DNA of 64,000 nt from NCBI GenBank assembly GCA_947500055.1, contig CANMQO010000003.1:1-64000 (forward strand), written 5' to 3'. This document shows, piece after piece, positions 1 through 64,000 of this stretch. The notes under the pieces were generated by a model, which was not told where the DNA came from, searched no databases, and saw only the letters and a program-made list of their open reading frames with translations. The stretch comes from an uncultured Paracoccaceae bacterium (lineage in GTDB: Bacteria; Pseudomonadota; Alphaproteobacteria; Rhodobacterales; Rhodobacteraceae). The position numbers and the translations under genes were made by a program. Position 1 is the stretch's first letter, and each line of letters begins with the position of its first letter.

Positions 1-39
1 TGGAAAAGCCCGGTCGCCTTCGAAAGGAAAGTGGCCTAA
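1..39 (+). mobile_element. 3' end of a probable IS3-family transposase (OrfB), truncated by the window edge
   Basis: In-frame WKSPVAFERKVA followed by a stop from base 1; resembles C-termini of IS3-type integrase-core transposases ((S)PxAFE...). Only 12 codons are visible. Confidence 0.45.
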
Positions 40-613
40 ACGAGCACTTGGAGCGGCATCAAAACGTGACAGGTCCATATAGAGAAACGTGTGTCAATCG
101 TCGCCAGTGCTTGCACCGGGCCTTTTTCCTGAGACCCCGTGCTTCCACCAAGCTTGAGTCTCTAGGCTCAAGACCCATTGATTTTCGGTCGGTTGCGTAA
201 TTCACTAGGCCGAAGGCGAGAGATCATCAAGTCTGACCTTTTCTGGCTGAGCGGCGAGCAGATCATCCCGATCCTGAAGCAGCAGGAGAATGGCCTGGCG
301 ACGGAATAGGCTCTTTCCGGGCTTTCTCTTCACCTGAGGCCAATGGCAGCTATCACGCTGCTTTGATGCGATGGAAAACCTTTGAGTCGCAAATGGCAAA
401 ACTAGTGCACCGAGGAAAATCCAGTTGACTCAAAATCAATGACTTAGCCGCTTGGCAATGGCAAAACTATGTGTCGCCCCACACCAATTATTGATCCGGC
501 ACGTAGTTCTGCTTCTTTGCGGCAGAACCGTTCCTTTGGCCTCCATCAGGTGTCTCCGGTGAAAGGCGAAACGCTGTCGGATTTGGCGACACCCGGTCGT
601 GCGGTGAAGGAGC

Positions 614-1288
614 CTACATTTCCGCCATCGCGGATAGTGTATGTTCCAGACCCAATCTGATGTGTGCTTCCAGCACGGATTTCGCCTTTGCCGTATCCCT
701 TGCGAGGGCCGCATCGAACATGTCTTTATGTTCCTGCACGGCCTCTTGCCCGCGATAGGTAAGTACCAGCATTTGGTAACGCAGGTATTTGTCAAAGATC
801 GTCCCATGAAGCGATAGCAGGTTCAGCGAGTTGCACGCCTGGATCATCGCCTGATGAAACTCCCAGTCATAGCGCTTCCACGCTTCTTTCTGCGACGTGT
901 CCCCATCCAGCATCTTTTGCTCGATCAGGTGCAGCTTATGATGGGCCGCCACGAGGTTACCTTCCCAGTCGGCATCACCACAGGAAATGGACGTCTCAAG
1001 CGCTGAACATTCCAGCAGGATGCGCAGTTCGGCGATCTCGGTGAGATCCTCCGCCGAGACCGGGCGGACAAAGAAGCCCCGCTGTTCAGCGGCTTGTACA
1101 AAGCCTTCGCTTGCCAGGCGGTTCAGCGTCTCGCGCAATGTTGAGACGCTTGCGGAATAACGCTCACGCAAGCCGTCGAGCTTAAGTTTGGTACCAGGGG
1201 CCAGCTCACCAAAGATGATATCGTGCTTGATACGCTCATATGTGCTGGACCCGACCGTAGGTGCAGATGGTGACATGCCAAGCCTCAT
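614..1288 (-). CDS. GntR-family transcriptional regulator, FCD (FadR-like) C-terminal domain
   Basis: N-terminal winged helix (YERIKHDIIFGELAPGTKLKLDGLRERYSASVSTLRETLNRLASEGFV) plus an FCD-type helical domain; divergent from the catabolic operon. Confidence 0.9.
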   Translation of the reverse strand: MRLGMSPSAPTVGSSTYERIKHDIIFGELAPGTKLKLDGLRERYSASVSTLRETLNRLASEGFVQAAEQRGFFVRPVSAEDLTEIAELRILLECSALETSISCGDADWEGNLVAAHHKLHLIEQKMLDGDTSQKEAWKRYDWEFHQAMIQACNSLNLLSLHGTIFDKYLRYQMLVLTYRGQEAVQEHKDMFDAALARDTAKAKSVLEAHIRLGLEHTLSAMAEM

Positions 1289-1361
1289 GGAAAATCAGTT
1301 TTGCGGTCAATAACATGATTACCCGATATTCCTCAACGCTGGATAAAATAGGCGAATATAA

Positions 1362-1380
1362 AAAATATCCTATATTATTG
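1362..1380. promoter_or_regulatory. Candidate operator copy 1 (AAAATATCCTATATTATTG)
   Basis: In the divergent GntR/oxidoreductase intergenic region; matches the copies at 2489 and 8098. Confidence 0.5.
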
Positions 1381-1422
1381 CGAAATTGCTAAACTCTGCT
1401 AGCGTGCCCTCGAAACGCAAGG

Positions 1423-2490
1423 ATGAGGGGCCGCATGGCACAACCAGTGAAACTAGCGGTGGTCGGTGCGGGCCTGGTTGGGCAAAGGCATATTGCGGCG
1501 ATTGAGCGGGTTGAGGGTGTTACGCTTGCCGCTGTTGTCGAACCTGGCCCGACAGAGCAGAGCATTCCCGTCTTTGAAACCCTGACGGATATGTTCCGGA
1601 GCATCACCGTTGACGGTGTGATCTTGTCGACCCCGACGCTCTTGCATGTGCAAGGCGGTATGGAATGCGTGACCCGAGATGTGCCGGTCCTGATCGAGAA
1701 ACCCCTCGCGGCTTCTGCGGATGACGCAGAAGGTTTGATCACAGCCGCCAAGGATCGCTGCGTTCCGATCCTTGTGGGGCATCACAGGCGTCACAACCCG
1801 ATTATTCAAAAATCCGCCGAACTGATCAAAGAGGGGACAATCGGCCAGGTGCGCGTGGCGCAGGTCACATGCTGGTTCTACAAGCCCGACGACTATTTTG
1901 ATGTGGCGCCCTGGCGCAAGAAGGCAGGTGCCGGGCCGATCTCTGTCAATCTTGTACATGATGTCGATCTGATGCGTCATTTCCTGGGTGAGGTTGTCAC
2001 CGTACAGGCGCAGATGGCGCCTTCGATGCGGGGCTATGAAAACGAAGATCTTGCAGCTGCCGTACTGCGATTTGAAAGCGGTGCTGTATGTACAATTACG
2101 GTGTCGGACAGCGTGGTCTCGCCATGGAGTTGGGAACTCACTTCTCGTGAATATCCGATTTATCCGGCGACAAACGAGTCCTGCTATCTGATTGGTGGAT
2201 CAGAAGGCGCGCTATCGATCCCCGATATGCGCCTTTGGCAACATGATGGTGGCGCAAACTGGTGGAACCCAATCACGGCAACCACCATGCCCGTCAGTTC
2301 GTCCGATCCCCTGATTAACCAGATCGCACATTTCGAAGATGTCATCCGTGGCAAGGCCGAACCTTTGGTGAATGGCGTCGAAGGGTTAAAGACTCTGCGT
2401 GTCGTTGAGGCCATCCAAAAAGCTGCCGTAACCCAAAAACTGATCCATCTCGGCAAGTTACAGGAAGAATCCTCAACAGCTGCCGAATAA
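1423..2490 (+). CDS. Gfo/Idh/MocA-family NAD(P)-dependent oxidoreductase
   Basis: N-terminal VVGAGLVGQRHIAAIE Rossmann motif; EKPLA motif; DVDLMRHFLGEV. Confidence 0.92.
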   Translation: MRGRMAQPVKLAVVGAGLVGQRHIAAIERVEGVTLAAVVEPGPTEQSIPVFETLTDMFRSITVDGVILSTPTLLHVQGGMECVTRDVPVLIEKPLAASADDAEGLITAAKDRCVPILVGHHRRHNPIIQKSAELIKEGTIGQVRVAQVTCWFYKPDDYFDVAPWRKKAGAGPISVNLVHDVDLMRHFLGEVVTVQAQMAPSMRGYENEDLAAAVLRFESGAVCTITVSDSVVSPWSWELTSREYPIYPATNESCYLIGGSEGALSIPDMRLWQHDGGANWWNPITATTMPVSSSDPLINQIAHFEDVIRGKAEPLVNGVEGLKTLRVVEAIQKAAVTQKLIHLGKLQEESSTAAE

Positions 2491-2507
2491 AATATCATAT
2501 ATTTTGT
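2489..2507. promoter_or_regulatory. Candidate operator copy 2 (AAAATATCATATATTTTGT)
   Basis: Near-palindromic 19-mer shared with copies at 1362 and 8098. Confidence 0.5.
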
Positions 2508-2595
2508 AAAATCTATTGCGAAATGAGGGAAATGAGGCATTAATCTGCTGCACAACCAGCCCGGAGGGGCAATACAAACGTCTGGGAGGACACCA

Positions 2596-3603
2596 ATGAC
2601 ACTTACTTTGACACGTCGCCTCGCGATGGCCGCCATGGTCGCGGCGGGCACCTTTGCTGGCACCACAACATTCGCTGATGGCCATGCTATCCAGTTACGG
2701 ATGTCGACATCCGGTTCCGAGACCGATGCACGCTCTGTCGCATTGGCCGAAGTCTTCGGGCCGGCCGTTTCCGGCTTTGCGTCCTACGAGCCAAGCTACA
2801 ACGCGACACTTTTTGATCAGGGCACAGAGCTTGACGCGATCAGCCGCGGCAACCTAGAGATGTCGATCACGTCAGCACAGGAACTGGCACAGTTCTTCCC
2901 GGAGTTTTCGATTTTCGCAACCGGCTATGTCCACCAGGACGCAGCACATCAGGTCCGCGTTTTCAACGATCCGCTGATGGAGCCGTTCAAAGCAAAGGTC
3001 GAGGATGAACTGGGCGTAAAGCTTCTTTCGGTCATGTATCTGGGTCGTCGCCACGTGAACCTGCGCCAAACGCGCGAGGAACTGGATGTCCAAACGCCGG
3101 CTGATCTGGCGGGCGTGAACCTGCGGATGCCGGGCACCGATGCATGGCAGTTCCTCGGGGCGGCATTGGGCGCGTCCCCGACACCAATGGCCTTCTCCGA
3201 AGTCTACACAGGTCTGGCAACAGGCGCGGTTGACGGGCAGGACAACCCGCTGCCAACGGTTGTTGACCGCAAGTTCTACGAAGTCACAAAGCAAATCGCG
3301 CTGACATCGCACCTCGTTGACCTGAACTACATCGCGATCTCGGCCGAGACTTTCAACTCCATGACCGCTGAGCAACAGTTGAAAGTGCAGACTGCCGCAG
3401 ATGCCGCAGCGTCCGTGGGTCGTCTGCGTCAACTTGAACTGGAAAACAGCCTTGCTGCGTTCATCGAAGAGAATGGGGTTGAGGTCTACACCCCGGACGT
3501 TGCAGCTTTCCGTGAGCACGTGCAGGCGCAATATGTTGGCAGCGAATTTGCGGCGAGCTGGCCAGAAGGTGTGCTGGAGCGGATTAACGCACTTGGTAAC
3601 TAA
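2596..3603 (+). CDS. dctP: TRAP transporter substrate-binding protein (DctP family)
   Basis: Signal peptide, then LRMPGTDAWQFLGAALGASPTPMAFSEVYTGLATGAVDGQDNPLPTV, the DctP signature. Confidence 0.95.
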   Translation: MTLTLTRRLAMAAMVAAGTFAGTTTFADGHAIQLRMSTSGSETDARSVALAEVFGPAVSGFASYEPSYNATLFDQGTELDAISRGNLEMSITSAQELAQFFPEFSIFATGYVHQDAAHQVRVFNDPLMEPFKAKVEDELGVKLLSVMYLGRRHVNLRQTREELDVQTPADLAGVNLRMPGTDAWQFLGAALGASPTPMAFSEVYTGLATGAVDGQDNPLPTVVDRKFYEVTKQIALTSHLVDLNYIAISAETFNSMTAEQQLKVQTAADAAASVGRLRQLELENSLAAFIEENGVEVYTPDVAAFREHVQAQYVGSEFAASWPEGVLERINALGN

Positions 3604-3628
3604 GCCTTAGAATGAAGGACGACACACC

Positions 3629-4240
3629 GTGAGAAATATCTTCAAGTGGGTCTCCAGAATTTCTGACGCAATCGCAGCCACAATGCTGGCTGCGATTTTC
3701 TTTATTTTCCTGCTGCAAATCGGGTCGCGCTATGCGCCACAAATTGTTGGCTACTTCGGTCTGGCCGAACCGTTCCCGATCCTCGCATCCATCAAGCCGC
3801 TTGGCTGGACGCTAGAGTTGATCGCAGTGCTATGGGTTTGGGTCATCTTTTTCAGCTGTGCGTTTGTCGTTCGCGAATACGACCATGTGAAATTCGACAT
3901 CATCTACCTGTCGGCATCGCGCCGCGTCCGCACGGTATTTGCGATCATTTCGGCGGTCGCGATTGTGGCGGGGATGCTCTACGCTTTCTTGCCAACCTGG
4001 GACTACATCGACTGGATGAAAATCCGCAAAACATCAACTGTCCGTAATCCGTTCACAGGCAACAAGATCCCGCTAAGGACCGTGTTTTCCGTTTATGGCG
4101 CCTTCATGCTGGTCGTTGCCGCCCGCTACGCCTGGCTTGCCATCGAAACATACCGCTGCGGGCCGCCCAAGACAGAACTTGAGGTCGTGCTGGAGGCCGA
4201 AGCCGCCGCAGAGACCAACGAGAATGAGGCAAAGTCATGA
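3629..4240 (+). CDS. dctQ: TRAP transporter small permease (DctQ family)
   Basis: Four hydrophobic segments; position between DctP and DctM genes; ATGA overlap with the next gene. Confidence 0.9.
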   Translation: MRNIFKWVSRISDAIAATMLAAIFFIFLLQIGSRYAPQIVGYFGLAEPFPILASIKPLGWTLELIAVLWVWVIFFSCAFVVREYDHVKFDIIYLSASRRVRTVFAIISAVAIVAGMLYAFLPTWDYIDWMKIRKTSTVRNPFTGNKIPLRTVFSVYGAFMLVVAARYAWLAIETYRCGPPKTELEVVLEAEAAAETNENEAKS

Positions 4241-5532
4241 GCTTTGAACTCATCTCGATGCTGGTCACGCTTTTCTTCCTTGCCGGGATTGGTACGCCAA
4301 TTGGCTATTCAATTCTGCTCGCGTCGGTCGTGTATCTTGGTTTTGCGGGCCTTGATGTTGCCCTGGCAGGAGAGAAGATCCTGCAAGGCTTCTACAAGAG
4401 CGCCATTCTGCTGGCGGTGCCTTTGTTCATCGTTGCCGCCAACATCATGAACGCCGGTTCGATCACCGACAGGTTGCTGAACTTCTGCGTGGCTGTCGTC
4501 GGGCGTTTCAAAGGGGGGCTGGGGCACGTCAACGTGGTTGCATCACTGATTTTTTCAGGCATGTCGGGGTCTGCCGTGGCCGACGCCGCAGGTATCGGCA
4601 AGATCATTATTTCAATGATGACGCGCGACGGCCGGTATTCACGCGGCTATGCGGCGGCGATCACCGCCGCTTCCGCGACGATTGGCCCGATCATTCCACC
4701 GTCGATTCCGATGGTGCTATATGCGCTGGTGTCCAATGCGTCGATCGGCGCTCTGTTCCTCGCGGGTATCCTGCCCGGCCTGATAATGGGAGCCGTGCTG
4801 ATGGGCATGAACGGATATCTTGCCCACAAGCGCGGTTTTGCGGTTGAAGAGGCCGTACCGCTGAAGCAGTTGCCACGCACAACAGCGAACGCATTCCCTG
4901 CGCTCTTGATGCCGGTCATCCTGCTTTACGGTATCTATGGCGGCGTCACCACACCAACCGAAGCAGCGGCGGTTGCAGCATTTTATGCACTTTTGTTGGC
5001 CGCAATGTTCTACCGCGCCATCACACTCAAGGCACTTTACCAAGTTTTTGTTGATAGCGCCCGTTCATCCGCCGCAGTGGGCATCGTGATTGGTGGCGCG
5101 TTTATCCTCAACTACATCGTCATCACCGAGCAGATACCGCAGGCAATTTCGGCCTTCCTTGGCGAAACTGACATTAGCCCGTTGATGTTCCTGATCATGG
5201 TAAATGTTCTGATCCTGCTACTGGGCTGTGTGTTGGACGCAACGACAATCATTCTTGTGATTGTCCCCCTGTTCATTCCAACTTGCGAGGCGTTGGGCAT
5301 TGATCTGGTGCATTTTGGGGTCCTGGTTGTGGTGAATGCGATGATTGGCCTGATCACGCCGCCCTATGGCATCCTGCTCTTCGTGATCAACGCGGTGACA
5401 GATATCCCGCTGCGCGAAATCATCTCTGAAATCTGGGCGTTTCTTGTCGTGCTCATTGCTGCGCTGATCTTGATGATGCTCTCACCCGGTCTGGTTTTGT
5501 GGCTGCCGCGCCTGTTGGGCTATCAGGGCTGA
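4237..5532 (+). CDS. dctM: TRAP transporter large permease (DctM family)
   Basis: GMSGSAVADAAGIGKIIISMM...ATIGPIIPPSIPMVLYAL and LITPPYGILLFV motifs. Confidence 0.96.
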   Translation: MSFELISMLVTLFFLAGIGTPIGYSILLASVVYLGFAGLDVALAGEKILQGFYKSAILLAVPLFIVAANIMNAGSITDRLLNFCVAVVGRFKGGLGHVNVVASLIFSGMSGSAVADAAGIGKIIISMMTRDGRYSRGYAAAITAASATIGPIIPPSIPMVLYALVSNASIGALFLAGILPGLIMGAVLMGMNGYLAHKRGFAVEEAVPLKQLPRTTANAFPALLMPVILLYGIYGGVTTPTEAAAVAAFYALLLAAMFYRAITLKALYQVFVDSARSSAAVGIVIGGAFILNYIVITEQIPQAISAFLGETDISPLMFLIMVNVLILLLGCVLDATTIILVIVPLFIPTCEALGIDLVHFGVLVVVNAMIGLITPPYGILLFVINAVTDIPLREIISEIWAFLVVLIAALILMMLSPGLVLWLPRLLGYQG

Positions 5533-7277
5533 TGCTGACCCTCCCGACAAGTGTTGTACCGGGTCGGCTGCACGAAAAACTACGCGCTATTGCTGCGGGC
5601 GGATTTGATGCGATTGATCTGAGCCTGACCGATGTGGCCCAATTCGATGGGACATTGGCAGAGCTGGCAAGACTGATTGCCGAGGCCGGCCTCATCGTGG
5701 CGTCGCTTGGGCCCTTGGAGGCGGGTGCGACGTCGCTTGCGATTGCAGCCAAACAGGAGATGGCCAGGACGCTCGGGGTCAAATTACTGCTTGTCGAAAT
5801 CGCTGACCCCGTTTTGCCTGTTCTGCAAGGCCATCCTGATGTCAAAATAGCGCTCCGCCCAACGCGGGCTGTCGAGGCTGCGGTCACAGCATGGGTCAAG
5901 GAACGGAATGATCCGCAAATCGGTCTGGCGCTGAACGCCTTTGACGTTCTGGGCGATGGGTCGAGACCCGCGCGACTTCGCGATCTCGACGGCGCCGCCG
6001 TCTTTCACGTCGCCCTCTGGGATGGCCCTCAGCAACCAATGTTGCCGGGGCAAGGGACGCTCAATCTGGGCGGGTTGGCACGCGTTCTGGCCCGTGGCGG
6101 CTATGACGGGCCATGGTCTGTCGGGGTCGCGCCCGATGGGCCGGATACGGTGTCGAACGCCTATCGTGCGCTCGTGACGGTGTTGTCGGATGCGGCCATG
6201 ACAGAACCATTGCTGCGCGATGCAACCCCGAATTTGCCGCCGAAGGTTCCCACGAAAGGGTTTGAGTTTATCGAGTTTGCGGTCGATCCGGCAAGCGCTT
6301 CGGAATTGGAAAGCACGCTCACCGCCATGGCTTTCCGCAGGGAGCGCAAGCACCTGTCAAAGAAGGTCACGCTCTGGCGGCAAGGCGCCGTAAACATTGT
6401 GATAAACCAAGAGGGTGCGGGGCATGCAGGTCAGGCGTTTGAAGACCACGGGCCATGTGTTTGCGACATGGGGCTACGTGTGCAGGATGCCGCTGAAACG
6501 GTTGCGCGGGCCAAAGCGCTTGGCACACAGGATTTTCGCCAGTCGGTTGGCCTGGGAGAGCTGACCATTCCCGCCATCCACGGTGTGGGCGGCAGCGTCA
6601 TTCACTTTATCGATGAACATTCTGATCTCCACCGCGTCTGGGACATCGAATTTGAGCCGGTGACCCGGGCGCAGGCTGTCCCGCCTGCCGGGCTGCGCCG
6701 GATCGACCATGTGGCGCAGACCATGCGCTATGATGAAATGCAAAGCTGGCTGCTTTATTATTTGTCGACATTTGAGATGACGAAGACGCCGATCGTAAAC
6801 GTGACCGACCCCTCGGGCATTGTCCGCAGCCAGGCCATCGAAAGCCCGGAGGGCGATGTGCGCCTGAACCTCAATGGCGCCGCCGATGCGCAAACGCTGG
6901 CGGGGTCATTTGTCTCAGGGCGTCCGGGCGCGGGGGTGCAGCATATCGCCTTTCAAACGGACGACATTTTTGAAACCTCTGCGCAGCTGGCCGCCGCCAA
7001 CTTTGATCGTTTGGTGATACCGCACAATTATTACGTTGATACCCAAGCAACCTTTGGCTTGGACGATGATGAGGCCACGGCCTTACAACACCACAACATC
7101 CTCTACGATCATGATGTGCATGGCAGTTATTACCAACTTTACGGAGGAGCGATTTTCAATGGGTTCTTTTTTGAGATCGTGCAGCGGAAAGGGCGCTACG
7201 CTGGCTATGGCGCACGCAATGCGCCGGTCCGGTTGGCCGCACAATCACAGGCACGCAAACGCCAGGGTGCAGCATGA
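5532..7277 (+). CDS. QuiC-like fusion: xylose-isomerase-type TIM barrel plus 4-hydroxyphenylpyruvate-dioxygenase-like VOC domains
   Basis: N-terminal barrel; C-terminal RIDHVAQ, GVQHIAFQTDDIF and FFFEIVQRKGRYAGYGARNAPVRLA motifs. Start set at the TGATG overlap with dctM. Confidence 0.8.
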   Translation: MLTLPTSVVPGRLHEKLRAIAAGGFDAIDLSLTDVAQFDGTLAELARLIAEAGLIVASLGPLEAGATSLAIAAKQEMARTLGVKLLLVEIADPVLPVLQGHPDVKIALRPTRAVEAAVTAWVKERNDPQIGLALNAFDVLGDGSRPARLRDLDGAAVFHVALWDGPQQPMLPGQGTLNLGGLARVLARGGYDGPWSVGVAPDGPDTVSNAYRALVTVLSDAAMTEPLLRDATPNLPPKVPTKGFEFIEFAVDPASASELESTLTAMAFRRERKHLSKKVTLWRQGAVNIVINQEGAGHAGQAFEDHGPCVCDMGLRVQDAAETVARAKALGTQDFRQSVGLGELTIPAIHGVGGSVIHFIDEHSDLHRVWDIEFEPVTRAQAVPPAGLRRIDHVAQTMRYDEMQSWLLYYLSTFEMTKTPIVNVTDPSGIVRSQAIESPEGDVRLNLNGAADAQTLAGSFVSGRPGAGVQHIAFQTDDIFETSAQLAAANFDRLVIPHNYYVDTQATFGLDDDEATALQHHNILYDHDVHGSYYQLYGGAIFNGFFFEIVQRKGRYAGYGARNAPVRLAAQSQARKRQGAA

Positions 7278-8074
7278 CGGATGACGCAGAAGCCATCCGC
7301 GCATGGTGGCGAACGTCCATCATCGACATGGAGCCCGGCAAGATCGCGTTCCGCGGATACCCGATTGAAGAATTGATTGGCACCGTTTCATTCCCACAGA
7401 TGATCTGGTTGATGACCGCCGGGCGCTTGGCATCGCCGGAAGAGGCTGCCTTGCTGGAAGCAGCGCTTGTTGCAGGTGTTGACCACGGCCCGCAGGCACC
7501 TTCGATTGCAGCCGCTCGGATGACCGCAACCTGTGGTGTCGGGTTGAACAACGCGATGGCCAACGGCGTGAACATGCTCGGTGATGTGCATGGCGGCGCA
7601 GGCGAGCAATGTGCGGAGTTGTATTATGACATTGCAGCGCGGATGGCGGCGGGTGCCGGGCTAGAGGATGCAGTGCAAACTGGCCTTGATGACTGGCGCG
7701 CGGTGAACGGGAGAATCGTGAGCGGGTTTGGGCACCGGTTTCACAAACCCGTTGATCCGCGCGCGCCGCGTCTGATGGCGCTGGTGCGTGACGCTGCACA
7801 AGCGGGAACGGTCTCGGGCCGCTATGCGGATATCGGGGAAGCGGTGCAGGCCAATCTCGGCCGGAACCGTCCGCTTGCCATGAACATTGACGGCGCAACG
7901 GCTGTTATTTTTTGCGAATTGGGGTTTCCCGCACCCCTGTCCCGCGGACTTTTCTGCCTCTCTCGATCCGTTGGTATTCTGGCTCATGCATGGGAGCAGA
8001 TGCAGCAAGGTGGCCGGAACAAGGGGCCCATGCCACCGGCATATCTCCCAAAGTATGCGCCCTGGCCGACCTAG
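7274..8074 (+). CDS. Citrate synthase-fold protein, citryl-CoA lyase-like
   Basis: FRGYPIEELIG, GDVHGGAGEQ, VSGFGHRFHKPVDPRAPRL, NIDGATA motifs; only about 266 aa; ATGA overlap with the previous gene. Confidence 0.82.
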   Translation: MTDDAEAIRAWWRTSIIDMEPGKIAFRGYPIEELIGTVSFPQMIWLMTAGRLASPEEAALLEAALVAGVDHGPQAPSIAAARMTATCGVGLNNAMANGVNMLGDVHGGAGEQCAELYYDIAARMAAGAGLEDAVQTGLDDWRAVNGRIVSGFGHRFHKPVDPRAPRLMALVRDAAQAGTVSGRYADIGEAVQANLGRNRPLAMNIDGATAVIFCELGFPAPLSRGLFCLSRSVGILAHAWEQMQQGGRNKGPMPPAYLPKYAPWPT

Positions 8075-8097
8075 CAATCACAAATCATGTAATTGAT

Positions 8098-8116
8098 AAA
8101 ATATCATAGATTTTTG
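8098..8116. promoter_or_regulatory. Candidate operator copy 3 (AAAATATCATAGATTTTTG)
   Basis: In the 8075-8165 gap upstream of the TIM-barrel isomerase; matches the other two copies. Confidence 0.5.
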
Positions 8117-8165
8117 AATTCATAATATGATACTGCTACACGCAGAGATCGTAAGGTGATTCAAA

Positions 8166-9065
8166 ATGCCCGATCAGAATGGGAACCCTCTCTATTCCCT
8201 TGCGCACCTGACATTAATCAACGCGACGGCGCCGGAGTTGGTCTACATCGCTGCGCGCGCAGGTTATGACGCGGTCTCACCACGGTTCATCCAGATGAAT
8301 GTTCCGGGAGAGTTCCGTGAGAACCCTGTCGATAAAGCGATGGTTTCAGCCACCAAGACAGCGTTGAAGACGACCGGCCTGAAGGTCCTGGATATTGAAT
8401 TGGCGCGCATCACCGAAGATTGCGACCCGCGCAGTTTTGAGCCTGCCTGCGCGCTGGGTGGCGAACTTGGTGCGACCCGCATGATCATGTCCGCCTGGAC
8501 ACCGACACGGGATGATCGGGATTTCATCGTCGATTGCTACGCAGAAACCTGCGAGATCGCGGCACCTTACGGTCTGTCGGTCGATCTGGAATTTCCCAGC
8601 TTTAGCCGCCTGCGCACGCTTGACGAGACCCTGGACATCGTCCGCGCCGCTGATCAGCCAAACGGCGGCATCCTGGTTGATACGCTCTATCTGCATCTGT
8701 CACGCGTAGATCTTGCCGAACTGCTGCATGTTCCGGGTCAGTTGCTGAACTTTCTGCATATCTCAGACGCCTTGCCAGGTATCGCCGATACGCGGGAGGG
8801 CATGATCCAGCTGGCCCGCGATGCGCGGCTCTATCCCGGTGAAGGCTGCATCGATTTTGCCGGCATCATCGAACGGATGCCGCCGCTGGATTATTCGATC
8901 GAGTTGCCCAATCAGTCGCGCGTCGCGGAACTGGGCTTTGAAGAACACGCGCGTCGCTGCCTGAACCACGCCAAACGCACGTTCGGCGCCGTGCGGTCGC
9001 AGCGGCGTAATCACCCTATTCCTCCACAAGAAAGTATGATGACCGATGGCCAAAGAGCTTACTGA
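8166..9065 (+). CDS. Sugar phosphate isomerase/epimerase-type TIM-barrel protein
   Basis: VDLEFPSF, ILVDTLYLH, FLHISDAL, YSIELPN: conserved metal-ligand pattern of the AP-endonuclease-2/xylose isomerase-like family. Confidence 0.85.
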   Translation: MPDQNGNPLYSLAHLTLINATAPELVYIAARAGYDAVSPRFIQMNVPGEFRENPVDKAMVSATKTALKTTGLKVLDIELARITEDCDPRSFEPACALGGELGATRMIMSAWTPTRDDRDFIVDCYAETCEIAAPYGLSVDLEFPSFSRLRTLDETLDIVRAADQPNGGILVDTLYLHLSRVDLAELLHVPGQLLNFLHISDALPGIADTREGMIQLARDARLYPGEGCIDFAGIIERMPPLDYSIELPNQSRVAELGFEEHARRCLNHAKRTFGAVRSQRRNHPIPPQESMMTDGQRAY

Positions 9066-10455
9066 AAAAGACCGCCAACTGGCTGCCGACATGATTGCGC
9101 GCGCCCGTGTAGCAATGGTCGAGATCGAAAACTGGTCACAAGCCGAACTGGATCGGCTTTCACAGGCGATTGCCTGGTATGCAGGCAATGAAAAGACGTT
9201 TACGCGTCTCGCCCGCAAAGGCGTCGATGAAAGCGGGATTGGTGATCGTGAAGGGCGTCCGGCCAAGCGATTCAAAATCCAGATGGTTTTGCGGGATGTC
9301 TTGCGGACACCGTCGACCGGCATCGTCGAGGTTGATGAGGTCAAGGGTCTGGTCAAATACGCCAAACCTGCGGGTGTGATTGCGTCGCTTATTCCGATGA
9401 CAAACCCGGCGATGACCCCGCCTGTAACGGGTGTTTCCGCCGCAAACGCGCGGAACGCTGTCATCTTTTCCCCGCATCCCCGGACGGCCCGGACCACCTG
9501 GGAAATGACCGGAGTGATGCGCGCCGCATGCCGGGGCGCCGGTGCGCCCGAAGACCTTTTTCAATGCGTGCGTCACCCTTCGATTCCACTGACGCAACAT
9601 CTGATGGAAGAATGCGATCTGACCCTGGCAACCGGCGGCAAACCGATGGTCAAGGCGGCCTATTCCTCGGGGCGTCCGGCCTATGGCGTGGGGGCCGGCA
9701 ACGCATCCATCGTGATCGACGAAACTGCGGATATCGAAGTTGCGGCACAGAACACGCGGATATCCAAAACGTCCGATTTCGGTTCCGGCTGTTCAGCGGA
9801 CGGCAACATCATCATCCAGCAATCCATCTACGACCGCATGGTCAAGGCGCTGCAAGATGAAGGCGGCTATCTGTGCAATGCAGCGGAAACCGCACTGCTT
9901 GAGAAAGCGATGTGGGATGAGAAGGGCAATCGAACCTTCCCGACAATCGCATGCAAGCCGCAGCAAATTGCAGACGTAGCCGGGTTCAGTGTGCCAGAGG
10001 ATTGCAAATTCCTGATGGTCGACAACCACGGCGCCATTGGCCCGGAACACAAGTTCAGCAAGGAAAAGCTGACGACTGTGATGGCGCTCTATCGCTTTGA
10101 CACGTTCGATGATGCGCTCGACACCGTCCGCGCAATCTACAACACCGGCGGCAAAGGGCATTCTTGCGGGATTTACAGCCACAACGATGACAACATCGAC
10201 GCGCTTGCCCGTGTCGCACCCGTCAGCCGGATGATGGTGCGTCAACCGCAATCCAAAGCCAACGCCGGGGCATGGACCAACGGGATGCCCATGACCTCCA
10301 GCCTGGGCTGCGGCATCTGGGGTGGCAACATCACCAATGAAAACGTCACCATGAAACACATGATGAACTACACTTGGGTCGCCCGACCCATCCCCGAGGA
10401 CCGCCCATCAGAAGAAGAGCTGTTCGGGGAATTCTACGGTCAGGAGGTCGCGTAA
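9046..10455 (+). CDS. Acylating (CoA-dependent) aldehyde dehydrogenase, EutE/SauS-like
   Basis: NPAMTPPVTGVSAANARNAVIFSPHPR, KTSDFGSGCSADGNIIIQ (catalytic Cys), GAWTNGMPMTSSLGCGIWGGN. Confidence 0.85.
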   Translation: MAKELTEKDRQLAADMIARARVAMVEIENWSQAELDRLSQAIAWYAGNEKTFTRLARKGVDESGIGDREGRPAKRFKIQMVLRDVLRTPSTGIVEVDEVKGLVKYAKPAGVIASLIPMTNPAMTPPVTGVSAANARNAVIFSPHPRTARTTWEMTGVMRAACRGAGAPEDLFQCVRHPSIPLTQHLMEECDLTLATGGKPMVKAAYSSGRPAYGVGAGNASIVIDETADIEVAAQNTRISKTSDFGSGCSADGNIIIQQSIYDRMVKALQDEGGYLCNAAETALLEKAMWDEKGNRTFPTIACKPQQIADVAGFSVPEDCKFLMVDNHGAIGPEHKFSKEKLTTVMALYRFDTFDDALDTVRAIYNTGGKGHSCGIYSHNDDNIDALARVAPVSRMMVRQPQSKANAGAWTNGMPMTSSLGCGIWGGNITNENVTMKHMMNYTWVARPIPEDRPSEEELFGEFYGQEVA

Positions 10456-12248
10456 TGGATGGCACAAAAGTGGACGGCAAAACCGTCGCGGAACACATCG
10501 TTGATTTCCTGCAACGACGTGAAGTTCAGCATGTATTCGGCCTATGTGGCCATACCAATATCGCCGTTCTGGCCGCCCTTGCTGAAAGTCCGATAGATTT
10601 CATCACGGTGCGCCACGAACAAATCGCAAGCCATGCCGCCGATGCTTATGCACGGGTGACAGGGCGTGCGTCCGTCGTGCTGTCACATCTTTCGCCTGGG
10701 TTGACAAACTGCGCGACTGGCGTGGCCAACGCGGCCCTTGACTGTATTCCGATGGTCGTGATCGCAGGTGACATCCCGACGCATTACTATGGCAAGCATC
10801 CCCACCAAGAGGTGAACCTGCATGCCGACGCCGCTCAATGGGAGATTTATCGCCCCTTCGTGAAGCGGGCCTGGCGCGTGGATCGCGCCGATCTCATGGC
10901 TGAGATACTTGAAAAGGCGTTCCATCTAGCCGAGAGTGGCCAGCCAGGGCCGGTTCTGGTGAACGTGCCGATGGACATTTTCAGCGAGGTTATCTCTTCC
11001 GAGACGTTCGACCGGGTGGCCAAAAACACCCGTGCGTTGACAAAGCCAGGTCTTGATGATGACACCGCCCGCGCAATTGTCGCGAAAATCGCCAAGGCCG
11101 AAAAACCGGTCGCCTATGTCGGTGGTGGCATACTGCTCGCGCAGGCGTCGGCGGAATTGGAGACATTCGCGACCCATATGGGACTACCTGTCGCGCACTC
11201 CCTCATGGGGAAAGGTGCGCTGCGTGATGACCATCCGCTCGTGATGGGTATGACCGGGTTCTGGGGCACCGAACTGGTCAACCAAACCTGCCTGAACGCG
11301 GATCTCGTGTTTGCCGTCGGTACCCGGTTCAAAGAAGCGGATTGCTCAAGCTGGTATCCCGGCTACACGTTCAACATCGGTGCGGCGGGCAATGATACCA
11401 AAGTCATCCACATTGATATCGAGCCGCAGGAAATCGGAAGGAACTACCCGACGGAGATTGGTGTTGTCGCTGACGCAAAAGCCGCATTGCGCGTACTGAT
11501 CCGCGTCGCAAGAGAGATGCACCCCAACGGCATTGATCGCACCGAAAAGAAGCGTGAAATCGCGACATTTCGCGAGAGTTTCAAAGCCTCGAATATCGAC
11601 ATGCAAACCTCCAACGCATTTCCGATGATGCCTGAACGTATTCTGGCCGAGACGCGCATCGCATTGCCTGATGATGCGATCATCACCACTGATGTGGGCT
11701 GGAACAAGAATGGCGTCGGTCAGCAGTTCGATATTCTGACACCGGGATCAATTTTGACGCCGGGGGGATTTGCCACGATGGGGTTTGGCCCGCCTGCCGC
11801 GATCGGGGCAAAGCTCGCAGCCCCTGAACGTGTCGTGTTGAGCCTCGTCGGCGATGGCGGCTTCGGGCAGAATCCCTCTATGCTGGCGACCGCCGTAGAG
11901 TTGAACCTTGGGATCATCTGGCTTGTGATGAACAACAACGCTTTTGGGACCATCGCCGGGCTGCAAAAAGCGCATTACGGCCTGACCTATGGCACGATCT
12001 TCCCGGGCAGTGCGGAGGCACCCACAAACGGCCCAAGTTACGCTGCCATTGCTCGTGCCTACGGGGCTGAGGGCATTCGGATATCATCCGCGGATGAACT
12101 GCTGCCAGCCCTACGGGCCGCAATTGCCAGCGGGAAGCCGACGGTGCTGGATGTTCCCATGATCAACAACCCAACACCAACAACCGGTCACTGGAATATC
12201 CTTGATATCTATTCCCCCGATAAGGACATAAGCCACGTCTCAACCTGA
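10455..12248 (+). CDS. Thiamine-diphosphate-dependent enzyme, acetolactate synthase-like
   Basis: VRHEQIASHAADAYARVTG (catalytic Glu) and GDGGFGQN...NNNAFG ThDP-binding motif; TAATG overlap with the previous gene. Confidence 0.9.
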   Translation: MDGTKVDGKTVAEHIVDFLQRREVQHVFGLCGHTNIAVLAALAESPIDFITVRHEQIASHAADAYARVTGRASVVLSHLSPGLTNCATGVANAALDCIPMVVIAGDIPTHYYGKHPHQEVNLHADAAQWEIYRPFVKRAWRVDRADLMAEILEKAFHLAESGQPGPVLVNVPMDIFSEVISSETFDRVAKNTRALTKPGLDDDTARAIVAKIAKAEKPVAYVGGGILLAQASAELETFATHMGLPVAHSLMGKGALRDDHPLVMGMTGFWGTELVNQTCLNADLVFAVGTRFKEADCSSWYPGYTFNIGAAGNDTKVIHIDIEPQEIGRNYPTEIGVVADAKAALRVLIRVAREMHPNGIDRTEKKREIATFRESFKASNIDMQTSNAFPMMPERILAETRIALPDDAIITTDVGWNKNGVGQQFDILTPGSILTPGGFATMGFGPPAAIGAKLAAPERVVLSLVGDGGFGQNPSMLATAVELNLGIIWLVMNNNAFGTIAGLQKAHYGLTYGTIFPGSAEAPTNGPSYAAIARAYGAEGIRISSADELLPALRAAIASGKPTVLDVPMINNPTPTTGHWNILDIYSPDKDISHVST

Positions 12249-12613
12249 CCAATGGATCGGGCTTTGAGCAAGCAGACGAACCAGTTCTAAGCCGCGCACA
12301 GGACAAAAAACTGCTCTTGCTCGCGGGGCGCTCCACAACGCCCGCGGATCAAGCAAATCCATGGCGAATGGCCCCGATGTCGGCAGGTCATGTTCCCTGC
12401 CCTTGTGATTGCGCGGCCATCGCATTTGCACAACCCGAAACCCTTCGATTTCGCAACGCGCACCGCGGATGCCGACGATCCAGACGGGAATTGATCACGC
12501 ATTGGGTCGCAACCGTCCCAATTCGCGGTATATAAGGCAAAACCGCTTGACCTTTTGGCCCCTGACAGGTTGAACGGCCTCTAACTTTTTTGCGTGGAAA
12601 TGGGCGGTTTTAC

Positions 12614-14434
12614 ATGGACGACCAGAACAAGAACCTCATCCTGGCGACGGTACTCAGCTTTGCCGTTATCATGGTCTGGACACAGTTTTTCGCCCCAGAG
12701 GAAGTGGCCGTCGATCCGACGACGCAAATCACCCAAACCGCCGAGCAAGGCACGCTGCCTGCCGCTGATCCGGCCACAACGGATGCCACAACACCGACCG
12801 AAGCCACCGAACAAGTGGCCGAGGCCCCGCGCATCGCCATCGAAACTGACGTGCTCAACGGGTCAATTTCGCTGCTGGGCGGGCGGATCGACGATCTGTC
12901 GCTGACCAATTACCGCGAAACGCTGAATGATGCCGCTGAAACCGTGCGGTTGTTGCGACCCGTTGGTGAACCCGGTGCCTACTTCACATCTTTTGGCTGG
13001 ACGGCAACCGACGGTATCGATGCCGCTGCCGTGCCCGGCCCGGACACGCTCTGGTCCATTGAAAGTGGTGACATCTTGACCACCGATAGCCCCGTCACGC
13101 TTGTTTGGGACAATGGCTTGGGCCAGATCTTCCGGACAGAAGTGTCGGTCGATGACCATTTCATGTTCAGCTTCGCCCAAAGTGTCGAGAACACAGGTGA
13201 CACGCCTGTCGAGGCACGCCCTTACGGCCTGATCCGCCGGCATGGCGAACCGGAAGATTTGAAAAACTTCTTCATCCTGCATGAGGGCCTTGTCCGGATG
13301 AGCGATGGGGAATTGCAGGAAACCGACTATGACGACATCGTCGATTACGAGGTTGACCCCCGCGAACGGACCCAGGCAGAGCGGATCGATGTCAGTACAT
13401 CCGGCTGGATCGGCTATACCGACCATTACTGGATGACGACCCTGATTCCCGATCAGGCAAGCCCCTTCCGGTCGACCTCCAAATATTTCGACAGCCGCGA
13501 CCTCTATCAGGCAGAGGCGGTGATGCCGCCCCAAACCATCGCACCCGGCGCCACGGCCACGGTAACCACCCGCTTCTTTGCCGGCGCCAAGGAATGGGAA
13601 GCCATCCGTAACTACGAAAATGACGAAGGCGTTGCCGGTTTCCTTGATAGCATCGACTGGGGCTGGTTCTTCTTCCTGACCAAACCGATTTTTTGGCTCC
13701 TGCACACGCTGAATATCTATATCGGCAATATGGGCTGGTCGATCCTGGCCCTGACCGTGATCCTGAAAATCATCGTGCTGCCACTGGCCTATAAATCCTA
13801 CGTCTCCATGGCGCGGATGAAGGAATTGCAGCCGGAAATGGAAGCGCTCAAGGAAAAAGCGGGCGATGACCGGCAGGCGATGCAGCAAGGCATGATGAAG
13901 CTTTACAAGGATAACAAGGTGAACCCGGCTGCCGGGTGTCTGCCGATCCTGCTGCAAATCCCGATCTTCTTCTCACTCTACAAGGTGATCTTTGTCACCA
14001 TCGAATTGCGCCACGCCCCCTGGATTGGCTGGATCAAGGATCTCAGCGCGCCTGACCCATCTTCCATCCTCAACCTCTTTGGGATCCTGCCCTTTGCGGC
14101 CCCCGAGCCGGGCACACTTCTGGCGTTGATCGGCATCGGTATTCTGCCCATCCTGCTGGGCGTGTCGATGTGGCTGCAACAGAAACTGAACCCGGCCCCA
14201 ACCGACCCAACCCAGCAGATGATCTTTGCCTGGATGCCTTGGGTGTTCATGTTCATGCTGGGGTCCTTCGCATCCGGTCTTGTGCTCTACTGGATTGCCA
14301 ACAACATCATCACCTTTACCCAGCAATACGCCATCATGCGCAGCCATGGGTCAAAGCCCGATGTGTTCGGTAATATCAAATCCAGCATCAAGCGGAAAAA
14401 GCCCGTTGATCTGGACAAGACCGAGGGCAAATAG
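12614..14434 (+). CDS. yidC: Membrane protein insertase YidC
   Basis: Starts MDDQNKNLILATVLSFAVIMVWTQFF; contains the long periplasmic domain and AAGCLPILLQIPIFFSLYKVI. Confidence 0.98.
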   Translation: MDDQNKNLILATVLSFAVIMVWTQFFAPEEVAVDPTTQITQTAEQGTLPAADPATTDATTPTEATEQVAEAPRIAIETDVLNGSISLLGGRIDDLSLTNYRETLNDAAETVRLLRPVGEPGAYFTSFGWTATDGIDAAAVPGPDTLWSIESGDILTTDSPVTLVWDNGLGQIFRTEVSVDDHFMFSFAQSVENTGDTPVEARPYGLIRRHGEPEDLKNFFILHEGLVRMSDGELQETDYDDIVDYEVDPRERTQAERIDVSTSGWIGYTDHYWMTTLIPDQASPFRSTSKYFDSRDLYQAEAVMPPQTIAPGATATVTTRFFAGAKEWEAIRNYENDEGVAGFLDSIDWGWFFFLTKPIFWLLHTLNIYIGNMGWSILALTVILKIIVLPLAYKSYVSMARMKELQPEMEALKEKAGDDRQAMQQGMMKLYKDNKVNPAAGCLPILLQIPIFFSLYKVIFVTIELRHAPWIGWIKDLSAPDPSSILNLFGILPFAAPEPGTLLALIGIGILPILLGVSMWLQQKLNPAPTDPTQQMIFAWMPWVFMFMLGSFASGLVLYWIANNIITFTQQYAIMRSHGSKPDVFGNIKSSIKRKKPVDLDKTEGK

Positions 14435-15190
14435 ATGATCAGCGTCGCCGCATTGTGGCGGCACCCGATCAAAAGCCATGGGCGCGAGGAACTGGACAGT
14501 GTCACTTTGGCCGCAGGGAAAACCATGCCATGGGACAGGCACTGGGCGGTGACCCATGATCGCAGCAAATTTGACCCAACCAATCCGGAATGGACATCTT
14601 GCCGGAACTTCGTAATCGGGGCGTTTACGCCCGGTCTGGCCGGGATCTGGGCAAAGCTGGATGAAGCCACGCAAAACCTGACACTGACACATCAGAACCT
14701 GGGTGAGTTGCAGTTTTCCCCCGACAACCCGGAAGACACCGCAAGGTTTCTGGAATGGGTAGCGCCGTTAACGGCTGACCTGAACTTTCCGCCCACAGGC
14801 GTCGTCGCGGCCCCCGACAGGGGCATGACCGACAGCCCCTACCCGTCCATTTCGATCATGACCCATGCAAGCCACAAGGCTGTGCAGGGGCGGCTTGGCC
14901 GCCCGTTGGAAATCGAAAGATGGCGGGGCAATATCTGGCTGGATGGCGCTGCCCCTTGGGAAGAAAATGAATGGATCGGCAAAGAGGTGCAGATCGGCGA
15001 TGCCATCCTGCATGTGCATGAACCGATCAAGCGTTGCGGACACACAAAGGCCAATCCGCGCACAGGGCTGCGCGACACCGACACGCTCGGCGTGTTGCGC
15101 GACAGCTGGGGACACCAGAATTTCGGCGTCTATGCCACCGTTTTGCAAGGCGGTAAGGTCGGACTGAACGATACGGTAGAGGTAGGCTGA
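14435..15190 (+). CDS. MOSC domain-containing protein
   Basis: N-terminal beta-barrel (MISVAALWRHPIKSHGREEL) and RCGHTKANPRTGLRDTDT MOSC motif. Confidence 0.9.
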   Translation: MISVAALWRHPIKSHGREELDSVTLAAGKTMPWDRHWAVTHDRSKFDPTNPEWTSCRNFVIGAFTPGLAGIWAKLDEATQNLTLTHQNLGELQFSPDNPEDTARFLEWVAPLTADLNFPPTGVVAAPDRGMTDSPYPSISIMTHASHKAVQGRLGRPLEIERWRGNIWLDGAAPWEENEWIGKEVQIGDAILHVHEPIKRCGHTKANPRTGLRDTDTLGVLRDSWGHQNFGVYATVLQGGKVGLNDTVEVG

Positions 15191-15191
15191 C

Positions 15192-15839
15192 ATGGAAATG
15201 CGCTTTCCCGAGGCGGAAACGCCCGACGACGCCGCCCTCGAAAAGGGCCGGTTGTTATTTGCAGGCGAAACCGAATTCCTCAAAGGTGTGGTCGCAATGG
15301 ACGGGCTGCCGCCCGCCGATCGGGTTGAGGTCTGCTTCGCCGGGCGCTCGAATGTTGGCAAATCATCCCTGATCAATGCGCTGACCGGGCGCAAGGGGCT
15401 GGCGCGCGCTTCGAATACACCGGGGCGCACGCAAGAGATCAATTTTTTCACGGCGGGCGACATCTATGTCGTTGATCTGCCCGGCTATGGCTATGCGAAC
15501 GCACCTGTTGCCGTGGTCGAAAAATGGCAACGCCTACTGAAACAATACCTGCAAGGGCGGCAAACCCTGCGCCGGGTCTTTGTGCTGATCGACGCACGGC
15601 ACGGGGCCAAGGCGGTGGACGAAGAAATCATGTCCCTGCTCGACAGCGCCGCCGTGACATTTCAGGTGGTCATGACCAAGATCGACAAACTCAAAGGCAA
15701 GGCGCTGGATGAAAGCCTCGCCAAAACGCGGGCAGCGCTCGCCAAACACCCTGCTGCTTTTCCCGAACTGATCCTGTCATCTTCTGAGAAGGGCGACGGG
15801 ATCAAAACATTGCGGGCGATCATCGCAGATATCGCATGA
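15192..15839 (+). CDS. engB: Ribosome biogenesis GTP-binding protein YihA/YsxC/EngB
   Basis: [41 protein letters not shown]. Confidence 0.97.
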
Positions 15840-16708
15840 AGACAAGGACCAATGACATGAACCGCGACTGGATCGCCACCGCCGCCACCCTGTCACAAGC
15901 CCTGCCTTACCTGCAGCGTTATGCCGGGGCGACTGTCGTGATCAAACTGGGCGGGCATGCAATGGGCAGCGATGATGCCATGGCCAGTTTTGCCCGCGAC
16001 GTGGTGCTGATGCAGCAGGTCGGGCTGAACCCGGTTGTGGTGCATGGCGGCGGGCCAATGATCAACGACATGCTGGACCGACTTGATATCACATCCAACT
16101 TCGTGAACGGCAAGCGGGTGACCGATCAGGCGACGATGGACGTGGTCGAAATGGTGCTGTCGGGCAAGGTGAACAACCGGCTGGTACAGGCGATCAGCGC
16201 CGAAGGTGGCAAGGCGGTGGGCCTCTCTGGCAAAGACGCCAATCTGATGGTTTGCGACCAGACGGATGCTGCCCTTGGCTTTGTGGGCACGCCGGCAGAT
16301 GTTGACCCAACCATCCTGCGCGACCTGCATAATGCCCGTGCAATCCCGGTGATCGCGCCACTGGGCATGGGGCGGAATGGTGAGACATATAACATCAATG
16401 GCGACACGGCCGCGGGGGCCATCGCTGGCGCGTTACAGGCCGACCGACTGCTGCTGCTGACCGACGTGGCTGGGGTCAAGGACAAGAATGGGGAAGTCCT
16501 GACCGAAATCCCTCCTGCGCAGATCCCCGAACTGATCAAGGACGGGACCATCGCGGGCGGCATGATCCCCAAGACTGAAACCGCGCTTGCGGCGATGGAA
16601 CAGGGCGTGCGGGCGGTGGTGATCCTTGACGGGCGGGCGCCCAATGCCTGCCTGCTGGAACTCTTCACCGATCACGGGGCCGGGTCGCTGATCCGCGAAC
16701 CGCGCTAG
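15836..16708 (+). CDS. argB: Acetylglutamate kinase
   Basis: [50 protein letters not shown]. Translation may begin at MNRDWIA (15857). Confidence 0.97.
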
Positions 16709-16763
16709 CAACTGGCTTGTCTTATGCTATCGTTCAGCCATTGCTGAACCGAAGGATAAGAGA

Positions 16764-17264
16764 ATGCGCATCTTACCACTCTCATTCGCCGCGATCATGT
16801 CGGCCAGCGCGGCCTTTGCCGTTGATGACTGCCTGATCGGCACCTGGCAGGCCGATCTGGATGATCTGGCTCAGATCATGGGCGGGCAGATGAACGGCAG
16901 CGCAACGCCGGTTGGGGGTAATGTCGCCATGACAATCACGCCCGATGGCGTGGTCAATATGACCATCAATGATCTGATCCTGAATGTCGTGGTGCCCGAC
17001 GTTCCCGCAATGGATGTCAGCGTGCGTGGAACCAGCGGTGGCCCCTTTGTGGGAGAAGGCGGCAACTGGTCGGTCACTGCGGCAAGCTACGATCTGGTTG
17101 GATCGGCAAATGTGCTGGGGCAAACCATGACGATCCCGTTTACGTCTGACACGGGCATGTTTGGCGGTGGCAGTGGCAGCTATGTGTGTGACGGCAGCAC
17201 GGTGACCTTCACCTCCGACACACCGGACCCACGCCTGCCACGGCGCTGGTCACGCAGTGGCTGA
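16764..17264 (+). CDS. Secreted hypothetical protein
   Basis: ORF with signal peptide (MRILPLSFAAIMSASAAFA|VDDCLIGTW); no family recognised. Confidence 0.7.
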   Translation: MRILPLSFAAIMSASAAFAVDDCLIGTWQADLDDLAQIMGGQMNGSATPVGGNVAMTITPDGVVNMTINDLILNVVVPDVPAMDVSVRGTSGGPFVGEGGNWSVTAASYDLVGSANVLGQTMTIPFTSDTGMFGGGSGSYVCDGSTVTFTSDTPDPRLPRRWSRSG

Positions 17265-17904
17265 GGATCCGTCACAGGCATTGTCTGACGCTCTCGCAAC
17301 CGCCGGATTACGCGATATGGGTTGGTTTGCGTTGACGCCAGACGATGACCTGCCGCTGCAAACGGGCACATTGCTACTGGTCGGCCCGGATGAGCCGCGT
17401 TTCTGGGACATCTTCACACAAAGTTCGCATTATCACGACGGGCAGCCTGACCCGCTGGACCGGTGGTCGAAATCGGTGCTTGATCCGATTGCCAAGGGAT
17501 TTGGGGGCCATGCGGTCTACCCATCTGACGGACCGCCCTACCACCCGTTTTACACATGGGCTTTGCGCACCGGGCGGTCCTGGGCCTCGCCCATCGGATT
17601 TCTGGTCCATGATCAGGCCGGGCTTTTTGCCTCCTATCGGGGGGCTTTGCTGCTGCCATGGGTGATGGAGGCCGACGCAGGGAAGCGGCCCTGCGACGGT
17701 TGCCCGGATCAACCCTGCAAAACCGCCTGCCCGGTTGACGCCTTTGTCGGCGGTTATGACGTTGCGGCCTGCAAATCCCACTTGCTCAGCGCGGCAGGAC
17801 GCGATTGCCTGAGCACAGGGTGCGCCGCGCGCCGCGCCTGCCCGGTGGGTCAGGGCAGACGGCTGCCCGCGCAAGCCGCATTCCATATGGAGGCTTTCTT
17901 ATGA
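17257..17904 (+). CDS. 4Fe-4S ferredoxin-type protein (QueG-like cysteine motif)
   Basis: CDGCPDQPCKTACPVDAF and CAARRACPVGQ cysteine motifs. Confidence 0.78.
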   Translation: MAEDPSQALSDALATAGLRDMGWFALTPDDDLPLQTGTLLLVGPDEPRFWDIFTQSSHYHDGQPDPLDRWSKSVLDPIAKGFGGHAVYPSDGPPYHPFYTWALRTGRSWASPIGFLVHDQAGLFASYRGALLLPWVMEADAGKRPCDGCPDQPCKTACPVDAFVGGYDVAACKSHLLSAAGRDCLSTGCAARRACPVGQGRRLPAQAAFHMEAFL

Positions 17905-18446
17905 CCCTGCGCCTGATCCTGATCCGGCACGCCAAATCCAGTTGGAGCGACCCTTTCGCTGATGATCACGCCCGGGTCCTGAACAAGCGGGGACAGGCAT
18001 CGGCCAAGGCTGTCGGTGCATGGATGGCCCAGAACGGATATCAACCCGATGTGGTGCTGTGTTCGGATGCGGCGCGGACGCGCGAAACCGCGTCGCTGAT
18101 CCTGCCGCAGTTGTCGCCGGTCCCTGAATTGAGCCTGTCGCAGATGCTCTATCACGCGGCACCTGACACAATCTTGGATCAGCTTCATCAGCAGAAAGAG
18201 AAGACCGTCGGCGTGATCGGTCATAATCCTGGGGTCGGAATGCTGGCCAATGCGCTGGCCAGATCAGCGCCGGATCACGATCGGTTTCGCGACTACCCGA
18301 CCTGCGCCACAACCGTTATCGATTTCGATGTCGGCCAATGGGCATCGGTCACGGAAGGTATGGGACTGGTGATCGATTTTGTTGTGCCGCGTGATCTGAG
18401 CAAGAATTCAGACTTTCACGGAAAGTCTGAAGGCAAATCCTCCTAG
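17901..18446 (+). CDS. Histidine phosphatase family protein (SixA-like)
   Basis: LILIRHAKSSWSDPFADDHARVLNKRGQ; VIGHNPGV. Start corrected to ATG at 17901. Confidence 0.92.
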   Translation: MTLRLILIRHAKSSWSDPFADDHARVLNKRGQASAKAVGAWMAQNGYQPDVVLCSDAARTRETASLILPQLSPVPELSLSQMLYHAAPDTILDQLHQQKEKTVGVIGHNPGVGMLANALARSAPDHDRFRDYPTCATTVIDFDVGQWASVTEGMGLVIDFVVPRDLSKNSDFHGKSEGKSS

Positions 18447-18480
18447 AGGATTTGAAGACAATTCTTGTGCCAAGAATTGT
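18407..18480. repeat. Tandem triple-hairpin module (arms TTCAGACTTTC, CAAATCCTC, ACAATTCTTG; 3-nt loops)
   Basis: Three consecutive perfect inverted repeats at 18407-18431, 18434-18454 and 18458-18480. A related copy is at 54597-54642. Confidence 0.9.
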
Positions 18481-18515
18481 TTGGCCCCGAATGTTATCCG
18501 GAGCCAAAACAGCGC

Positions 18516-19307
18516 TCAGTGCCCGAGAATCTGACTCAGGAACAATTGTGTCCGGTCCGATTGCGGGTTCAGGAAGAACTCTTCGGGTTCGTTCTGTTCC
18601 ACGATCTGACCCTGGTCCATAAAGATGACCCGGTTCGCCACCTGACGGGCAAAGCCCATCTCGTGGGTCACGCACAGCATGGTCATGCCTTCCTCAGCCA
18701 GTTCGATCATCGTATCCAGCACTTCCTTGATCATCTCCGGATCAAGCGCTGATGTCGGTTCATCAAACAGCATGATGCGCGGACGCATGCACAGCGACCG
18801 GGCAATCGCCACGCGCTGCTGCTGACCACCCGACAATTGGCCGGGATACTTATCGGCCTGTTCTGGGATCTTCACCTTTTCAAGGAAATGCATCGCCGTC
18901 TCTTCGGCTTCCTTCTTGGGGGTCTTGCGAACCCAGATCGGGGCTAGCGTGCAGTTCTCAAGGATTGTCAGATGCGGGAACAGGTTGAAATGCTGAAAGC
19001 ACATGCCAACCTCCGACCGGATCTTGTCGATATTCTTCAGATCCGAGGACAGGACGGTGCCGTCCACGGTGATCTTGCCCTGCTGGTGTTCTTCCAACGC
19101 GTTGATGCAGCGGATCAGTGTCGATTTGCCGGACCCCGAAGGGCCACAAATCACGATCCGTTCGCCGCGATAAACGCTCAGGTCAATATCGCGCAGAACA
19201 TGAAAGGACCCATACCATTTGTTCATATTCTCAATGGTAATCGCCAACTCATCCGAAACTTGCATCTTCGGTGCGTCAGAGGCTTTTGTCAGTGTTGCTT
19301 CGGCCAT
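18516..19307 (-). CDS. aapP: General L-amino acid ABC transporter, ATP-binding protein
   Basis: [36 protein letters not shown], and gene order aapJQMP. Confidence 0.95.
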
Positions 19308-19319
19308 GATATCAGCCTC

Positions 19320-20618
19320 CTATCGGTGGTCGGTTGCGAGCCTGCGCTCCAACCATTGTGAATATTGTGAGATGCCGTAGCAGACGACAAAGAACAGGAC
19401 GGATGCTGCCATGAACAGTTCCCAATAGACGCCGTTCCAATCGGTCGACGACAGGATGGGTCCGCGGATCATGCCGACCAGATCGAACATCGAAATGACC
19501 GAAACCAGCGTCGTATCCTTGAACAGGCCAACGGCCACATTGACGATACCCGGGATCGAAATCTTGAGCGCCTGCGGCAGGATGATCAGCCGCATGGCCT
19601 GCGCATAATCCAGACCAAGACTGTCCGCCGCCTCATATTGCCCCTTGGGCAGGGCAGCAAGTCCGCCCCGGATCACCTCAGCAATATAGGCTGCCGAGAA
19701 CATGGTGATCATGATGATCACACGCAGAATCAGGTCGAATGACGTGCCCGGTGGCAGGAAGTAAGCCAGAACCACATTTGCCACGAAAAGCAAGGTGATC
19801 AGTGGCACGCCCCGAATGAACTCAATGAAGACCACACAGATCCATTTGATGATTGGCATGTCCGACTGACGGCCCAGCGCCAACACAATGCCAATAGGCA
19901 GCGACAAGGAGACACAGACAACGCCCAGGATCATGTTGAGCATGAAGCCACCCATATCACGCGACTGCACAGCCTCGAGGAACGGCTCTGCGGGTGCGAT
20001 GGCATCGGTAATATAGCCGCCGATAAACCAGGTGATCAGCGCGGCAACGACCCCGCCAAAGAAGCCCATTGCAAAGCTTTGCTTCACAAACCGCGCATAG
20101 ACGATATAGCCGACAATCAGACCCACCAGCGCAAATAGCGGTGTAAAGATCGTCCCCCCCCAGATCAGCCAGAAGGCCAAAAAGGGATAGATTCCGGTGA
20201 AGATCAGCAACTTGCGCGGCAGATCAAAGAACATCACCGGCGCTGCGGCCACGAAGAGTAGGATAAAAGCCAGGCCGGGGCGCCAGTAATGTTCTGGCGG
20301 GTAGCTAAACCCGAACAAAAGCTGGTTCCACCGGTCCGACAGGACCGAAAAACACGCGCCGGTCGCCCCATCCAGCACGGTCCGGCATTCCGCCAGCGAA
20401 GCCGTGTTCCAGATGCCATTTGCAATCCACGGGAAAACAAAGGTCACGACCTGATAGATCACATAGATCGAAACCAGCGTCAGAATGCTGTTTGGAATGC
20501 TCGAAAACAGGTTCTCGCGCATCCATTTGACGACGCCTGCCTCACTGGCAGGTGGCGGCAATTCGGGCAGTGTTTCGGTGCGAACGTAAGCGGCAGAGTG
20601 TGCATGCATATCTGACAT
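19320..20618 (-). CDS. aapM: General L-amino acid ABC transporter, permease
   Basis: EFIRGVPLITLLF and EVIRGGLAALPKGQYEAADSLGLDYAQAMRLIILPQALK permease signature. Confidence 0.95.
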   Translation of the reverse strand: MSDMHAHSAAYVRTETLPELPPPASEAGVVKWMRENLFSSIPNSILTLVSIYVIYQVVTFVFPWIANGIWNTASLAECRTVLDGATGACFSVLSDRWNQLLFGFSYPPEHYWRPGLAFILLFVAAAPVMFFDLPRKLLIFTGIYPFLAFWLIWGGTIFTPLFALVGLIVGYIVYARFVKQSFAMGFFGGVVAALITWFIGGYITDAIAPAEPFLEAVQSRDMGGFMLNMILGVVCVSLSLPIGIVLALGRQSDMPIIKWICVVFIEFIRGVPLITLLFVANVVLAYFLPPGTSFDLILRVIIMITMFSAAYIAEVIRGGLAALPKGQYEAADSLGLDYAQAMRLIILPQALKISIPGIVNVAVGLFKDTTLVSVISMFDLVGMIRGPILSSTDWNGVYWELFMAASVLFFVVCYGISQYSQWLERRLATDHR

Positions 20619-20619
20619 A

Positions 20620-21834
20620 TCAGCGCTCCTTCAGCTTAACAGAGTTGTTGTAAACATTCATCACTGCCGAAATCAGAAGGGAAATCGTCAGATAGAACAG
20701 CATCAGCAGCAGAACTGCCTCGATCGCGCGACCGGTCTGGTTCAGCGTGATCCCCCCCAGCGTCGCGGTCACATCCATGTAACCAACGGCAATGGCAAGC
20801 GAACTGTTCTTGGTGATGTTCAGATATTGCGAAATCAGCGGCGGGATGATGACCCGTAACGCCTGCGGCAGGATCACAAGGTTCATGATGCGTCCCGGCC
20901 GCAAACCCAGCGATGCCGCAGCCTCTGTCTGGCCCTTGGATATCGCCTGAATGCCGGCACGGACATTTTCCGCGATAAAGGCGCCGGTGTAGATCGCCAG
21001 TGCGAACCACAAGGCAATGAGCGAACCGCGCAGCTGGATACCATCCTTGAAGTTGAACCCCTGCAAGGACGGGTATTCCAGCGTGATCGGACGGCCCAAA
21101 ATGAAATAGAAGAGCAGCACAGGCACAAAGAACATCGCGACGGTTGGCCAGAATGTCGGCAAGAGCTGACCCGTGGCATAAAGCTTTTTCGTGGCGTAGC
21201 GACGATAGGCGAAAATCCCGATAACAGACAGGATAAAGACAGCAACGACGATCCAGCCACCGCTGTCAAAGACAGGCTTGGGGATGTAAACCCCCCGGTT
21301 GGTAAAGGCGAACGCATCAAACAGCATGCTTGATGACGGATCATCCCCCCGAAACGCCCTTGGCGACGGCATGCTGACAGTCATGATGGAGAAGATGATG
21401 ATGATCCAGATCAGGACGGGAACGTTGCGGAACATCTCCACATAAATCGCCATCAGCTTTGAGACGACCCAGTTGTTGGACAAGCGCAAAACACCGGCGA
21501 TCACACCAAAGATGGTAGCCGTGACACAAGCCAGGAAGGCAACGATCAGCGTATTGATGATCCCGACCGTAGACGCCCGCAGATGCGACGACTGGCTGTC
21601 ATATTCGATGGGGCGCTGGTTGATATCATACCCGGCAGGATCACCCAGGAAATCGAATGAGATATTCAACCCGGCAGCAGTAAGGTTGCGGACAAGGTTC
21701 ATGCCAAGATAGGCCATGAAGCCGATCAACGCCACGAGCGCGATGAACTGGAATGTATAAGACCGGTAGCGCGTGTCGTTGATAAGCATCGACAGGCGGA
21801 AGGACCCCTGTGGCGGGTCTGTAATCGACGTCAT
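20620..21834 (-). CDS. aapQ: General L-amino acid ABC transporter, permease
   Basis: ENVRAGIQAISKGQTEAAASLGLRPGRIMNLVILPQALR; syntenic with aapM. Confidence 0.95.
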   Translation of the reverse strand: MTSITDPPQGSFRLSMLINDTRYRSYTFQFIALVALIGFMAYLGMNLVRNLTAAGLNISFDFLGDPAGYDINQRPIEYDSQSSHLRASTVGIINTLIVAFLACVTATIFGVIAGVLRLSNNWVVSKLMAIYVEMFRNVPVLIWIIIIFSIMTVSMPSPRAFRGDDPSSSMLFDAFAFTNRGVYIPKPVFDSGGWIVVAVFILSVIGIFAYRRYATKKLYATGQLLPTFWPTVAMFFVPVLLFYFILGRPITLEYPSLQGFNFKDGIQLRGSLIALWFALAIYTGAFIAENVRAGIQAISKGQTEAAASLGLRPGRIMNLVILPQALRVIIPPLISQYLNITKNSSLAIAVGYMDVTATLGGITLNQTGRAIEAVLLLMLFYLTISLLISAVMNVYNNSVKLKER

Positions 21835-21914
21835 AAATTTTTCCCCGTTGACTCGGTGTCACTTGTTACGGCCGCTTTGCGCGGCTCTATGCACCGATTT
21901 TCTGGTCGTCTTTG

Positions 21915-21946
21915 TCAAAGGGCGCGGTGTGTACCGCGCCCTTTGA
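21915..21946. terminator. Strong hairpin in the aapJ-aapQ intergenic region (attenuator or mRNA stabiliser)
   Basis: TCAAAGGGCGCGGT-GTGT-ACCGCGCCCTTTGA, perfect 14-bp stem. Confidence 0.8.
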
Positions 21947-21960
21947 TCGTTCAGGTTTCC

Positions 21961-22980
21961 TTAACGGAAAGGTGGAGAGTAGATCAGACCACCTTCGGTC
22001 CACTGCGCGTTCAGACCGCGCGCCAGGCCAATGGGGGTGTTCTCACCAATGTTCTTCTCGAACAGCTCGCCATAGTTGCCACCGGCAGCAATCGCGTTCT
22101 TCGCCCAATCTGCTTCCAGACCCAGCATCGCGCCCAATTCACCCTCGGTGCCCAGCAGGCGGTTCACTTCAGGGTTGTCTGTTGGTGCTGCTGACAGGTC
22201 AGAAACATTTGCAGATGTAACACCCAGCTCTTCGGCTGTGATCAGCGCATTCAGTGTCCAACGAACCACATCGCCCCAGTCGTTGTCGCCGTGGCGGACA
22301 AGCGGACCAAGTGGCTCTTTCGAGATGATTTCAGGCAGCAGAACGTGGTCGCCTGGGTTTTCGAAAGCGGCACGTGTTGATGCCAAGCCGGATGCGTCAG
22401 TTGTGTAAACATCGCAAGCACCCGCAAGATACTGCTGCTGGCCTTCCGCGTTGGTTTCAATCGGCACAGGATCGTAAGAGATGTTGTTGGACCGGAAGAA
22501 GTCGGCCAGGTTCAGCTCTGTGGTTGTACCGGTCTGAATGCAGACGGTCGCGCCGTCCAGATCCTTGGCAGAAGAAACGCCCAGATCCTTGGGGACCAGG
22601 AAGCCTTGGCCGTCATAGTAGTTGACGCCAGTGAATTCGAACTTCAGGTCAACGTCACGGCTGAATGTCCAGGTTGTGTTCCGTGCAAGCATGTCGATTT
22701 CGCCGGACGCAAGCGCTGTAAAGCGTGTCTTGCCGGTTGTTGGCACGAACTCAACTGCTGTTGGATCGCCAAAAATGGCCGCTGCAACAGCGCGGCAAAC
22801 GCCAACATCAAATCCGTCCCAAACACCGTTCGCATCAGGCGATGCGAAACCAACCAAGCCGGTGGTCACGCCGCAGTTCAGCGAGCCGCGAGCCTTGACA
22901 TCATCTAGCGTTGCCGCCGAAGCCATGCCGGCAGCAAGACCAGCAACAGTCAGCGCGCCGAATAATACGGTTTTTTTCAT
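21961..22980 (-). CDS. aapJ: General L-amino acid ABC transporter, substrate-binding protein
   Basis: Signal peptide; GSLNCGVTTGLVGFASPDANGVWDGFDVGVCRAVAAAIFGD. Confidence 0.96.
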   Translation of the reverse strand: MKKTVLFGALTVAGLAAGMASAATLDDVKARGSLNCGVTTGLVGFASPDANGVWDGFDVGVCRAVAAAIFGDPTAVEFVPTTGKTRFTALASGEIDMLARNTTWTFSRDVDLKFEFTGVNYYDGQGFLVPKDLGVSSAKDLDGATVCIQTGTTTELNLADFFRSNNISYDPVPIETNAEGQQQYLAGACDVYTTDASGLASTRAAFENPGDHVLLPEIISKEPLGPLVRHGDNDWGDVVRWTLNALITAEELGVTSANVSDLSAAPTDNPEVNRLLGTEGELGAMLGLEADWAKNAIAAGGNYGELFEKNIGENTPIGLARGLNAQWTEGGLIYSPPFR

Positions 22981-23197
22981 TTTTACCTCTTCCTGAGTTA
23001 CTGCCCCAACATGAGGCAGTCATTTTTTTGTCCCGTCCGATAAGACAGTCATGAATTTTGAGCATTGTCCCAGCTCAATGGTGCAAGAGTTTCGGCATTC
23101 TACAAGTGAGGTCAAGGGCAGCAGGGGCAAATCTCAATGTAATTGACGCAAAATCAGGCAGTTTTTTTTCTGAATGTCTGGAAACGCACTGTTTCCA

Positions 23198-23908
23198 TTA
23201 TGGTCGCGAAAGTTGATAGAAGCGCGCAGCATCAAAAAAGGCCGCGCGCTTGGTCGCTTCGGTTGCAGCGGCCTCTTCATCCTCGCCCCATTCGGCGATC
23301 TGCCAATGCTCATCAATGCGTGAAAGCAGCCAGGCATCATCAACCGAAATCGCGTCTCGCGTCACCGCCAAAGCAAGAACCAGCGACCCCGAAAGGCTGA
23401 TCAGGTCATGGGCCGCAGCCAGTGCAAAATCATCAAATACAGCAAGCTCTGCCTCCAGCTTTGAAAGGGCGTCCCTTGTCTGCGGTACATGCATGACGCC
23501 CTGCCCCACGAATAGCCGGGCACCCAGCGTGTTGGCCGCCCAATCCAGCATCGGGTCCCAGTTCTGCGTTTGCTTCTTGATCAACCCTTCCGGACCGACC
23601 GCGCGATAGCACAGCAGATCGCTATCACCATATTCCGCCAGCAACGCCACAACCTCGGACCGCTGCGTGCGGACCTTGTCAATTGCCGCATTGGCACCGC
23701 GCGTGACAGGCATCGTGCCGGGGTCAAGCACGTCATCCTGCGCATCCCATTCCATCGCGATCGCCTCGGCCATGGCCAGCGTCGGCACGATCAGGTCTGC
23801 CTTTGCCGGTGTCTTGACGCTACGCGCGTCCAGTAGAACCGTGAAACCGCCCTCACAGGCCTCTGCCTTGGCCAATTTCCAGAACCGTTTTGGTTTCCAA
23901 TCACTCAT
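23198..23908 (-). CDS. ATP12 family chaperone protein
   Basis: KRFWKLAKAE..GFTVLLDARSVKTPAKADLIVPTLAMAEAIAMEWDAQ..LDPGTMPVTRGANAAIDKV. Confidence 0.93.
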   Translation of the reverse strand: MSDWKPKRFWKLAKAEACEGGFTVLLDARSVKTPAKADLIVPTLAMAEAIAMEWDAQDDVLDPGTMPVTRGANAAIDKVRTQRSEVVALLAEYGDSDLLCYRAVGPEGLIKKQTQNWDPMLDWAANTLGARLFVGQGVMHVPQTRDALSKLEAELAVFDDFALAAAHDLISLSGSLVLALAVTRDAISVDDAWLLSRIDEHWQIAEWGEDEEAAATEATKRAAFFDAARFYQLSRP

Positions 23909-24575
23909 CTTTCGTTCCTAACAGGCGATCCAGCGCATCAGGCAGTGCGGCAAAGTCTTCGATCAACAGATCCGGCATCAGGTAAGCCGCAGGGTGATAG
24001 CCCCAACTCACCCCGATCTTTTTGACGCCAGCCGCGCGGGCCATATCCATGTCAAAGGTGGTATCCCCCAGCATCACCGCATTCTGCGGGGCAACGCCGG
24101 TTTCATTCAATGCGGTCAGGATCATCGAGGGGTGCGGCTTGGAGGGGTGAAAATCAGCAACCTGCTCGCTATGAAAGAGGCCGGTCAATCCATGGCGCTC
24201 CAGCACCTTGTCCAATCCACGACGGGATTTGCCCGTGGCGACCGCCAGCAGGGTTTCATCCTGTCCGGCCAGCAAATCCAGCGCCTCACGCGCTCCCGGG
24301 AATAACGGCCCCATCTCCTGGCCGTCTGACCGCAGGCTGACAAAACTGTCCTTATAGGCTTCCACCAGACGATTCCGCTGCGCGTGATCCGCGTCCGGGC
24401 ATAATTGGGCAAAGGCCTCTGTCAATGAAAGCCCGACGATCGACAACACATTGTCACGTTCGGGCATGGGCAGCCCTTCGGCAGCAAAGGCCATTGTCAT
24501 AGAGGCGACGATCTCCGACTGGCTATCCACCAGCGTGCCGTCCACATCGAATATCACAAGGCGCAAATCAGGCAT
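23901..24575 (-). CDS. HAD-superfamily hydrolase, subfamily IA (phosphoglycolate phosphatase-like)
   Basis: LVIFDVDGTLVDSQ, FPGAREALDLL, VATGKS, MLGDTTFDMDMARAAG. Start trimmed to MPDLRL. Confidence 0.92.
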   Translation of the reverse strand: MPDLRLVIFDVDGTLVDSQSEIVASMTMAFAAEGLPMPERDNVLSIVGLSLTEAFAQLCPDADHAQRNRLVEAYKDSFVSLRSDGQEMGPLFPGAREALDLLAGQDETLLAVATGKSRRGLDKVLERHGLTGLFHSEQVADFHPSKPHPSMILTALNETGVAPQNAVMLGDTTFDMDMARAAGVKKIGVSWGYHPAAYLMPDLLIEDFAALPDALDRLLGTKDE

Positions 24576-25623
24576 CGGGCATATTGAACGGGTCAACAGG
24601 GGCATGTTCGACCACCCAACCCACAAAATCCCACGTGTGCTGCATATGATCCGGCAGCGGTGCCGTCAGATGCAAGGTCGCCTTGGTTACCGGATGCTCA
24701 ATCGTCAGGCTGCGGGCATGCAGATGCATCTTGCGGCCAATCTCTGACCCCATGCCAGCACCCCAACCATCGCCAAGGTTCTCCTGCCCCGACCCACCGT
24801 ATTTGCCGTCACCTACAATCGGATGACCAATCTCGGCCATATGAGCGCGCAGCTGATGGGTCCGGCCTGTGATCGGGACCAGCGCACACCATGCGGCGCG
24901 GCTGGCCAGGGTATCCATCACCGCGTAATCGCTGGTGGCACGTTTCGCGCCTTCGGTGCTGTCCACATCACGCGGATGCACGCAGCGCATTTTTTCATTC
25001 TCGCCACCGCGGCCATGGCCCGGGGCCTTGACCAACCCATATTTGATCGTGCCTGCGCGGGGATGCGGAACACCGGCAACGGCGGCCCAATAAATCTTGC
25101 GCGTCTCGCGGTGTTTGAGGTTCTCGGTCAATTGCTTGGCCATCATCCGGGTCCGGGCGAGCAGCAGGACACCGGACGTATCCTTATCCAGCCGATGCAC
25201 CAGACGCGGCTTTTCATCATAACCAAAGGTCAGCGCCTCAGCCATGCCATCGACATGACGAGTGGTCTTGGACCCGCCTTGGGTCGCGAGACCCGCAGGC
25301 TTGTTGATCGCGATGATATGGTCATCCTTATAGATCACACAGGACTGGATCAGCTTCGCATCCGCCTTGGTGACGCCATGCTTGGCCAAGGCGCGGGCCG
25401 CCTCCGCCTCTTCCTCACTCGGCAGCGGCGGAATGCGGACCTTCTGACCCACGTCCAGCCGCGTATTCGGCTTCACCCGGCCACCATCGACCCGCAACTC
25501 ACCCTTGCGGCACATCTTTTCGATGCGGCCCTGGGTCAGATGCGGGAACAAGCGGCGCAGATAACGATCCACCCGCTGGTCGCCGTCATCAGGGCCAATC
25601 ACCCGTGTCTGCACACCGCTCAT
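24568..25623 (-). CDS. rluC: RluA-family 23S rRNA pseudouridine synthase
   Basis: S4 domain (RRLFPHLTQGRIEKMCRKGELRVDG); HRLDKDTSGVLLLARTR; PITGRTHQLRAHMAEIGHPIVGD. Start trimmed to MSGVQT. Confidence 0.94.
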   Translation of the reverse strand: MSGVQTRVIGPDDGDQRVDRYLRRLFPHLTQGRIEKMCRKGELRVDGGRVKPNTRLDVGQKVRIPPLPSEEEAEAARALAKHGVTKADAKLIQSCVIYKDDHIIAINKPAGLATQGGSKTTRHVDGMAEALTFGYDEKPRLVHRLDKDTSGVLLLARTRMMAKQLTENLKHRETRKIYWAAVAGVPHPRAGTIKYGLVKAPGHGRGGENEKMRCVHPRDVDSTEGAKRATSDYAVMDTLASRAAWCALVPITGRTHQLRAHMAEIGHPIVGDGKYGGSGQENLGDGWGAGMGSEIGRKMHLHARSLTIEHPVTKATLHLTAPLPDHMQHTWDFVGWVVEHAPVDPFNMPDA

Positions 25624-25979
25624 ACCGTCATCCCCCGGGCCAGCCACAGGCCAAAACCACACGCCAAAACCGACAAAACCAATGATGCGATCACATAGCT
25701 CCCGGCAACCATGACCCGGCCATCCTCGACCAATCGCAAGGCATCCAGCGTGAATGCAGAAAAGGTGGTGAAACCGCCCAACACGCCGGTCATCAAGAAC
25801 GGCAACCAATGCTGCAAGCCTTTGTCGGCCAGATGGACCCAGACCAGTCCGATGGCGAAGGACCCGATCACATTGACCGCCAGCGTGCCTAGCGGGAACA
25901 CAACCATCAGGCCTACGAGGTATCGCAGGACAGAGCCGATTGCGCCGCCAAGGGCAACAGAGATCACAGGTGTTATCAT
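25620..25979 (-). CDS. crcB: Fluoride efflux channel CrcB
   Basis: ALGGAIGSVLRYLVG, PLGTLAVNVIGSFAIG, GVLGGFTTFSAFTLD. Confidence 0.95.
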   Translation of the reverse strand: MITPVISVALGGAIGSVLRYLVGLMVVFPLGTLAVNVIGSFAIGLVWVHLADKGLQHWLPFLMTGVLGGFTTFSAFTLDALRLVEDGRVMVAGSYVIASLVLSVLACGFGLWLARGMTV

Positions 25980-26010
25980 GCGCGTCCCATCGCCCGCCCG
26001 CAGGCGAATG

Positions 26011-27318
26011 TCAATTCTTCGCCCGCTTGGCGCGCAGCCCGGCAAAATAATCAACGCGCTTCTTCAACTCACGTTCAAATCCGCGATCCACAGGCAGGTA
26101 ATAAACGCCGCGCTTCGTCCCGTCGGGGAAATAGTTCTGGCCGGAAAACCCATCTTCTGCGTCGTGATCATAGGAATAGCCCGCACCAAACCCCTGTTCC
26201 TTCATCAGGGTTGTGGGGGCGTTCAGGATATGGGCAGGTGGCGGCGCGGACCCTGTCTTCTTGGCCGCCGCCACAGCAGCTTTATAGGCCACATAAGTCG
26301 CATTCGATTTCGGGGCGAGTGCCAGATAGGTCACCGCCTGCGCCAACGCCAACTCACCCTCGGGCGACCCCAACCGTTCATAGGTTTCCCAGGCCTGCAA
26401 ACAGACGGCCTGCGCCTGCGGGTCAGCCAGCCCGATATCCTCGACCGACATGCGGGTGATGCGGCGGGCCAGAAAACGTGGGTCTTCGCCCCCCGCCAGC
26501 ATCCGGGCAAACCAGTAAAGGGCAGCATCCGGGTCCGACCCGCGCACAGATTTGTGCAGTGCCGAAATCAGGTTGTAATGCTCGTCGCCCGATTTGTCGT
26601 ATTTGACCGCGCGCTTCATCAGGCGCTTGGTCAAATCATCGGTGGTCAGCCTGGCGTCCACTTTCCACGCGCTCACTTGCTCGATCAGGTTCAGCAGGGC
26701 ACGGCCATCACCATCCGCCATCTCCAACAACGCATCACGGGCATGGCCATCCAGAGGCAGCCGTTTGCCCAGTTCCTTCTCCGCCCGTTGGGCCAACATT
26801 TCGAGATCCTTCAGATCCAGCCGGGTCAGGATGAAAACCTGACTACGGCTCAACACCGCAGCATTCAGCTCAAAACTGGGATTTTCCGTGGTCGCACCGA
26901 CCAAAAGGATCGTGCCATCCTCCATATAGGGCAGAAAACCATCCTGCTGCGCCTTGTTGAACCGATGTATCTCATCCACAAAAAGCAGCGTGCCCTTGCC
27001 GTTCTGGCGGCGTATCTTGGCCGCCTCGAACACTTTGCGCAGTTCGGGCACGCCTGTAAAAATCGCGCTGATCTGGACAAAATGCAGGTCGGTCTCATCG
27101 GCCAGCAGGCGGGCAATCGTGGTCTTGCCGACACCGGGCGGACCCCAGAAAATCAGCGATGACAATGTGCCAGAGGCCAGCATCGTGCCAAGCGGCGCAT
27201 CCGAGCCAAGTACCTGCTGCTGACCAATCACGTCCGACAGCTTTGCCGGACGCAAGCGATCCGCAAGCGGGCGGGGTGCACCCTCTGGAACGGCAGCAGT
27301 GTTGAACAGATCAGCCAT
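26011..27318 (-). CDS. rarA: Replication-associated recombination protein A (AAA+ ATPase)
   Basis: PLADRLRPAKLSDVIGQQQVLG, WGPPGVGKTTIARLLA, FVDEIHRFNKAQQDGFLPYMEDG. Confidence 0.97.
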   Translation of the reverse strand: MADLFNTAAVPEGAPRPLADRLRPAKLSDVIGQQQVLGSDAPLGTMLASGTLSSLIFWGPPGVGKTTIARLLADETDLHFVQISAIFTGVPELRKVFEAAKIRRQNGKGTLLFVDEIHRFNKAQQDGFLPYMEDGTILLVGATTENPSFELNAAVLSRSQVFILTRLDLKDLEMLAQRAEKELGKRLPLDGHARDALLEMADGDGRALLNLIEQVSAWKVDARLTTDDLTKRLMKRAVKYDKSGDEHYNLISALHKSVRGSDPDAALYWFARMLAGGEDPRFLARRITRMSVEDIGLADPQAQAVCLQAWETYERLGSPEGELALAQAVTYLALAPKSNATYVAYKAAVAAAKKTGSAPPPAHILNAPTTLMKEQGFGAGYSYDHDAEDGFSGQNYFPDGTKRGVYYLPVDRGFERELKKRVDYFAGLRAKRAKN

Positions 27319-27349
27319 GCCAGCAACATATGCCTTATGTAAAAAAGCG

Positions 27350-27376
27350 AAAGCCCCGCCGATCAGGCGGGGCTTT
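27350..27376 (-). terminator. Rho-independent-type terminator downstream of rplQ
   Basis: AAAGCCCCGCC-GATCA-GGCGGGGCTTT; perfect 11-bp stem, followed by T-rich sequence on the minus strand. Confidence 0.85.
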
Positions 27377-27399
27377 GAAATTGAACGGGTTAGGGAAAA

Positions 27400-27819
27400 T
27401 TAATCTTCCGCAGCCTCATATTCGGCCAGACGGGCCTTGTCGGCAGCACCCTTGGCATCCACGTCGCGATCAACGAATTCAATGATCGCCATCGGGGCCA
27501 TGTCACCGTAACGGAAACCGGCCTTCATGATGCGGATGTAGCCACCCTGACGCTCAGCGTAACGTGGGCCAAGAACTTCGAACAGTTTGGCCACGTCCTT
27601 ATCCTGCTTGAGCTGTGCCGCAGCCTGACGTCGGGCGTGCAGATCGCCACGCTTGCCCAGCGTGACCAGCTTTTCAACGACCCGGCGCAATTCTTTTGCC
27701 TTGGGCAATGTTGTCTTGATCTGCTCATGCTCGATGAGCGAGCCAGCCATGTTCGACAGCAGCGCCTTGCGGTGCTCATGTGTGCGGTTCAGGCGGCGGT
27801 AACCTCTTGCGTGACGCAT
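27400..27819 (-). CDS. rplQ: 50S ribosomal protein L17
   Basis: [45 protein letters not shown]. Confidence 0.98.
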
Positions 27820-27927
27820 TTTGATATCTCCTAATCGTCTTTATGCTTTGTCTGGCAGGGGATGCGTGTCCCCCACTCTCCTTGGGGCAGGAATGCCCGG
27901 TCATTCCTCGCATAAGCGAGCATTGTC

Positions 27928-27953
27928 GTAAGATGGGTTTAAACCCATCTTAC
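27928..27953. repeat. 26-bp perfect palindrome between rpoA and rplQ
   Basis: GTAAGATGGGTTTAAACCCATCTTAC is self-complementary over its whole length. Confidence 0.95.
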
Positions 27954-27957
27954 ATTC

Positions 27958-28974
27958 TTAAAACTGGTCTTCGAACTTCTTGGCCAGGTCCTCGATATTG
28001 TCGGGCGGCCAATCTTCGACATCCATACCCAGATGCAGACCCATACCCGACAGCACTTCCTTGATCTCGTTCAGGGATTTGCGGCCAAAGTTCGGGGTGC
28101 GCAGCATCTCTGCTTCGGTCTTCTGGATCAGATCGCCGATATAGACAATATTGTCGTTCTTCAGGCAGTTTGCAGAGCGGACAGACAGTTCCAACTCGTC
28201 CACTTTCTTCAGCAGCAGCGGGTTGAATTCCAGACCGTCATCATCCTGACCGGCAGTTGCGGATTCAGGCTCATCAAAGTTGACGAAGATGGACAGCTGA
28301 TCCTGCAGGATACGGGCGGCATAGGCCACGGCATCGTCAGGGGTCAGCGACCCGTCGGTCTCAACCTTCATGGTCAGCTTGTCATAATCCAGCACCTGAC
28401 CTTCACGGGTCGGCTGCACATCATAGCTGACTTTCTTGACCGGCGAATAGATCGCATCGATCGACATCATGCCGATGGGGGCGTCTTCCGGCTTGTTCTT
28501 GTCCGCAGAGACATAGCCCTTACCGGTATTCACGGTCAGTTCCATGTAAAGATCGGCGCCATCATCCAGGTGACAGATCACGTGATCCTTGTTGAGGATC
28601 TCGATACCTGCTGTCTCGGAAATATCAGCCGCCGTCACAACGCCAGGACCTTTGGCCTGAACGCTCAGACGCTTGGGGCCTTCGACTTCCATGCGGATCG
28701 CGACACCTTTGAGGTTCAGCACGATATCGGTGACGTCTTCACGCACACCGGAGACGGATGAAAACTCATGCAGCACATTGTCGATCTGCACAGCCGTGAT
28801 CGCAGCACCTTGCAGCGATGACATCAGAATGCGGCGCAGGGCGTTGCCCAATGTCAGACCAAAACCACGCTCCAGTGGTTCTGCAATTACAGTTGCCTGA
28901 CGCATCGGGTCATTGCCCGGCTTGACGTCCAATTGAGTTGGCTTGATCAACTCAGCCCAGTTCTTGTGGATCAT
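27958..28974 (-). CDS. rpoA: DNA-directed RNA polymerase alpha subunit
   Basis: [42 protein letters not shown]-terminal [14 protein letters not shown]. Confidence 0.98.
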
Positions 28975-29041
28975 ATGTCCCTCCATACCAGTCTGCCCTC
29001 ATGTCCAAAAAGGCAAACGCCCGAGGTTTCAAAAAGACGTA

Positions 29042-29070
29042 TTGGGGCCGTGCAAAATGCACGACCCCAA
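29042..29070. terminator. Hairpin in the rpsK-rpoA intergenic region
   Basis: TTGGGGcCGTGCA-AAA-TGCACGaCCCCAA; one mismatch. Confidence 0.65.
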
Positions 29071-29083
29071 AGCGTTTGGGTCG

Positions 29084-29473
29084 TTATACGCGGCGACGCT
29101 TTGGTGGGCGGCAGCCGTTATGGGCCATTGGGGTCACGTCACGGATCGATGTGATGTTGAACCCAACAGCCGCCAATGCGCGCAGCGCAGATTCGCGACC
29201 GGAACCGGGGCCCTGCACTTCGACTTCGAGCGTTTTCACGCCATGATCCTGTGCTTTCTTGCCCGCGTCCTCAGCAGCCATCTGGGCAGCATAGGGTGTG
29301 GATTTCCGCGAACCCTTGAAACCCATCGTGCCCGCAGACGACCATGAAATGGCGTTGCCCTGCACGTCAGAAATCAGGATTTTTGTGTTGTTGAAAGAAG
29401 AGTTCACATGAGCAACGCCAGCGGCGATGTTCTTGGAGACCTTCTTTTTGGTGCGTTTGGTATCACGTGCCAT
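29084..29473 (-). CDS. rpsK: 30S ribosomal protein S11
   Basis: [46 protein letters not shown]. Confidence 0.98.
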
Positions 29474-29485
29474 TGATCAGCCTCC

Positions 29486-29854
29486 TTATTTCTTCTTGCC
29501 GGCAATGGCCTTTGCAGGGCCTTTGCGTGTGCGTGCGTTTGTATGTGTACGCTGACCGCGGACGGGCAGGTTACGACGATGGCGCAGGCCGCGGTAACAG
29601 CCCAGATCCATCAGGCGCTTGATGTTCATCTGTGTCTCGCGACGCAGGTCGCCTTCAACCATCAGATTGGCGTCGATATATTCACGGATCGACAGGATCT
29701 CGGCATCCGACAGATCATTAACGCGGCGGGCGCGGTCGATCTTGACGGCTTCACAGATTTCTTCGGCTTTGGTGCTGCCGATTCCGGTGATGTAGGTCAG
29801 GGCGATTGGAACCCGCTTTGCAGTCGGGATGTTTACGCCGGCAATACGTGCCAC
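29486..29854 (-). CDS. rpsM: 30S ribosomal protein S13 (GTG start)
   Basis: (V)[25 protein letters not shown]...[27 protein letters not shown] start at 29854. Confidence 0.97.
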
Positions 29855-30056
29855 GTGTGCAATTCCTTTTCGTTGCGGGTCCGTGATGCCAGACCCTTTT
29901 TTCACAACGGAAGCCCGGACCAAAAGGCGCCGGGCTGCGTCATATCAGGTAGTCGTCAAATCAAGGGCGCGACCCAAGACCGACAGATTGATTCCCTTGC
30001 GGAATGGCGCTGTTTAGGGGGCAATGAATAAATGGTCAATAGACGCCGCGCGACAC

Positions 30057-30111
30057 AAAGGATTTTCTCCAAAATCCTTTCATGCGGCATAATTTTCGTC
30101 CGAAAATTATG
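30057..30111. terminator. Two tandem perfect hairpins between rpsM and adk
   Basis: AAAGGATTTT-CTCC-AAAATCCTTT (30057-30080) and CATAATTTTCG-TC-CGAAAATTATG (30088-30111). Confidence 0.85.
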
Positions 30112-30116
30112 TGCGC

Positions 30117-30761
30117 CTAGCCCAACGCCCTGGCGATGCTTTCCGCAACCTCATCCATGCTGGCCAGCCCATCCACGGATTTCAGATCACCCTTGGCATA
30201 GTAATAGCCCACAAGCGGGCTGGTCTGCTTGTAATAGGCCATCAGCCGGGTACGCAGGCTTTCCTCATTATCGTCGGCACGTCGCTCAATCTGCGACGAC
30301 CCGCAATTGCTGCATTTGCCATCAGCAGGGATCGGCTTGGTGTTGTCATTATAGACCTCACCACAATCCTTGCAGGTGGCGCGGGCGGTGATGCGATCCA
30401 CCAACGCGTCATCATCAACCTGCATCTCGATCACACAATCGAGGTTTTCACCCATATCGAGCAGTAACCGCCCCAAGGCGTCTGCCTGCGCAAGAGTGCG
30501 CGGGAAGCCATCAAAAATATATCCACCGCCGGGATTATCGGACTCAAGTTGCTCACGGATCAGGCCGATGACAATCTCGTCTGTAACAAGATCACCGCGG
30601 TCCATGACCGCCGCAACCATCTTGCCCATCTCGGTGCCACTGGTGCGGGCCGCACGGAGCATGTCGCCCGTGCTCAACTGCACCATGTTGCGTTCGTCCA
30701 CCAGCTTGCGTGCCTGTGTCCCCTTACCCGCCCCTGGCGGTCCCAGCAGTATGATATTCAT
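30117..30761 (-). CDS. adk: Adenylate kinase
   Basis: [34 protein letters not shown]; zinc-type lid CKDCGEVYN...[18 protein letters not shown]. Confidence 0.98.
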
Positions 30762-32119
30762 CTACGCGATGGTCCTTTACGTTTATTGGAGCCACGTTTG
30801 CCGCGTAGCTGAGATTTTTCAATCAGACCTTCGTACTGATGGGCCACAAGATGTGACTGGATTTGTTGGATCGTATCCATCCCCACCGACACAATAATCA
30901 GGATCGACGTGCCGCCAAAGTAGAACGGTATCGACAATTGAGCACGAATAATCTCGGGCATCAACGCCACAAGCGCCAGATAACCGGAACCCAGAACAAG
31001 GATACGGGTCACCACATAATCGAGATAGTCCTGCGTCTTCTTGCCGGGGCGGATACCGGGTACAAAACCATTCTGGTTTTTCAGGTTCTCGGCCACATCC
31101 TCGGTCTTGAACGCAACTTCACGCGTGTAGAAATACGTGAAAAAGATGATCATCCCGCCAAAGAAGATCAGATAAAGTGGCTGACCGGGGCCGAAATAGG
31201 CCAGCACCGTGGACATGATCGGGCTGGTGGACCCGCCACTGAACGTGCTGATCGTTGTGGGCAGCAGCAGCAGCGCCGAGGCAAAGATTGCCGGGATCAC
31301 ACCGGCCGGGTTCACCTTGATCGGCAGGTGGCTGGTGGAGCCGTCATAAACCTTCATGCCGCGCTGCTGGCGGGGGTATTGAATATGGATCTTGCGCAGG
31401 GAGCGCTCCATGAACACCACAAAGGTCAGCACGGCGATCACCATGATGATGATCCCGACGATAACCAGCGGGCTGATCGCGCCTGACCGGCCCTGCGACA
31501 GGAACTGCGCCATGGCAGCCGGGATTTCAGCGATGATGCCGACAAAGATGATCAATGAGATACCATTGCCGATACCGCGCGCCGTGATCTGTTCACCCAG
31601 CCACATCAGGAACATGGTGCCGCCAACGATTGTGACCATGCAGGCGATGCGGAAGAACATGCCGGGATCAGAGGCAAGACCGCCCGCCTCAAGGCTGACT
31701 GCAAGGCCATAAGCCTGTGCCGTGGCCAGCGCCACGGTGCCATAACGGGTATATTGGTTCAGTTTGCGGCGACCCTGCTCACCCTCTTTCTTGAGGTTTT
31801 TCAGCGGCTCCCACATCGATCCGAGCAGCTGCATCACGATCGAGGCCGAGATATAAGGCATGATCCCAAGGGCGAAAATCCCCATGCGGGACAAGGCGCC
31901 ACCGGTGAACATCGACAGGATACCACCGATGCCGGATTGGGCGTCTTCCATGAACTGGCGCAGGGCCAGACCGTCAATGCCGGGGATCGGGATATAGGTG
32001 CCAAGTCGGTAAACGATCAGCAATCCAACTGTGAAAAAAATGCGCTGGCGCAATTCAGTTGCTTTGCCAAAGGCGCTCCAACTGACATTGGCGGCCATTT
32101 GCTCTGCTGCAGAAGCCAT
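30758..32119 (-). CDS. secY: Protein translocase subunit SecY
   Basis: [57 protein letters not shown]. Confidence 0.98.
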
Positions 32120-32225
32120 AAGGGGCCCTTTTTATGCTCAACGCCGCTGCGGGGTTCCCCGGTCAGCGGCGTTTTGGAAAACTCGAAGAGTTATGTAGGC
32201 GACCGGCTGGTCACCCACAAGGGTT

Positions 32226-32699
32226 TTACTCAGCCGCTGCCGGTGTTGTGACGGTCAATGTGCCGCCAGCCTTTTCCACCGCCTCGACAGCACCTTTTGA
32301 GGCACCTGTCACGGTGATCGTGGCCTTCGCCTTGAAATCACCTTTCGCCAGAACGCGGATACCGTCCTTCTTGCGGCGGACAAGACCGGATGCGACCAGC
32401 GCGTCTTCGGTGATCTCTGCCTTGGCATCCAGCTTTTTCTCGTCGATGAATTTCTGGATCAGACCCAGGTTGACGACAGCAAATGCCTTGCGGTTCGGCT
32501 TGTTAAAGCCACGCTTTGGCAGACGCTGGTAGAGTGGCATCTGGCCGCCCTCGTAGCCTTTGATCGCTACACCGGAACGTGATTTCTGACCTTTGATACC
32601 ACGACCACCGGTCTTACCCATGCCGGAACCCGGACCACGGCCAATACGCTTTTTACGCTGTGTGGCGCCTGGGTTGTCGGAAAGTTCATTCAGTTTCAT
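32226..32699 (-). CDS. rplO: 50S ribosomal protein L15
   Basis: [43 protein letters not shown]. Confidence 0.98.
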
Positions 32700-33003
32700 G
32701 TCGCTTCTCCTTTTGCCGGAACTGGCCCCCAGCGACGGGAGTGGCCAAACACGGCGTTTCATACTGAGTCGGGGCACATACCTACCGACCAGCGGCGTAT
32801 AGACGGATGTTCAGAGTGGATCAAGTACCCGATAGAGAATGCAAAAGAATGGCCGCAAAGATGGCTCAGCCAATCCGAAACTTTCCGACCAAGATGCCTG
32901 TCGAATGGACATGATTAAAACTACCGCAAGTCTAACTTCCGGCGACTGCACCTCATCATACGCCCAATATCGAAGGTTGATATTGCAGTAACCACCTGAT
33001 TCA

Positions 33004-33939
33004 GTGACGCGTACACCCTTCGTCGCAAAACAGCCGATGGATCAAAAGGAACCAGCATTGAACCTCATTCGCATTCTTACCCTGCTCATTCTTATTGCGA
33101 CAGGGTACATCTGGTATGCTTACCCTTCGGCCGAGGTCAGGCTGAAACGACTGGCGGCGCGCAATCTGGCTTGTGGCGAAACAGGGCAACCTTGCCTGAT
33201 CGAAGTGGGGTCTTACAATGTGCTCTTGCCTCGCGGAAAGGGTCCGTTTCCTGCGGTTCTTTTCTTTCACGGTTCAGGTCTGAATGGTGCCAGCGTCATC
33301 GGATCACAGAAAATCGCAGAACCTCTGTTAAAAAGGGGATATGCCTTGATCGCCCCAACCGCGCTGGATGTTACATATGTTGGCGACAGGCGCGCAACCG
33401 GGTGGAATTGGGACGGGCAGCGCAATGATCGGGATGATTATCACTTCGTTCAGAATCTTCTGGATGATGCAATCGCGAGGTTTTCCCTTGATGAGGACAA
33501 ACTGATCGTTGCGGGGTATTCGAATGGCGCGACATTCGTGTGGTATCTGGCGTGCCAAGGCGTCGACGACCGGTTGCGGCACTTTGCCCCAATCGGTGGA
33601 ACACCGTCGCGCGGGCATCCTCTGTCATGTGCGGACATTCCACCCAATTTCCACCTTTTTCATACACATGGCCAAAACGACAGGGTTGTTCCCTTACAGG
33701 GAACCAGACCAACAACAAGGCGTGGATGGATGGGTGCATTGGAGGCGATCAGGTTTCTTAAGGCCGCTGCTGATTGTTCACAGGTAACCCGTGGGGATGC
33801 GCACGACGTGGCGCATTCAATCATGTGGCGTCAATGTCGGTCAGGAACGGAATTTCGTCTGGATGTGACCGATGATGGTCACGCGGTTCCCTTATCATGG
33901 GCAGATGATGCCGTTAGCTGGCATCAACAGCAGCGGTGA
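33004..33939 (+). CDS. Alpha/beta hydrolase, PHB depolymerase-like esterase
   Basis: FFHGSGLNGAS; AGYSNGATFVWYLACQ nucleophile elbow (GYSNG); C-terminal DGHAVPLSW. Confidence 0.8.
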   Translation: MTRTPFVAKQPMDQKEPALNLIRILTLLILIATGYIWYAYPSAEVRLKRLAARNLACGETGQPCLIEVGSYNVLLPRGKGPFPAVLFFHGSGLNGASVIGSQKIAEPLLKRGYALIAPTALDVTYVGDRRATGWNWDGQRNDRDDYHFVQNLLDDAIARFSLDEDKLIVAGYSNGATFVWYLACQGVDDRLRHFAPIGGTPSRGHPLSCADIPPNFHLFHTHGQNDRVVPLQGTRPTTRRGWMGALEAIRFLKAAADCSQVTRGDAHDVAHSIMWRQCRSGTEFRLDVTDDGHAVPLSWADDAVSWHQQQR

Positions 33940-33991
33940 CCAGCGCCCAATTGCGCACAACGAAAAGGGTTGTGAAACTACTGTGGCGAGA

Positions 33992-35692
33992 TCACCTCTC
34001 AGCGTCTCGCAAAGCCTGCACCATCTCCAGCGGGCAATCGAGGGTCCAGCGCAACCCGCCCGGATCGAAATCCAGATCAACCTCGGCATTCAGGCCCTGG
34101 CGGGCCATTGCCCCCAGCACGACGGAGCCAAATCCCTTCGACGTCGGCGGGGTGACTTCTGGCCCACCCTGCTCAATCCAGGAAATCTGCAAACGGTCCT
34201 CGCCGCCATCCGATTGGTTCACGGACCAGATGACATCCACCGTCCCCGTCTTCGTTGAAAGGGCCCCGTGCTTGCCCGCATTCGTCGCCAGTTCGTGAAC
34301 GGCCATGCCGATGGTCTGGGCGGCAGCCGGGATCAAATGGACGGTTGGGCCCGATAAATTGATGCGATCACCCAGCAATTCGCCAAAATGCGACAGTTGT
34401 GATCGGGCCAGATCATTTAGAGGAACCCAGCGCCACTTGTTATGAACCAATGTGTCATTGCTCGCCGACAGGGCCTCGATACGTTTGGAAAAATCCTGAA
34501 CAAAGGTTTTGGGGCTGTGAGTGGCCGTTTGACGGGCAATGGCACGGACAACCGCCAACAGGTTCTTTGAACGGTGATTGACCTCATGCATCAGCAGCCG
34601 GATCTGTTCATTGGCCTTCTCGGTGGCGGCGGCACTGGCTGCACTTTGACGGGCGCGGGCCGCAAGGCCCCAGGCAAGGGCTGTCAACAAAAGCGACAAC
34701 AAGATGCCAGCAGCGGCAATCACCTTTGGCCCCGATGAAAACGCTTCGGCCTCGAATGCGGGTTTTGAGGCGGTCTGCAAGGTCCAGACCCGGCCAAACA
34801 GGGGCAATTGCTGAACATGGCTGAACCGGCGACCCTCAATCGGCGCATCATCCAGGCTTGAAGACCGAAACAACAATGCCGCTGGGTCCGGCGCAGGGGC
34901 ATCATAAAGCGCGATATCCATCACGGTAAGAGGGGCGCCATCATTTGCTGAAAGCAGGCGGTTCATCAAATCACCCAATCGAAACACGCTGACAATCAGG
35001 CCGGTCGTGACGGCAGCAGTCTCTGCATTGACGCCAGCGGGGCGGTCGCCTGATACTGGAAGCATGACAAGGACACCCGCCTGCACGTCGCTATCCGCCG
35101 CGTCAGGTTCTTCCTGAACCAATGTGATCTTGGCCGTCATGCTGGCTTCGCCGGTCTCAATGGCACGATCCACGGCTGCGCGGCGCAATGCCTCCGAATA
35201 GATATCAAAACCAATGGCGCGCTGGTTTCGGGAATCAAGCGGCTCAAGATAGACAACCGGGACATAGAAATCTCGCGGCTCCGGCGGCCGGATGGCGAAT
35301 GCGGACCAGTCCGTGGCACGCATGTCCGCGACAAAAGCGGCGCGTTCCGCCGCGCCGCGCAGCACAGCGTTATAGCCAACCCCCTGAATGCCAGGGTAAT
35401 TCTCCTGCATGGCCTGACCGGTCACATAAGCCGCCCATTCAGCGCGGGTGACCTGATCCGAGGCATGAAACAGACCCACACCACCACGCAGAAACTGGCC
35501 ATAGGCCTGCATTGTCGTTCTGATATCGGCCTGCAGACCCTGACTCTCGCGCTCGAAACGCAACTGGCCCTGATGGGCAACACGGTTGCTTTCATAGCGC
35601 CAGGCCACAAAACTCGCCGTCAATGAGATGACAAGAACAAGAAGAACCGATCGCCAGTCCCTGAGAAACAGTATCTTTGCTGCGGTCTTCAT
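33992..35692 (-). CDS. CHASE-domain sensor histidine kinase of the HWE/HisKA_2 type
   Basis: CHASE-like YPGIQGVGYNAVLRG; HEVNHRSKNLLAVVRAIARQT H-box; VHELATNAGKHGALS N-box. Start trimmed to MKTAAK (35692). Confidence 0.87.
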   Translation of the reverse strand: MKTAAKILFLRDWRSVLLVLVISLTASFVAWRYESNRVAHQGQLRFERESQGLQADIRTTMQAYGQFLRGGVGLFHASDQVTRAEWAAYVTGQAMQENYPGIQGVGYNAVLRGAAERAAFVADMRATDWSAFAIRPPEPRDFYVPVVYLEPLDSRNQRAIGFDIYSEALRRAAVDRAIETGEASMTAKITLVQEEPDAADSDVQAGVLVMLPVSGDRPAGVNAETAAVTTGLIVSVFRLGDLMNRLLSANDGAPLTVMDIALYDAPAPDPAALLFRSSSLDDAPIEGRRFSHVQQLPLFGRVWTLQTASKPAFEAEAFSSGPKVIAAAGILLSLLLTALAWGLAARARQSAASAAATEKANEQIRLLMHEVNHRSKNLLAVVRAIARQTATHSPKTFVQDFSKRIEALSASNDTLVHNKWRWVPLNDLARSQLSHFGELLGDRINLSGPTVHLIPAAAQTIGMAVHELATNAGKHGALSTKTGTVDVIWSVNQSDGGEDRLQISWIEQGGPEVTPPTSKGFGSVVLGAMARQGLNAEVDLDFDPGGLRWTLDCPLEMVQALRDAER

Positions 35693-35861
35693 GTGCGAAA
35701 TGCGGCACCAATCCGGGTTGGAATTGGGACACTCTTGCACACAACCATATGGTGCGTACAGCGATAAAGCACACGCTGAATTGCGGTCGTCGATCTGGGA
35801 TGGCATGACGATCGGCGCAGGGCAAACTGCCGTTGACCGCCGGCTGGCCAACGGCAGTTGT

Positions 35862-36617
35862 TTAAACCAGACGGGTCGCCATGCCGCCATCAACCGCGAC
35901 CGGCGAGCCGGTCACGAAGCTTGCGCGATCCGACAAAAGGAACAAGGCGGATTGGGCAATCTCCTTTGGATCTGCCATGCGCTTCAAGGGATGCAAACCG
36001 GCAATAAACGCGTGCGTCTCAGGATCATCGCCAGCCATATCGGTCTTGGTACCACCCGGCAGAATGGTATTGATCCGAACACCATTTGCCGCGTGCTCTG
36101 ATGCCAATGATTGCGCCAATCCGATCAAACCTGCCTTGGACGCGGCATAGGCACCCATGCCGGGCATCCCGCCATTACTGAACCCAACAAAAGTTCCGGT
36201 GAACACGACGGATCCCCCGCCACGTTCCTCCATTGCCGGAATCTGAGCCTTCGCCGCAAAGAAAGCGCTGGTCAGGTTTGTGGCAAGAACAGAGTGCCAA
36301 TTTTCTGACTCCATATCCGGTATTGGCCCCATCTCACCCATAATGCCCGCGTTATTGAATGCGCCATCAAGACCGCCAAACTGCCGTTCCGCCAAAGCAA
36401 CAAGATCTTTGGAATAGGCCTCGTCTGTTACGTCGCCTGCAAGGTACACGGCACGCCCATTGCTTTGGGTTATCTGCCCGACGATCGTGTTTAGCCGGGT
36501 TGCGCGACGCGCACCCAGCACCACATTCGCCCCTTCGGCGGCAAACAGAAATGCGGCTGCAGCGCCAATTCCACTACTCGCCCCGGTGATGATAATTGTC
36601 TTGTCTCTTAGTTCCAT
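35862..36617 (-). CDS. SDR-family oxidoreductase
   Basis: IITGASSGIGAAAAFLFA, NNAGIMGE, YAASKAGLIGLAQSLA, C-terminal PVAVDGG. Confidence 0.95.
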   Translation of the reverse strand: MELRDKTIIITGASSGIGAAAAFLFAAEGANVVLGARRATRLNTIVGQITQSNGRAVYLAGDVTDEAYSKDLVALAERQFGGLDGAFNNAGIMGEMGPIPDMESENWHSVLATNLTSAFFAAKAQIPAMEERGGGSVVFTGTFVGFSNGGMPGMGAYAASKAGLIGLAQSLASEHAANGVRINTILPGGTKTDMAGDDPETHAFIAGLHPLKRMADPKEIAQSALFLLSDRASFVTGSPVAVDGGMATRLV

Positions 36618-36803
36618 GGTCATGCCTTTCAGTGTTTGCATGCCAATCAACTAGGGAAAGAGGAGAGGGCGACACGACCCGTTTCTTGCGCGTGTTGCGT
36701 AAGCGAAATTGAATAAGCAAGAAGCGGGTCGGGCGAACGTGATTGACCTGCAGCGCTTCATTCACCTTGATGCAACAATCGCCATGAGCGCTGAGCACAA
36801 GAA

Positions 36804-36831
36804 AAAGCCCCGCAGCAAGCTGCGGGGCTTT
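36804..36831 (-). terminator. Strong terminator downstream of rpmD
   Basis: AAAGCCCCGCAGCaaGCTGCGGGGCTTT; followed on the minus strand by TTCTTG after the T tract. Confidence 0.88.
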
Positions 36832-36870
36832 CTATTTCCTTTGGCAGGTCAAACTGCCAATGCAATGGTC

Positions 36871-37059
36871 CTACCCGCGCTCTTCGATGATCTCGACGAG
36901 GTGGGGAATGCTGTTGACCATGCCGCGCACCGATGGGGTATCTTCCAGCTCGCGGGTGCGGTTCATCTTGTTCAGGCCCAGGCCGACCAGCGTGGCGCGC
37001 TGTTTGGCGGGGCGGCGGATCGGGGAGCCGATCTGCTTGACGACGATTGTTTTTGCCAT
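36871..37059 (-). CDS. rpmD: 50S ribosomal protein L30
   Basis: [49 protein letters not shown]. Confidence 0.98.
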
Positions 37060-37072
37060 CTGTCAGGTCTCC

Positions 37073-37648
37073 TTACGCGTCAGCTTCGGCAGGGGCGGCG
37101 GCTGGCGCCTCGTCCCGCTTGGGCAGAATATCCGCAACTTTCTTGCCACGACGCTGGGCCACATTACGTGGGCTTTGCGACTTGGTCAGACCGTTCATGG
37201 TCGCACGGATCATGTTATAGGGGTTCTGGGAACCGATGGACTTGGAAACCACGTCCTTCACACCCAGCATTTCAAATACGGCACGCATTGGACCACCGGC
37301 AATGATACCAGTACCTTCCGGGGCTGTGCGCATGACCACTTTACCGGCACCGTGGCGGCCTTCGATATCGTGGTGCAATGTCCGGCCATCGCGCAGGGCG
37401 ACACGGATCATCTGGCGCTTGGCCTGTTCGGTGGCCTTGCGGATCGCCTCAGGCACTTCCTTGGCCTTACCCTTGCCAAAGCCAACGCGACCTTTCTGGT
37501 CACCAACAACGACGAGGGCTGCAAAGCCAAAGCGCTTACCACCTTTGACAGTCTTGGAAACCCGGTTGATTGCGACCAGACGGTCGGCAAATTCAGGGGT
37601 CTGTTCTTCACGGTTGCGGCCGCGGCCGCGGTTTTCACGTTCTGCCAT
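37073..37648 (-). CDS. rpsE: 30S ribosomal protein S5
   Basis: [49 protein letters not shown]. Confidence 0.98.
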
Positions 37649-37724
37649 TGATGGCGTCCTTTGTTTTGGTGCCCTTGGGGCGTTGTCCAATCGCGGTAGC
37701 GCGGCTGCGCCCCGGATCATCGAG

Positions 37725-37775
37725 GGTGGGTTTCACCCACCCTACAGGTTGTTGGTAGGGTGGGTGAAACCCACC
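37725..37775. repeat. Perfect 21-bp inverted repeat with 9-nt spacer between rpsE and rplR
   Basis: GGTGGGTTTCACCCACCCTAC aggttgttg GTAGGGTGGGTGAAACCCACC. Confidence 0.95.
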
Positions 37776-37782
37776 GCACCGA

Positions 37783-38148
37783 TTACAGTTTCAGACCACT
37801 TTCACGGGCAGCATCGGCCAAAGCCTTGATCTTGCCGTGAAAGAGGAAACCACCACGGTCGAAATACGCAACTTCGACGCCAGCTTTCTTGGCGCGTTCT
37901 GCGATAGCAACACCCACCTTTGTCGCGGCTTCGATGTTGTTTTTCCCGACCACGCCCAATGCCTTTTCGAGCGTTGAGGCCGAGGCCAGCGTGACCCCGT
38001 TCACATCGTCGATCAGCTGGACGCTGATGTTCTTGTTGGAACGGTGTACCGAAAGGCGGGCACGCCCCTGGTTTGCGGTCACCGCCCGCAGCTTGTTCCG
38101 AACGCGCATACGGCGCTTCAGAAACAGTTGTCTCTTGCTGTTTGCCAT
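37783..38148 (-). CDS. rplR: 50S ribosomal protein L18
   Basis: [37 protein letters not shown]. Confidence 0.98.
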
Positions 38149-38159
38149 AATGTTCGTCC

Positions 38160-38693
38160 TTACTTCTTCTTACCTTCTTTGCGGAAGATATATTCACCCT
38201 TGTACTTGATGCCCTTGCCCTTATAGGGCTCCGGCTTACGCCATTCGCGGATATTTGCCGCGACCTGGCCAACAAGCTGCTGGTCGATACCTTCCACGAG
38301 AATTTCCGTGGGCTTCGCAGATGTGACGGTCACACCTTCGGGCACTTCGAAGTTCACATCATGGCTATAGCCCAGGGACAGTTTCAAAGTGTTGCCCTGC
38401 ATCTGCGCGCGGTAACCCACACCAGACAGCTCAAGCTCTTTCTTGAAACCCTCGGACACACCCGTGGCCAGGTTCGCAACCATTGTGCGGCTCATGCCCC
38501 ACTGCTGGCGTGCGCGCTTGGATTTGCCACGTGGCTCCACCGAAACGGACTGGCCATCAACCGTAATGGTGACATCGTCAGTTGCGGTGAAGTTGCGGGT
38601 GCCCTTGGGGCCCTTCACTTCGATGGTCTGGCCGCTGACAGATGCAGATACACCTGCGGGCAGCTCAACCGGTTTCTTACCAATACGAGACAT
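38160..38693 (-). CDS. rplF: 50S ribosomal protein L6
   Basis: [15 protein letters not shown]...[16 protein letters not shown]. Confidence 0.98.
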
Positions 38694-38704
38694 CTATGAT
38701 CTCC

Positions 38705-39097
38705 TTAGAATACGGTGCAAAGCACTTCGCCGCCAACATTGGCCGCCCGTGCGCTTGCATCCGACATCACACCCTGCGGGGTAGAGACAATCGACACACC
38801 CAGACCCTGACGGACCTGCGGGATGTCATTTGCGCCCATGTAAACGCGACGACCGGGCTTGGAGACCCGCTTGACTTCGCGAATGACAGGAGTGCCCTCG
38901 TGGTATTTCAGCTCGATGTTGAAAGCAGGATGGCCGTCTTTGCCGTCCTTCTTCTCATAGCCGCGGATGTAGCCTTCGTCAGACAGCACATCCAGAACCC
39001 AGCCACGCAGCTTGGAAGCCGGTGTTTCCACCGCCGCCTTGCCCCGCATCTGGCCGTTACGGATACGTGTGAGCATATCACCGATAGGATCGTTCAT
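38705..39097 (-). CDS. rpsH: 30S ribosomal protein S8
   Basis: [20 protein letters not shown]...[30 protein letters not shown]. Confidence 0.98.
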
Positions 39098-39109
39098 ATC
39101 AAATTCTCC

Positions 39110-39415
39110 TTACCAGCTTGACTTGACCATACCGGGGATTTCGCCATTGGAACCAAGGTTCCGCAGGGCGATCCGGCTGATCTTCAGTTTACGGTAATAG
39201 GCGTGTGGACGCCCGGTGAGCTGGCAACGGTTGTGCAAACGGGTGGCCGAGGAATTGCGGGGCAGTTTTGCCAATTCAAGGGATGCCTTGAACCGCTCTT
39301 CAACGGGCTTTTCACGGTCGTTGATAATCGCCTTCAGCGCGGCGCGCTTTTCAGCGTACTGGGCCACCAGCTTTTCACGCTTTTTCTCGCGTGCGATCAT
39401 GGATTTCTTAGCCAT
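39110..39415 (-). CDS. rpsN: 30S ribosomal protein S14
   Basis: [35 protein letters not shown]. Confidence 0.98.
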
Positions 39416-39435
39416 ATCTCTTTTCTCCCTAACGC

Positions 39436-39999
39436 TTAGCTGTTGAAGGGCATGTTGAAATGCTTCAACAGGCTCTTTGCTTCAGCGTCAGTGTTCGCTG
39501 TGGTGCAGATAACGATGTCCATGCCCCAGTTCTCATCGATCTTGTCGAAGTTGATCTCGGGGAACACCAGATGCTCTTTCAGGCCAGTGGCATAGTTGCC
39601 GCGACCGTCAAAGCTCTTGCCCGATACGCCGCGGAAGTCGCGGATACGGGGCATGGCAACGGTGATCAGACGGTCCAGGAATTCATACATCCGGTCGCCG
39701 CGCAGGGTGACCTTTGCACCCAATGGCATGTCTTCACGAACGCGGAAACCAGCAATGGATTTCTTGGCTTTCGTTGTCATGGCCTTCTGACCGGCGATGG
39801 TTGTCAGATCTTCCTGTGCGGATTTTGCCTTCTTGCTGTCACGGACAGCCTCGGCACCGCAGCCGATGTTCAGAACAATCTTGTCCAAACGGGGGATCTG
39901 CATGTCGTTCTTGTAACCGAACTCTTCTTTCATGGCGGCACGGATCGTGTCGGCATAAGAAGCCTTCAGGCGGGGGGTGTAGTTTGCAGCATCAAGCAT
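39436..39999 (-). CDS. rplE: 50S ribosomal protein L5
   Basis: [53 protein letters not shown]. Confidence 0.98.
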
Positions 40000-40304
40000 C
40001 AGATCACATCCCCTGTTGTCTTGGCAAAACGGACCTTGTTGTCGCCATCCATGCGGAAGCCAACGCGGGAAGCCTTGCCGTTCTTGTCAACAATCGCCAG
40101 GTTGGACAGCTGGATCGGCATCGCCTTGGGGGTACGACCGCCCTGGGTTGCCTGCGACTGCTTCTGGTGGCGAATAGCAATGTTGACACCATCGACGACA
40201 GCTTTGCCTGCCTTTGGATCAACGGATGAAATCGTGCCCTTCTTGCCCTTGTCCTTACCGGCAAGAACGATGACCTCATCACCTTTACGGAGTTTCGCAG
40301 CCAT
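39999..40304 (-). CDS. rplX: 50S ribosomal protein L24
   Basis: [22 protein letters not shown] (KOW motif). Confidence 0.98.
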
Positions 40305-40306
40305 GG

Positions 40307-40675
40307 TTACAGCACCTCCGGAGCGAGCGAGATAATCTTCATGAAGTTCTTGGCGCGCAATTCGCGAACAACGGGTCCAAAGATACGTGTGCCGATCGGC
40401 TCACCGTTGTTGTTGAGGATGACAGCAGCATTGCTGTCAAAACGGATGGCTGTGCCATCTTCGCGACGAACTTCTTTTGCGGTGCGTACGACAACGGCCT
40501 TGCGGACATCGCCCTTTTTCACGCGACCACGTGGAATGGCTTCCTTGACCGACACGACGATAATGTCACCGACACTAGCGTAACGACGGTGGGAACCACC
40601 CAGAACCTTGATGCACTGAACACGGCGTGCGCCGCTATTGTCAGCAACATCCAGATTGGTCTGCATCTGGATCAT
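40307..40675 (-). CDS. rplN: 50S ribosomal protein L14
   Basis: [46 protein letters not shown]. Confidence 0.98.
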
Positions 40676-40755
40676 TTGGTTTCCTTCCGACCTATGGGCA
40701 AGTCCCGATTTCCGTCCGGGGGCCCAGGGTTTCGATTAAACCGAGAGGGTACCGC

Positions 40756-40986
40756 TTAAGAAGCGATGACCTCCCAGCGTTTGGTTTTCGATTTTGGGGC
40801 ACATTCCTGAATGCGGACTGCGTCGCCAACGTTGAAAGCGTTGTTCTCATCGTGAGCACGATATTTCTTCGACTTACGAATGGTCTTCTGAAGCAGCGGG
40901 TGCTTATAGCGGCGCTCGACCGAAACAGTGACGGTCTGGGCGTTCTGGTTGCTTGTAACAACCCCGGCAAGGATACGCTTAGGCAT
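40756..40986 (-). CDS. rpsQ: 30S ribosomal protein S17
   Basis: [49 protein letters not shown]. Confidence 0.98.
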
Positions 40987-40989
40987 AGA

Positions 40990-41196
40990 TTAAGCCTCCG
41001 ATGCAGCGGCTGCTGCTTTTTCGTTCAGAATGGTTTTGACCTTCGCGGCATTGCGACGTGCGTTGCGGATGCCTGCAGTGTTTTCAAGCTGACCAGTGGC
41101 CTGCTGGAAACGCAGATTGAAGGATTCTTTTTTCAGGTTCACCAGCTCATCACGAAGCTGGTCGGGCGTTTTTTCCCGCAGTTCATTGGCGTTCAT
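40990..41196 (-). CDS. rpmC: 50S ribosomal protein L29
   Basis: [55 protein letters not shown]. Start trimmed to 41196. Confidence 0.97.
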
Positions 41197-41350
41197 GCCA
41201 TATTCCTTTGTCAACATCACCGGTGGGCCGCATGGAAACGTCACCCGATTCCCGGTGGAGTGGGTGTAGAAGTGGGCCGTATAGGGGGGTTGGGGGGATG
41301 TGGCAAGGGCCAATGTTCAGACGTGGGTATCAGGTGGCGGGATCTCCAAA

Positions 41351-42313
41351 TTACTTGGACCTCAATGGAATATCGGAGACAATCACTTTTGATCCCGACG
41401 CTTCTACACCAGCTCTTACTAGCAGCTCTCGGAAAGCTTCAGCGGAAACGTACGGATATTCTGTGGGGCCGATAATAAGGCGGTTCAGAAGGCTCGGTAA
41501 ATCGGCGTGAAAAAGACCATTGGCGGGATCGTGGCGCAAAGGCAATGACCAAATTGTTTGAGGAACACCATCAAGGACAACAATTTTTTTGGAAAGAATG
41601 CAGTCATCTTCGCCCAACTCAGACGGTCGAAAATAGATGCGCCACTCCCGCTCCTCCTTGAAACCGGGGTGCTTTGTGGCCAAAGCCATTATCTTGAATT
41701 TCTCATGTAGAAATCCAACAAACTGATTGGTCGACAACTTGGATAAATAGTCTGAGTTTTCGCCAATCCTGAGAATGATATCATCCAAGTGTGCCTTGAG
41801 ATGCGTACCGTCCCAGTAGTTCACCTCAGTTGAGTACACCTTTAGTTTGTCAGTTACCGCAGCAAACGGGGTGCTGTTTAGTACGAGTGCGACATCGCCA
41901 TACGCTCGCCACATTGAAAGTCGCCCACTCTGGTCTTCAGAAAAGTCGTGTTCAGACACACACGAGATGTAGGTCTCCAACCGCCAATCTTGCTCCCAAC
42001 CACGAAGGTTCTCCAAGGTAAGCTCAAGGACTTCTGGATTAAGTTCAGAAACTGCATCACGGAATTCCTGACCGGTATCGCGTAACAGGGTTTCGGCGAC
42101 GAACTCTAACCCATACGATATCTCGGAGAAATCATTCATCAAGCTGGCGTTTCTCAACCACAGATGCTGATCTTGAATGATCTTCTGAGCGGTATCCGCA
42201 GATGTGTAATAGACAAGTCGTTGGCCATTAGAGAGCTTTTGGGCGTTTCTCTCCAGATATCCGGGGAAAAACACATTCATGTAAGTGAGCATGTCATCAT
42301 CGTATTCCTGCAA
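41351..42313 (-). CDS. DUF2971-like domain protein
   Basis: LVYYTSADTAQKIIQDQHLWLRNASLMNDFSEISYGLEF...WRAYGDVALVLNSTPF; AT-richer than its surroundings. Confidence 0.8.
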   Translation of the reverse strand: MQEYDDDMLTYMNVFFPGYLERNAQKLSNGQRLVYYTSADTAQKIIQDQHLWLRNASLMNDFSEISYGLEFVAETLLRDTGQEFRDAVSELNPEVLELTLENLRGWEQDWRLETYISCVSEHDFSEDQSGRLSMWRAYGDVALVLNSTPFAAVTDKLKVYSTEVNYWDGTHLKAHLDDIILRIGENSDYLSKLSTNQFVGFLHEKFKIMALATKHPGFKEEREWRIYFRPSELGEDDCILSKKIVVLDGVPQTIWSLPLRHDPANGLFHADLPSLLNRLIIGPTEYPYVSAEAFRELLVRAGVEASGSKVIVSDIPLRSK

Positions 42314-42587
42314 GCTGAGACCCTCGCTAAATATGCAATCGCAAAGCTATCAGCTACGGTTGCGGGTGTAATATGAACTCTAATGGCGATCAAAGACTGG
42401 GGTGCTCAAGTAATAATTGCAATCCCCACCCGGCGGCAACGCCGGGCAGCGCCCGACCTCCCCCCGGAGGGCGCTCTTGCAACGTCACAAACAGCACAAC
42501 GTCAGCTCTCTTGGCACCCTCACCCGCAACACAACTCAACCAAACGCCCTCCAGGTCGGGCACTGCCCTCAGCACAAAAAACAACCC

Positions 42588-42608
42588 GTCCCGGGCCTGA
42601 CCCGGGAC
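42588..42608. repeat. Alphaproteobacterial REP-like hairpin
   Basis: GTCCCGGG-CCTGA-CCCGGGAC. Confidence 0.7.
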
Positions 42609-42638
42609 CTCAACCCCGACCACCGGCGCCAATCCACA

Positions 42639-42950
42639 CTAACAATACCGCGCCCTGACGGCCCGCACGGCTTCCACCGGCACATCATCCGGGTCTAGAT
42701 ATCCACCAACCGCCAGCCACCGGGAAAACCGTGGCGTTGCGCAGTCCAGCCGCAGCACGCCAAAGAAGTCGCCAAGCTTTCCGTCCCCCTTGACGTAAAC
42801 CTCATGCGCCGCACCGGTGTCTGTCAGATAAACCGCCGACCAGTCCTGCGTGTAAGGGCCGCCCACCTCGTCCGTGAAAAGAAGTTCCATCCCCTGCGCC
42901 CGGGCATCAGCGGCAAAGAGTGTCAGGGCGAGTATCAATAGGCGAGCCAT
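42639..42950 (-). CDS. Secreted hypothetical protein
   Basis: Signal peptide MARLLILALTLFAADARAQ; short ORF; no family recognised. Confidence 0.6.
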   Translation of the reverse strand: MARLLILALTLFAADARAQGMELLFTDEVGGPYTQDWSAVYLTDTGAAHEVYVKGDGKLGDFFGVLRLDCATPRFSRWLAVGGYLDPDDVPVEAVRAVRARYC

Positions 42951-43080
42951 GCGCAGTCCTGATGTTGTGATACCTCGGGGTCTAGCACGGCGTTGCCCAC
43001 AGCGGACACCGCAAACCTTAACGCGGCATTCACATTTGCACCGCACGCCCCGTTAACAGGGCAAATCGGCGCGACGGGGT

Positions 43081-43119
43081 CCGACGTTTTGCCGACGCAT
43101 CGCCGACGCTTTGCCGACA
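43081..43119. repeat. 11-bp period tandem repeat (CCGACGNNTYG), 3.5 units
   Basis: CCGACG at 43081, 43092 and 43103, CCGACA at 43114; exact 11-bp spacing. Confidence 0.8.
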
Positions 43120-43281
43120 GCCATTTTCGGCCCAAACCCCAATATTAACAGTTGATTCGCTAAACCGGACAAACCGGGGTGTTGCGTGCCCTGCCCCACC
43201 CCACCGAACGTTGCGTCCCGCCAACGCAAAACACCCGCCTTGTTGCCAAAGCGGGCGCCTGTCCGATAATCGGCGACGGGG

Positions 43282-44358
43282 TCAGCCTTTGTTGGCCTCG
43301 CGGAATGCGGTCAGGTGGCGACGCACGGTCGCGAACCACAAGCCGGAATCCTTGATGTTGCCCAAACCATTATTGACCACGTCCAGGATCTCCTCCTTCT
43401 GCGGATGGGTCTTGGCAATCACCGCATGCAGCACGTCCACAAAGGTCAGCGCCTCATGCATCTGGATCTGGTCATCGGCGCTCAGCTCATTGATCCGGCC
43501 CAGCGCCACATCAACGGCGACCAACGCGGCATCGGCCTTGTTTTCAAGGACAAAGTTGATGCAATCCGCGGCCGATGGCGCACGCACGATCTCAATCACA
43601 GGGGCGACCAGATCAACCTCTTCCAACGGGGCCAGCGTATAGGCCTCCGCCCGGCAGATACGTTTGCCTTTCAATTCCGAATGGTCCGCAAACACAGGAT
43701 CAGAGGCAGGTGTGTAGTACCCCAGCACCTCTTCATATAGCGGATCGCTGAATTCAAGATTGTTGCAGCGGAACTTGCTTTCATCCTCCAGCTTGTCGAT
43801 CAGATCGCAGTTCGGCTGGCTCCAACCGATGCTCAGATCATAGGCATGATCCGTGATCAGCGGCTGCAAATGGGCACCATCATCATTGATGAAATCAATC
43901 TGGTATTCCGGCTTACTGTCGGCGTTCTCCAGTGCTAAGTTTATGATTTCAGTCAACAAACCGCCCTGCGCCTGATCCTCATCCATAAACGGCGCCCAAC
44001 CCGTTGCAGTCAACACGCGGATGGGGCGATCACCCGATGGGCCAGGCAGCGCTTCGGTGGTGCGCTGGCGGATTGCGGCGGCGTTCGCGGCGGATTGACC
44101 CAGATCATCGCCAAGGCAGGGGATAAAGATCAGGTCGCCAACACGGATATTACCGGGGTTTGGCCCGATCACATCCACATTGGCACTATAAATAAGGTTA
44201 TAGTTGGCCGTATCGCCATAGGCACGCTGTGCGATGGTGGACAGATAGTCGCCCGCTTGAATCTTGTAGTCCTGACCGCAAGCAACGCTCTGCGCAGCGG
44301 CGGCCCCCGCAAGCAGACACAGACCCGAACTGATGAGAAGTGATTTCACTGTATTCAT
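43282..44358 (-). CDS. LysM domain fused to a family-3-type solute-binding protein domain
   Basis: YKIQAGDYLSTIAQRAYGDTANYNLIYSANVDVIGPNPGNIRVGDLIFIP (LysM), then PIRVLTATGWAPFMDEDQAQGGLLTEIINLALEN (SBP_bac_3-like). Confidence 0.82.
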   Translation of the reverse strand: MNTVKSLLISSGLCLLAGAAAAQSVACGQDYKIQAGDYLSTIAQRAYGDTANYNLIYSANVDVIGPNPGNIRVGDLIFIPCLGDDLGQSAANAAAIRQRTTEALPGPSGDRPIRVLTATGWAPFMDEDQAQGGLLTEIINLALENADSKPEYQIDFINDDGAHLQPLITDHAYDLSIGWSQPNCDLIDKLEDESKFRCNNLEFSDPLYEEVLGYYTPASDPVFADHSELKGKRICRAEAYTLAPLEEVDLVAPVIEIVRAPSAADCINFVLENKADAALVAVDVALGRINELSADDQIQMHEALTFVDVLHAVIAKTHPQKEEILDVVNNGLGNIKDSGLWFATVRRHLTAFREANKG

Positions 44359-44533
44359 TTTCGATTGTCCTTTACTGATTAAGGAAGAATTGTTGCTATT
44401 CTGGCGACATTGCTAAAAGCGGTCTGTGGCAAGAGTTTGTCCAGATACCGACGACCATAAGTCATTGGGGGCCATGCCCCCTACCAACAGCAATGGCCCT
44501 CGCACTCTTATTATTTCGGCGCTAAAGAGGGGC

Positions 44534-45157
44534 ATGTCTGACATCAAATCGCTTTTCGCTACCCGATTGTACCACGCCAAGCTGGCGGAACTGGGTAAAT
44601 CTATCGATGCCTCTGAACTGGAGACTTCCTGCCTTGTCATCGCGGACGATGACGAAGCCGGTCAGAACTGGTGCGAGGAAAACGGCTATCCCGGTTACAC
44701 GTCCTATGCATCGCTGACAGATTTACCATGGCGCTTTCCGATCTTTGCCGATCTGGTCAAGGTGCTTGATGCCCATGTGGCAGTCTTTGCCAAGGACTTG
44801 CAGTTTGATCTCGGAGATAAGGCGCTCAAGCTGGAAGATATCTGGATCAACATCCTGCCCCCAGGGGGCATCCATACCAGCCACATCCATCCGCATTCGG
44901 TGATCAGCGGAACGACCTATGTGGCAATGCCTGAAGGGGCGAGCGCCCTGAAACTTGAAGACCCTCGATCCGCAATGATGATGGCCGCCCCACCCCGGAC
45001 AAAGGATGCACGCGAGGAACTGCGGCAATTCATCTATGTTTCCCCCGCGGTCAGCGATGTGCTGCTATGGGAAAGCTGGTTGCGCCACGAGGTACCGATG
45101 AACATGGCCGAGGACGAGGAAAGAATCTCCGTCAGTTTCAACTACAATTGGGAATAG
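44534..45157 (+). CDS. Putative 2OG-Fe(II) oxygenase (TIGR02466-like)
   Basis: WINILPPGGIHTSHIHPHSVISGTTYVAMPEGASALKLEDPR; C-terminal RISVSFNYNW. Start set to MSDIKSLFATRLYHAKL. Confidence 0.85.
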   Translation: MSDIKSLFATRLYHAKLAELGKSIDASELETSCLVIADDDEAGQNWCEENGYPGYTSYASLTDLPWRFPIFADLVKVLDAHVAVFAKDLQFDLGDKALKLEDIWINILPPGGIHTSHIHPHSVISGTTYVAMPEGASALKLEDPRSAMMMAAPPRTKDAREELRQFIYVSPAVSDVLLWESWLRHEVPMNMAEDEERISVSFNYNWE

Positions 45158-45231
45158 CACCCTCGCCAGAGCAAAAAGTACCACCAGCGCGAGCGGCTTT
45201 CACATCAATCGGAGTCGGGCGCAGTAATTAA

Positions 45232-45395
45232 CTACGGCTGGATCAGAGCGGCCGCCGCAACCAGTAGGACGGTGCCGATCAGAAGTGGAAATGCTTGGTA
45301 TGGCGCGCCGCTGATCTGGCCATAAGCCGGAATGGTCAACACCCCAAAACAGCACCGACCCGGCAGTTCCCAATGAATTGTCGGGCCACGTGGAG
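45232..45395 (-). pseudogene. Decayed C-terminal fragment of a multipass membrane protein, with frameshift
   Basis: Minus-strand frames give ...NSLGTAGSVLFWG and, after a +1 shift in TTTTGGGG, VLTIPAYGQISGAPYQAFPLLIGTVLLVAAAALIQP*. Confidence 0.4.
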
Positions 45396-45437
45396 GCAGG
45401 GCGACACGTGCGCCACCCTGCCGATCGTCATGTCGTC

Positions 45438-45929
45438 TTAAGGCAGCAAAACGGCATCAATCACGTGGATGACACCGTTGGAGGCCATGATGTCTGCGGT
45501 GGTGACATTGCTTTCCTCAACCTTGACGCCATTCCGCCCATCGATATGAACTTCGGCACCATTCACAGTGGCCACTGACAAACGTTGGCCCGCCAATTCG
45601 TCAGATGTCACAGCACCCGGAACCACATGGTAAGTCAGGATTGCTGTCAGCTTGTCCTTGTTTTCGGGCAACAGCAGGCTGTCTACGGTACCTGCCGGCA
45701 ATGCGGCAAATGCCGCGTCAGTTGGTGCAAAAACCGTGAAGGGGCCTTCACCCTTCAGCGTTTCTACAAGACCTGCAGCCTTGACAGCAGCGACCAGCGT
45801 GTTGAAGTTTCCGTTAGAGGCCGCGATGTCAACGATATCGGGTTCTTTTTCCATCATCGGTGTACAGGCCGCGGCAACGGCAACCCCTGCGGCGAGGATC
45901 GTGGATTTCAGTGCAAAACGACGGTTCAT
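45438..45929 (-). CDS. Fasciclin domain-containing protein
   Basis: [37 protein letters not shown]...[11 protein letters not shown]. Start trimmed to MNRRFALKS. Confidence 0.96.
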
Positions 45930-46052
45930 TGGGCAGTCCTTTCGTGTCCCTGTTAACAATCTTGTTACGGGAGGACAGCCGCACTGGTTGTCATTCTGAC
46001 AATGTATTGATGCACTGCATTATAGTGATCCAATCTGGGCGCCGAAGCGTAT

Positions 46053-46418
46053 CTAGGACTCTTTGCAGTGACGGCGGAAGGATTGCTTGAGCATATCCAA
46101 CTCACTGCGCAGCAACGCAATTTCGGCACGCATATCTTCGGCAAGCGCCCGGCCGGAGATCAAGGTGAAACTGTCGAGGATATTGTTTTGTTCATCGCTG
46201 ATGACAAAGGTCTGCACCCCGTCACTGATCAGGCGCAGGGGCACGGGCACGCTGACGCGCCAAACATCATGTGCCGCATCATAAGTCAGTTCCGGTCCGT
46301 CGATGACTTCACCCAGATGACTGACGGTCAGATTCGGCTCTTTCTCTCCGGCGCCAGATAGTTCGCCTTCCCAGATACCGCTGCGCAGTTGAGTTTTTGT
46401 CAGTATCAGCTCAGACAT
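46053..46418 (-). CDS. Conserved hypothetical protein
   Basis: Intact ORF with alphaproteobacterial codon usage; overlapping context with the DUF6478-like gene. Confidence 0.7.
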   Translation of the reverse strand: MSELILTKTQLRSGIWEGELSGAGEKEPNLTVSHLGEVIDGPELTYDAAHDVWRVSVPVPLRLISDGVQTFVISDEQNNILDSFTLISGRALAEDMRAEIALLRSELDMLKQSFRRHCKES

Positions 46419-46437
46419 TGGTTGTTTTCCCCTGCTA

Positions 46438-47253
46438 TCACAGCTCGGCCCGCGGGAAGCGGCAGATGTTCAGGTCGCGCAATGTGATCCGGTTCATATA
46501 GGGGTTTTCGAACATCAGATCGATCCACATTTGGCCAACCCGTTTTTCGTTCAGCTGGCTATGGCCAAGATCAAATTCCACAACCGTTTCGGTTTGATCA
46601 TCAGGCAGGGTTTCCAGCACGGTTTCCGTGTTCGGCCCATGCTTTACATTCAGTCGAGCAAACGCCTTGACCGGGGATTCCCGATCGAGTGTGACGGCCA
46701 GTTGGATCAGATGTTGTTTGCGCAGCCCTTCGCAAACCCCTTTGGGGACATCCAGCACCAGTGACACAAAATTGCCGGTGAACGAGAACACTTCGAGATT
46801 GATACCATATGCCGCCAAATCGTCATCGCGCGTGTTTCGGATCTGACTGATCGCGATTTCGCCGACTGGGCAATCGTGAAACACAGTCATATCATGGCCA
46901 AGCCGGTCCTTGTTCCGCACCGGAGCGATCCCGCGTTCGGATAGCGCCCCACGCCATTGTTGCGGTCGCCACGCCCAATCGGTTCCCGCAGGCCGCGCAA
47001 ATGTGTTTGATCCGATCCGGGGCAAAGCCAGCCTGATGTCGGCGATATGGGTCAGTTCCTGCAAAGGTGACCGCAACTGCCGCGCCTGCTGCCGTTGCGC
47101 GCGCAGTGTCGCAAGTTCGGCATCTGACGCATTGCTTGCGGCATCCAGCCACCTTGTTAGTGTCCGTTTATGCAGGAACTGTCCGATTGTTCCATCCGGA
47201 TTAATCGCCATCATGCCCCCTTTCACCGCGTTGATCCCCGGTGATTGTGCCAA
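46438..47253 (-). CDS. DUF6478-like conserved protein
   Basis: TDWAWRPQQWRGALSERGIAPV..HDCPVGEIAISQIRNTR..DLMFENPYMNRITLRDLNICRFPRAEL. Confidence 0.7.
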   Translation of the reverse strand: MAQSPGINAVKGGMMAINPDGTIGQFLHKRTLTRWLDAASNASDAELATLRAQRQQARQLRSPLQELTHIADIRLALPRIGSNTFARPAGTDWAWRPQQWRGALSERGIAPVRNKDRLGHDMTVFHDCPVGEIAISQIRNTRDDDLAAYGINLEVFSFTGNFVSLVLDVPKGVCEGLRKQHLIQLAVTLDRESPVKAFARLNVKHGPNTETVLETLPDDQTETVVEFDLGHSQLNEKRVGQMWIDLMFENPYMNRITLRDLNICRFPRAEL

Positions 47254-47276
47254 ACCGATGTGAAGATTGAAACAAT

Positions 47277-47888
47277 TTAGCTCTCGGATGCCGAAGCGTC
47301 AGTGTTTTCATCAGTTCCCAACAGACCTGTCACAACCAGACCAAGCAGCCAAGACCCGGTTCCTTCGGTCAGCGGTGCGCTGGCCAGCCCGCGCACCGCA
47401 ACTGTCACAAGTCGTCCGTTGATATCGGTAAAGGCTCGCCATTCTTCGGCGTCCAACCCCTTGATTGGCGGCACCCCGTCATCATTGAAATGTACGGTGA
47501 CGGTGTTTTCTTCCGCTTCCGCCGCGATCACTGTGATGTCGCCGCCATTCCCTGACGCGCTAAGCAACCCTGCCCCGGCATCGTTGCCCAGCAGGCTAAT
47601 CAGCCCTTCGCTGTTGTCTGCGACCATACCACTGGCTGGTGCCCCGACCTGAACCGTGGCCACCCCAAGAACGTCAGGCGCATTATCACCGCTGCCCAAG
47701 GTGGCGCAGGGGGCCATCACGGCAAAGCCCGCATCAGGGTTACTGGAGCCGGGATCAATACAATAGCCAGCGGGTGCGGTCGCAGTGACCCCACCCTCAA
47801 CCAGAACCAGCGACTTCACCGGCGGTGCGGCGGGAGTGCAACCCGCAACGGCTGCAAGACCTGCAATCCCCAGAATGATCGGCCGCAA
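47277..47888 (-). CDS. Putative lipoprotein, hypothetical
   Basis: Lipobox-like LAAVAGC near the N-terminus. Confidence 0.72.
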   Translation of the reverse strand: MRPIILGIAGLAAVAGCTPAAPPVKSLVLVEGGVTATAPAGYCIDPGSSNPDAGFAVMAPCATLGSGDNAPDVLGVATVQVGAPASGMVADNSEGLISLLGNDAGAGLLSASGNGGDITVIAAEAEENTVTVHFNDDGVPPIKGLDAEEWRAFTDINGRLVTVAVRGLASAPLTEGTGSWLLGLVVTGLLGTDENTDASASES

Positions 47889-47890
47889 GA

Positions 47891-49624
47891 TCAGAGATCC
47901 ATATAGATGTGCTTTTCATCCTTGGCACCGGGATGGGTCACCGCCCCGAGCCGCGCCCCGCCCACAAGTTGCGCATATTTCCAGAGCGCGCCGGAAGCGT
48001 AGATCGTCTCTTTCGGCCCTTTCCAGTTATCCTTACGCGTGACCAGTTCTTCATCTGTCAGGTCCACGGACAATTCGCCGGTGATCGCGTTGATGGTGAT
48101 CATGTCGCCATCTTCCAACAGGCCGATGGGGCCGCCATGTGCCGCCTCTGGCCCGACATGGCCCACGCAGAACCCACGCGTCGCGCCAGAAAAACGCCCA
48201 TCTGTGATCAGGGCAACCTTTTTGCCCATGCCTTGCCCCGACAGCGCGGCTGTGGTGGCCAACATTTCGCGCATCCCCGGCCCGCCGGATGGTCCTTCGT
48301 TACGGATCACCAGCACTTCGCCTTCTTTGTAGCCACGCGCCTTGACCGCCTCGAACGCGTCCTCTTCGCATTCGAACACACGGGCAGGACCGGTGAAAAC
48401 CTGTTCCTCTTCCGACATGCCTGCGACCTTTACGATGGCGCCTTCGGGGGCGAGGTTGCCCTTCAGCCCGACAACGCCACCAGTCTTGGTGATCGGGTTG
48501 GCGGCGGGGTAGATCACCTTGCCGTCTGCCTCGCCTTCGATCAGGTCGAGTTCCTCGCCCATGGTCCGGCCCGAGGCTGTCATGCAATCCTCATGGATCA
48601 GGCCGGCCTTGCGCAACTCCTTCATCACGACGGGCACGCCGCCGACCTCATACAGGTCCTTGGCCACGAATTGCCCGCCCGGTTTCAGGTCGACGAAATA
48701 GGGCGTGTCATGGAAAATGTCGCAGACATCAAACAGGTCGAAATCGATCCCGGCCTCATGGGCAATCGCAGGCAGGTGCAGGCCCGCGTTGGTGGACCCG
48801 CCGGTGCAGGCCACGATGCGGGCCGCGTTTTCGAGCGATTTACGGGTGACGATGTCGCGGGCGCGGATGTTCTTTTCCAGCAGGTTCATGACCGCTTCGC
48901 CGCTGGCCTGGGCATATTGATCCCGGCTTTCATAAGGTGCTGGTGCGCCTGCGGAATTGAGGAGGGCAAGACCAATGGCCTCGGATACGCAAGCCATGGT
49001 GTTGGCGGTGAACTGCCCGCCGCAGGCACCGGCAGATGGACACGCGACCTTTTCCAGCGCGCGCAGTTCTTCGTCGGAATTGGCTCCGGCCTGATGGCGG
49101 CCCACGGCCTCGAACACGTCCTGCACAGTGACGTCCTTGCCATTGAACCGACCCGGCATGATTGATCCGCCATACATGAAGACGGATGGCGTGTTCAGCC
49201 GGACCATGGCCATCATCATCCCCGGCAGGGATTTGTCGCAGCCCGCAAGCCCCACGATCGCATCATAACAATGGCCGCGCATGGTCAGTTCGACCGTGTC
49301 GGCGATGGCTTCGCGCGAGGCCAGCGAGGACCGCATCCCTTCATGCCCCATGGCGATGCCGTCGGTGACGGTAATTGTTGTGAATTCGCGCGGCGTTCCG
49401 CTGGCGGCCTTGACCCCAAGCTTCACCGCCTGCGCCTGCCGGTTGAGCGAGATGTTACATGGTGCGGCCTCGTTCCAGCAGGTGGCAACACCAATGAAAG
49501 GCTGGGCGATATCTTCCTCATCCAGACCCATGGCATAGTAATAGGATCGGTGCGGCGCGCGCGCCGGCCCCTGGGTTACGTGGCGGCTGGGTAGGTTGGT
49601 CTTGTCGGCCTTGCCTTTGAGCAT
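47891..49624 (-). CDS. ilvD: Dihydroxy-acid dehydratase
   Basis: [63 protein letters not shown]. Start trimmed to MLKGKAD. Confidence 0.98.
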
Positions 49625-49734
49625 CTGGTCTTCTCCCGGAGAACTGTTGGAAACGGGTCTAAATAGTGGGCCGCAGCGACGCAAGGCGGAACTGATGTTG
49701 CGCGCACCACCCTGCGTGGTCATACGGGTGAGGC

Positions 49735-50652
49735 ATGGCACAAGATCAGACCCCATATGCCGCCCACCGGGCATTTGTCGCACCCGCATGGCAGCGCCGG
49801 GAGTTGTGGCGCATCGGCGTCATGATTGTTGGGTTCGAGCTGGCCTTTGACATCGCGCCACAGCTGGTGGCGGCGATATTGCCCAATGAAGCTGCGGTTG
49901 CCAGCTATTATGAGGGCGTCAGCAAGTGGGCGACCTTGTTGCAACTGGCGACATTCGGTGTAACGGCGTTTTTGTTTGTACTGCTGCTGCGGCGGGTCCA
50001 TCGGCGCGGGTTCTGGTCGTTGATTGGCGCACCGGGTTGGGCGTTGTCCGATCTGTGGCGGGTGAGCATTGCGGTTGGCGGCATCCTGCTACTGCTGGAA
50101 GCCCTGCCGCCATGGGTCAGTGCCGGCGACGGGGTTGAGATGCGCAACCTCGCCGGATGGCTGGTCACAATCCCCTTGGTTCTGGCGGTGCTGATCATTC
50201 AGGTTGGCACCGAAGAAATCTATTTCCGCGGGTATCTGCAACAACAGTTTGCCTGCCTGTCCCGTGCGCGGTTCGTTTGGATGCTGGCCCCTTCGCTGAT
50301 GTTTGGTGTCTCGCATTATGCCAATGGTCTTGGGGTGGCTGATGGGGTGATGTGGGTCATCTGGGCCACGATGCTTGGGCTGGCCTGCGCAGACCTGACA
50401 GCGCGAACTGGAGCGCTGGGCGCCGCAATCGGCCTGCATCTTGCCAATAATCTATTTGCCCTGCTGATTGTCGGGATCGAGGGGTGGCCGACATCCGGTC
50501 TGGCCTTGTTCGTATATCCGGCCCTTGACCGCAGCGACATGGACACAAGCGCAGCGATGCTTGCCACCCCTGCGGCGTTGTTTGAATTGACGATCATGTG
50601 CCTGACCGTGCTCATCATGTGGTTATCTGCCCGGATCACCCTGCGCCGATAG
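49735..50652 (+). CDS. CPBP family intramembrane metalloprotease
   Basis: [11 protein letters not shown] motif 1 and FGVSHYANG motif 2; multiple TM segments. Confidence 0.9.
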
Positions 50653-50721
50653 CATCAGGACCCTAATTGCAATTCATCGCGCTGGGGCATATTTGGTGGG
50701 TGAAATGTCAAAGGTTGCCCC

Positions 50722-51654
50722 ATGAACTGGATCACCAATTACGTCCGCCCGACGATCAATTCGCTTTTTTCGCGCCGCGAGGTGCCGGATAACCTGTGGA
50801 CCAAATGCGATGATTGCGGAACCATGCTGTTCCACCGCGAACTGGCTGACAATCTGAACGTCTGCACCAATTGCGATCATCACATGGCCATCGGTGCCCG
50901 TGACAGGCTGACATCGATCTTTGACGGTGGCGTCTTTGTTGAGGTTGCCGTCCCCGAGCCGGTTGCCGACCCGCTGCATTTCCGCGATCAGAAACGCTAT
51001 ACCGACCGCATCAAGGAAGCCCGCAAGAAAACGGGTGAAAAAGACGCGATGCTGGTGGCCGAGGGCGAGATGGGTCGCACCCCGGTTGTTGTCGCCGTGC
51101 AGGATTTCTCCTTCATGGGTGGATCCATGTCGATGTATGTCGGCAACGCGATTGTGGCTGCTGCCGAGCGTGCCATTGCCCTTAGGCGCCCGCTGATCCT
51201 GTTTTCCGCTGCAGGCGGCGCCCGCATGCAAGAGGGCATTCTGGGCCTGATGCAGATGCCCCGTACGACAATTGCGGTGCAGATGCTGAAAGAGGCGGGC
51301 CTGCCTTATATCGTGGTTCTGACCCACCCGACGACCGGTGGCGTGACCGCATCCTATGCGATGCTGGGTGATGTGCAGATTGCCGAGCCCAATGCCCTGA
51401 TTGGTTTTGCCGGGGCGCGGGTCATCGAACAGACGATCGGTGAAAAGCTGCCCGAAGGGTTCCAGCGTGCCGAGTACCTGCTGGATCACGGGATGCTGGA
51501 CCGGGTGACCAAGCGCACCGACCTGAAGGATGAGCTGGTCACCATCACCCGCCTGCTGATGAAACAGGACGCCCCGATCAAAGGCGACCTGCCCGCCCCG
51601 GAAATCACATCCGAGGCCGCCGAGGAACTGGACGCGGCGGAAGACGCCAAGTGA
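50722..51654 (+). CDS. accD: Acetyl-CoA carboxylase carboxyltransferase subunit beta
   Basis: Zinc motif [12 protein letters not shown]...[38 protein letters not shown]. Confidence 0.98.
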
Positions 51655-52922
51655 CTGCCCAATCTGATGTGATCCTGGAGCGGATGATGACCTTGCACCC
51701 CAAGGTCATGGACCTGGTGCTGGATCGGGTCTGGCGCCTGTTGGCGGCAATGGGAAACCCGCAAGACCGCCTGCCCCCGGTCATTCACGTCGCTGGCACC
51801 AATGGCAAGGGATCGACCCAGGCGATGATCCGTGCCGGACTGGAACAATCGGGCGCAAAGGTGCATGCTTATACCTCCCCCCATCTGGCCAAGTTTCACG
51901 AACGGATCCGGCTCGCGGGTGAGCTGATCACTGAAGATGCACTGACGGAGGTGCTTGACCGTTGCTATGCCGCCAATGGCGGCGCACCGATCACCTACTT
52001 TGAGATCACGACAGTCGCCGCAATCCTCGCCTTTGCCGAAACCCCTGCGGATTATTGCCTGTTGGAGGTCGGTTTGGGTGGGCGGCTGGACGCCACCAAT
52101 GTGGTGAGTGATCCGGCGGTGACCATCATCACCCCTGTCGATCTGGACCATCAGCAGTTTCTGGGTGACACGCTGACCCAGATCGCTGGTGAAAAGGCCG
52201 GGATCATCAAGCGCGGTGTGCCCTGCGTGGTTGGCCCCCAGCATGACGAAAGCCTCGAGGTGATCGAGGCGGTTGCCGCCCGGTTGCAGGCCCCGCTGGC
52301 CGTGCATGGGCAACATTGGCATGTCAGCGCGGAACGGGACCGGCTGATCTATCAGGATGAAACCGGTTTGCTTGATTTGCCCATGCCTGCCCTGCCCGGC
52401 GCGCATCAGGTGATGAATGCAGGTGCCGCGATTGCAGCCCTGCGCCTGCTGGGCCGCGACGAAGCGGCCTGCGAGGCGGCAATGACAAATGTTTTCTGGC
52501 CCGCCAGGATGGAGCATCTGCGCCACGGCGCGCTAGTTGATCTGGCCGCCCCGGCAGAGCTATGGCTGGATGGTGGCCATAACCCCGCCGCCGGTCACGC
52601 GCTTGCAGCGACCCTGCGCGCGCAACCGCCCCGCCCCACCCATCTGATTTGCGGAATGCTGAACACCAAAGATATCAGCGGCTACATGGCACCTTTGGCA
52701 GAGGTCGCCGAAAGCCTGCACGCGGTGTCGATCCCCGGTGAACAGGCGACACTATCCGCTGATGATACTGCCGCAGCGGGTGCAAAGGCCGGCTTGCCCG
52801 CCCATGTCGCCCCCGATGTGCGCACGGCAATTGAAACGATTACCAAAAATGATCCTCATGCGCGTATTCTGATCTGTGGTTCGCTTTATCTTGCCGGTCA
52901 TGTGATGCGGGAAAACGCATGA
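51651..52922 (+). CDS. folC: Bifunctional folylpolyglutamate synthase/dihydrofolate synthase
   Basis: [44 protein letters not shown]. Confidence 0.96.
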
Positions 52923-53425
52923 TACGCGGTCTTGCGATGACGCTGACGGTGCTTGCCGGTCAAGCCAATGCGGCGGACTACTATTTCTGCTGGAAGGGCG
53001 AGAACGATTATACAATGACCGGGCAGATGGACATCGACCCGGTCGCATTGAACAAGCCATTGGTGACCGAAACCGACGTGACCCTGTTCAAGATCGCGGG
53101 CTACCACAGCGGTATTCTTCTGGGAAAATGGGATATGGCCAACCGCTCAGAGAATGCCAGCTGGACACTGCATTTTGACCCCGCACGGGGCGCATTCCTG
53201 ACCCCAGGTGAGGCAGGCCTGGGCGTCAGCCAGGCATGGAATGCAAATGGGGATGCCACTGATTGCGGCAATCCCGGCTTTGGCTTCAACCTGGGGAACT
53301 ACGCACAGGATTTCTGCCTGAACGGGGTTTGGGTCGAAGAAAGCGGGATGCCGCCCGAAACCCCGTTTCTGGTCAGCACGATCCCGGTTGATCCACAATG
53401 CCGGATCTACGCGCCGGTAAGCTAA
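52919..53425 (+). CDS. Secreted hypothetical protein
   Basis: ATGA overlap with folC; signal peptide [18 protein letters not shown]. Confidence 0.75.
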   Translation: MIRGLAMTLTVLAGQANAADYYFCWKGENDYTMTGQMDIDPVALNKPLVTETDVTLFKIAGYHSGILLGKWDMANRSENASWTLHFDPARGAFLTPGEAGLGVSQAWNANGDATDCGNPGFGFNLGNYAQDFCLNGVWVEESGMPPETPFLVSTIPVDPQCRIYAPVS

Positions 53426-53437
53426 GGACGAAACCCA

Positions 53438-54595
53438 ATGACTGACAGCAACCGCAAACCTGCCCTGTCCACCCGCATCGCCCAAGCCCTGCATTTTGTT
53501 GAAGATGGCACCGGCGCCGTCACCCCGGCGATCCAACCCGCGGCAACCTATGCCCGCGATGAGGATTATCAGGTGCGCAAACCCTACTGGTATCGCCGCG
53601 ATGGCAGCCAGACCACGGCACAGGCAGAGGCGGTGATCGCGGAACTGGAAGGGGCCAAAGAGTCGCTTTTGTTCTCCTCCGGCATGTCGGCATGCACAGC
53701 CGTCATTGAACATCTGCCAACCGGCGCGCATGTGATCGCCCCGAAGGTGATGTATCATGGCGTGCTGGCACAATTGCAGGGCTATGCGGCCAAGGGCAGG
53801 TTGACCCTGTCAGATTACACCGCAGGCAATCTTGATGAGTTGGCCGCAGCCATCCGGCCCGGTGAAACAACGCTAGTCTGGGTCGAAACCCCCAATAACC
53901 CCAATTGGGAGGTCACGGATATCGCCGCTGCCGCCGAACTGGCCCATGCGGCGGGGGCCAAGCTGATCACCGATTGCACTGGCACGCCCCCTTGCATGAC
54001 CCGGGCGCTGGATTTCGGGGCGGATTTTTCGTTTCATTCGGCCACCAAGTATCTGGGTGGTCATTCAGATTTGACTGCCGGGGTGCTGTCGGTCCGTGAA
54101 ACGGGTCCGTTTTGGGAAGAGATCGCCATGGTGCGCAAACTACAGGGCACCGTGCTGCAGAGCTTTGACGCCTGGCTTTTGATCCGGGGCATGCGCACCC
54201 TGTTCCTGCGGGTGGAAAGGGCCTGCCAGAATGCGATGGCCGTGGCCCGGCATTTCGACCGGCATCCGATGGTGGAAAAGGTCCATTACCCCGGCTTGCC
54301 CACCGACCCCGGTCATGTTGTTGCCAAGCGCCAAACGGATGGTCAGTTCGGCGCGATGATGTCACTGATCGTCAAGGGGACCGAACAGACAGCGATTGAC
54401 GTGGCCCGGTTCTGCGAACTGTTCTACCCCGCCACATCGCTTGGCGGCGTTGAAAGCCTGATTGAACATCGTAAGACGGTATCGGGCGACGGCTTCCCTG
54501 TGCATCCAAGGCTGCTGCGCCTGTCCATCGGAATCGAGGATGCGGATGACCTGATCTACGATCTGGAACAGGCATTGCATCGGGCGGAAGGGTAG
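53438..54595 (+). CDS. metC: Cystathionine beta-lyase-like PLP enzyme
   Basis: FSFHSATKYLGGHSDLTAGVLS (PLP lysine); LFYPATSLGGVESLIEHR. Confidence 0.93.
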   Translation: MTDSNRKPALSTRIAQALHFVEDGTGAVTPAIQPAATYARDEDYQVRKPYWYRRDGSQTTAQAEAVIAELEGAKESLLFSSGMSACTAVIEHLPTGAHVIAPKVMYHGVLAQLQGYAAKGRLTLSDYTAGNLDELAAAIRPGETTLVWVETPNNPNWEVTDIAAAAELAHAAGAKLITDCTGTPPCMTRALDFGADFSFHSATKYLGGHSDLTAGVLSVRETGPFWEEIAMVRKLQGTVLQSFDAWLLIRGMRTLFLRVERACQNAMAVARHFDRHPMVEKVHYPGLPTDPGHVVAKRQTDGQFGAMMSLIVKGTEQTAIDVARFCELFYPATSLGGVESLIEHRKTVSGDGFPVHPRLLRLSIGIEDADDLIYDLEQALHRAEG

Positions 54596-54596
54596 A

Positions 54597-54642
54597 CAGA
54601 CTTTCGCAGAAAGTCTGCATTCAAATCCTCTCAGAGGATTTG
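54597..54642. repeat. Tandem double-hairpin module after metC
   Basis: CAGACTTTC-GCA-GAAAGTCTG and CAAATCCTC-TCA-GAGGATTTG, then CTTGTGCCAA; same arms as the 18407 module. Confidence 0.92.
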
Positions 54643-54875
54643 CTTGTGCCAAACCGGGTCGCCTGCTCCTAATATTGCCGATTCGCGAATCAGGGGATTG
54701 ACCGCGAATCATTTACTCGTCTAGATTCACCGCTAACGAAGCGCCGTGAAAACAAGGCGTAGCAGAGCAGTCTTGGCAGGGCGAGTGGGCAGGCGTTACG
54801 CCTGTCTTCTTGTTTTTGGATCCCAAACGTTTCACCTTTATCTGATCTCTCAGGTTAAAAGCGAAAGGCTGTCGT

Positions 54876-55730
54876 TCAGACGATGGCCCGCCGATAGAGA
54901 TGCCATGTCGCGTGCCCCAGCACCGGCAAGGCGACAATCATCCCTACAAACAATGTCAGAACGCCCAGACCCAGAAGGGCCACAACGATCAGCCCCCAGG
55001 CGGCGACGGTCACCGGATTCTGCCGCGCGATCCTGACGGATGTGACAACCGCCTTGGGGATGCCCACATGCCGATCAATCAGCAATGGGAATGACACAAG
55101 GCTGATTGCCAGAACGACGACCGCGAAGACAAAGCCGATCGCAACGCCCGCCACCAGCATTACCCAGCCCGGACCGGTCGTCAGCACATCGCTCAAAAAG
55201 CCCAGCGCGGATTGTGGTGGCTCTGGCCCCAGGGTGACCCCGTAAAGCGTGAAGGCTGTGATCATCCAGGCCAGAAAGAGCGCTGCAAGATAGAAACCGA
55301 GCACCAGGATCGGCACGAAAGATGGCGACCGGATCACGTCGAACGCATCACGCCAGCCTGCTGTTCCATCCCGTTCGCGCTTGCGGCTCATCTCGTAAAG
55401 CCCGATGGCCGCAACCGGCCCGACAAGGGCAAAACCGGCAATCAATGGGAAGAGAAGCGGCAGCATCTCGCGGTTGACCACAAAGAGGGTCAGCACAAAT
55501 CCAACGATGGGGTAGACGAGGACGATGAACATCACATCGGTGCGTAAGGCGACAAAATCGGCATAACCTTTACGCAGCGCGATTTTCAGATCAGCGAGTT
55601 GCAGGTCCCGCAGTTCAAGTGGGGTCGCGGCCTCACCGCCAAGCTCTGCTGCGCCTTCCTTGAGATAAAGGGATCGCCGTCTGACTGCCTGCACGAACCA
55701 CGACGCCGGATTTCCGATGGTATCAACCAT
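54876..55730 (-). CDS. DUF2189 domain-containing membrane protein
   Basis: DLQLADLKIALRKGYADFVALRTDVMFIVLVYPIVGF; VGPVAAIGLYEMSRKRE. Confidence 0.88.
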   Translation of the reverse strand: MVDTIGNPASWFVQAVRRRSLYLKEGAAELGGEAATPLELRDLQLADLKIALRKGYADFVALRTDVMFIVLVYPIVGFVLTLFVVNREMLPLLFPLIAGFALVGPVAAIGLYEMSRKRERDGTAGWRDAFDVIRSPSFVPILVLGFYLAALFLAWMITAFTLYGVTLGPEPPQSALGFLSDVLTTGPGWVMLVAGVAIGFVFAVVVLAISLVSFPLLIDRHVGIPKAVVTSVRIARQNPVTVAAWGLIVVALLGLGVLTLFVGMIVALPVLGHATWHLYRRAIV

Positions 55731-55873
55731 GACGCTAAACTCCCCTTGATCTTTGTGACGAACCTCAAACTTGCACGACCGTTGGGGTGCATTTTAGCAG
55801 AAAAGCCGGTTTCTGTCGCCTCGGGTCAAGCTGATGTGATGAGGGGTGTCGCCCGAACCCTCCGGGTGCGTGC

Positions 55874-56926
55874 TTATTTGCCCCAGCCGTCGGACTGCAT
55901 TTCGCGCAGTCGGCTGGCGGTCCGTTCGAACTCAAACGTGCCTTCACCTTCGAGATAGAGCATTTCCGGCGCTGCGGCGGCGGAACAGATCAATTGCACC
56001 TTCGCCTCGTAAAGCGCGTCGATCAGGGTGACAAACCGTTTCGCCTCATTGAAATTGTTCCGCGACAGGGCCGGGATATCCTCCAGGATCAGGACCCGCA
56101 CGGCATCGGCCAGCGCCAGATAGTCGGCGGCCCCTAGCGGCTTGCCACAAAGGTCAAAGAACCTCGCCCGCGCAACTCCGTTATGGAATTGTGGTAGTTC
56201 CACTTCCCGTCCTTTGACATGCAGGACCAGCGGGTCGCTTTGTCCGCCACTGAAATCATGCCAGATTTGTGCGATGGCCGTCCGCGCTTCGGCGTCGATG
56301 GGGGTGAAATAGCTGGGTGATCCAACCAACCGGTTTTGCCGGTAGTCGGTATCGCTGGTCAGTTCATGGACCACCATGTGGTGTTTCAAAAGATCGATGA
56401 AGGGCAGGAACAATTGCCGGTTCAGCCCGTCCTTGTAAAGGTCATCGGGGGGGCGGTTGGAGGTCGTCACGACCGTGACGCCCGCATCGAACAGTGCCTC
56501 GAACAGCCGCCCGACCAGCATCGCATCCGTGATATCGGTGATCTGCATCTCGTCAAAGGCCAGAAACCGCACATCATCTGCCAGCTTTGCCGCCACGGGT
56601 GCTATCGCGTCATCGACCCCGCGTTTGCGCGCGTCGTTCATTTCCGCATGCACCCATTGCATGAAAGCGTGGAAATGCCGCCGCTGTTTCGGCACGCTGA
56701 CATGATCATAGAGAAGGTCCATCAGCATGGATTTGCCGCGCCCCACCCCGCCCCACATGTAGAGCCCGGGCACAGCGGTCGTGATCTTGCGGAACAGCCC
56801 TTTCCTGACCGGTGCCGCCAGCCCTTCACGGATCCGTTCAAGCTCTGGCAATACAGCCAGTTGCGCGGGATCACTTGTTAACGCGCCCGCTGAAACGGCG
56901 GACCGGTATGCCTCTTGCACTGTCAT
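55874..56926 (-). CDS. zapE: Cell division protein ZapE (AFG1-like ATPase)
   Basis: GLYMWGGVGRGKSMLMDLLYD; RRHFHAFMQWVHAEMN; LAFDEMQITDITDAMLVGRLFEALF. Confidence 0.96.
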   Translation of the reverse strand: MTVQEAYRSAVSAGALTSDPAQLAVLPELERIREGLAAPVRKGLFRKITTAVPGLYMWGGVGRGKSMLMDLLYDHVSVPKQRRHFHAFMQWVHAEMNDARKRGVDDAIAPVAAKLADDVRFLAFDEMQITDITDAMLVGRLFEALFDAGVTVVTTSNRPPDDLYKDGLNRQLFLPFIDLLKHHMVVHELTSDTDYRQNRLVGSPSYFTPIDAEARTAIAQIWHDFSGGQSDPLVLHVKGREVELPQFHNGVARARFFDLCGKPLGAADYLALADAVRVLILEDIPALSRNNFNEAKRFVTLIDALYEAKVQLICSAAAAPEMLYLEGEGTFEFERTASRLREMQSDGWGK

Positions 56927-57060
56927 GACTGATCGATAGCCTGACGGGCAATGGTTGAAAAGTCACCAAGCGCGGACCGCAGCACCATCACCATTCTTGA
57001 TCTGCCGCATCACAACGGACCAGATTGACAACCGCAGCACCCCTGCGCCAACTATCCCGA

Positions 57061-58301
57061 TGAACCATCAACACGCCAAACTGATCAATCCGGTGCTGAT
57101 CGCCGGATGTATCATTATCATGACCGGATTTGCGATCCGGGCGTCATTTGGTGTGTTCCAGATTCCGATTGCCAGTGAATTTGGCTGGCTGCGCAGCGAT
57201 TTCAGCCTGGCCATCGCGATCCAGAACCTTGCTTGGGGGATTGGCCAGCCGATTTTTGGCGCGATTGCAGAAAAGATCGGTGACCGTAAGGCGATCATCA
57301 TTGGTGCCCTGATGTATGCGGCCGGATTGTTGTTGTCTGCCGGGGCGACCACCCCGCTGGCGCACCAGATTTACGAGGTCTTTGTAGGCTTTGGCATTGC
57401 CGGCACCGGCTTTGGCGTCATTCTGGCGGTGGTCGGGCGTGCCGCGTCGGATGACAACCGTTCGATGGCATTGGCGATTGCCACCGCTGCCGGATCTGCG
57501 GGACAAGTCTTTGGCGCACCCTTTGCCGAATATCTGTTAGGGTTCCTAAGCTGGCAAATGACCTTTGGCGTCTTTGCAGCGCTGATCCTGTCGACCCTGC
57601 TGGTCCTTCCGATGATGCGTAGCCCGGTCACCGCGAGCAAGGCAGAGTTGGAAGAAAGCATGGGTACGATATTGATCCGTGCTTTCAAGGATCCATCATA
57701 TACGCTGATCTTTCTGGGGTTCTTTTCCTGCGGCTATCAACTGGCCTTCATAACCGCACATTTCCCGGCATTGGTGACCGAAATGTGCGGCCCTATTGCG
57801 CAGGGCAGCATGTTAGCAGGGCTTGGCATCACAACGACAAGTGCGCTGGGTGCCTTGGCCATTTCCCTGATCGGACTGGCCAATATCGGGGGTACATTGC
57901 TGGCAGGCTGGGCGGGCAAGCGTTACTCCAAGAAATATCTGCTGGCTGGTATCTATACTGGCCGTACGATTATTGCCGCCGCGTTCATTCTCACCCCAAT
58001 TACACCGATGACGGTGATCTTGTTCTCCGTGGCCATGGGCAGCCTATGGCTGGCCTCGGTGCCGCTGACATCGGGTCTGGTGGCCCATCTCTACGGTTTG
58101 CGCTATATGGGAACACTTTATGGGATCGTGTTCTTTTCCCATCAATTGGGATCGTTCCTGGGGGTCTGGCTGGGTGGTGCGCTCTATGATCTTTATGGCA
58201 CTTACACCCATGTATGGTGGGTTGGGGTTGGGGTTGGCGCATTCAGCGCAATCGTGCATTTGCCAATCGCTGAAAAGCGTCCCGCCTTACAGACAGCCTG
58301 A
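57061..58301 (+). CDS. MFS transporter
   Basis: 12-TM-like hydrophobicity; GFAIRASFGVFQIPIASEFGW; AKRYSKKYLLAGIYTGR. Confidence 0.92.
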
Positions 58302-58447
58302 GCCTGTCAGTTTGGCTTTGTAAAAAATTTTAGCAAAAAACACGACCCGGATGCAGGTGAAAAGGCCGCCTGCGTCAGTGTGGTCAAGGATACGTTTACC
58401 AAGCTGGGGTCATGTAGCACGTAACGGTTGAAAAGGATTCTCGTTAC

Positions 58448-59578
58448 ATGCTGCTGCTGGAAAAAATCGCGCTTTTTGTTGACCCTGTCGCAGTGGCTGT
58501 TGTGCTTGTCTACACCTACAGTTTCTTTGGGAACTCGCGATGGAACCAACAGATCGTGAACCTGATCATGGGCGGTATTTTCGGACTAACCGCTATTTAC
58601 GCTATGTCAAACCCAATTCAGATGGCTGATGGCATCATCGTCGATATCCGAAATCTATTCGTGGGAATGGCGGCGGCCCTGTTTGGCGTGGTTGGTGGTC
58701 TATTTGCCTTAATTCTTGGGGCCGCTACGCGTATCTATGTCGGCGGAAGTGGCGCAATTTCCGGTGTGTTTGGCATGGCCATTGCGGCCGGCATGGGCCT
58801 TGCCTGGGCCCATTGGGTGCGATCCAGATGTTCAAGTGACACAAAAGCATTCTTGATCCTTGGCATCATGATCACCGCCCATCTTGCTGCAGTTCTTCTC
58901 CTGCCGAAACACCTGCAAGCGACGATCCTTGTCAGTATTGGGCCTGCTCTTCTGGCAGCCAATGTGTTTGGTGCCTCCCTGCTGGGCAAACTGATGGCCC
59001 GGGAGCAGCTATTGATGCAGGAACGCGAGGAATTGCGCTCGGCCGTAACAACCGATCCTTTGACCCAATTGCTGAACAGGCGCGCGGCATTGCACTCTTA
59101 TGACGCCATGACAGACAGGAGGATTGGTTCAGACGGAACTGCGATGCTGTGTATTGACGTTGATCACTTCAAATCGATTAATGACACACATGGTCATTTG
59201 CGCGGCGATCATGTGTTGGTCGAAATCGCAAATCGCATGGCGCTATGCCTGCGCCCGGATGATATCTTTGCACGGATGAGCGGGGATGAATTTGTGATCG
59301 TTCTGGACAATCTGACTGCTGAGCATGCGGAGGCCGTGGCGCAGCGTTGTCGCAAGACAATCAGCGAGAGACCCATCATTGCTGATGGTGTTGAAATCTC
59401 GGCCTCTGTCAGCATTGGCTGTGCCTGGTTAGCAGATCGACCTGCTTTTAGTGATTTGCGTACTGTCGCCGATCAGGTGCTTTATCGCGCCAAGACTGGC
59501 GGTCGCGACCGAATGGCCTTCCAAAAGATCAGCGCGCAGGCGTTGCCCGCCATGTCAGCACGTGCCGTGGCCGTATGA
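58448..59578 (+). CDS. Diguanylate cyclase with N-terminal membrane sensor (5TMR-LYT-like)
   Basis: TTDPLTQLLNRRA; DVDHFKSINDTHGHLRGDHVLVEIA; ARMSGDEFVIVL. Confidence 0.93.
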   Translation: MLLLEKIALFVDPVAVAVVLVYTYSFFGNSRWNQQIVNLIMGGIFGLTAIYAMSNPIQMADGIIVDIRNLFVGMAAALFGVVGGLFALILGAATRIYVGGSGAISGVFGMAIAAGMGLAWAHWVRSRCSSDTKAFLILGIMITAHLAAVLLLPKHLQATILVSIGPALLAANVFGASLLGKLMAREQLLMQEREELRSAVTTDPLTQLLNRRAALHSYDAMTDRRIGSDGTAMLCIDVDHFKSINDTHGHLRGDHVLVEIANRMALCLRPDDIFARMSGDEFVIVLDNLTAEHAEAVAQRCRKTISERPIIADGVEISASVSIGCAWLADRPAFSDLRTVADQVLYRAKTGGRDRMAFQKISAQALPAMSARAVAV

Positions 59579-59581
59579 CCG

Positions 59582-60502
59582 TCAATCGCGCAGCGCAGTG
59601 CGCAGTGCTTCGATCAATGCACCATCATGTGTGTAGGGCAAGGAATGGTCAGCACCTTCCACAACCTCCTGCCTGGCTTCACGGTTCCATTGCGCCAAGA
59701 TTCCAAGGGCGGAAATGGGGATGATCTTATCGTTTTCGCCCCAAATCGCGACGACGGGAACGTCTTCTCGGCCAAGTTTGCGGTGCTCGTCTTCTTGTAA
59801 TTCCCTCAGCATACCACGCCCACTCGATAGAATTGCAGGCAGATATCCGCGCCGGTGCAATTCCTGACGCTGCGCGATCAGAACCTTCTGGATCGCCGGG
59901 CGCCGGGTGCCCTTTGGAATCGCCGACAAGATCCGGTGTTTGGCAAACATGCCCCAAACCCAGTCGCCCAGAATTGGTGTTCTGCGGCAGAACCCGGCAA
60001 ATTTGCTTTCGTAAACGTGAACCCCGGCACCGGCCAGCAGGATCAACCGCTTGATGCGGTAAGTGTTTTCGGCGGCATAGGCCGTGGCGATCGACCCGCC
60101 CATGGAATAGCCGACCAAGGTCAGATCATCCCCCGCATCTTGATGCGCCAGTAGGTCAGACAATTGCCGCAAGAAGAAGGGGCGGTCTTGCGCGCCCGGT
60201 GCCGCATCGGACAAGCCGCGGCCGTAAAGATCATACATCAGCACGCGATAGCCCATCGCACCCAATCCTTCTGCAACACCATCCATGGCGACCGAAGGTG
60301 TCGCCAGCCCATGGATCAGCACCGCAACCGGCCCGCGCGTCGGACCGACCCAGCGGTAATGGGTCACCCCTTGCGACAACTGGGCGAAATCACCATCCGC
60401 CCCGTGCCGCGCGGTCGGTCCTATCGTGGGGAGCATGCGTTCCCGCAGGAATGGGGCCAGAGCGATCAAGATCAGGCCCGCCAGGATCAAAGCATACCAC
60501 AT
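59582..60502 (-). CDS. Alpha/beta fold hydrolase
   Basis: AVLIHGLATPS; YDLYGRGLSD; LVGYSMGGSIATAYA; VVEGADHSLPYTH. Confidence 0.94.
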   Translation of the reverse strand: MWYALILAGLILIALAPFLRERMLPTIGPTARHGADGDFAQLSQGVTHYRWVGPTRGPVAVLIHGLATPSVAMDGVAEGLGAMGYRVLMYDLYGRGLSDAAPGAQDRPFFLRQLSDLLAHQDAGDDLTLVGYSMGGSIATAYAAENTYRIKRLILLAGAGVHVYESKFAGFCRRTPILGDWVWGMFAKHRILSAIPKGTRRPAIQKVLIAQRQELHRRGYLPAILSSGRGMLRELQEDEHRKLGREDVPVVAIWGENDKIIPISALGILAQWNREARQEVVEGADHSLPYTHDGALIEALRTALRD

Positions 60503-61428
60503 CAGTTTCCGTCCCTTCCCGCCCCTTGCCAGGCCGCAAGTATGTACCTGCTGGTCATCAAATCAAGATGGGCGCCGCCGCCATTCTTAAACAGTGTTAT
60601 CTCATTTTCATCGCTGCGCCGAAACGCGTCTGGTTGATAATAATCCGCAATCACATCATCGGCGCTGATCGCCCCGCTTGCGATGGGGATCATCATCTCG
60701 CCAATGTGACCAATGGTCGTGTCCCGACTGTCGACGAAGATCGACGCCCGTTGTAGCGCCTGATCGTCCGCTTCGCGCATATCGGGTCGAAACGCCCCGA
60801 TCAGATCAACATGCTGACCGGGTTGCAACCAATCGCCCTTAATCAGTGATTCGCTTGACATGGTTGCCGATGTGATGATGTCGGCAGCCCTGACCGCCGT
60901 TTCCAGATCACCAGCAACCTTCACACCCGGATGATCCGCCTGAAACCGCACGGCCCCTGCCTCAGACCTGTTCCAGATCGTAAATTGCGCCTGTGGGAAC
61001 GCCGCGCTGTAGGCCTGATGCAAGGAATGCCCAACGGTACCTGCACCCACGATCAGGATATGGCGGCTGTCGGGCCGGGCCAGACGGCGCGCCGCCAACA
61101 GGCTATCCCCCGCGGTTTTCCACTTGGTCACCAATTTGAAGTCCAAAATCGCCTCAAGCGCCCCATCCCGCCCTGAAAACAGATTCACTGCGCCGTCTAT
61201 CATCGGCTTTCCGGCATCCTTGTTTCCGGGAAAGATCGTCGCGCATTTTATGGCCAATCCCATCCCCGCGATCCATGCTGACCGGTTGAGCAACGTGTTT
61301 TCACCTTCGTAAAGAAACACATCGGCGACCTCGGCCTTTGGTCCACGGTGGCCGTCGGCCAAAGCATCGGTCAAGCGCAACCAATCCAGATGCGCCTCAC
61401 CTTCCCTGAAGGGGATCATGACAGTCAT
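60502..61428 (-). CDS. Ornithine cyclodeaminase/mu-crystallin-family protein
   Basis: IKCATIFPGNKDAGKPMIDGAVNLF; LIVGAGTVGHSLHQAYSAAFP; HVDLIGAFRPDMREAD. Confidence 0.92.
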   Translation of the reverse strand: MTVMIPFREGEAHLDWLRLTDALADGHRGPKAEVADVFLYEGENTLLNRSAWIAGMGLAIKCATIFPGNKDAGKPMIDGAVNLFSGRDGALEAILDFKLVTKWKTAGDSLLAARRLARPDSRHILIVGAGTVGHSLHQAYSAAFPQAQFTIWNRSEAGAVRFQADHPGVKVAGDLETAVRAADIITSATMSSESLIKGDWLQPGQHVDLIGAFRPDMREADDQALQRASIFVDSRDTTIGHIGEMMIPIASGAISADDVIADYYQPDAFRRSDENEITLFKNGGGAHLDLMTSRYILAAWQGAGRDGN

Positions 61429-61587
61429 GGTGTCAGCGGGTCCAGAATTGATACTAATCGGGGTAAGATCAACGCGGGAAAAAAATCCATAACGACTCCA
61501 TTAGCTTATGAATACCTTAACAACCGAATGCGGCGTGTAAACTATGACATGCCGTGATCGACCGTTGAGGGCCTTCCCCGATAGGTC

Positions 61588-62521
61588 TTACTTGGACTGG
61601 GCATCGCGCCAGACCGAGAATAGACCGGCCCCAAGGATCAGCGACATGCCGACATAGTCCCACCTGCTTGGGTATTCGGCGAATACGATGATCCCCCAAA
61701 CAACCGACATCGGCAGGGCAAGGTATTCGAAAGGGGCAATGTAAGGATGCTTCGCCCACCCGGTAGGCCTGGCTGATCAGATAGCCGCCGATTCCGATAC
61801 CGACGCCGACCACAACAAAAACCGGATAATCGGCAGCAAGTGGCCAACTCCATTCCCGCAACAGAAATGCGAGAGACGGATCGCTCTGATCGCCGAACCG
61901 CCCGTCGCCTACGGCCAATCCCATCAACAGGCATACCGCGATGAAGCTGATCTGGATATAAAACGCCATGGTACCAGCACTTTCCGTAGCCTTGACCCGC
62001 CGGGCAATGATGTGGGTCGCAGCATAGAAGAACGCGGCCGCGAGCGGTAGAAGTGACGCCAACTGAAACGTCTCGGTCCCCGGTCGCATCATGACCAAAA
62101 CCCCGATGAAGCCGATCCCGATCGCAGCCCAACGCCGGGGTCCAACTTTCTCGCCCAGAAAAATCACCGAAAACGCCGTTATCACCAGTGGGCTGATGAA
62201 AAAGATAGCCACCGCGTCAGCGAGCGGCATCGCTGCCAGCCCCAGAAAAAATGTCATATTGGCAATCACCACGCAGACACCGCGCAGCAAATGCATTGGC
62301 AGCCGAGAGGTCCGCGCAATGCGCCGTCCATCGGTCAGCGGGGCAATAATCATCAAAATCACACCCAATCCGATCGCGGACCGGATCAGCACCACCTGAT
62401 GCAGGGCGTAACCACCGCTGAGAAACTTGATCGCCACATCATTGATCGACAACAGCGTCACGGCCGCCAGAATGCACGCCACGCCAAGTGCCGCGGGAGA
62501 TATGGTGCTAAGCCGGTTCAT
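61588..62521 (-). pseudogene. EamA/DMT-family transporter with a single-base frameshift near 61741
   Basis: The frame from 62521 reads ...AYRVGEASL, then scrambles. A +1 shift restores IAPFEYLALPMSVVWGIIVFAEYPSRWDYVGMSLILGAGLFSVWRDAQSK*. Confidence 0.85.
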
Positions 62522-62565
62522 GCTGCCAGTCGTCGCAGCGATTTACAGGGCTGTCTATCGCAAAT

Positions 62566-63015
62566 TCATCTCAGACGTGCGGCCTGGCGCACTGTGCGTT
62601 CCAGCGCATCAAGGAACCGCGCCCGATCCGCCTTGCCAAAGGGCTTGCCGCCGCCTTGCCGAAACGGATCGGCAGCCCGCATATCGGCCATCAGGTCGCG
62701 GGTGGCCAGTACATTGCCGATGTTCTTCTCTGTCAGCGCCTCACCATTATGCTTCAGCACCAGGGCGCCGTTTTCGATACAGCGGGCAGCCAACGGGATA
62801 TCGCCCGTGATCACAACGTCACCAGTGGTCGCCCTGTCGGCGATCCACATGTCAGCCACGTCAGGTCCATCGGGCACAACCACCGTTTCCACAAAGGGGT
62901 TCGGCGAAGGCCGGATGCCACCGTTTGAGACCACGAACATCTTCAGCTTGTGGCGCGTGCCGACGCGCTCTACCTCGGCTTTGACCGGGCAGGCGTCGGC
63001 ATCAATGTAGATCAC
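62566..63015 (-). CDS. YaiI/YqxD (DUF188) family protein
   Basis: MIYIDADACPVKAEVERVG; ADRATTGDVVITGDIPLAARCIENGA. Confidence 0.95.
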   Translation of the reverse strand: MIYIDADACPVKAEVERVGTRHKLKMFVVSNGGIRPSPNPFVETVVVPDGPDVADMWIADRATTGDVVITGDIPLAARCIENGALVLKHNGEALTEKNIGNVLATRDLMADMRAADPFRQGGGKPFGKADRARFLDALERTVRQAARLR

Positions 63016-63842
63016 TGATAGAGCGCCTCTGCGTGGAAGGTGATGTGGTCTTCCATGAAAGTAGAGATGAAGAAATATGAATGGTCATAGCCCTTTTGCA
63101 GCCGGATATGGGCATATTGGCGGCGGGTGGCGATGGCGCTGGCCAAATGTTCAGTGCCCAGAAGATCACCAAATTGGTCATCCGTTCCGGTGTCGATGAG
63201 CATCGGCCCTGCAAATCCGTGTTCACGCATCAAGAGGCTTGCGTCATGCGGTTTCCAAGCCTCTTCGTCGGTGCCCAGATAGGCGGTGAATTGCTTGCGC
63301 CCCCAGTCGCTGCCCGTCGGATTGCAGATCGGGGCAAAGGCAGAGACGGACCGGAAACGCCCGGGCAGGGACATAGCCAGCGTCAGCGCGCCATGCCCTC
63401 CCATGGAGTGGCCGGTGATAGACTGGCTATCCATATCAAGTGGAAAGTTCTCGGCCAGCACACCGGGCAGTTCCGTGGCGATGTAATCCCACATCTGGAA
63501 ATGTGGCTTCCACGGTTCCTGCGTCGCGTTCACATAAAAACCGGCACCCTGCCCCACATCGTAGGCTTCGTCATTTGCGACACCTTCACCACGCGGCGAT
63601 GTATCTGGAAAGACCAGCGCAATCCCCTGCTCCGCCGCCCAGGCCTGCGCGCCTGCCTTGTTCATCGCGTTTTCATGGGTGCAGGTCAGGCCCGACAGGA
63701 ACCACAACACCGGCACCGGGCCATGTGCGGCTTCGGCTGGCAGGAACACGGCAAATGTCATGTCACAATTGCAGGCGGTTGAGGCATGTTTGTAGACGCC
63801 CTGCGTGCCGCCAAAACACCGGTTTTCTGAAACGGTTTCCAT
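63012..63842 (-). CDS. fghA: S-formylglutathione hydrolase
   Basis: FLPAEAAHGPVPVLWFLSGLTCTHENAMNKAGAQ; SITGHSMGGHGALTLAMSLP. Start trimmed to METVSEN. Confidence 0.97.
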   Translation of the reverse strand: METVSENRCFGGTQGVYKHASTACNCDMTFAVFLPAEAAHGPVPVLWFLSGLTCTHENAMNKAGAQAWAAEQGIALVFPDTSPRGEGVANDEAYDVGQGAGFYVNATQEPWKPHFQMWDYIATELPGVLAENFPLDMDSQSITGHSMGGHGALTLAMSLPGRFRSVSAFAPICNPTGSDWGRKQFTAYLGTDEEAWKPHDASLLMREHGFAGPMLIDTGTDDQFGDLLGTEHLASAIATRRQYAHIRLQKGYDHSYFFISTFMEDHITFHAEALYQ

Positions 63843-63870
63843 CACACTCTCCACTGATCTTTCGTTATGG

Positions 63871-64000
63871 CTACTGGAAGCCCGTCACCCATGCAATCAC
63901 CAGCGATATGGTGACGATACTGATCACAGTCGAAAACAGGATCGCGGCGGAAACCCGCGCAGGCGCAACCCCGTAATGCTGGGCGATGATGTAGACATTG
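63871..64000 (-). CDS. AEC (auxin efflux carrier) family transporter, C-terminal part only
   Basis: NVYIIAQHYGVAPARVSAAILFSTVISIVTISLVIAWVTGFQ*, a typical AEC C-terminus; truncated by the window edge. Confidence 0.75.
   Translation of the reverse strand, partial: NVYIIAQHYGVAPARVSAAILFSTVISIVTISLVIAWVTGFQ

Follow-up and report, generated by a model that had tools for sequence, protein, structure and literature searches.

A widely conserved gene cluster that looks like a non-aromatic breakdown route for quinate/shikimate-type acids in an uncultured Paracoccaceae bacterium

A cluster of nine genes lies near the start of the window (the whole stretch of DNA analysed, 64,000 nucleotides of contig CANMQO010000003.1 from an uncultured Paracoccaceae bacterium). 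It is widely conserved, far above chance, and looks like an undescribed breakdown of a ring acid in which the ring is opened and split into two central metabolites with no aromatic stage. We put at about even the chance that this operon serves to catabolise a hydroaromatic, quinate- or shikimate-like acid without aromatic intermediates, where the substrate, the order of the steps and the reactions are those we infer from the genes. Plants contain the acids quinate and shikimate in abundance, and bacterial breakdown of the two has been described via protocatechuate, a route that requires oxygen-dependent ring cleavage.

The nine genes are co-directional on the plus strand and encode a Gfo/Idh/MocA dehydrogenase, the TRAP proteins DctP, DctQ and DctM, an HPPD fusion, a citryl-CoA-lyase-like (CitL) enzyme, the TIM barrel TIM2, an aldehyde dehydrogenase (ALDH) and a ThDP enzyme; the domain assignments were borne out by Pfam and NCBIfam. 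An earlier, sequence-only reading had correctly described a co-directional set divergent from a GntR-FCD gene but had counted eight genes where nine were found. The junctions it listed were confirmed when the open reading frames were rechecked: ATGA at 4237, TGATG at 5530, ATGA at 7274, TAATG at 10453 and a 20-nt overlap, which joins TIM2 and the ALDH at 9046-9065. Since TGATG lies at 5530, the fusion probably starts at ATG 5532 and not at GTG 5499. The GntR-FCD gene (614-1288, minus strand; Pfam FCD 68.5 bits, GntR 58.6 bits) has an orthologue adjoining many of the related clusters, and its product is the probable regulator. Between it and the Gfo gene sits a 25-bp A+T-rich, partly palindromic motif, AAAAAATATCCTATATTATTGCGAA (1360-1384), which is kept in most aligned loci, has a core common to most of the aligned upstream regions and is likely an operator or promoter. 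Promoter and terminator scans did no better than on shuffled sequence.

A neighbourhood search, as the sequence-only reading had advised, showed that the genes stay together in Rhodobacteraceae-type genomes and also in much more distant ones. The linked cluster was present in 12 other genomes among the 199 sampled in the family, and when a genome collection was scanned, most of the best 80 loci had it too. Ruegeria and Aliiroseovarius are examples of culturable hosts that carry it in full. One genome of the same genus has the cluster split into two loci, both retained. Gene-content counts below are over 57 long loci, and residue counts are over orthologue sets of 56 to 80. Conservation of this kind supports the earlier view of one catabolic unit. 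The statement that no described pathway matches it also held: the open-access literature searched gave none for homocitryl-CoA or for this combination of genes, and nothing relevant on RD1_0742/4PF6, on quinate with TRAP or on hydroaromatic fermentation.

Clues to the substrate come from genes found in the related loci. An AroE-type shikimate dehydrogenase gene, scoring over the NF009201 cut-off, occurs in 25 of the 57 long loci and shows 18 or more changes on the ThDP tree, and the 3-dehydroquinate dehydratase AroQ occurs in seven (over the TIGR01088 cut-off in 2 of 2 tested). A Streptomyces cluster contains AroE, and an Azoarcus cluster contains AroE together with a type I AroD (TIGR01093). 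Judging from these genes, the imported acid is probably hydroaromatic and akin to quinate or shikimate, which refines the earlier proposal that a hydroxy or cyclic acid is taken up. The earlier claim that this is not the classical quinate route thus stands for the chemistry but not for the substrate, as the AroE, AroD and AroQ neighbours link the cluster to quinate/shikimate. The window cluster itself has no AroE and no AroQ, so that its Gfo/Idh/MocA enzyme (1423-2490; Pfam GFO_IDH_MocA), whose solved relatives are all distant and which scores 112 bits against the iolG profile (cut-off 355), would have to perform that oxidation, a point that we count against the model.

Pfam found the three parts of a TRAP transporter encoded together: DctP (2596-3603), DctQ (3629-4240; 41.9 bits) and DctM (4237-5532; TIGR00786 398 bits, cut-off 268). 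DctP shares 75% identity with Roseobacter denitrificans RD1_0742 (PDB 4pf6), and its next fold neighbours are the sialic-acid SiaP proteins. The structure 4pf6, an orthologous binding protein, was reportedly solved with KDO and not with quinate, which weakens the model and lends itself to a different reading, in which the window cluster would naturally act on KDO or another 3-deoxy-2-ulosonic acid, or else on some related sugar acid from algae, with AroE and AroQ elsewhere marking substrate extensions. Sialic acids are likewise ulosonic acids, and the Gfo/Idh/MocA and TIM-barrel families are commonly sugar-active; however, a sugar acid leaves without explanation both the AroE, AroQ and AroD genes of many clusters and the need for a 3-hydroxyacyl-CoA lyase, and we regard it as improbable. 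KDO could instead be a mimic, since KDO pyranose and quinate each have a ring carbon with a hydroxyl and a carboxyl beside a CH2.

For a quinate/shikimate-type acid, the ring chemistry would fall to TIM2 and the ThDP enzyme. TIM2 (8166-9065), a xylose-isomerase-like TIM barrel with IolI, the QuiC N-domain and IolE as fold neighbours, has intact metal residues (E142, D172 and E246 in 70/70 orthologues, H198 in 67/70) and is proposed to dehydrate 3-dehydroquinate to a cyclic 1,2-dione. A point against the model is the Azoarcus cluster, where a QuiC-like TIM stands in for TIM2 and the genes listed include no ALDH. The ThDP enzyme (10455-12248) belongs to the ALS-like family and falls under every curated cut-off among the matches listed, with 419 bits against the acetolactate synthase large subunit (TIGR00118, cut-off 538) and 237 bits against IolD (TIGR04377, cut-off 715); that it is nearer to the former profile also weakens the model. 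Its H33-T34-N35 and E55 are present in 80/80 orthologues, and its GHTN motif aligns with GHTS of cyclohexane-1,2-dione hydrolase (CDH) and GHGN of IolD. As proof of a dione hydrolase the motif is weakened by a ThDP paralogue (L192) with GHSN. We propose that the enzyme would open the cyclic 1,2-dione hydrolytically to a semialdehyde; decarboxylation of a 2-oxoacid, the role first suggested for it, is one option, but ring opening of a cyclic dione fits better.

The semialdehyde would be converted to an acyl-CoA by the SauS-like, CoA-acylating ALDH (9046-10455), in which Cys249 is found in 78/78 orthologues and whose gene is present in 57/57 long loci. In distant clusters it is replaced by an ALDH with CaiB, or by CaiB alone; the replacement is an NAD-type ALDH with CaiB in Streptomyces and a CoA transferase in Azoarcus. 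Both its constancy and these replacements bear out the earlier idea of an acyl-CoA formed via an aldehyde. The best NCBIfam match of the ALDH is SauS itself (NF047625, 425 bits) and Xsc is a distant match for the ThDP enzyme (283 bits), as would be expected of a sulfonate route of the sulfoacetaldehyde type, but both scores are under cut-off (600 and 676, respectively) and the conserved partners, shikimate dehydrogenase, dehydroquinate dehydratase and acyl-CoA lyases, do not fit. We rejected this route and give it almost no credence.

The CitL enzyme (7274-8074; NF004864 436 bits, cut-off 261; best solved relative 6hxp) has His106, His154 and Asp206 in 56/56 orthologues, where they align with 6hxp and citrate synthases, and we propose that it carries out a retro-Claisen cleavage of homocitryl-CoA (or citryl-CoA). 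Among the 57 long loci, CitL is found in 43 and an HMG-CoA-lyase-like (HMGL) gene in 10 (over the NF004283 cut-off in both tested), while none has both and four have neither; a CitL locus, L175, is nested within the HMGL clade of the ThDP tree. Replacement of one lyase by the other supports the earlier suggestion that a carbon-carbon bond is cut at a CoA thioester and, together with the ALDH/CaiB exchange, indicates that a 3-hydroxy-3-carboxyacyl-CoA is probably made and then cleaved.

The observed gene content, conservation, replacement pattern and active-site residues kept or lost can be read as one route. The TRAP system would import the hydroaromatic acid and the Gfo/Idh/MocA enzyme would oxidise a ring hydroxyl, quinate giving 3-dehydroquinate, which AroE, and AroQ or AroD, would help to reach in other clusters. 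The IolI/QuiC-like TIM2 would strip the beta-hydroxyl of 3-dehydroquinate to leave the cyclic 1,2-dione, hydrolytic opening of this ring by the ThDP enzyme would give homocitrate semialdehyde, the ALDH would convert that to homocitryl-CoA, and the lyase would release acetyl-CoA and 2-oxoglutarate. The carbon would balance as C7 = C2 + C5, with none lost.

The fusion (5532-7277) joins a degenerate QuiC-like TIM barrel to an HPPD-like Fe(II) dioxygenase, with 5hmq as its best solved relative; it scores 343 bits against the QuiC profile (cut-off 1200) and 201 bits against 4-hydroxyphenylpyruvate dioxygenase (TIGR01263, cut-off 277). The TIM domain has lost dehydratase (DSD) ligands (D165N, Q191A, E239G), and R, N and G stand where QuiC has the metal ligands Glu134, Asp165 and Glu239, the active-site residues of 3-dehydroshikimate dehydratase being as given in PMC7442255 and PMC9324987. 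Judged by these residues, the fusion does not function as a dehydroshikimate dehydratase. In the window genome, whose completeness is rated at 100%, there was no match to pcaH (TIGR02422, protocatechuate 3,4-dioxygenase family) and no LigB-type match (PF02900, protocatechuate 4,5-dioxygenase family). In the classical route the fusion would be a dehydroshikimate dehydratase supplying protocatechuate for known ring cleavage, and the other genes would serve elsewhere. Homology to QuiC favours this, as does the HMGL-type cluster clade, which keeps Glu134 in 12/12 loci listed and Asp165 in 7/12; however, with Glu134, Asp165, Gln191 and Glu239 all gone from the window fusion, a score so far under the QuiC cut-off, and PcaH and LigB absent from the genome, we rejected it as very unlikely.

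The Fe triad of the fusion (H404, H482 and E559, numbered from the start at 5499) is kept in 62/62, 61/62 and 62/62 loci, respectively. The HPPD domain occurs in 48 of the 57 long loci and is missing from several clusters; in the L141 genome, the sequence upstream bore out its absence. We propose an accessory step for the fusion, and the model is weakened because a domain found in so many clusters is given no role in it. An unlikely variant would supply one: oxidative ring cleavage, by the HPPD-like domain or by enzymes elsewhere, would yield 4-carboxy-4-hydroxy-2-oxoadipate, to be decarboxylated by the ThDP enzyme to citrate semialdehyde, converted by the ALDH to citryl-CoA and cleaved by the lyase to acetyl-CoA and oxaloacetate. 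This would make the ThDP enzyme a decarboxylase, its superfamily's usual role, and the annotated citryl-CoA the true lyase substrate, and would account for the nearly invariant Fe triad. Full-length QsuB, however, did not attack protocatechuate (PMC7442255). The lack of LigB-type and PcaH dioxygenases in the window genome also argues against the variant, as do the clusters without the fusion, that of the L141 genome included, and no hydratase for such a route was recognised in the cluster.

A widespread, O2-independent and non-aromatic quinate/shikimate route via homocitryl-CoA, with either of two unrelated lyases acting last, is a tentative proposal to which we give somewhat less than an even chance. 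If true, it would explain quinate/shikimate use by organisms without those dioxygenases, possibly anaerobes as well, since a Desulfofustis MAG and the UASB270 genome have the ThDP-ALDH core. Quinate fermentation without aromatic intermediates was reportedly seen decades ago, with no genes given, and the cluster is a candidate for those genes. It also gives a lead on the role of the HPPD-like domain of QuiC/QsuB, because this domain is retained here while the dehydratase looks dead.

Among known systems, myo-inositol catabolism (IolG, IolE, IolD) would share the oxidation of a ring hydroxyl by a Gfo/Idh/MocA enzyme, formation of a cyclic 1,2-dione through dehydration by a TIM barrel and ring opening by a ThDP enzyme, with a His motif common to the ThDP enzymes. 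The sequence-only reading had set the inositol route aside, but its logic of dione ring opening fits. The dehydrogenase and the ThDP enzyme lie outside the Iol families by score, and where inositol breakdown uses a kinase and an aldolase, the product here would be turned into an acyl-CoA and passed to a retro-Claisen lyase. The CDH of Azoarcus (2pgn) is a ThDP enzyme that splits a C-C bond of a cyclic 1,2-dione (PMC12247030), and its GHT motif with His28 aligns over the N-terminal stretch compared, although it is not among the close relatives of the window enzyme by score. With the classical QuiC/QsuB route the related clusters share an AroE-type dehydrogenase, a dehydroquinate dehydratase and a QuiC-like fusion, but the window's dehydratase domain is without metal ligands, its genome has no PcaH/LigB-type protocatechuate dioxygenase, and the clusters add genes for acyl-CoA formation and cleavage. 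The CitL protein is a citryl-CoA lyase (PRK06224; 6hxp) by score, with His/His/Asp kept, whereas its partner is an acylating ALDH and not a citryl-CoA ligase, and its proposed substrate is homocitryl-CoA. HMG-CoA lyase, absent from the window, stands in for the CitL gene in 10 of 57 clusters, where the expected substrate would have a carboxyl in place of the methyl of HMG-CoA.

The GntR-FCD regulator gene lies at positions 614-1288 on the minus strand (Pfam/NCBIfam), and divergent from it are nine plus-strand genes, tightly overlapping and all within approximately eleven kb, rather than the eight co-directional genes counted in the sequence-only reading. The gene overlaps listed there are present in the sequence, and each of its domain calls was confirmed by Pfam and NCBIfam: a Gfo/Idh/MocA enzyme (Gfo), the TRAP transporter DctP-DctQ-DctM, a QuiC-like TIM barrel joined to an HPPD-like Fe(II) dioxygenase half (HPPD fusion), a citryl-CoA-lyase-like protein (CitL), a xylose-isomerase-like TIM barrel (TIM2), a CoA-acylating, SauS-like ALDH and a ThDP enzyme. 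The likeliest start of the HPPD fusion is the ATG at 5532, which overlaps the DctM stop. A conserved A+T-rich motif of 25 bp is found at 1360-1384, between the divergent GntR and Gfo genes.

Using CitL as query, matches were found in 47 of the 199 genomes of the family. Of the CitL loci retrieved with their flanking sequence, and not counting the window, 12 contained the linked cluster in the same gene order, although some of these break off at a contig end or miss individual genes. The remainder had a CitL paralogue instead, often beside a gene resembling a CaiB CoA-transferase. A scan of the genome collection with the ThDP-enzyme alignment identified 574 relatives, the best 80 of which belonged to Rhodobacteraceae-type genera, Rhizobiaceae, Labrenzia, SAR324, an Acidimicrobiia MAG, a Desulfofustis MAG and UASB270. 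In one same-genus genome (G449) the set is split, with GntR, Gfo, TRAP, HPPD fusion and CitL at one locus and TIM2, ALDH and ThDP at another, so both halves are retained even when unlinked. The earlier concern that the neighbourhood might not be conserved elsewhere is thus countered by the CitL and ThDP searches, through the 12 linked loci, the wide range of ThDP relatives and the split set, and the cluster is very likely a conserved catabolic unit.

Several related loci were also noted. The split loci of G449 (L197 and L096) are distant from each other, and an HpcH/HpaI-aldolase-like gene, read by eye, follows the TIM2-ALDH-ThDP half. In loci L049-L070 a CitL paralogue (~60-69% identical) is repeatedly accompanied by a CaiB-like CoA-transferase and by a further set of recurring, transporter-looking genes (neighbours judged by eye), possibly representing a citrate-type acid pathway. 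A conserved protein of ~226 aa with no Pfam match (L097:5045-5725 and orthologues, in 24 of the 57 long loci described below) is encoded between two extra Gfo/Idh/MocA genes. Locus L095, on Aminobacter sp. MSH1 plasmid pUSP3, is a different cluster with two ThDP enzymes, Gfo/Idh/MocA, a TIM-barrel protein, ALDH and a cupin.

Gene content was counted in 57 loci, each 19.9 kb or longer. CitL was present in 43 and an HMG-CoA-lyase-like protein (HMGL; NF004283 cut-off exceeded in both of those tested) in 10, with both in none and neither in four (hypergeometric 2e-8, not a true probability since the loci are related). Catalytic residues are intact in both proteins. The citryl-CoA-lyase and HMG-CoA-lyase types are unrelated, and each splits a 3-hydroxyacyl-CoA into acetyl-CoA and a keto compound. 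Since the two are mutually exclusive, and since locus L175 carries CitL yet nests inside the HMGL clade of the ThDP tree, these unrelated cleaving enzymes substitute for each other. The acylating ALDH was found in all 57 loci; its place is taken in a distant Streptomyces cluster by an NAD-type ALDH together with a CaiB CoA-transferase, and in that of Azoarcus by a CoA transferase. All three arrangements lead to acyl-CoA. From the lyase exchange and the ALDH replacements we infer the order aldehyde, acyl-CoA, retro-Claisen cleavage.

Shikimate dehydrogenase (AroE; NF009201, above cut-off) is encoded within several clusters, type II 3-dehydroquinate dehydratase (AroQ) in some (TIGR01088 cut-off exceeded in both of the two tested), and in the Azoarcus sp. 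KH32C cluster a type I 3-dehydroquinate dehydratase (AroD) adjoins AroE. AroE occurred in 25 of the 57 long loci and AroQ in seven (binomial tails 1.8e-27 and 1.7e-6 at assumed chance rates of 2% and 1% per locus, not true probabilities as the loci are related). At least 18 AroE state changes on the ThDP tree argue for repeated association. As judged from gene content, these neighbours point to quinate/shikimate-type acids as substrate. The window cluster contains neither AroE nor AroQ, so there the Gfo enzyme would need to perform the oxidation. DctP is 75% identical to 4pf6 (Roseobacter denitrificans RD1_0742), probably a KDO complex, and the neighbours that follow bind sialic acids. Since the surroundings of the carboxylate are similar in KDO pyranose and in quinate, this kinship leaves the choice of substrate undecided. 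A hydroaromatic substrate with acyl-CoA cleavage is likely.

The TIM barrel of the HPPD fusion aligns with QuiC. Of the active-site residues (PMC7442255, PMC9324987), Asp165, Gln191 and Glu239 are replaced in the window by N, A and G, and Glu134 by R. This loss of dehydratase residues is general among CitL-type clusters and far less so in the HMGL-type clade, while the HPPD half keeps its Fe triad almost without exception. The combination, seen at 5532-7277 of the window and in the HPPD fusions of L101-L180, is a lead on the role of the QuiC/QsuB C-terminal domain. The fusion is present in 48 of the 57 long loci and absent from the others; none was found in the upstream sequence of the L141 cluster (same genome region as L097). 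With the Fe triad kept and some clusters lacking the fusion, its role is probably accessory and dependent on oxygen. Upstream of another cluster lacking the fusion, 3-oxoacid CoA-transferase-pair-like and thiolase-like genes were seen (L199:5479-8075, G396). Neither a protocatechuate 3,4-dioxygenase beta subunit nor a LigB-type dioxygenase was found in the window genome (GCA_947500055.1), where protocatechuate would be a dead end via these two known routes. QuiC matches in this genome all fell far under cut-off, the best being the window's HPPD fusion.

No description of such a pathway was found in the open-access literature searched, a set without most subscription journals. In 3-dehydroquinate the carboxylate is on a tertiary alcohol carbon with CH2 groups on either side. 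If the hydroxyl in the beta position to the ketone were eliminated, a cyclic 1,2-dione would form, which could not aromatize so long as the tertiary hydroxyl remains. Hydrolytic opening would yield homocitrate semialdehyde, which is isomeric with 3-dehydroquinate; acylation would give homocitryl-CoA, and cleavage would release acetyl-CoA and 2-oxoglutarate. Ring opening is assumed to place the aldehyde on the short arm, the sole regiochemistry compatible with the lyase. We consider this exact route about as probable as its being wrong.

The proposed dehydration is the reaction type of IolE (myo-inositol catabolism) and of dehydroshikimate dehydratase. In support of the proposed route, TIM2 retains E142, D172 and E246 in 70 of 70 sequences and H198 in 67 of 70, with a spacing that resembles the QuiC ligands; among solved structures, its predicted model (mean pLDDT 86.6) is nearest to IolI, the TIM domain of the QuiC fusion and a putative sugar isomerase, with IolE lower in the ranking. 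A TIM2-like protein, 37% identical, is encoded at L092:30021-30896 (Azoarcus pAZKH), ~13 kb from the Azoarcus cluster and adjoining an IclR regulator gene. In the ThDP enzyme a GHTN motif is invariant. By profile this enzyme is closer to acetolactate synthase, and another ThDP enzyme has GHSN at the same position (L192, G449:C3), so the motif is supportive only. At that position cyclohexane-1,2-dione hydrolase of Azoarcus has GHTS and IolD has GHGN, a match that would back a ring-opening role.
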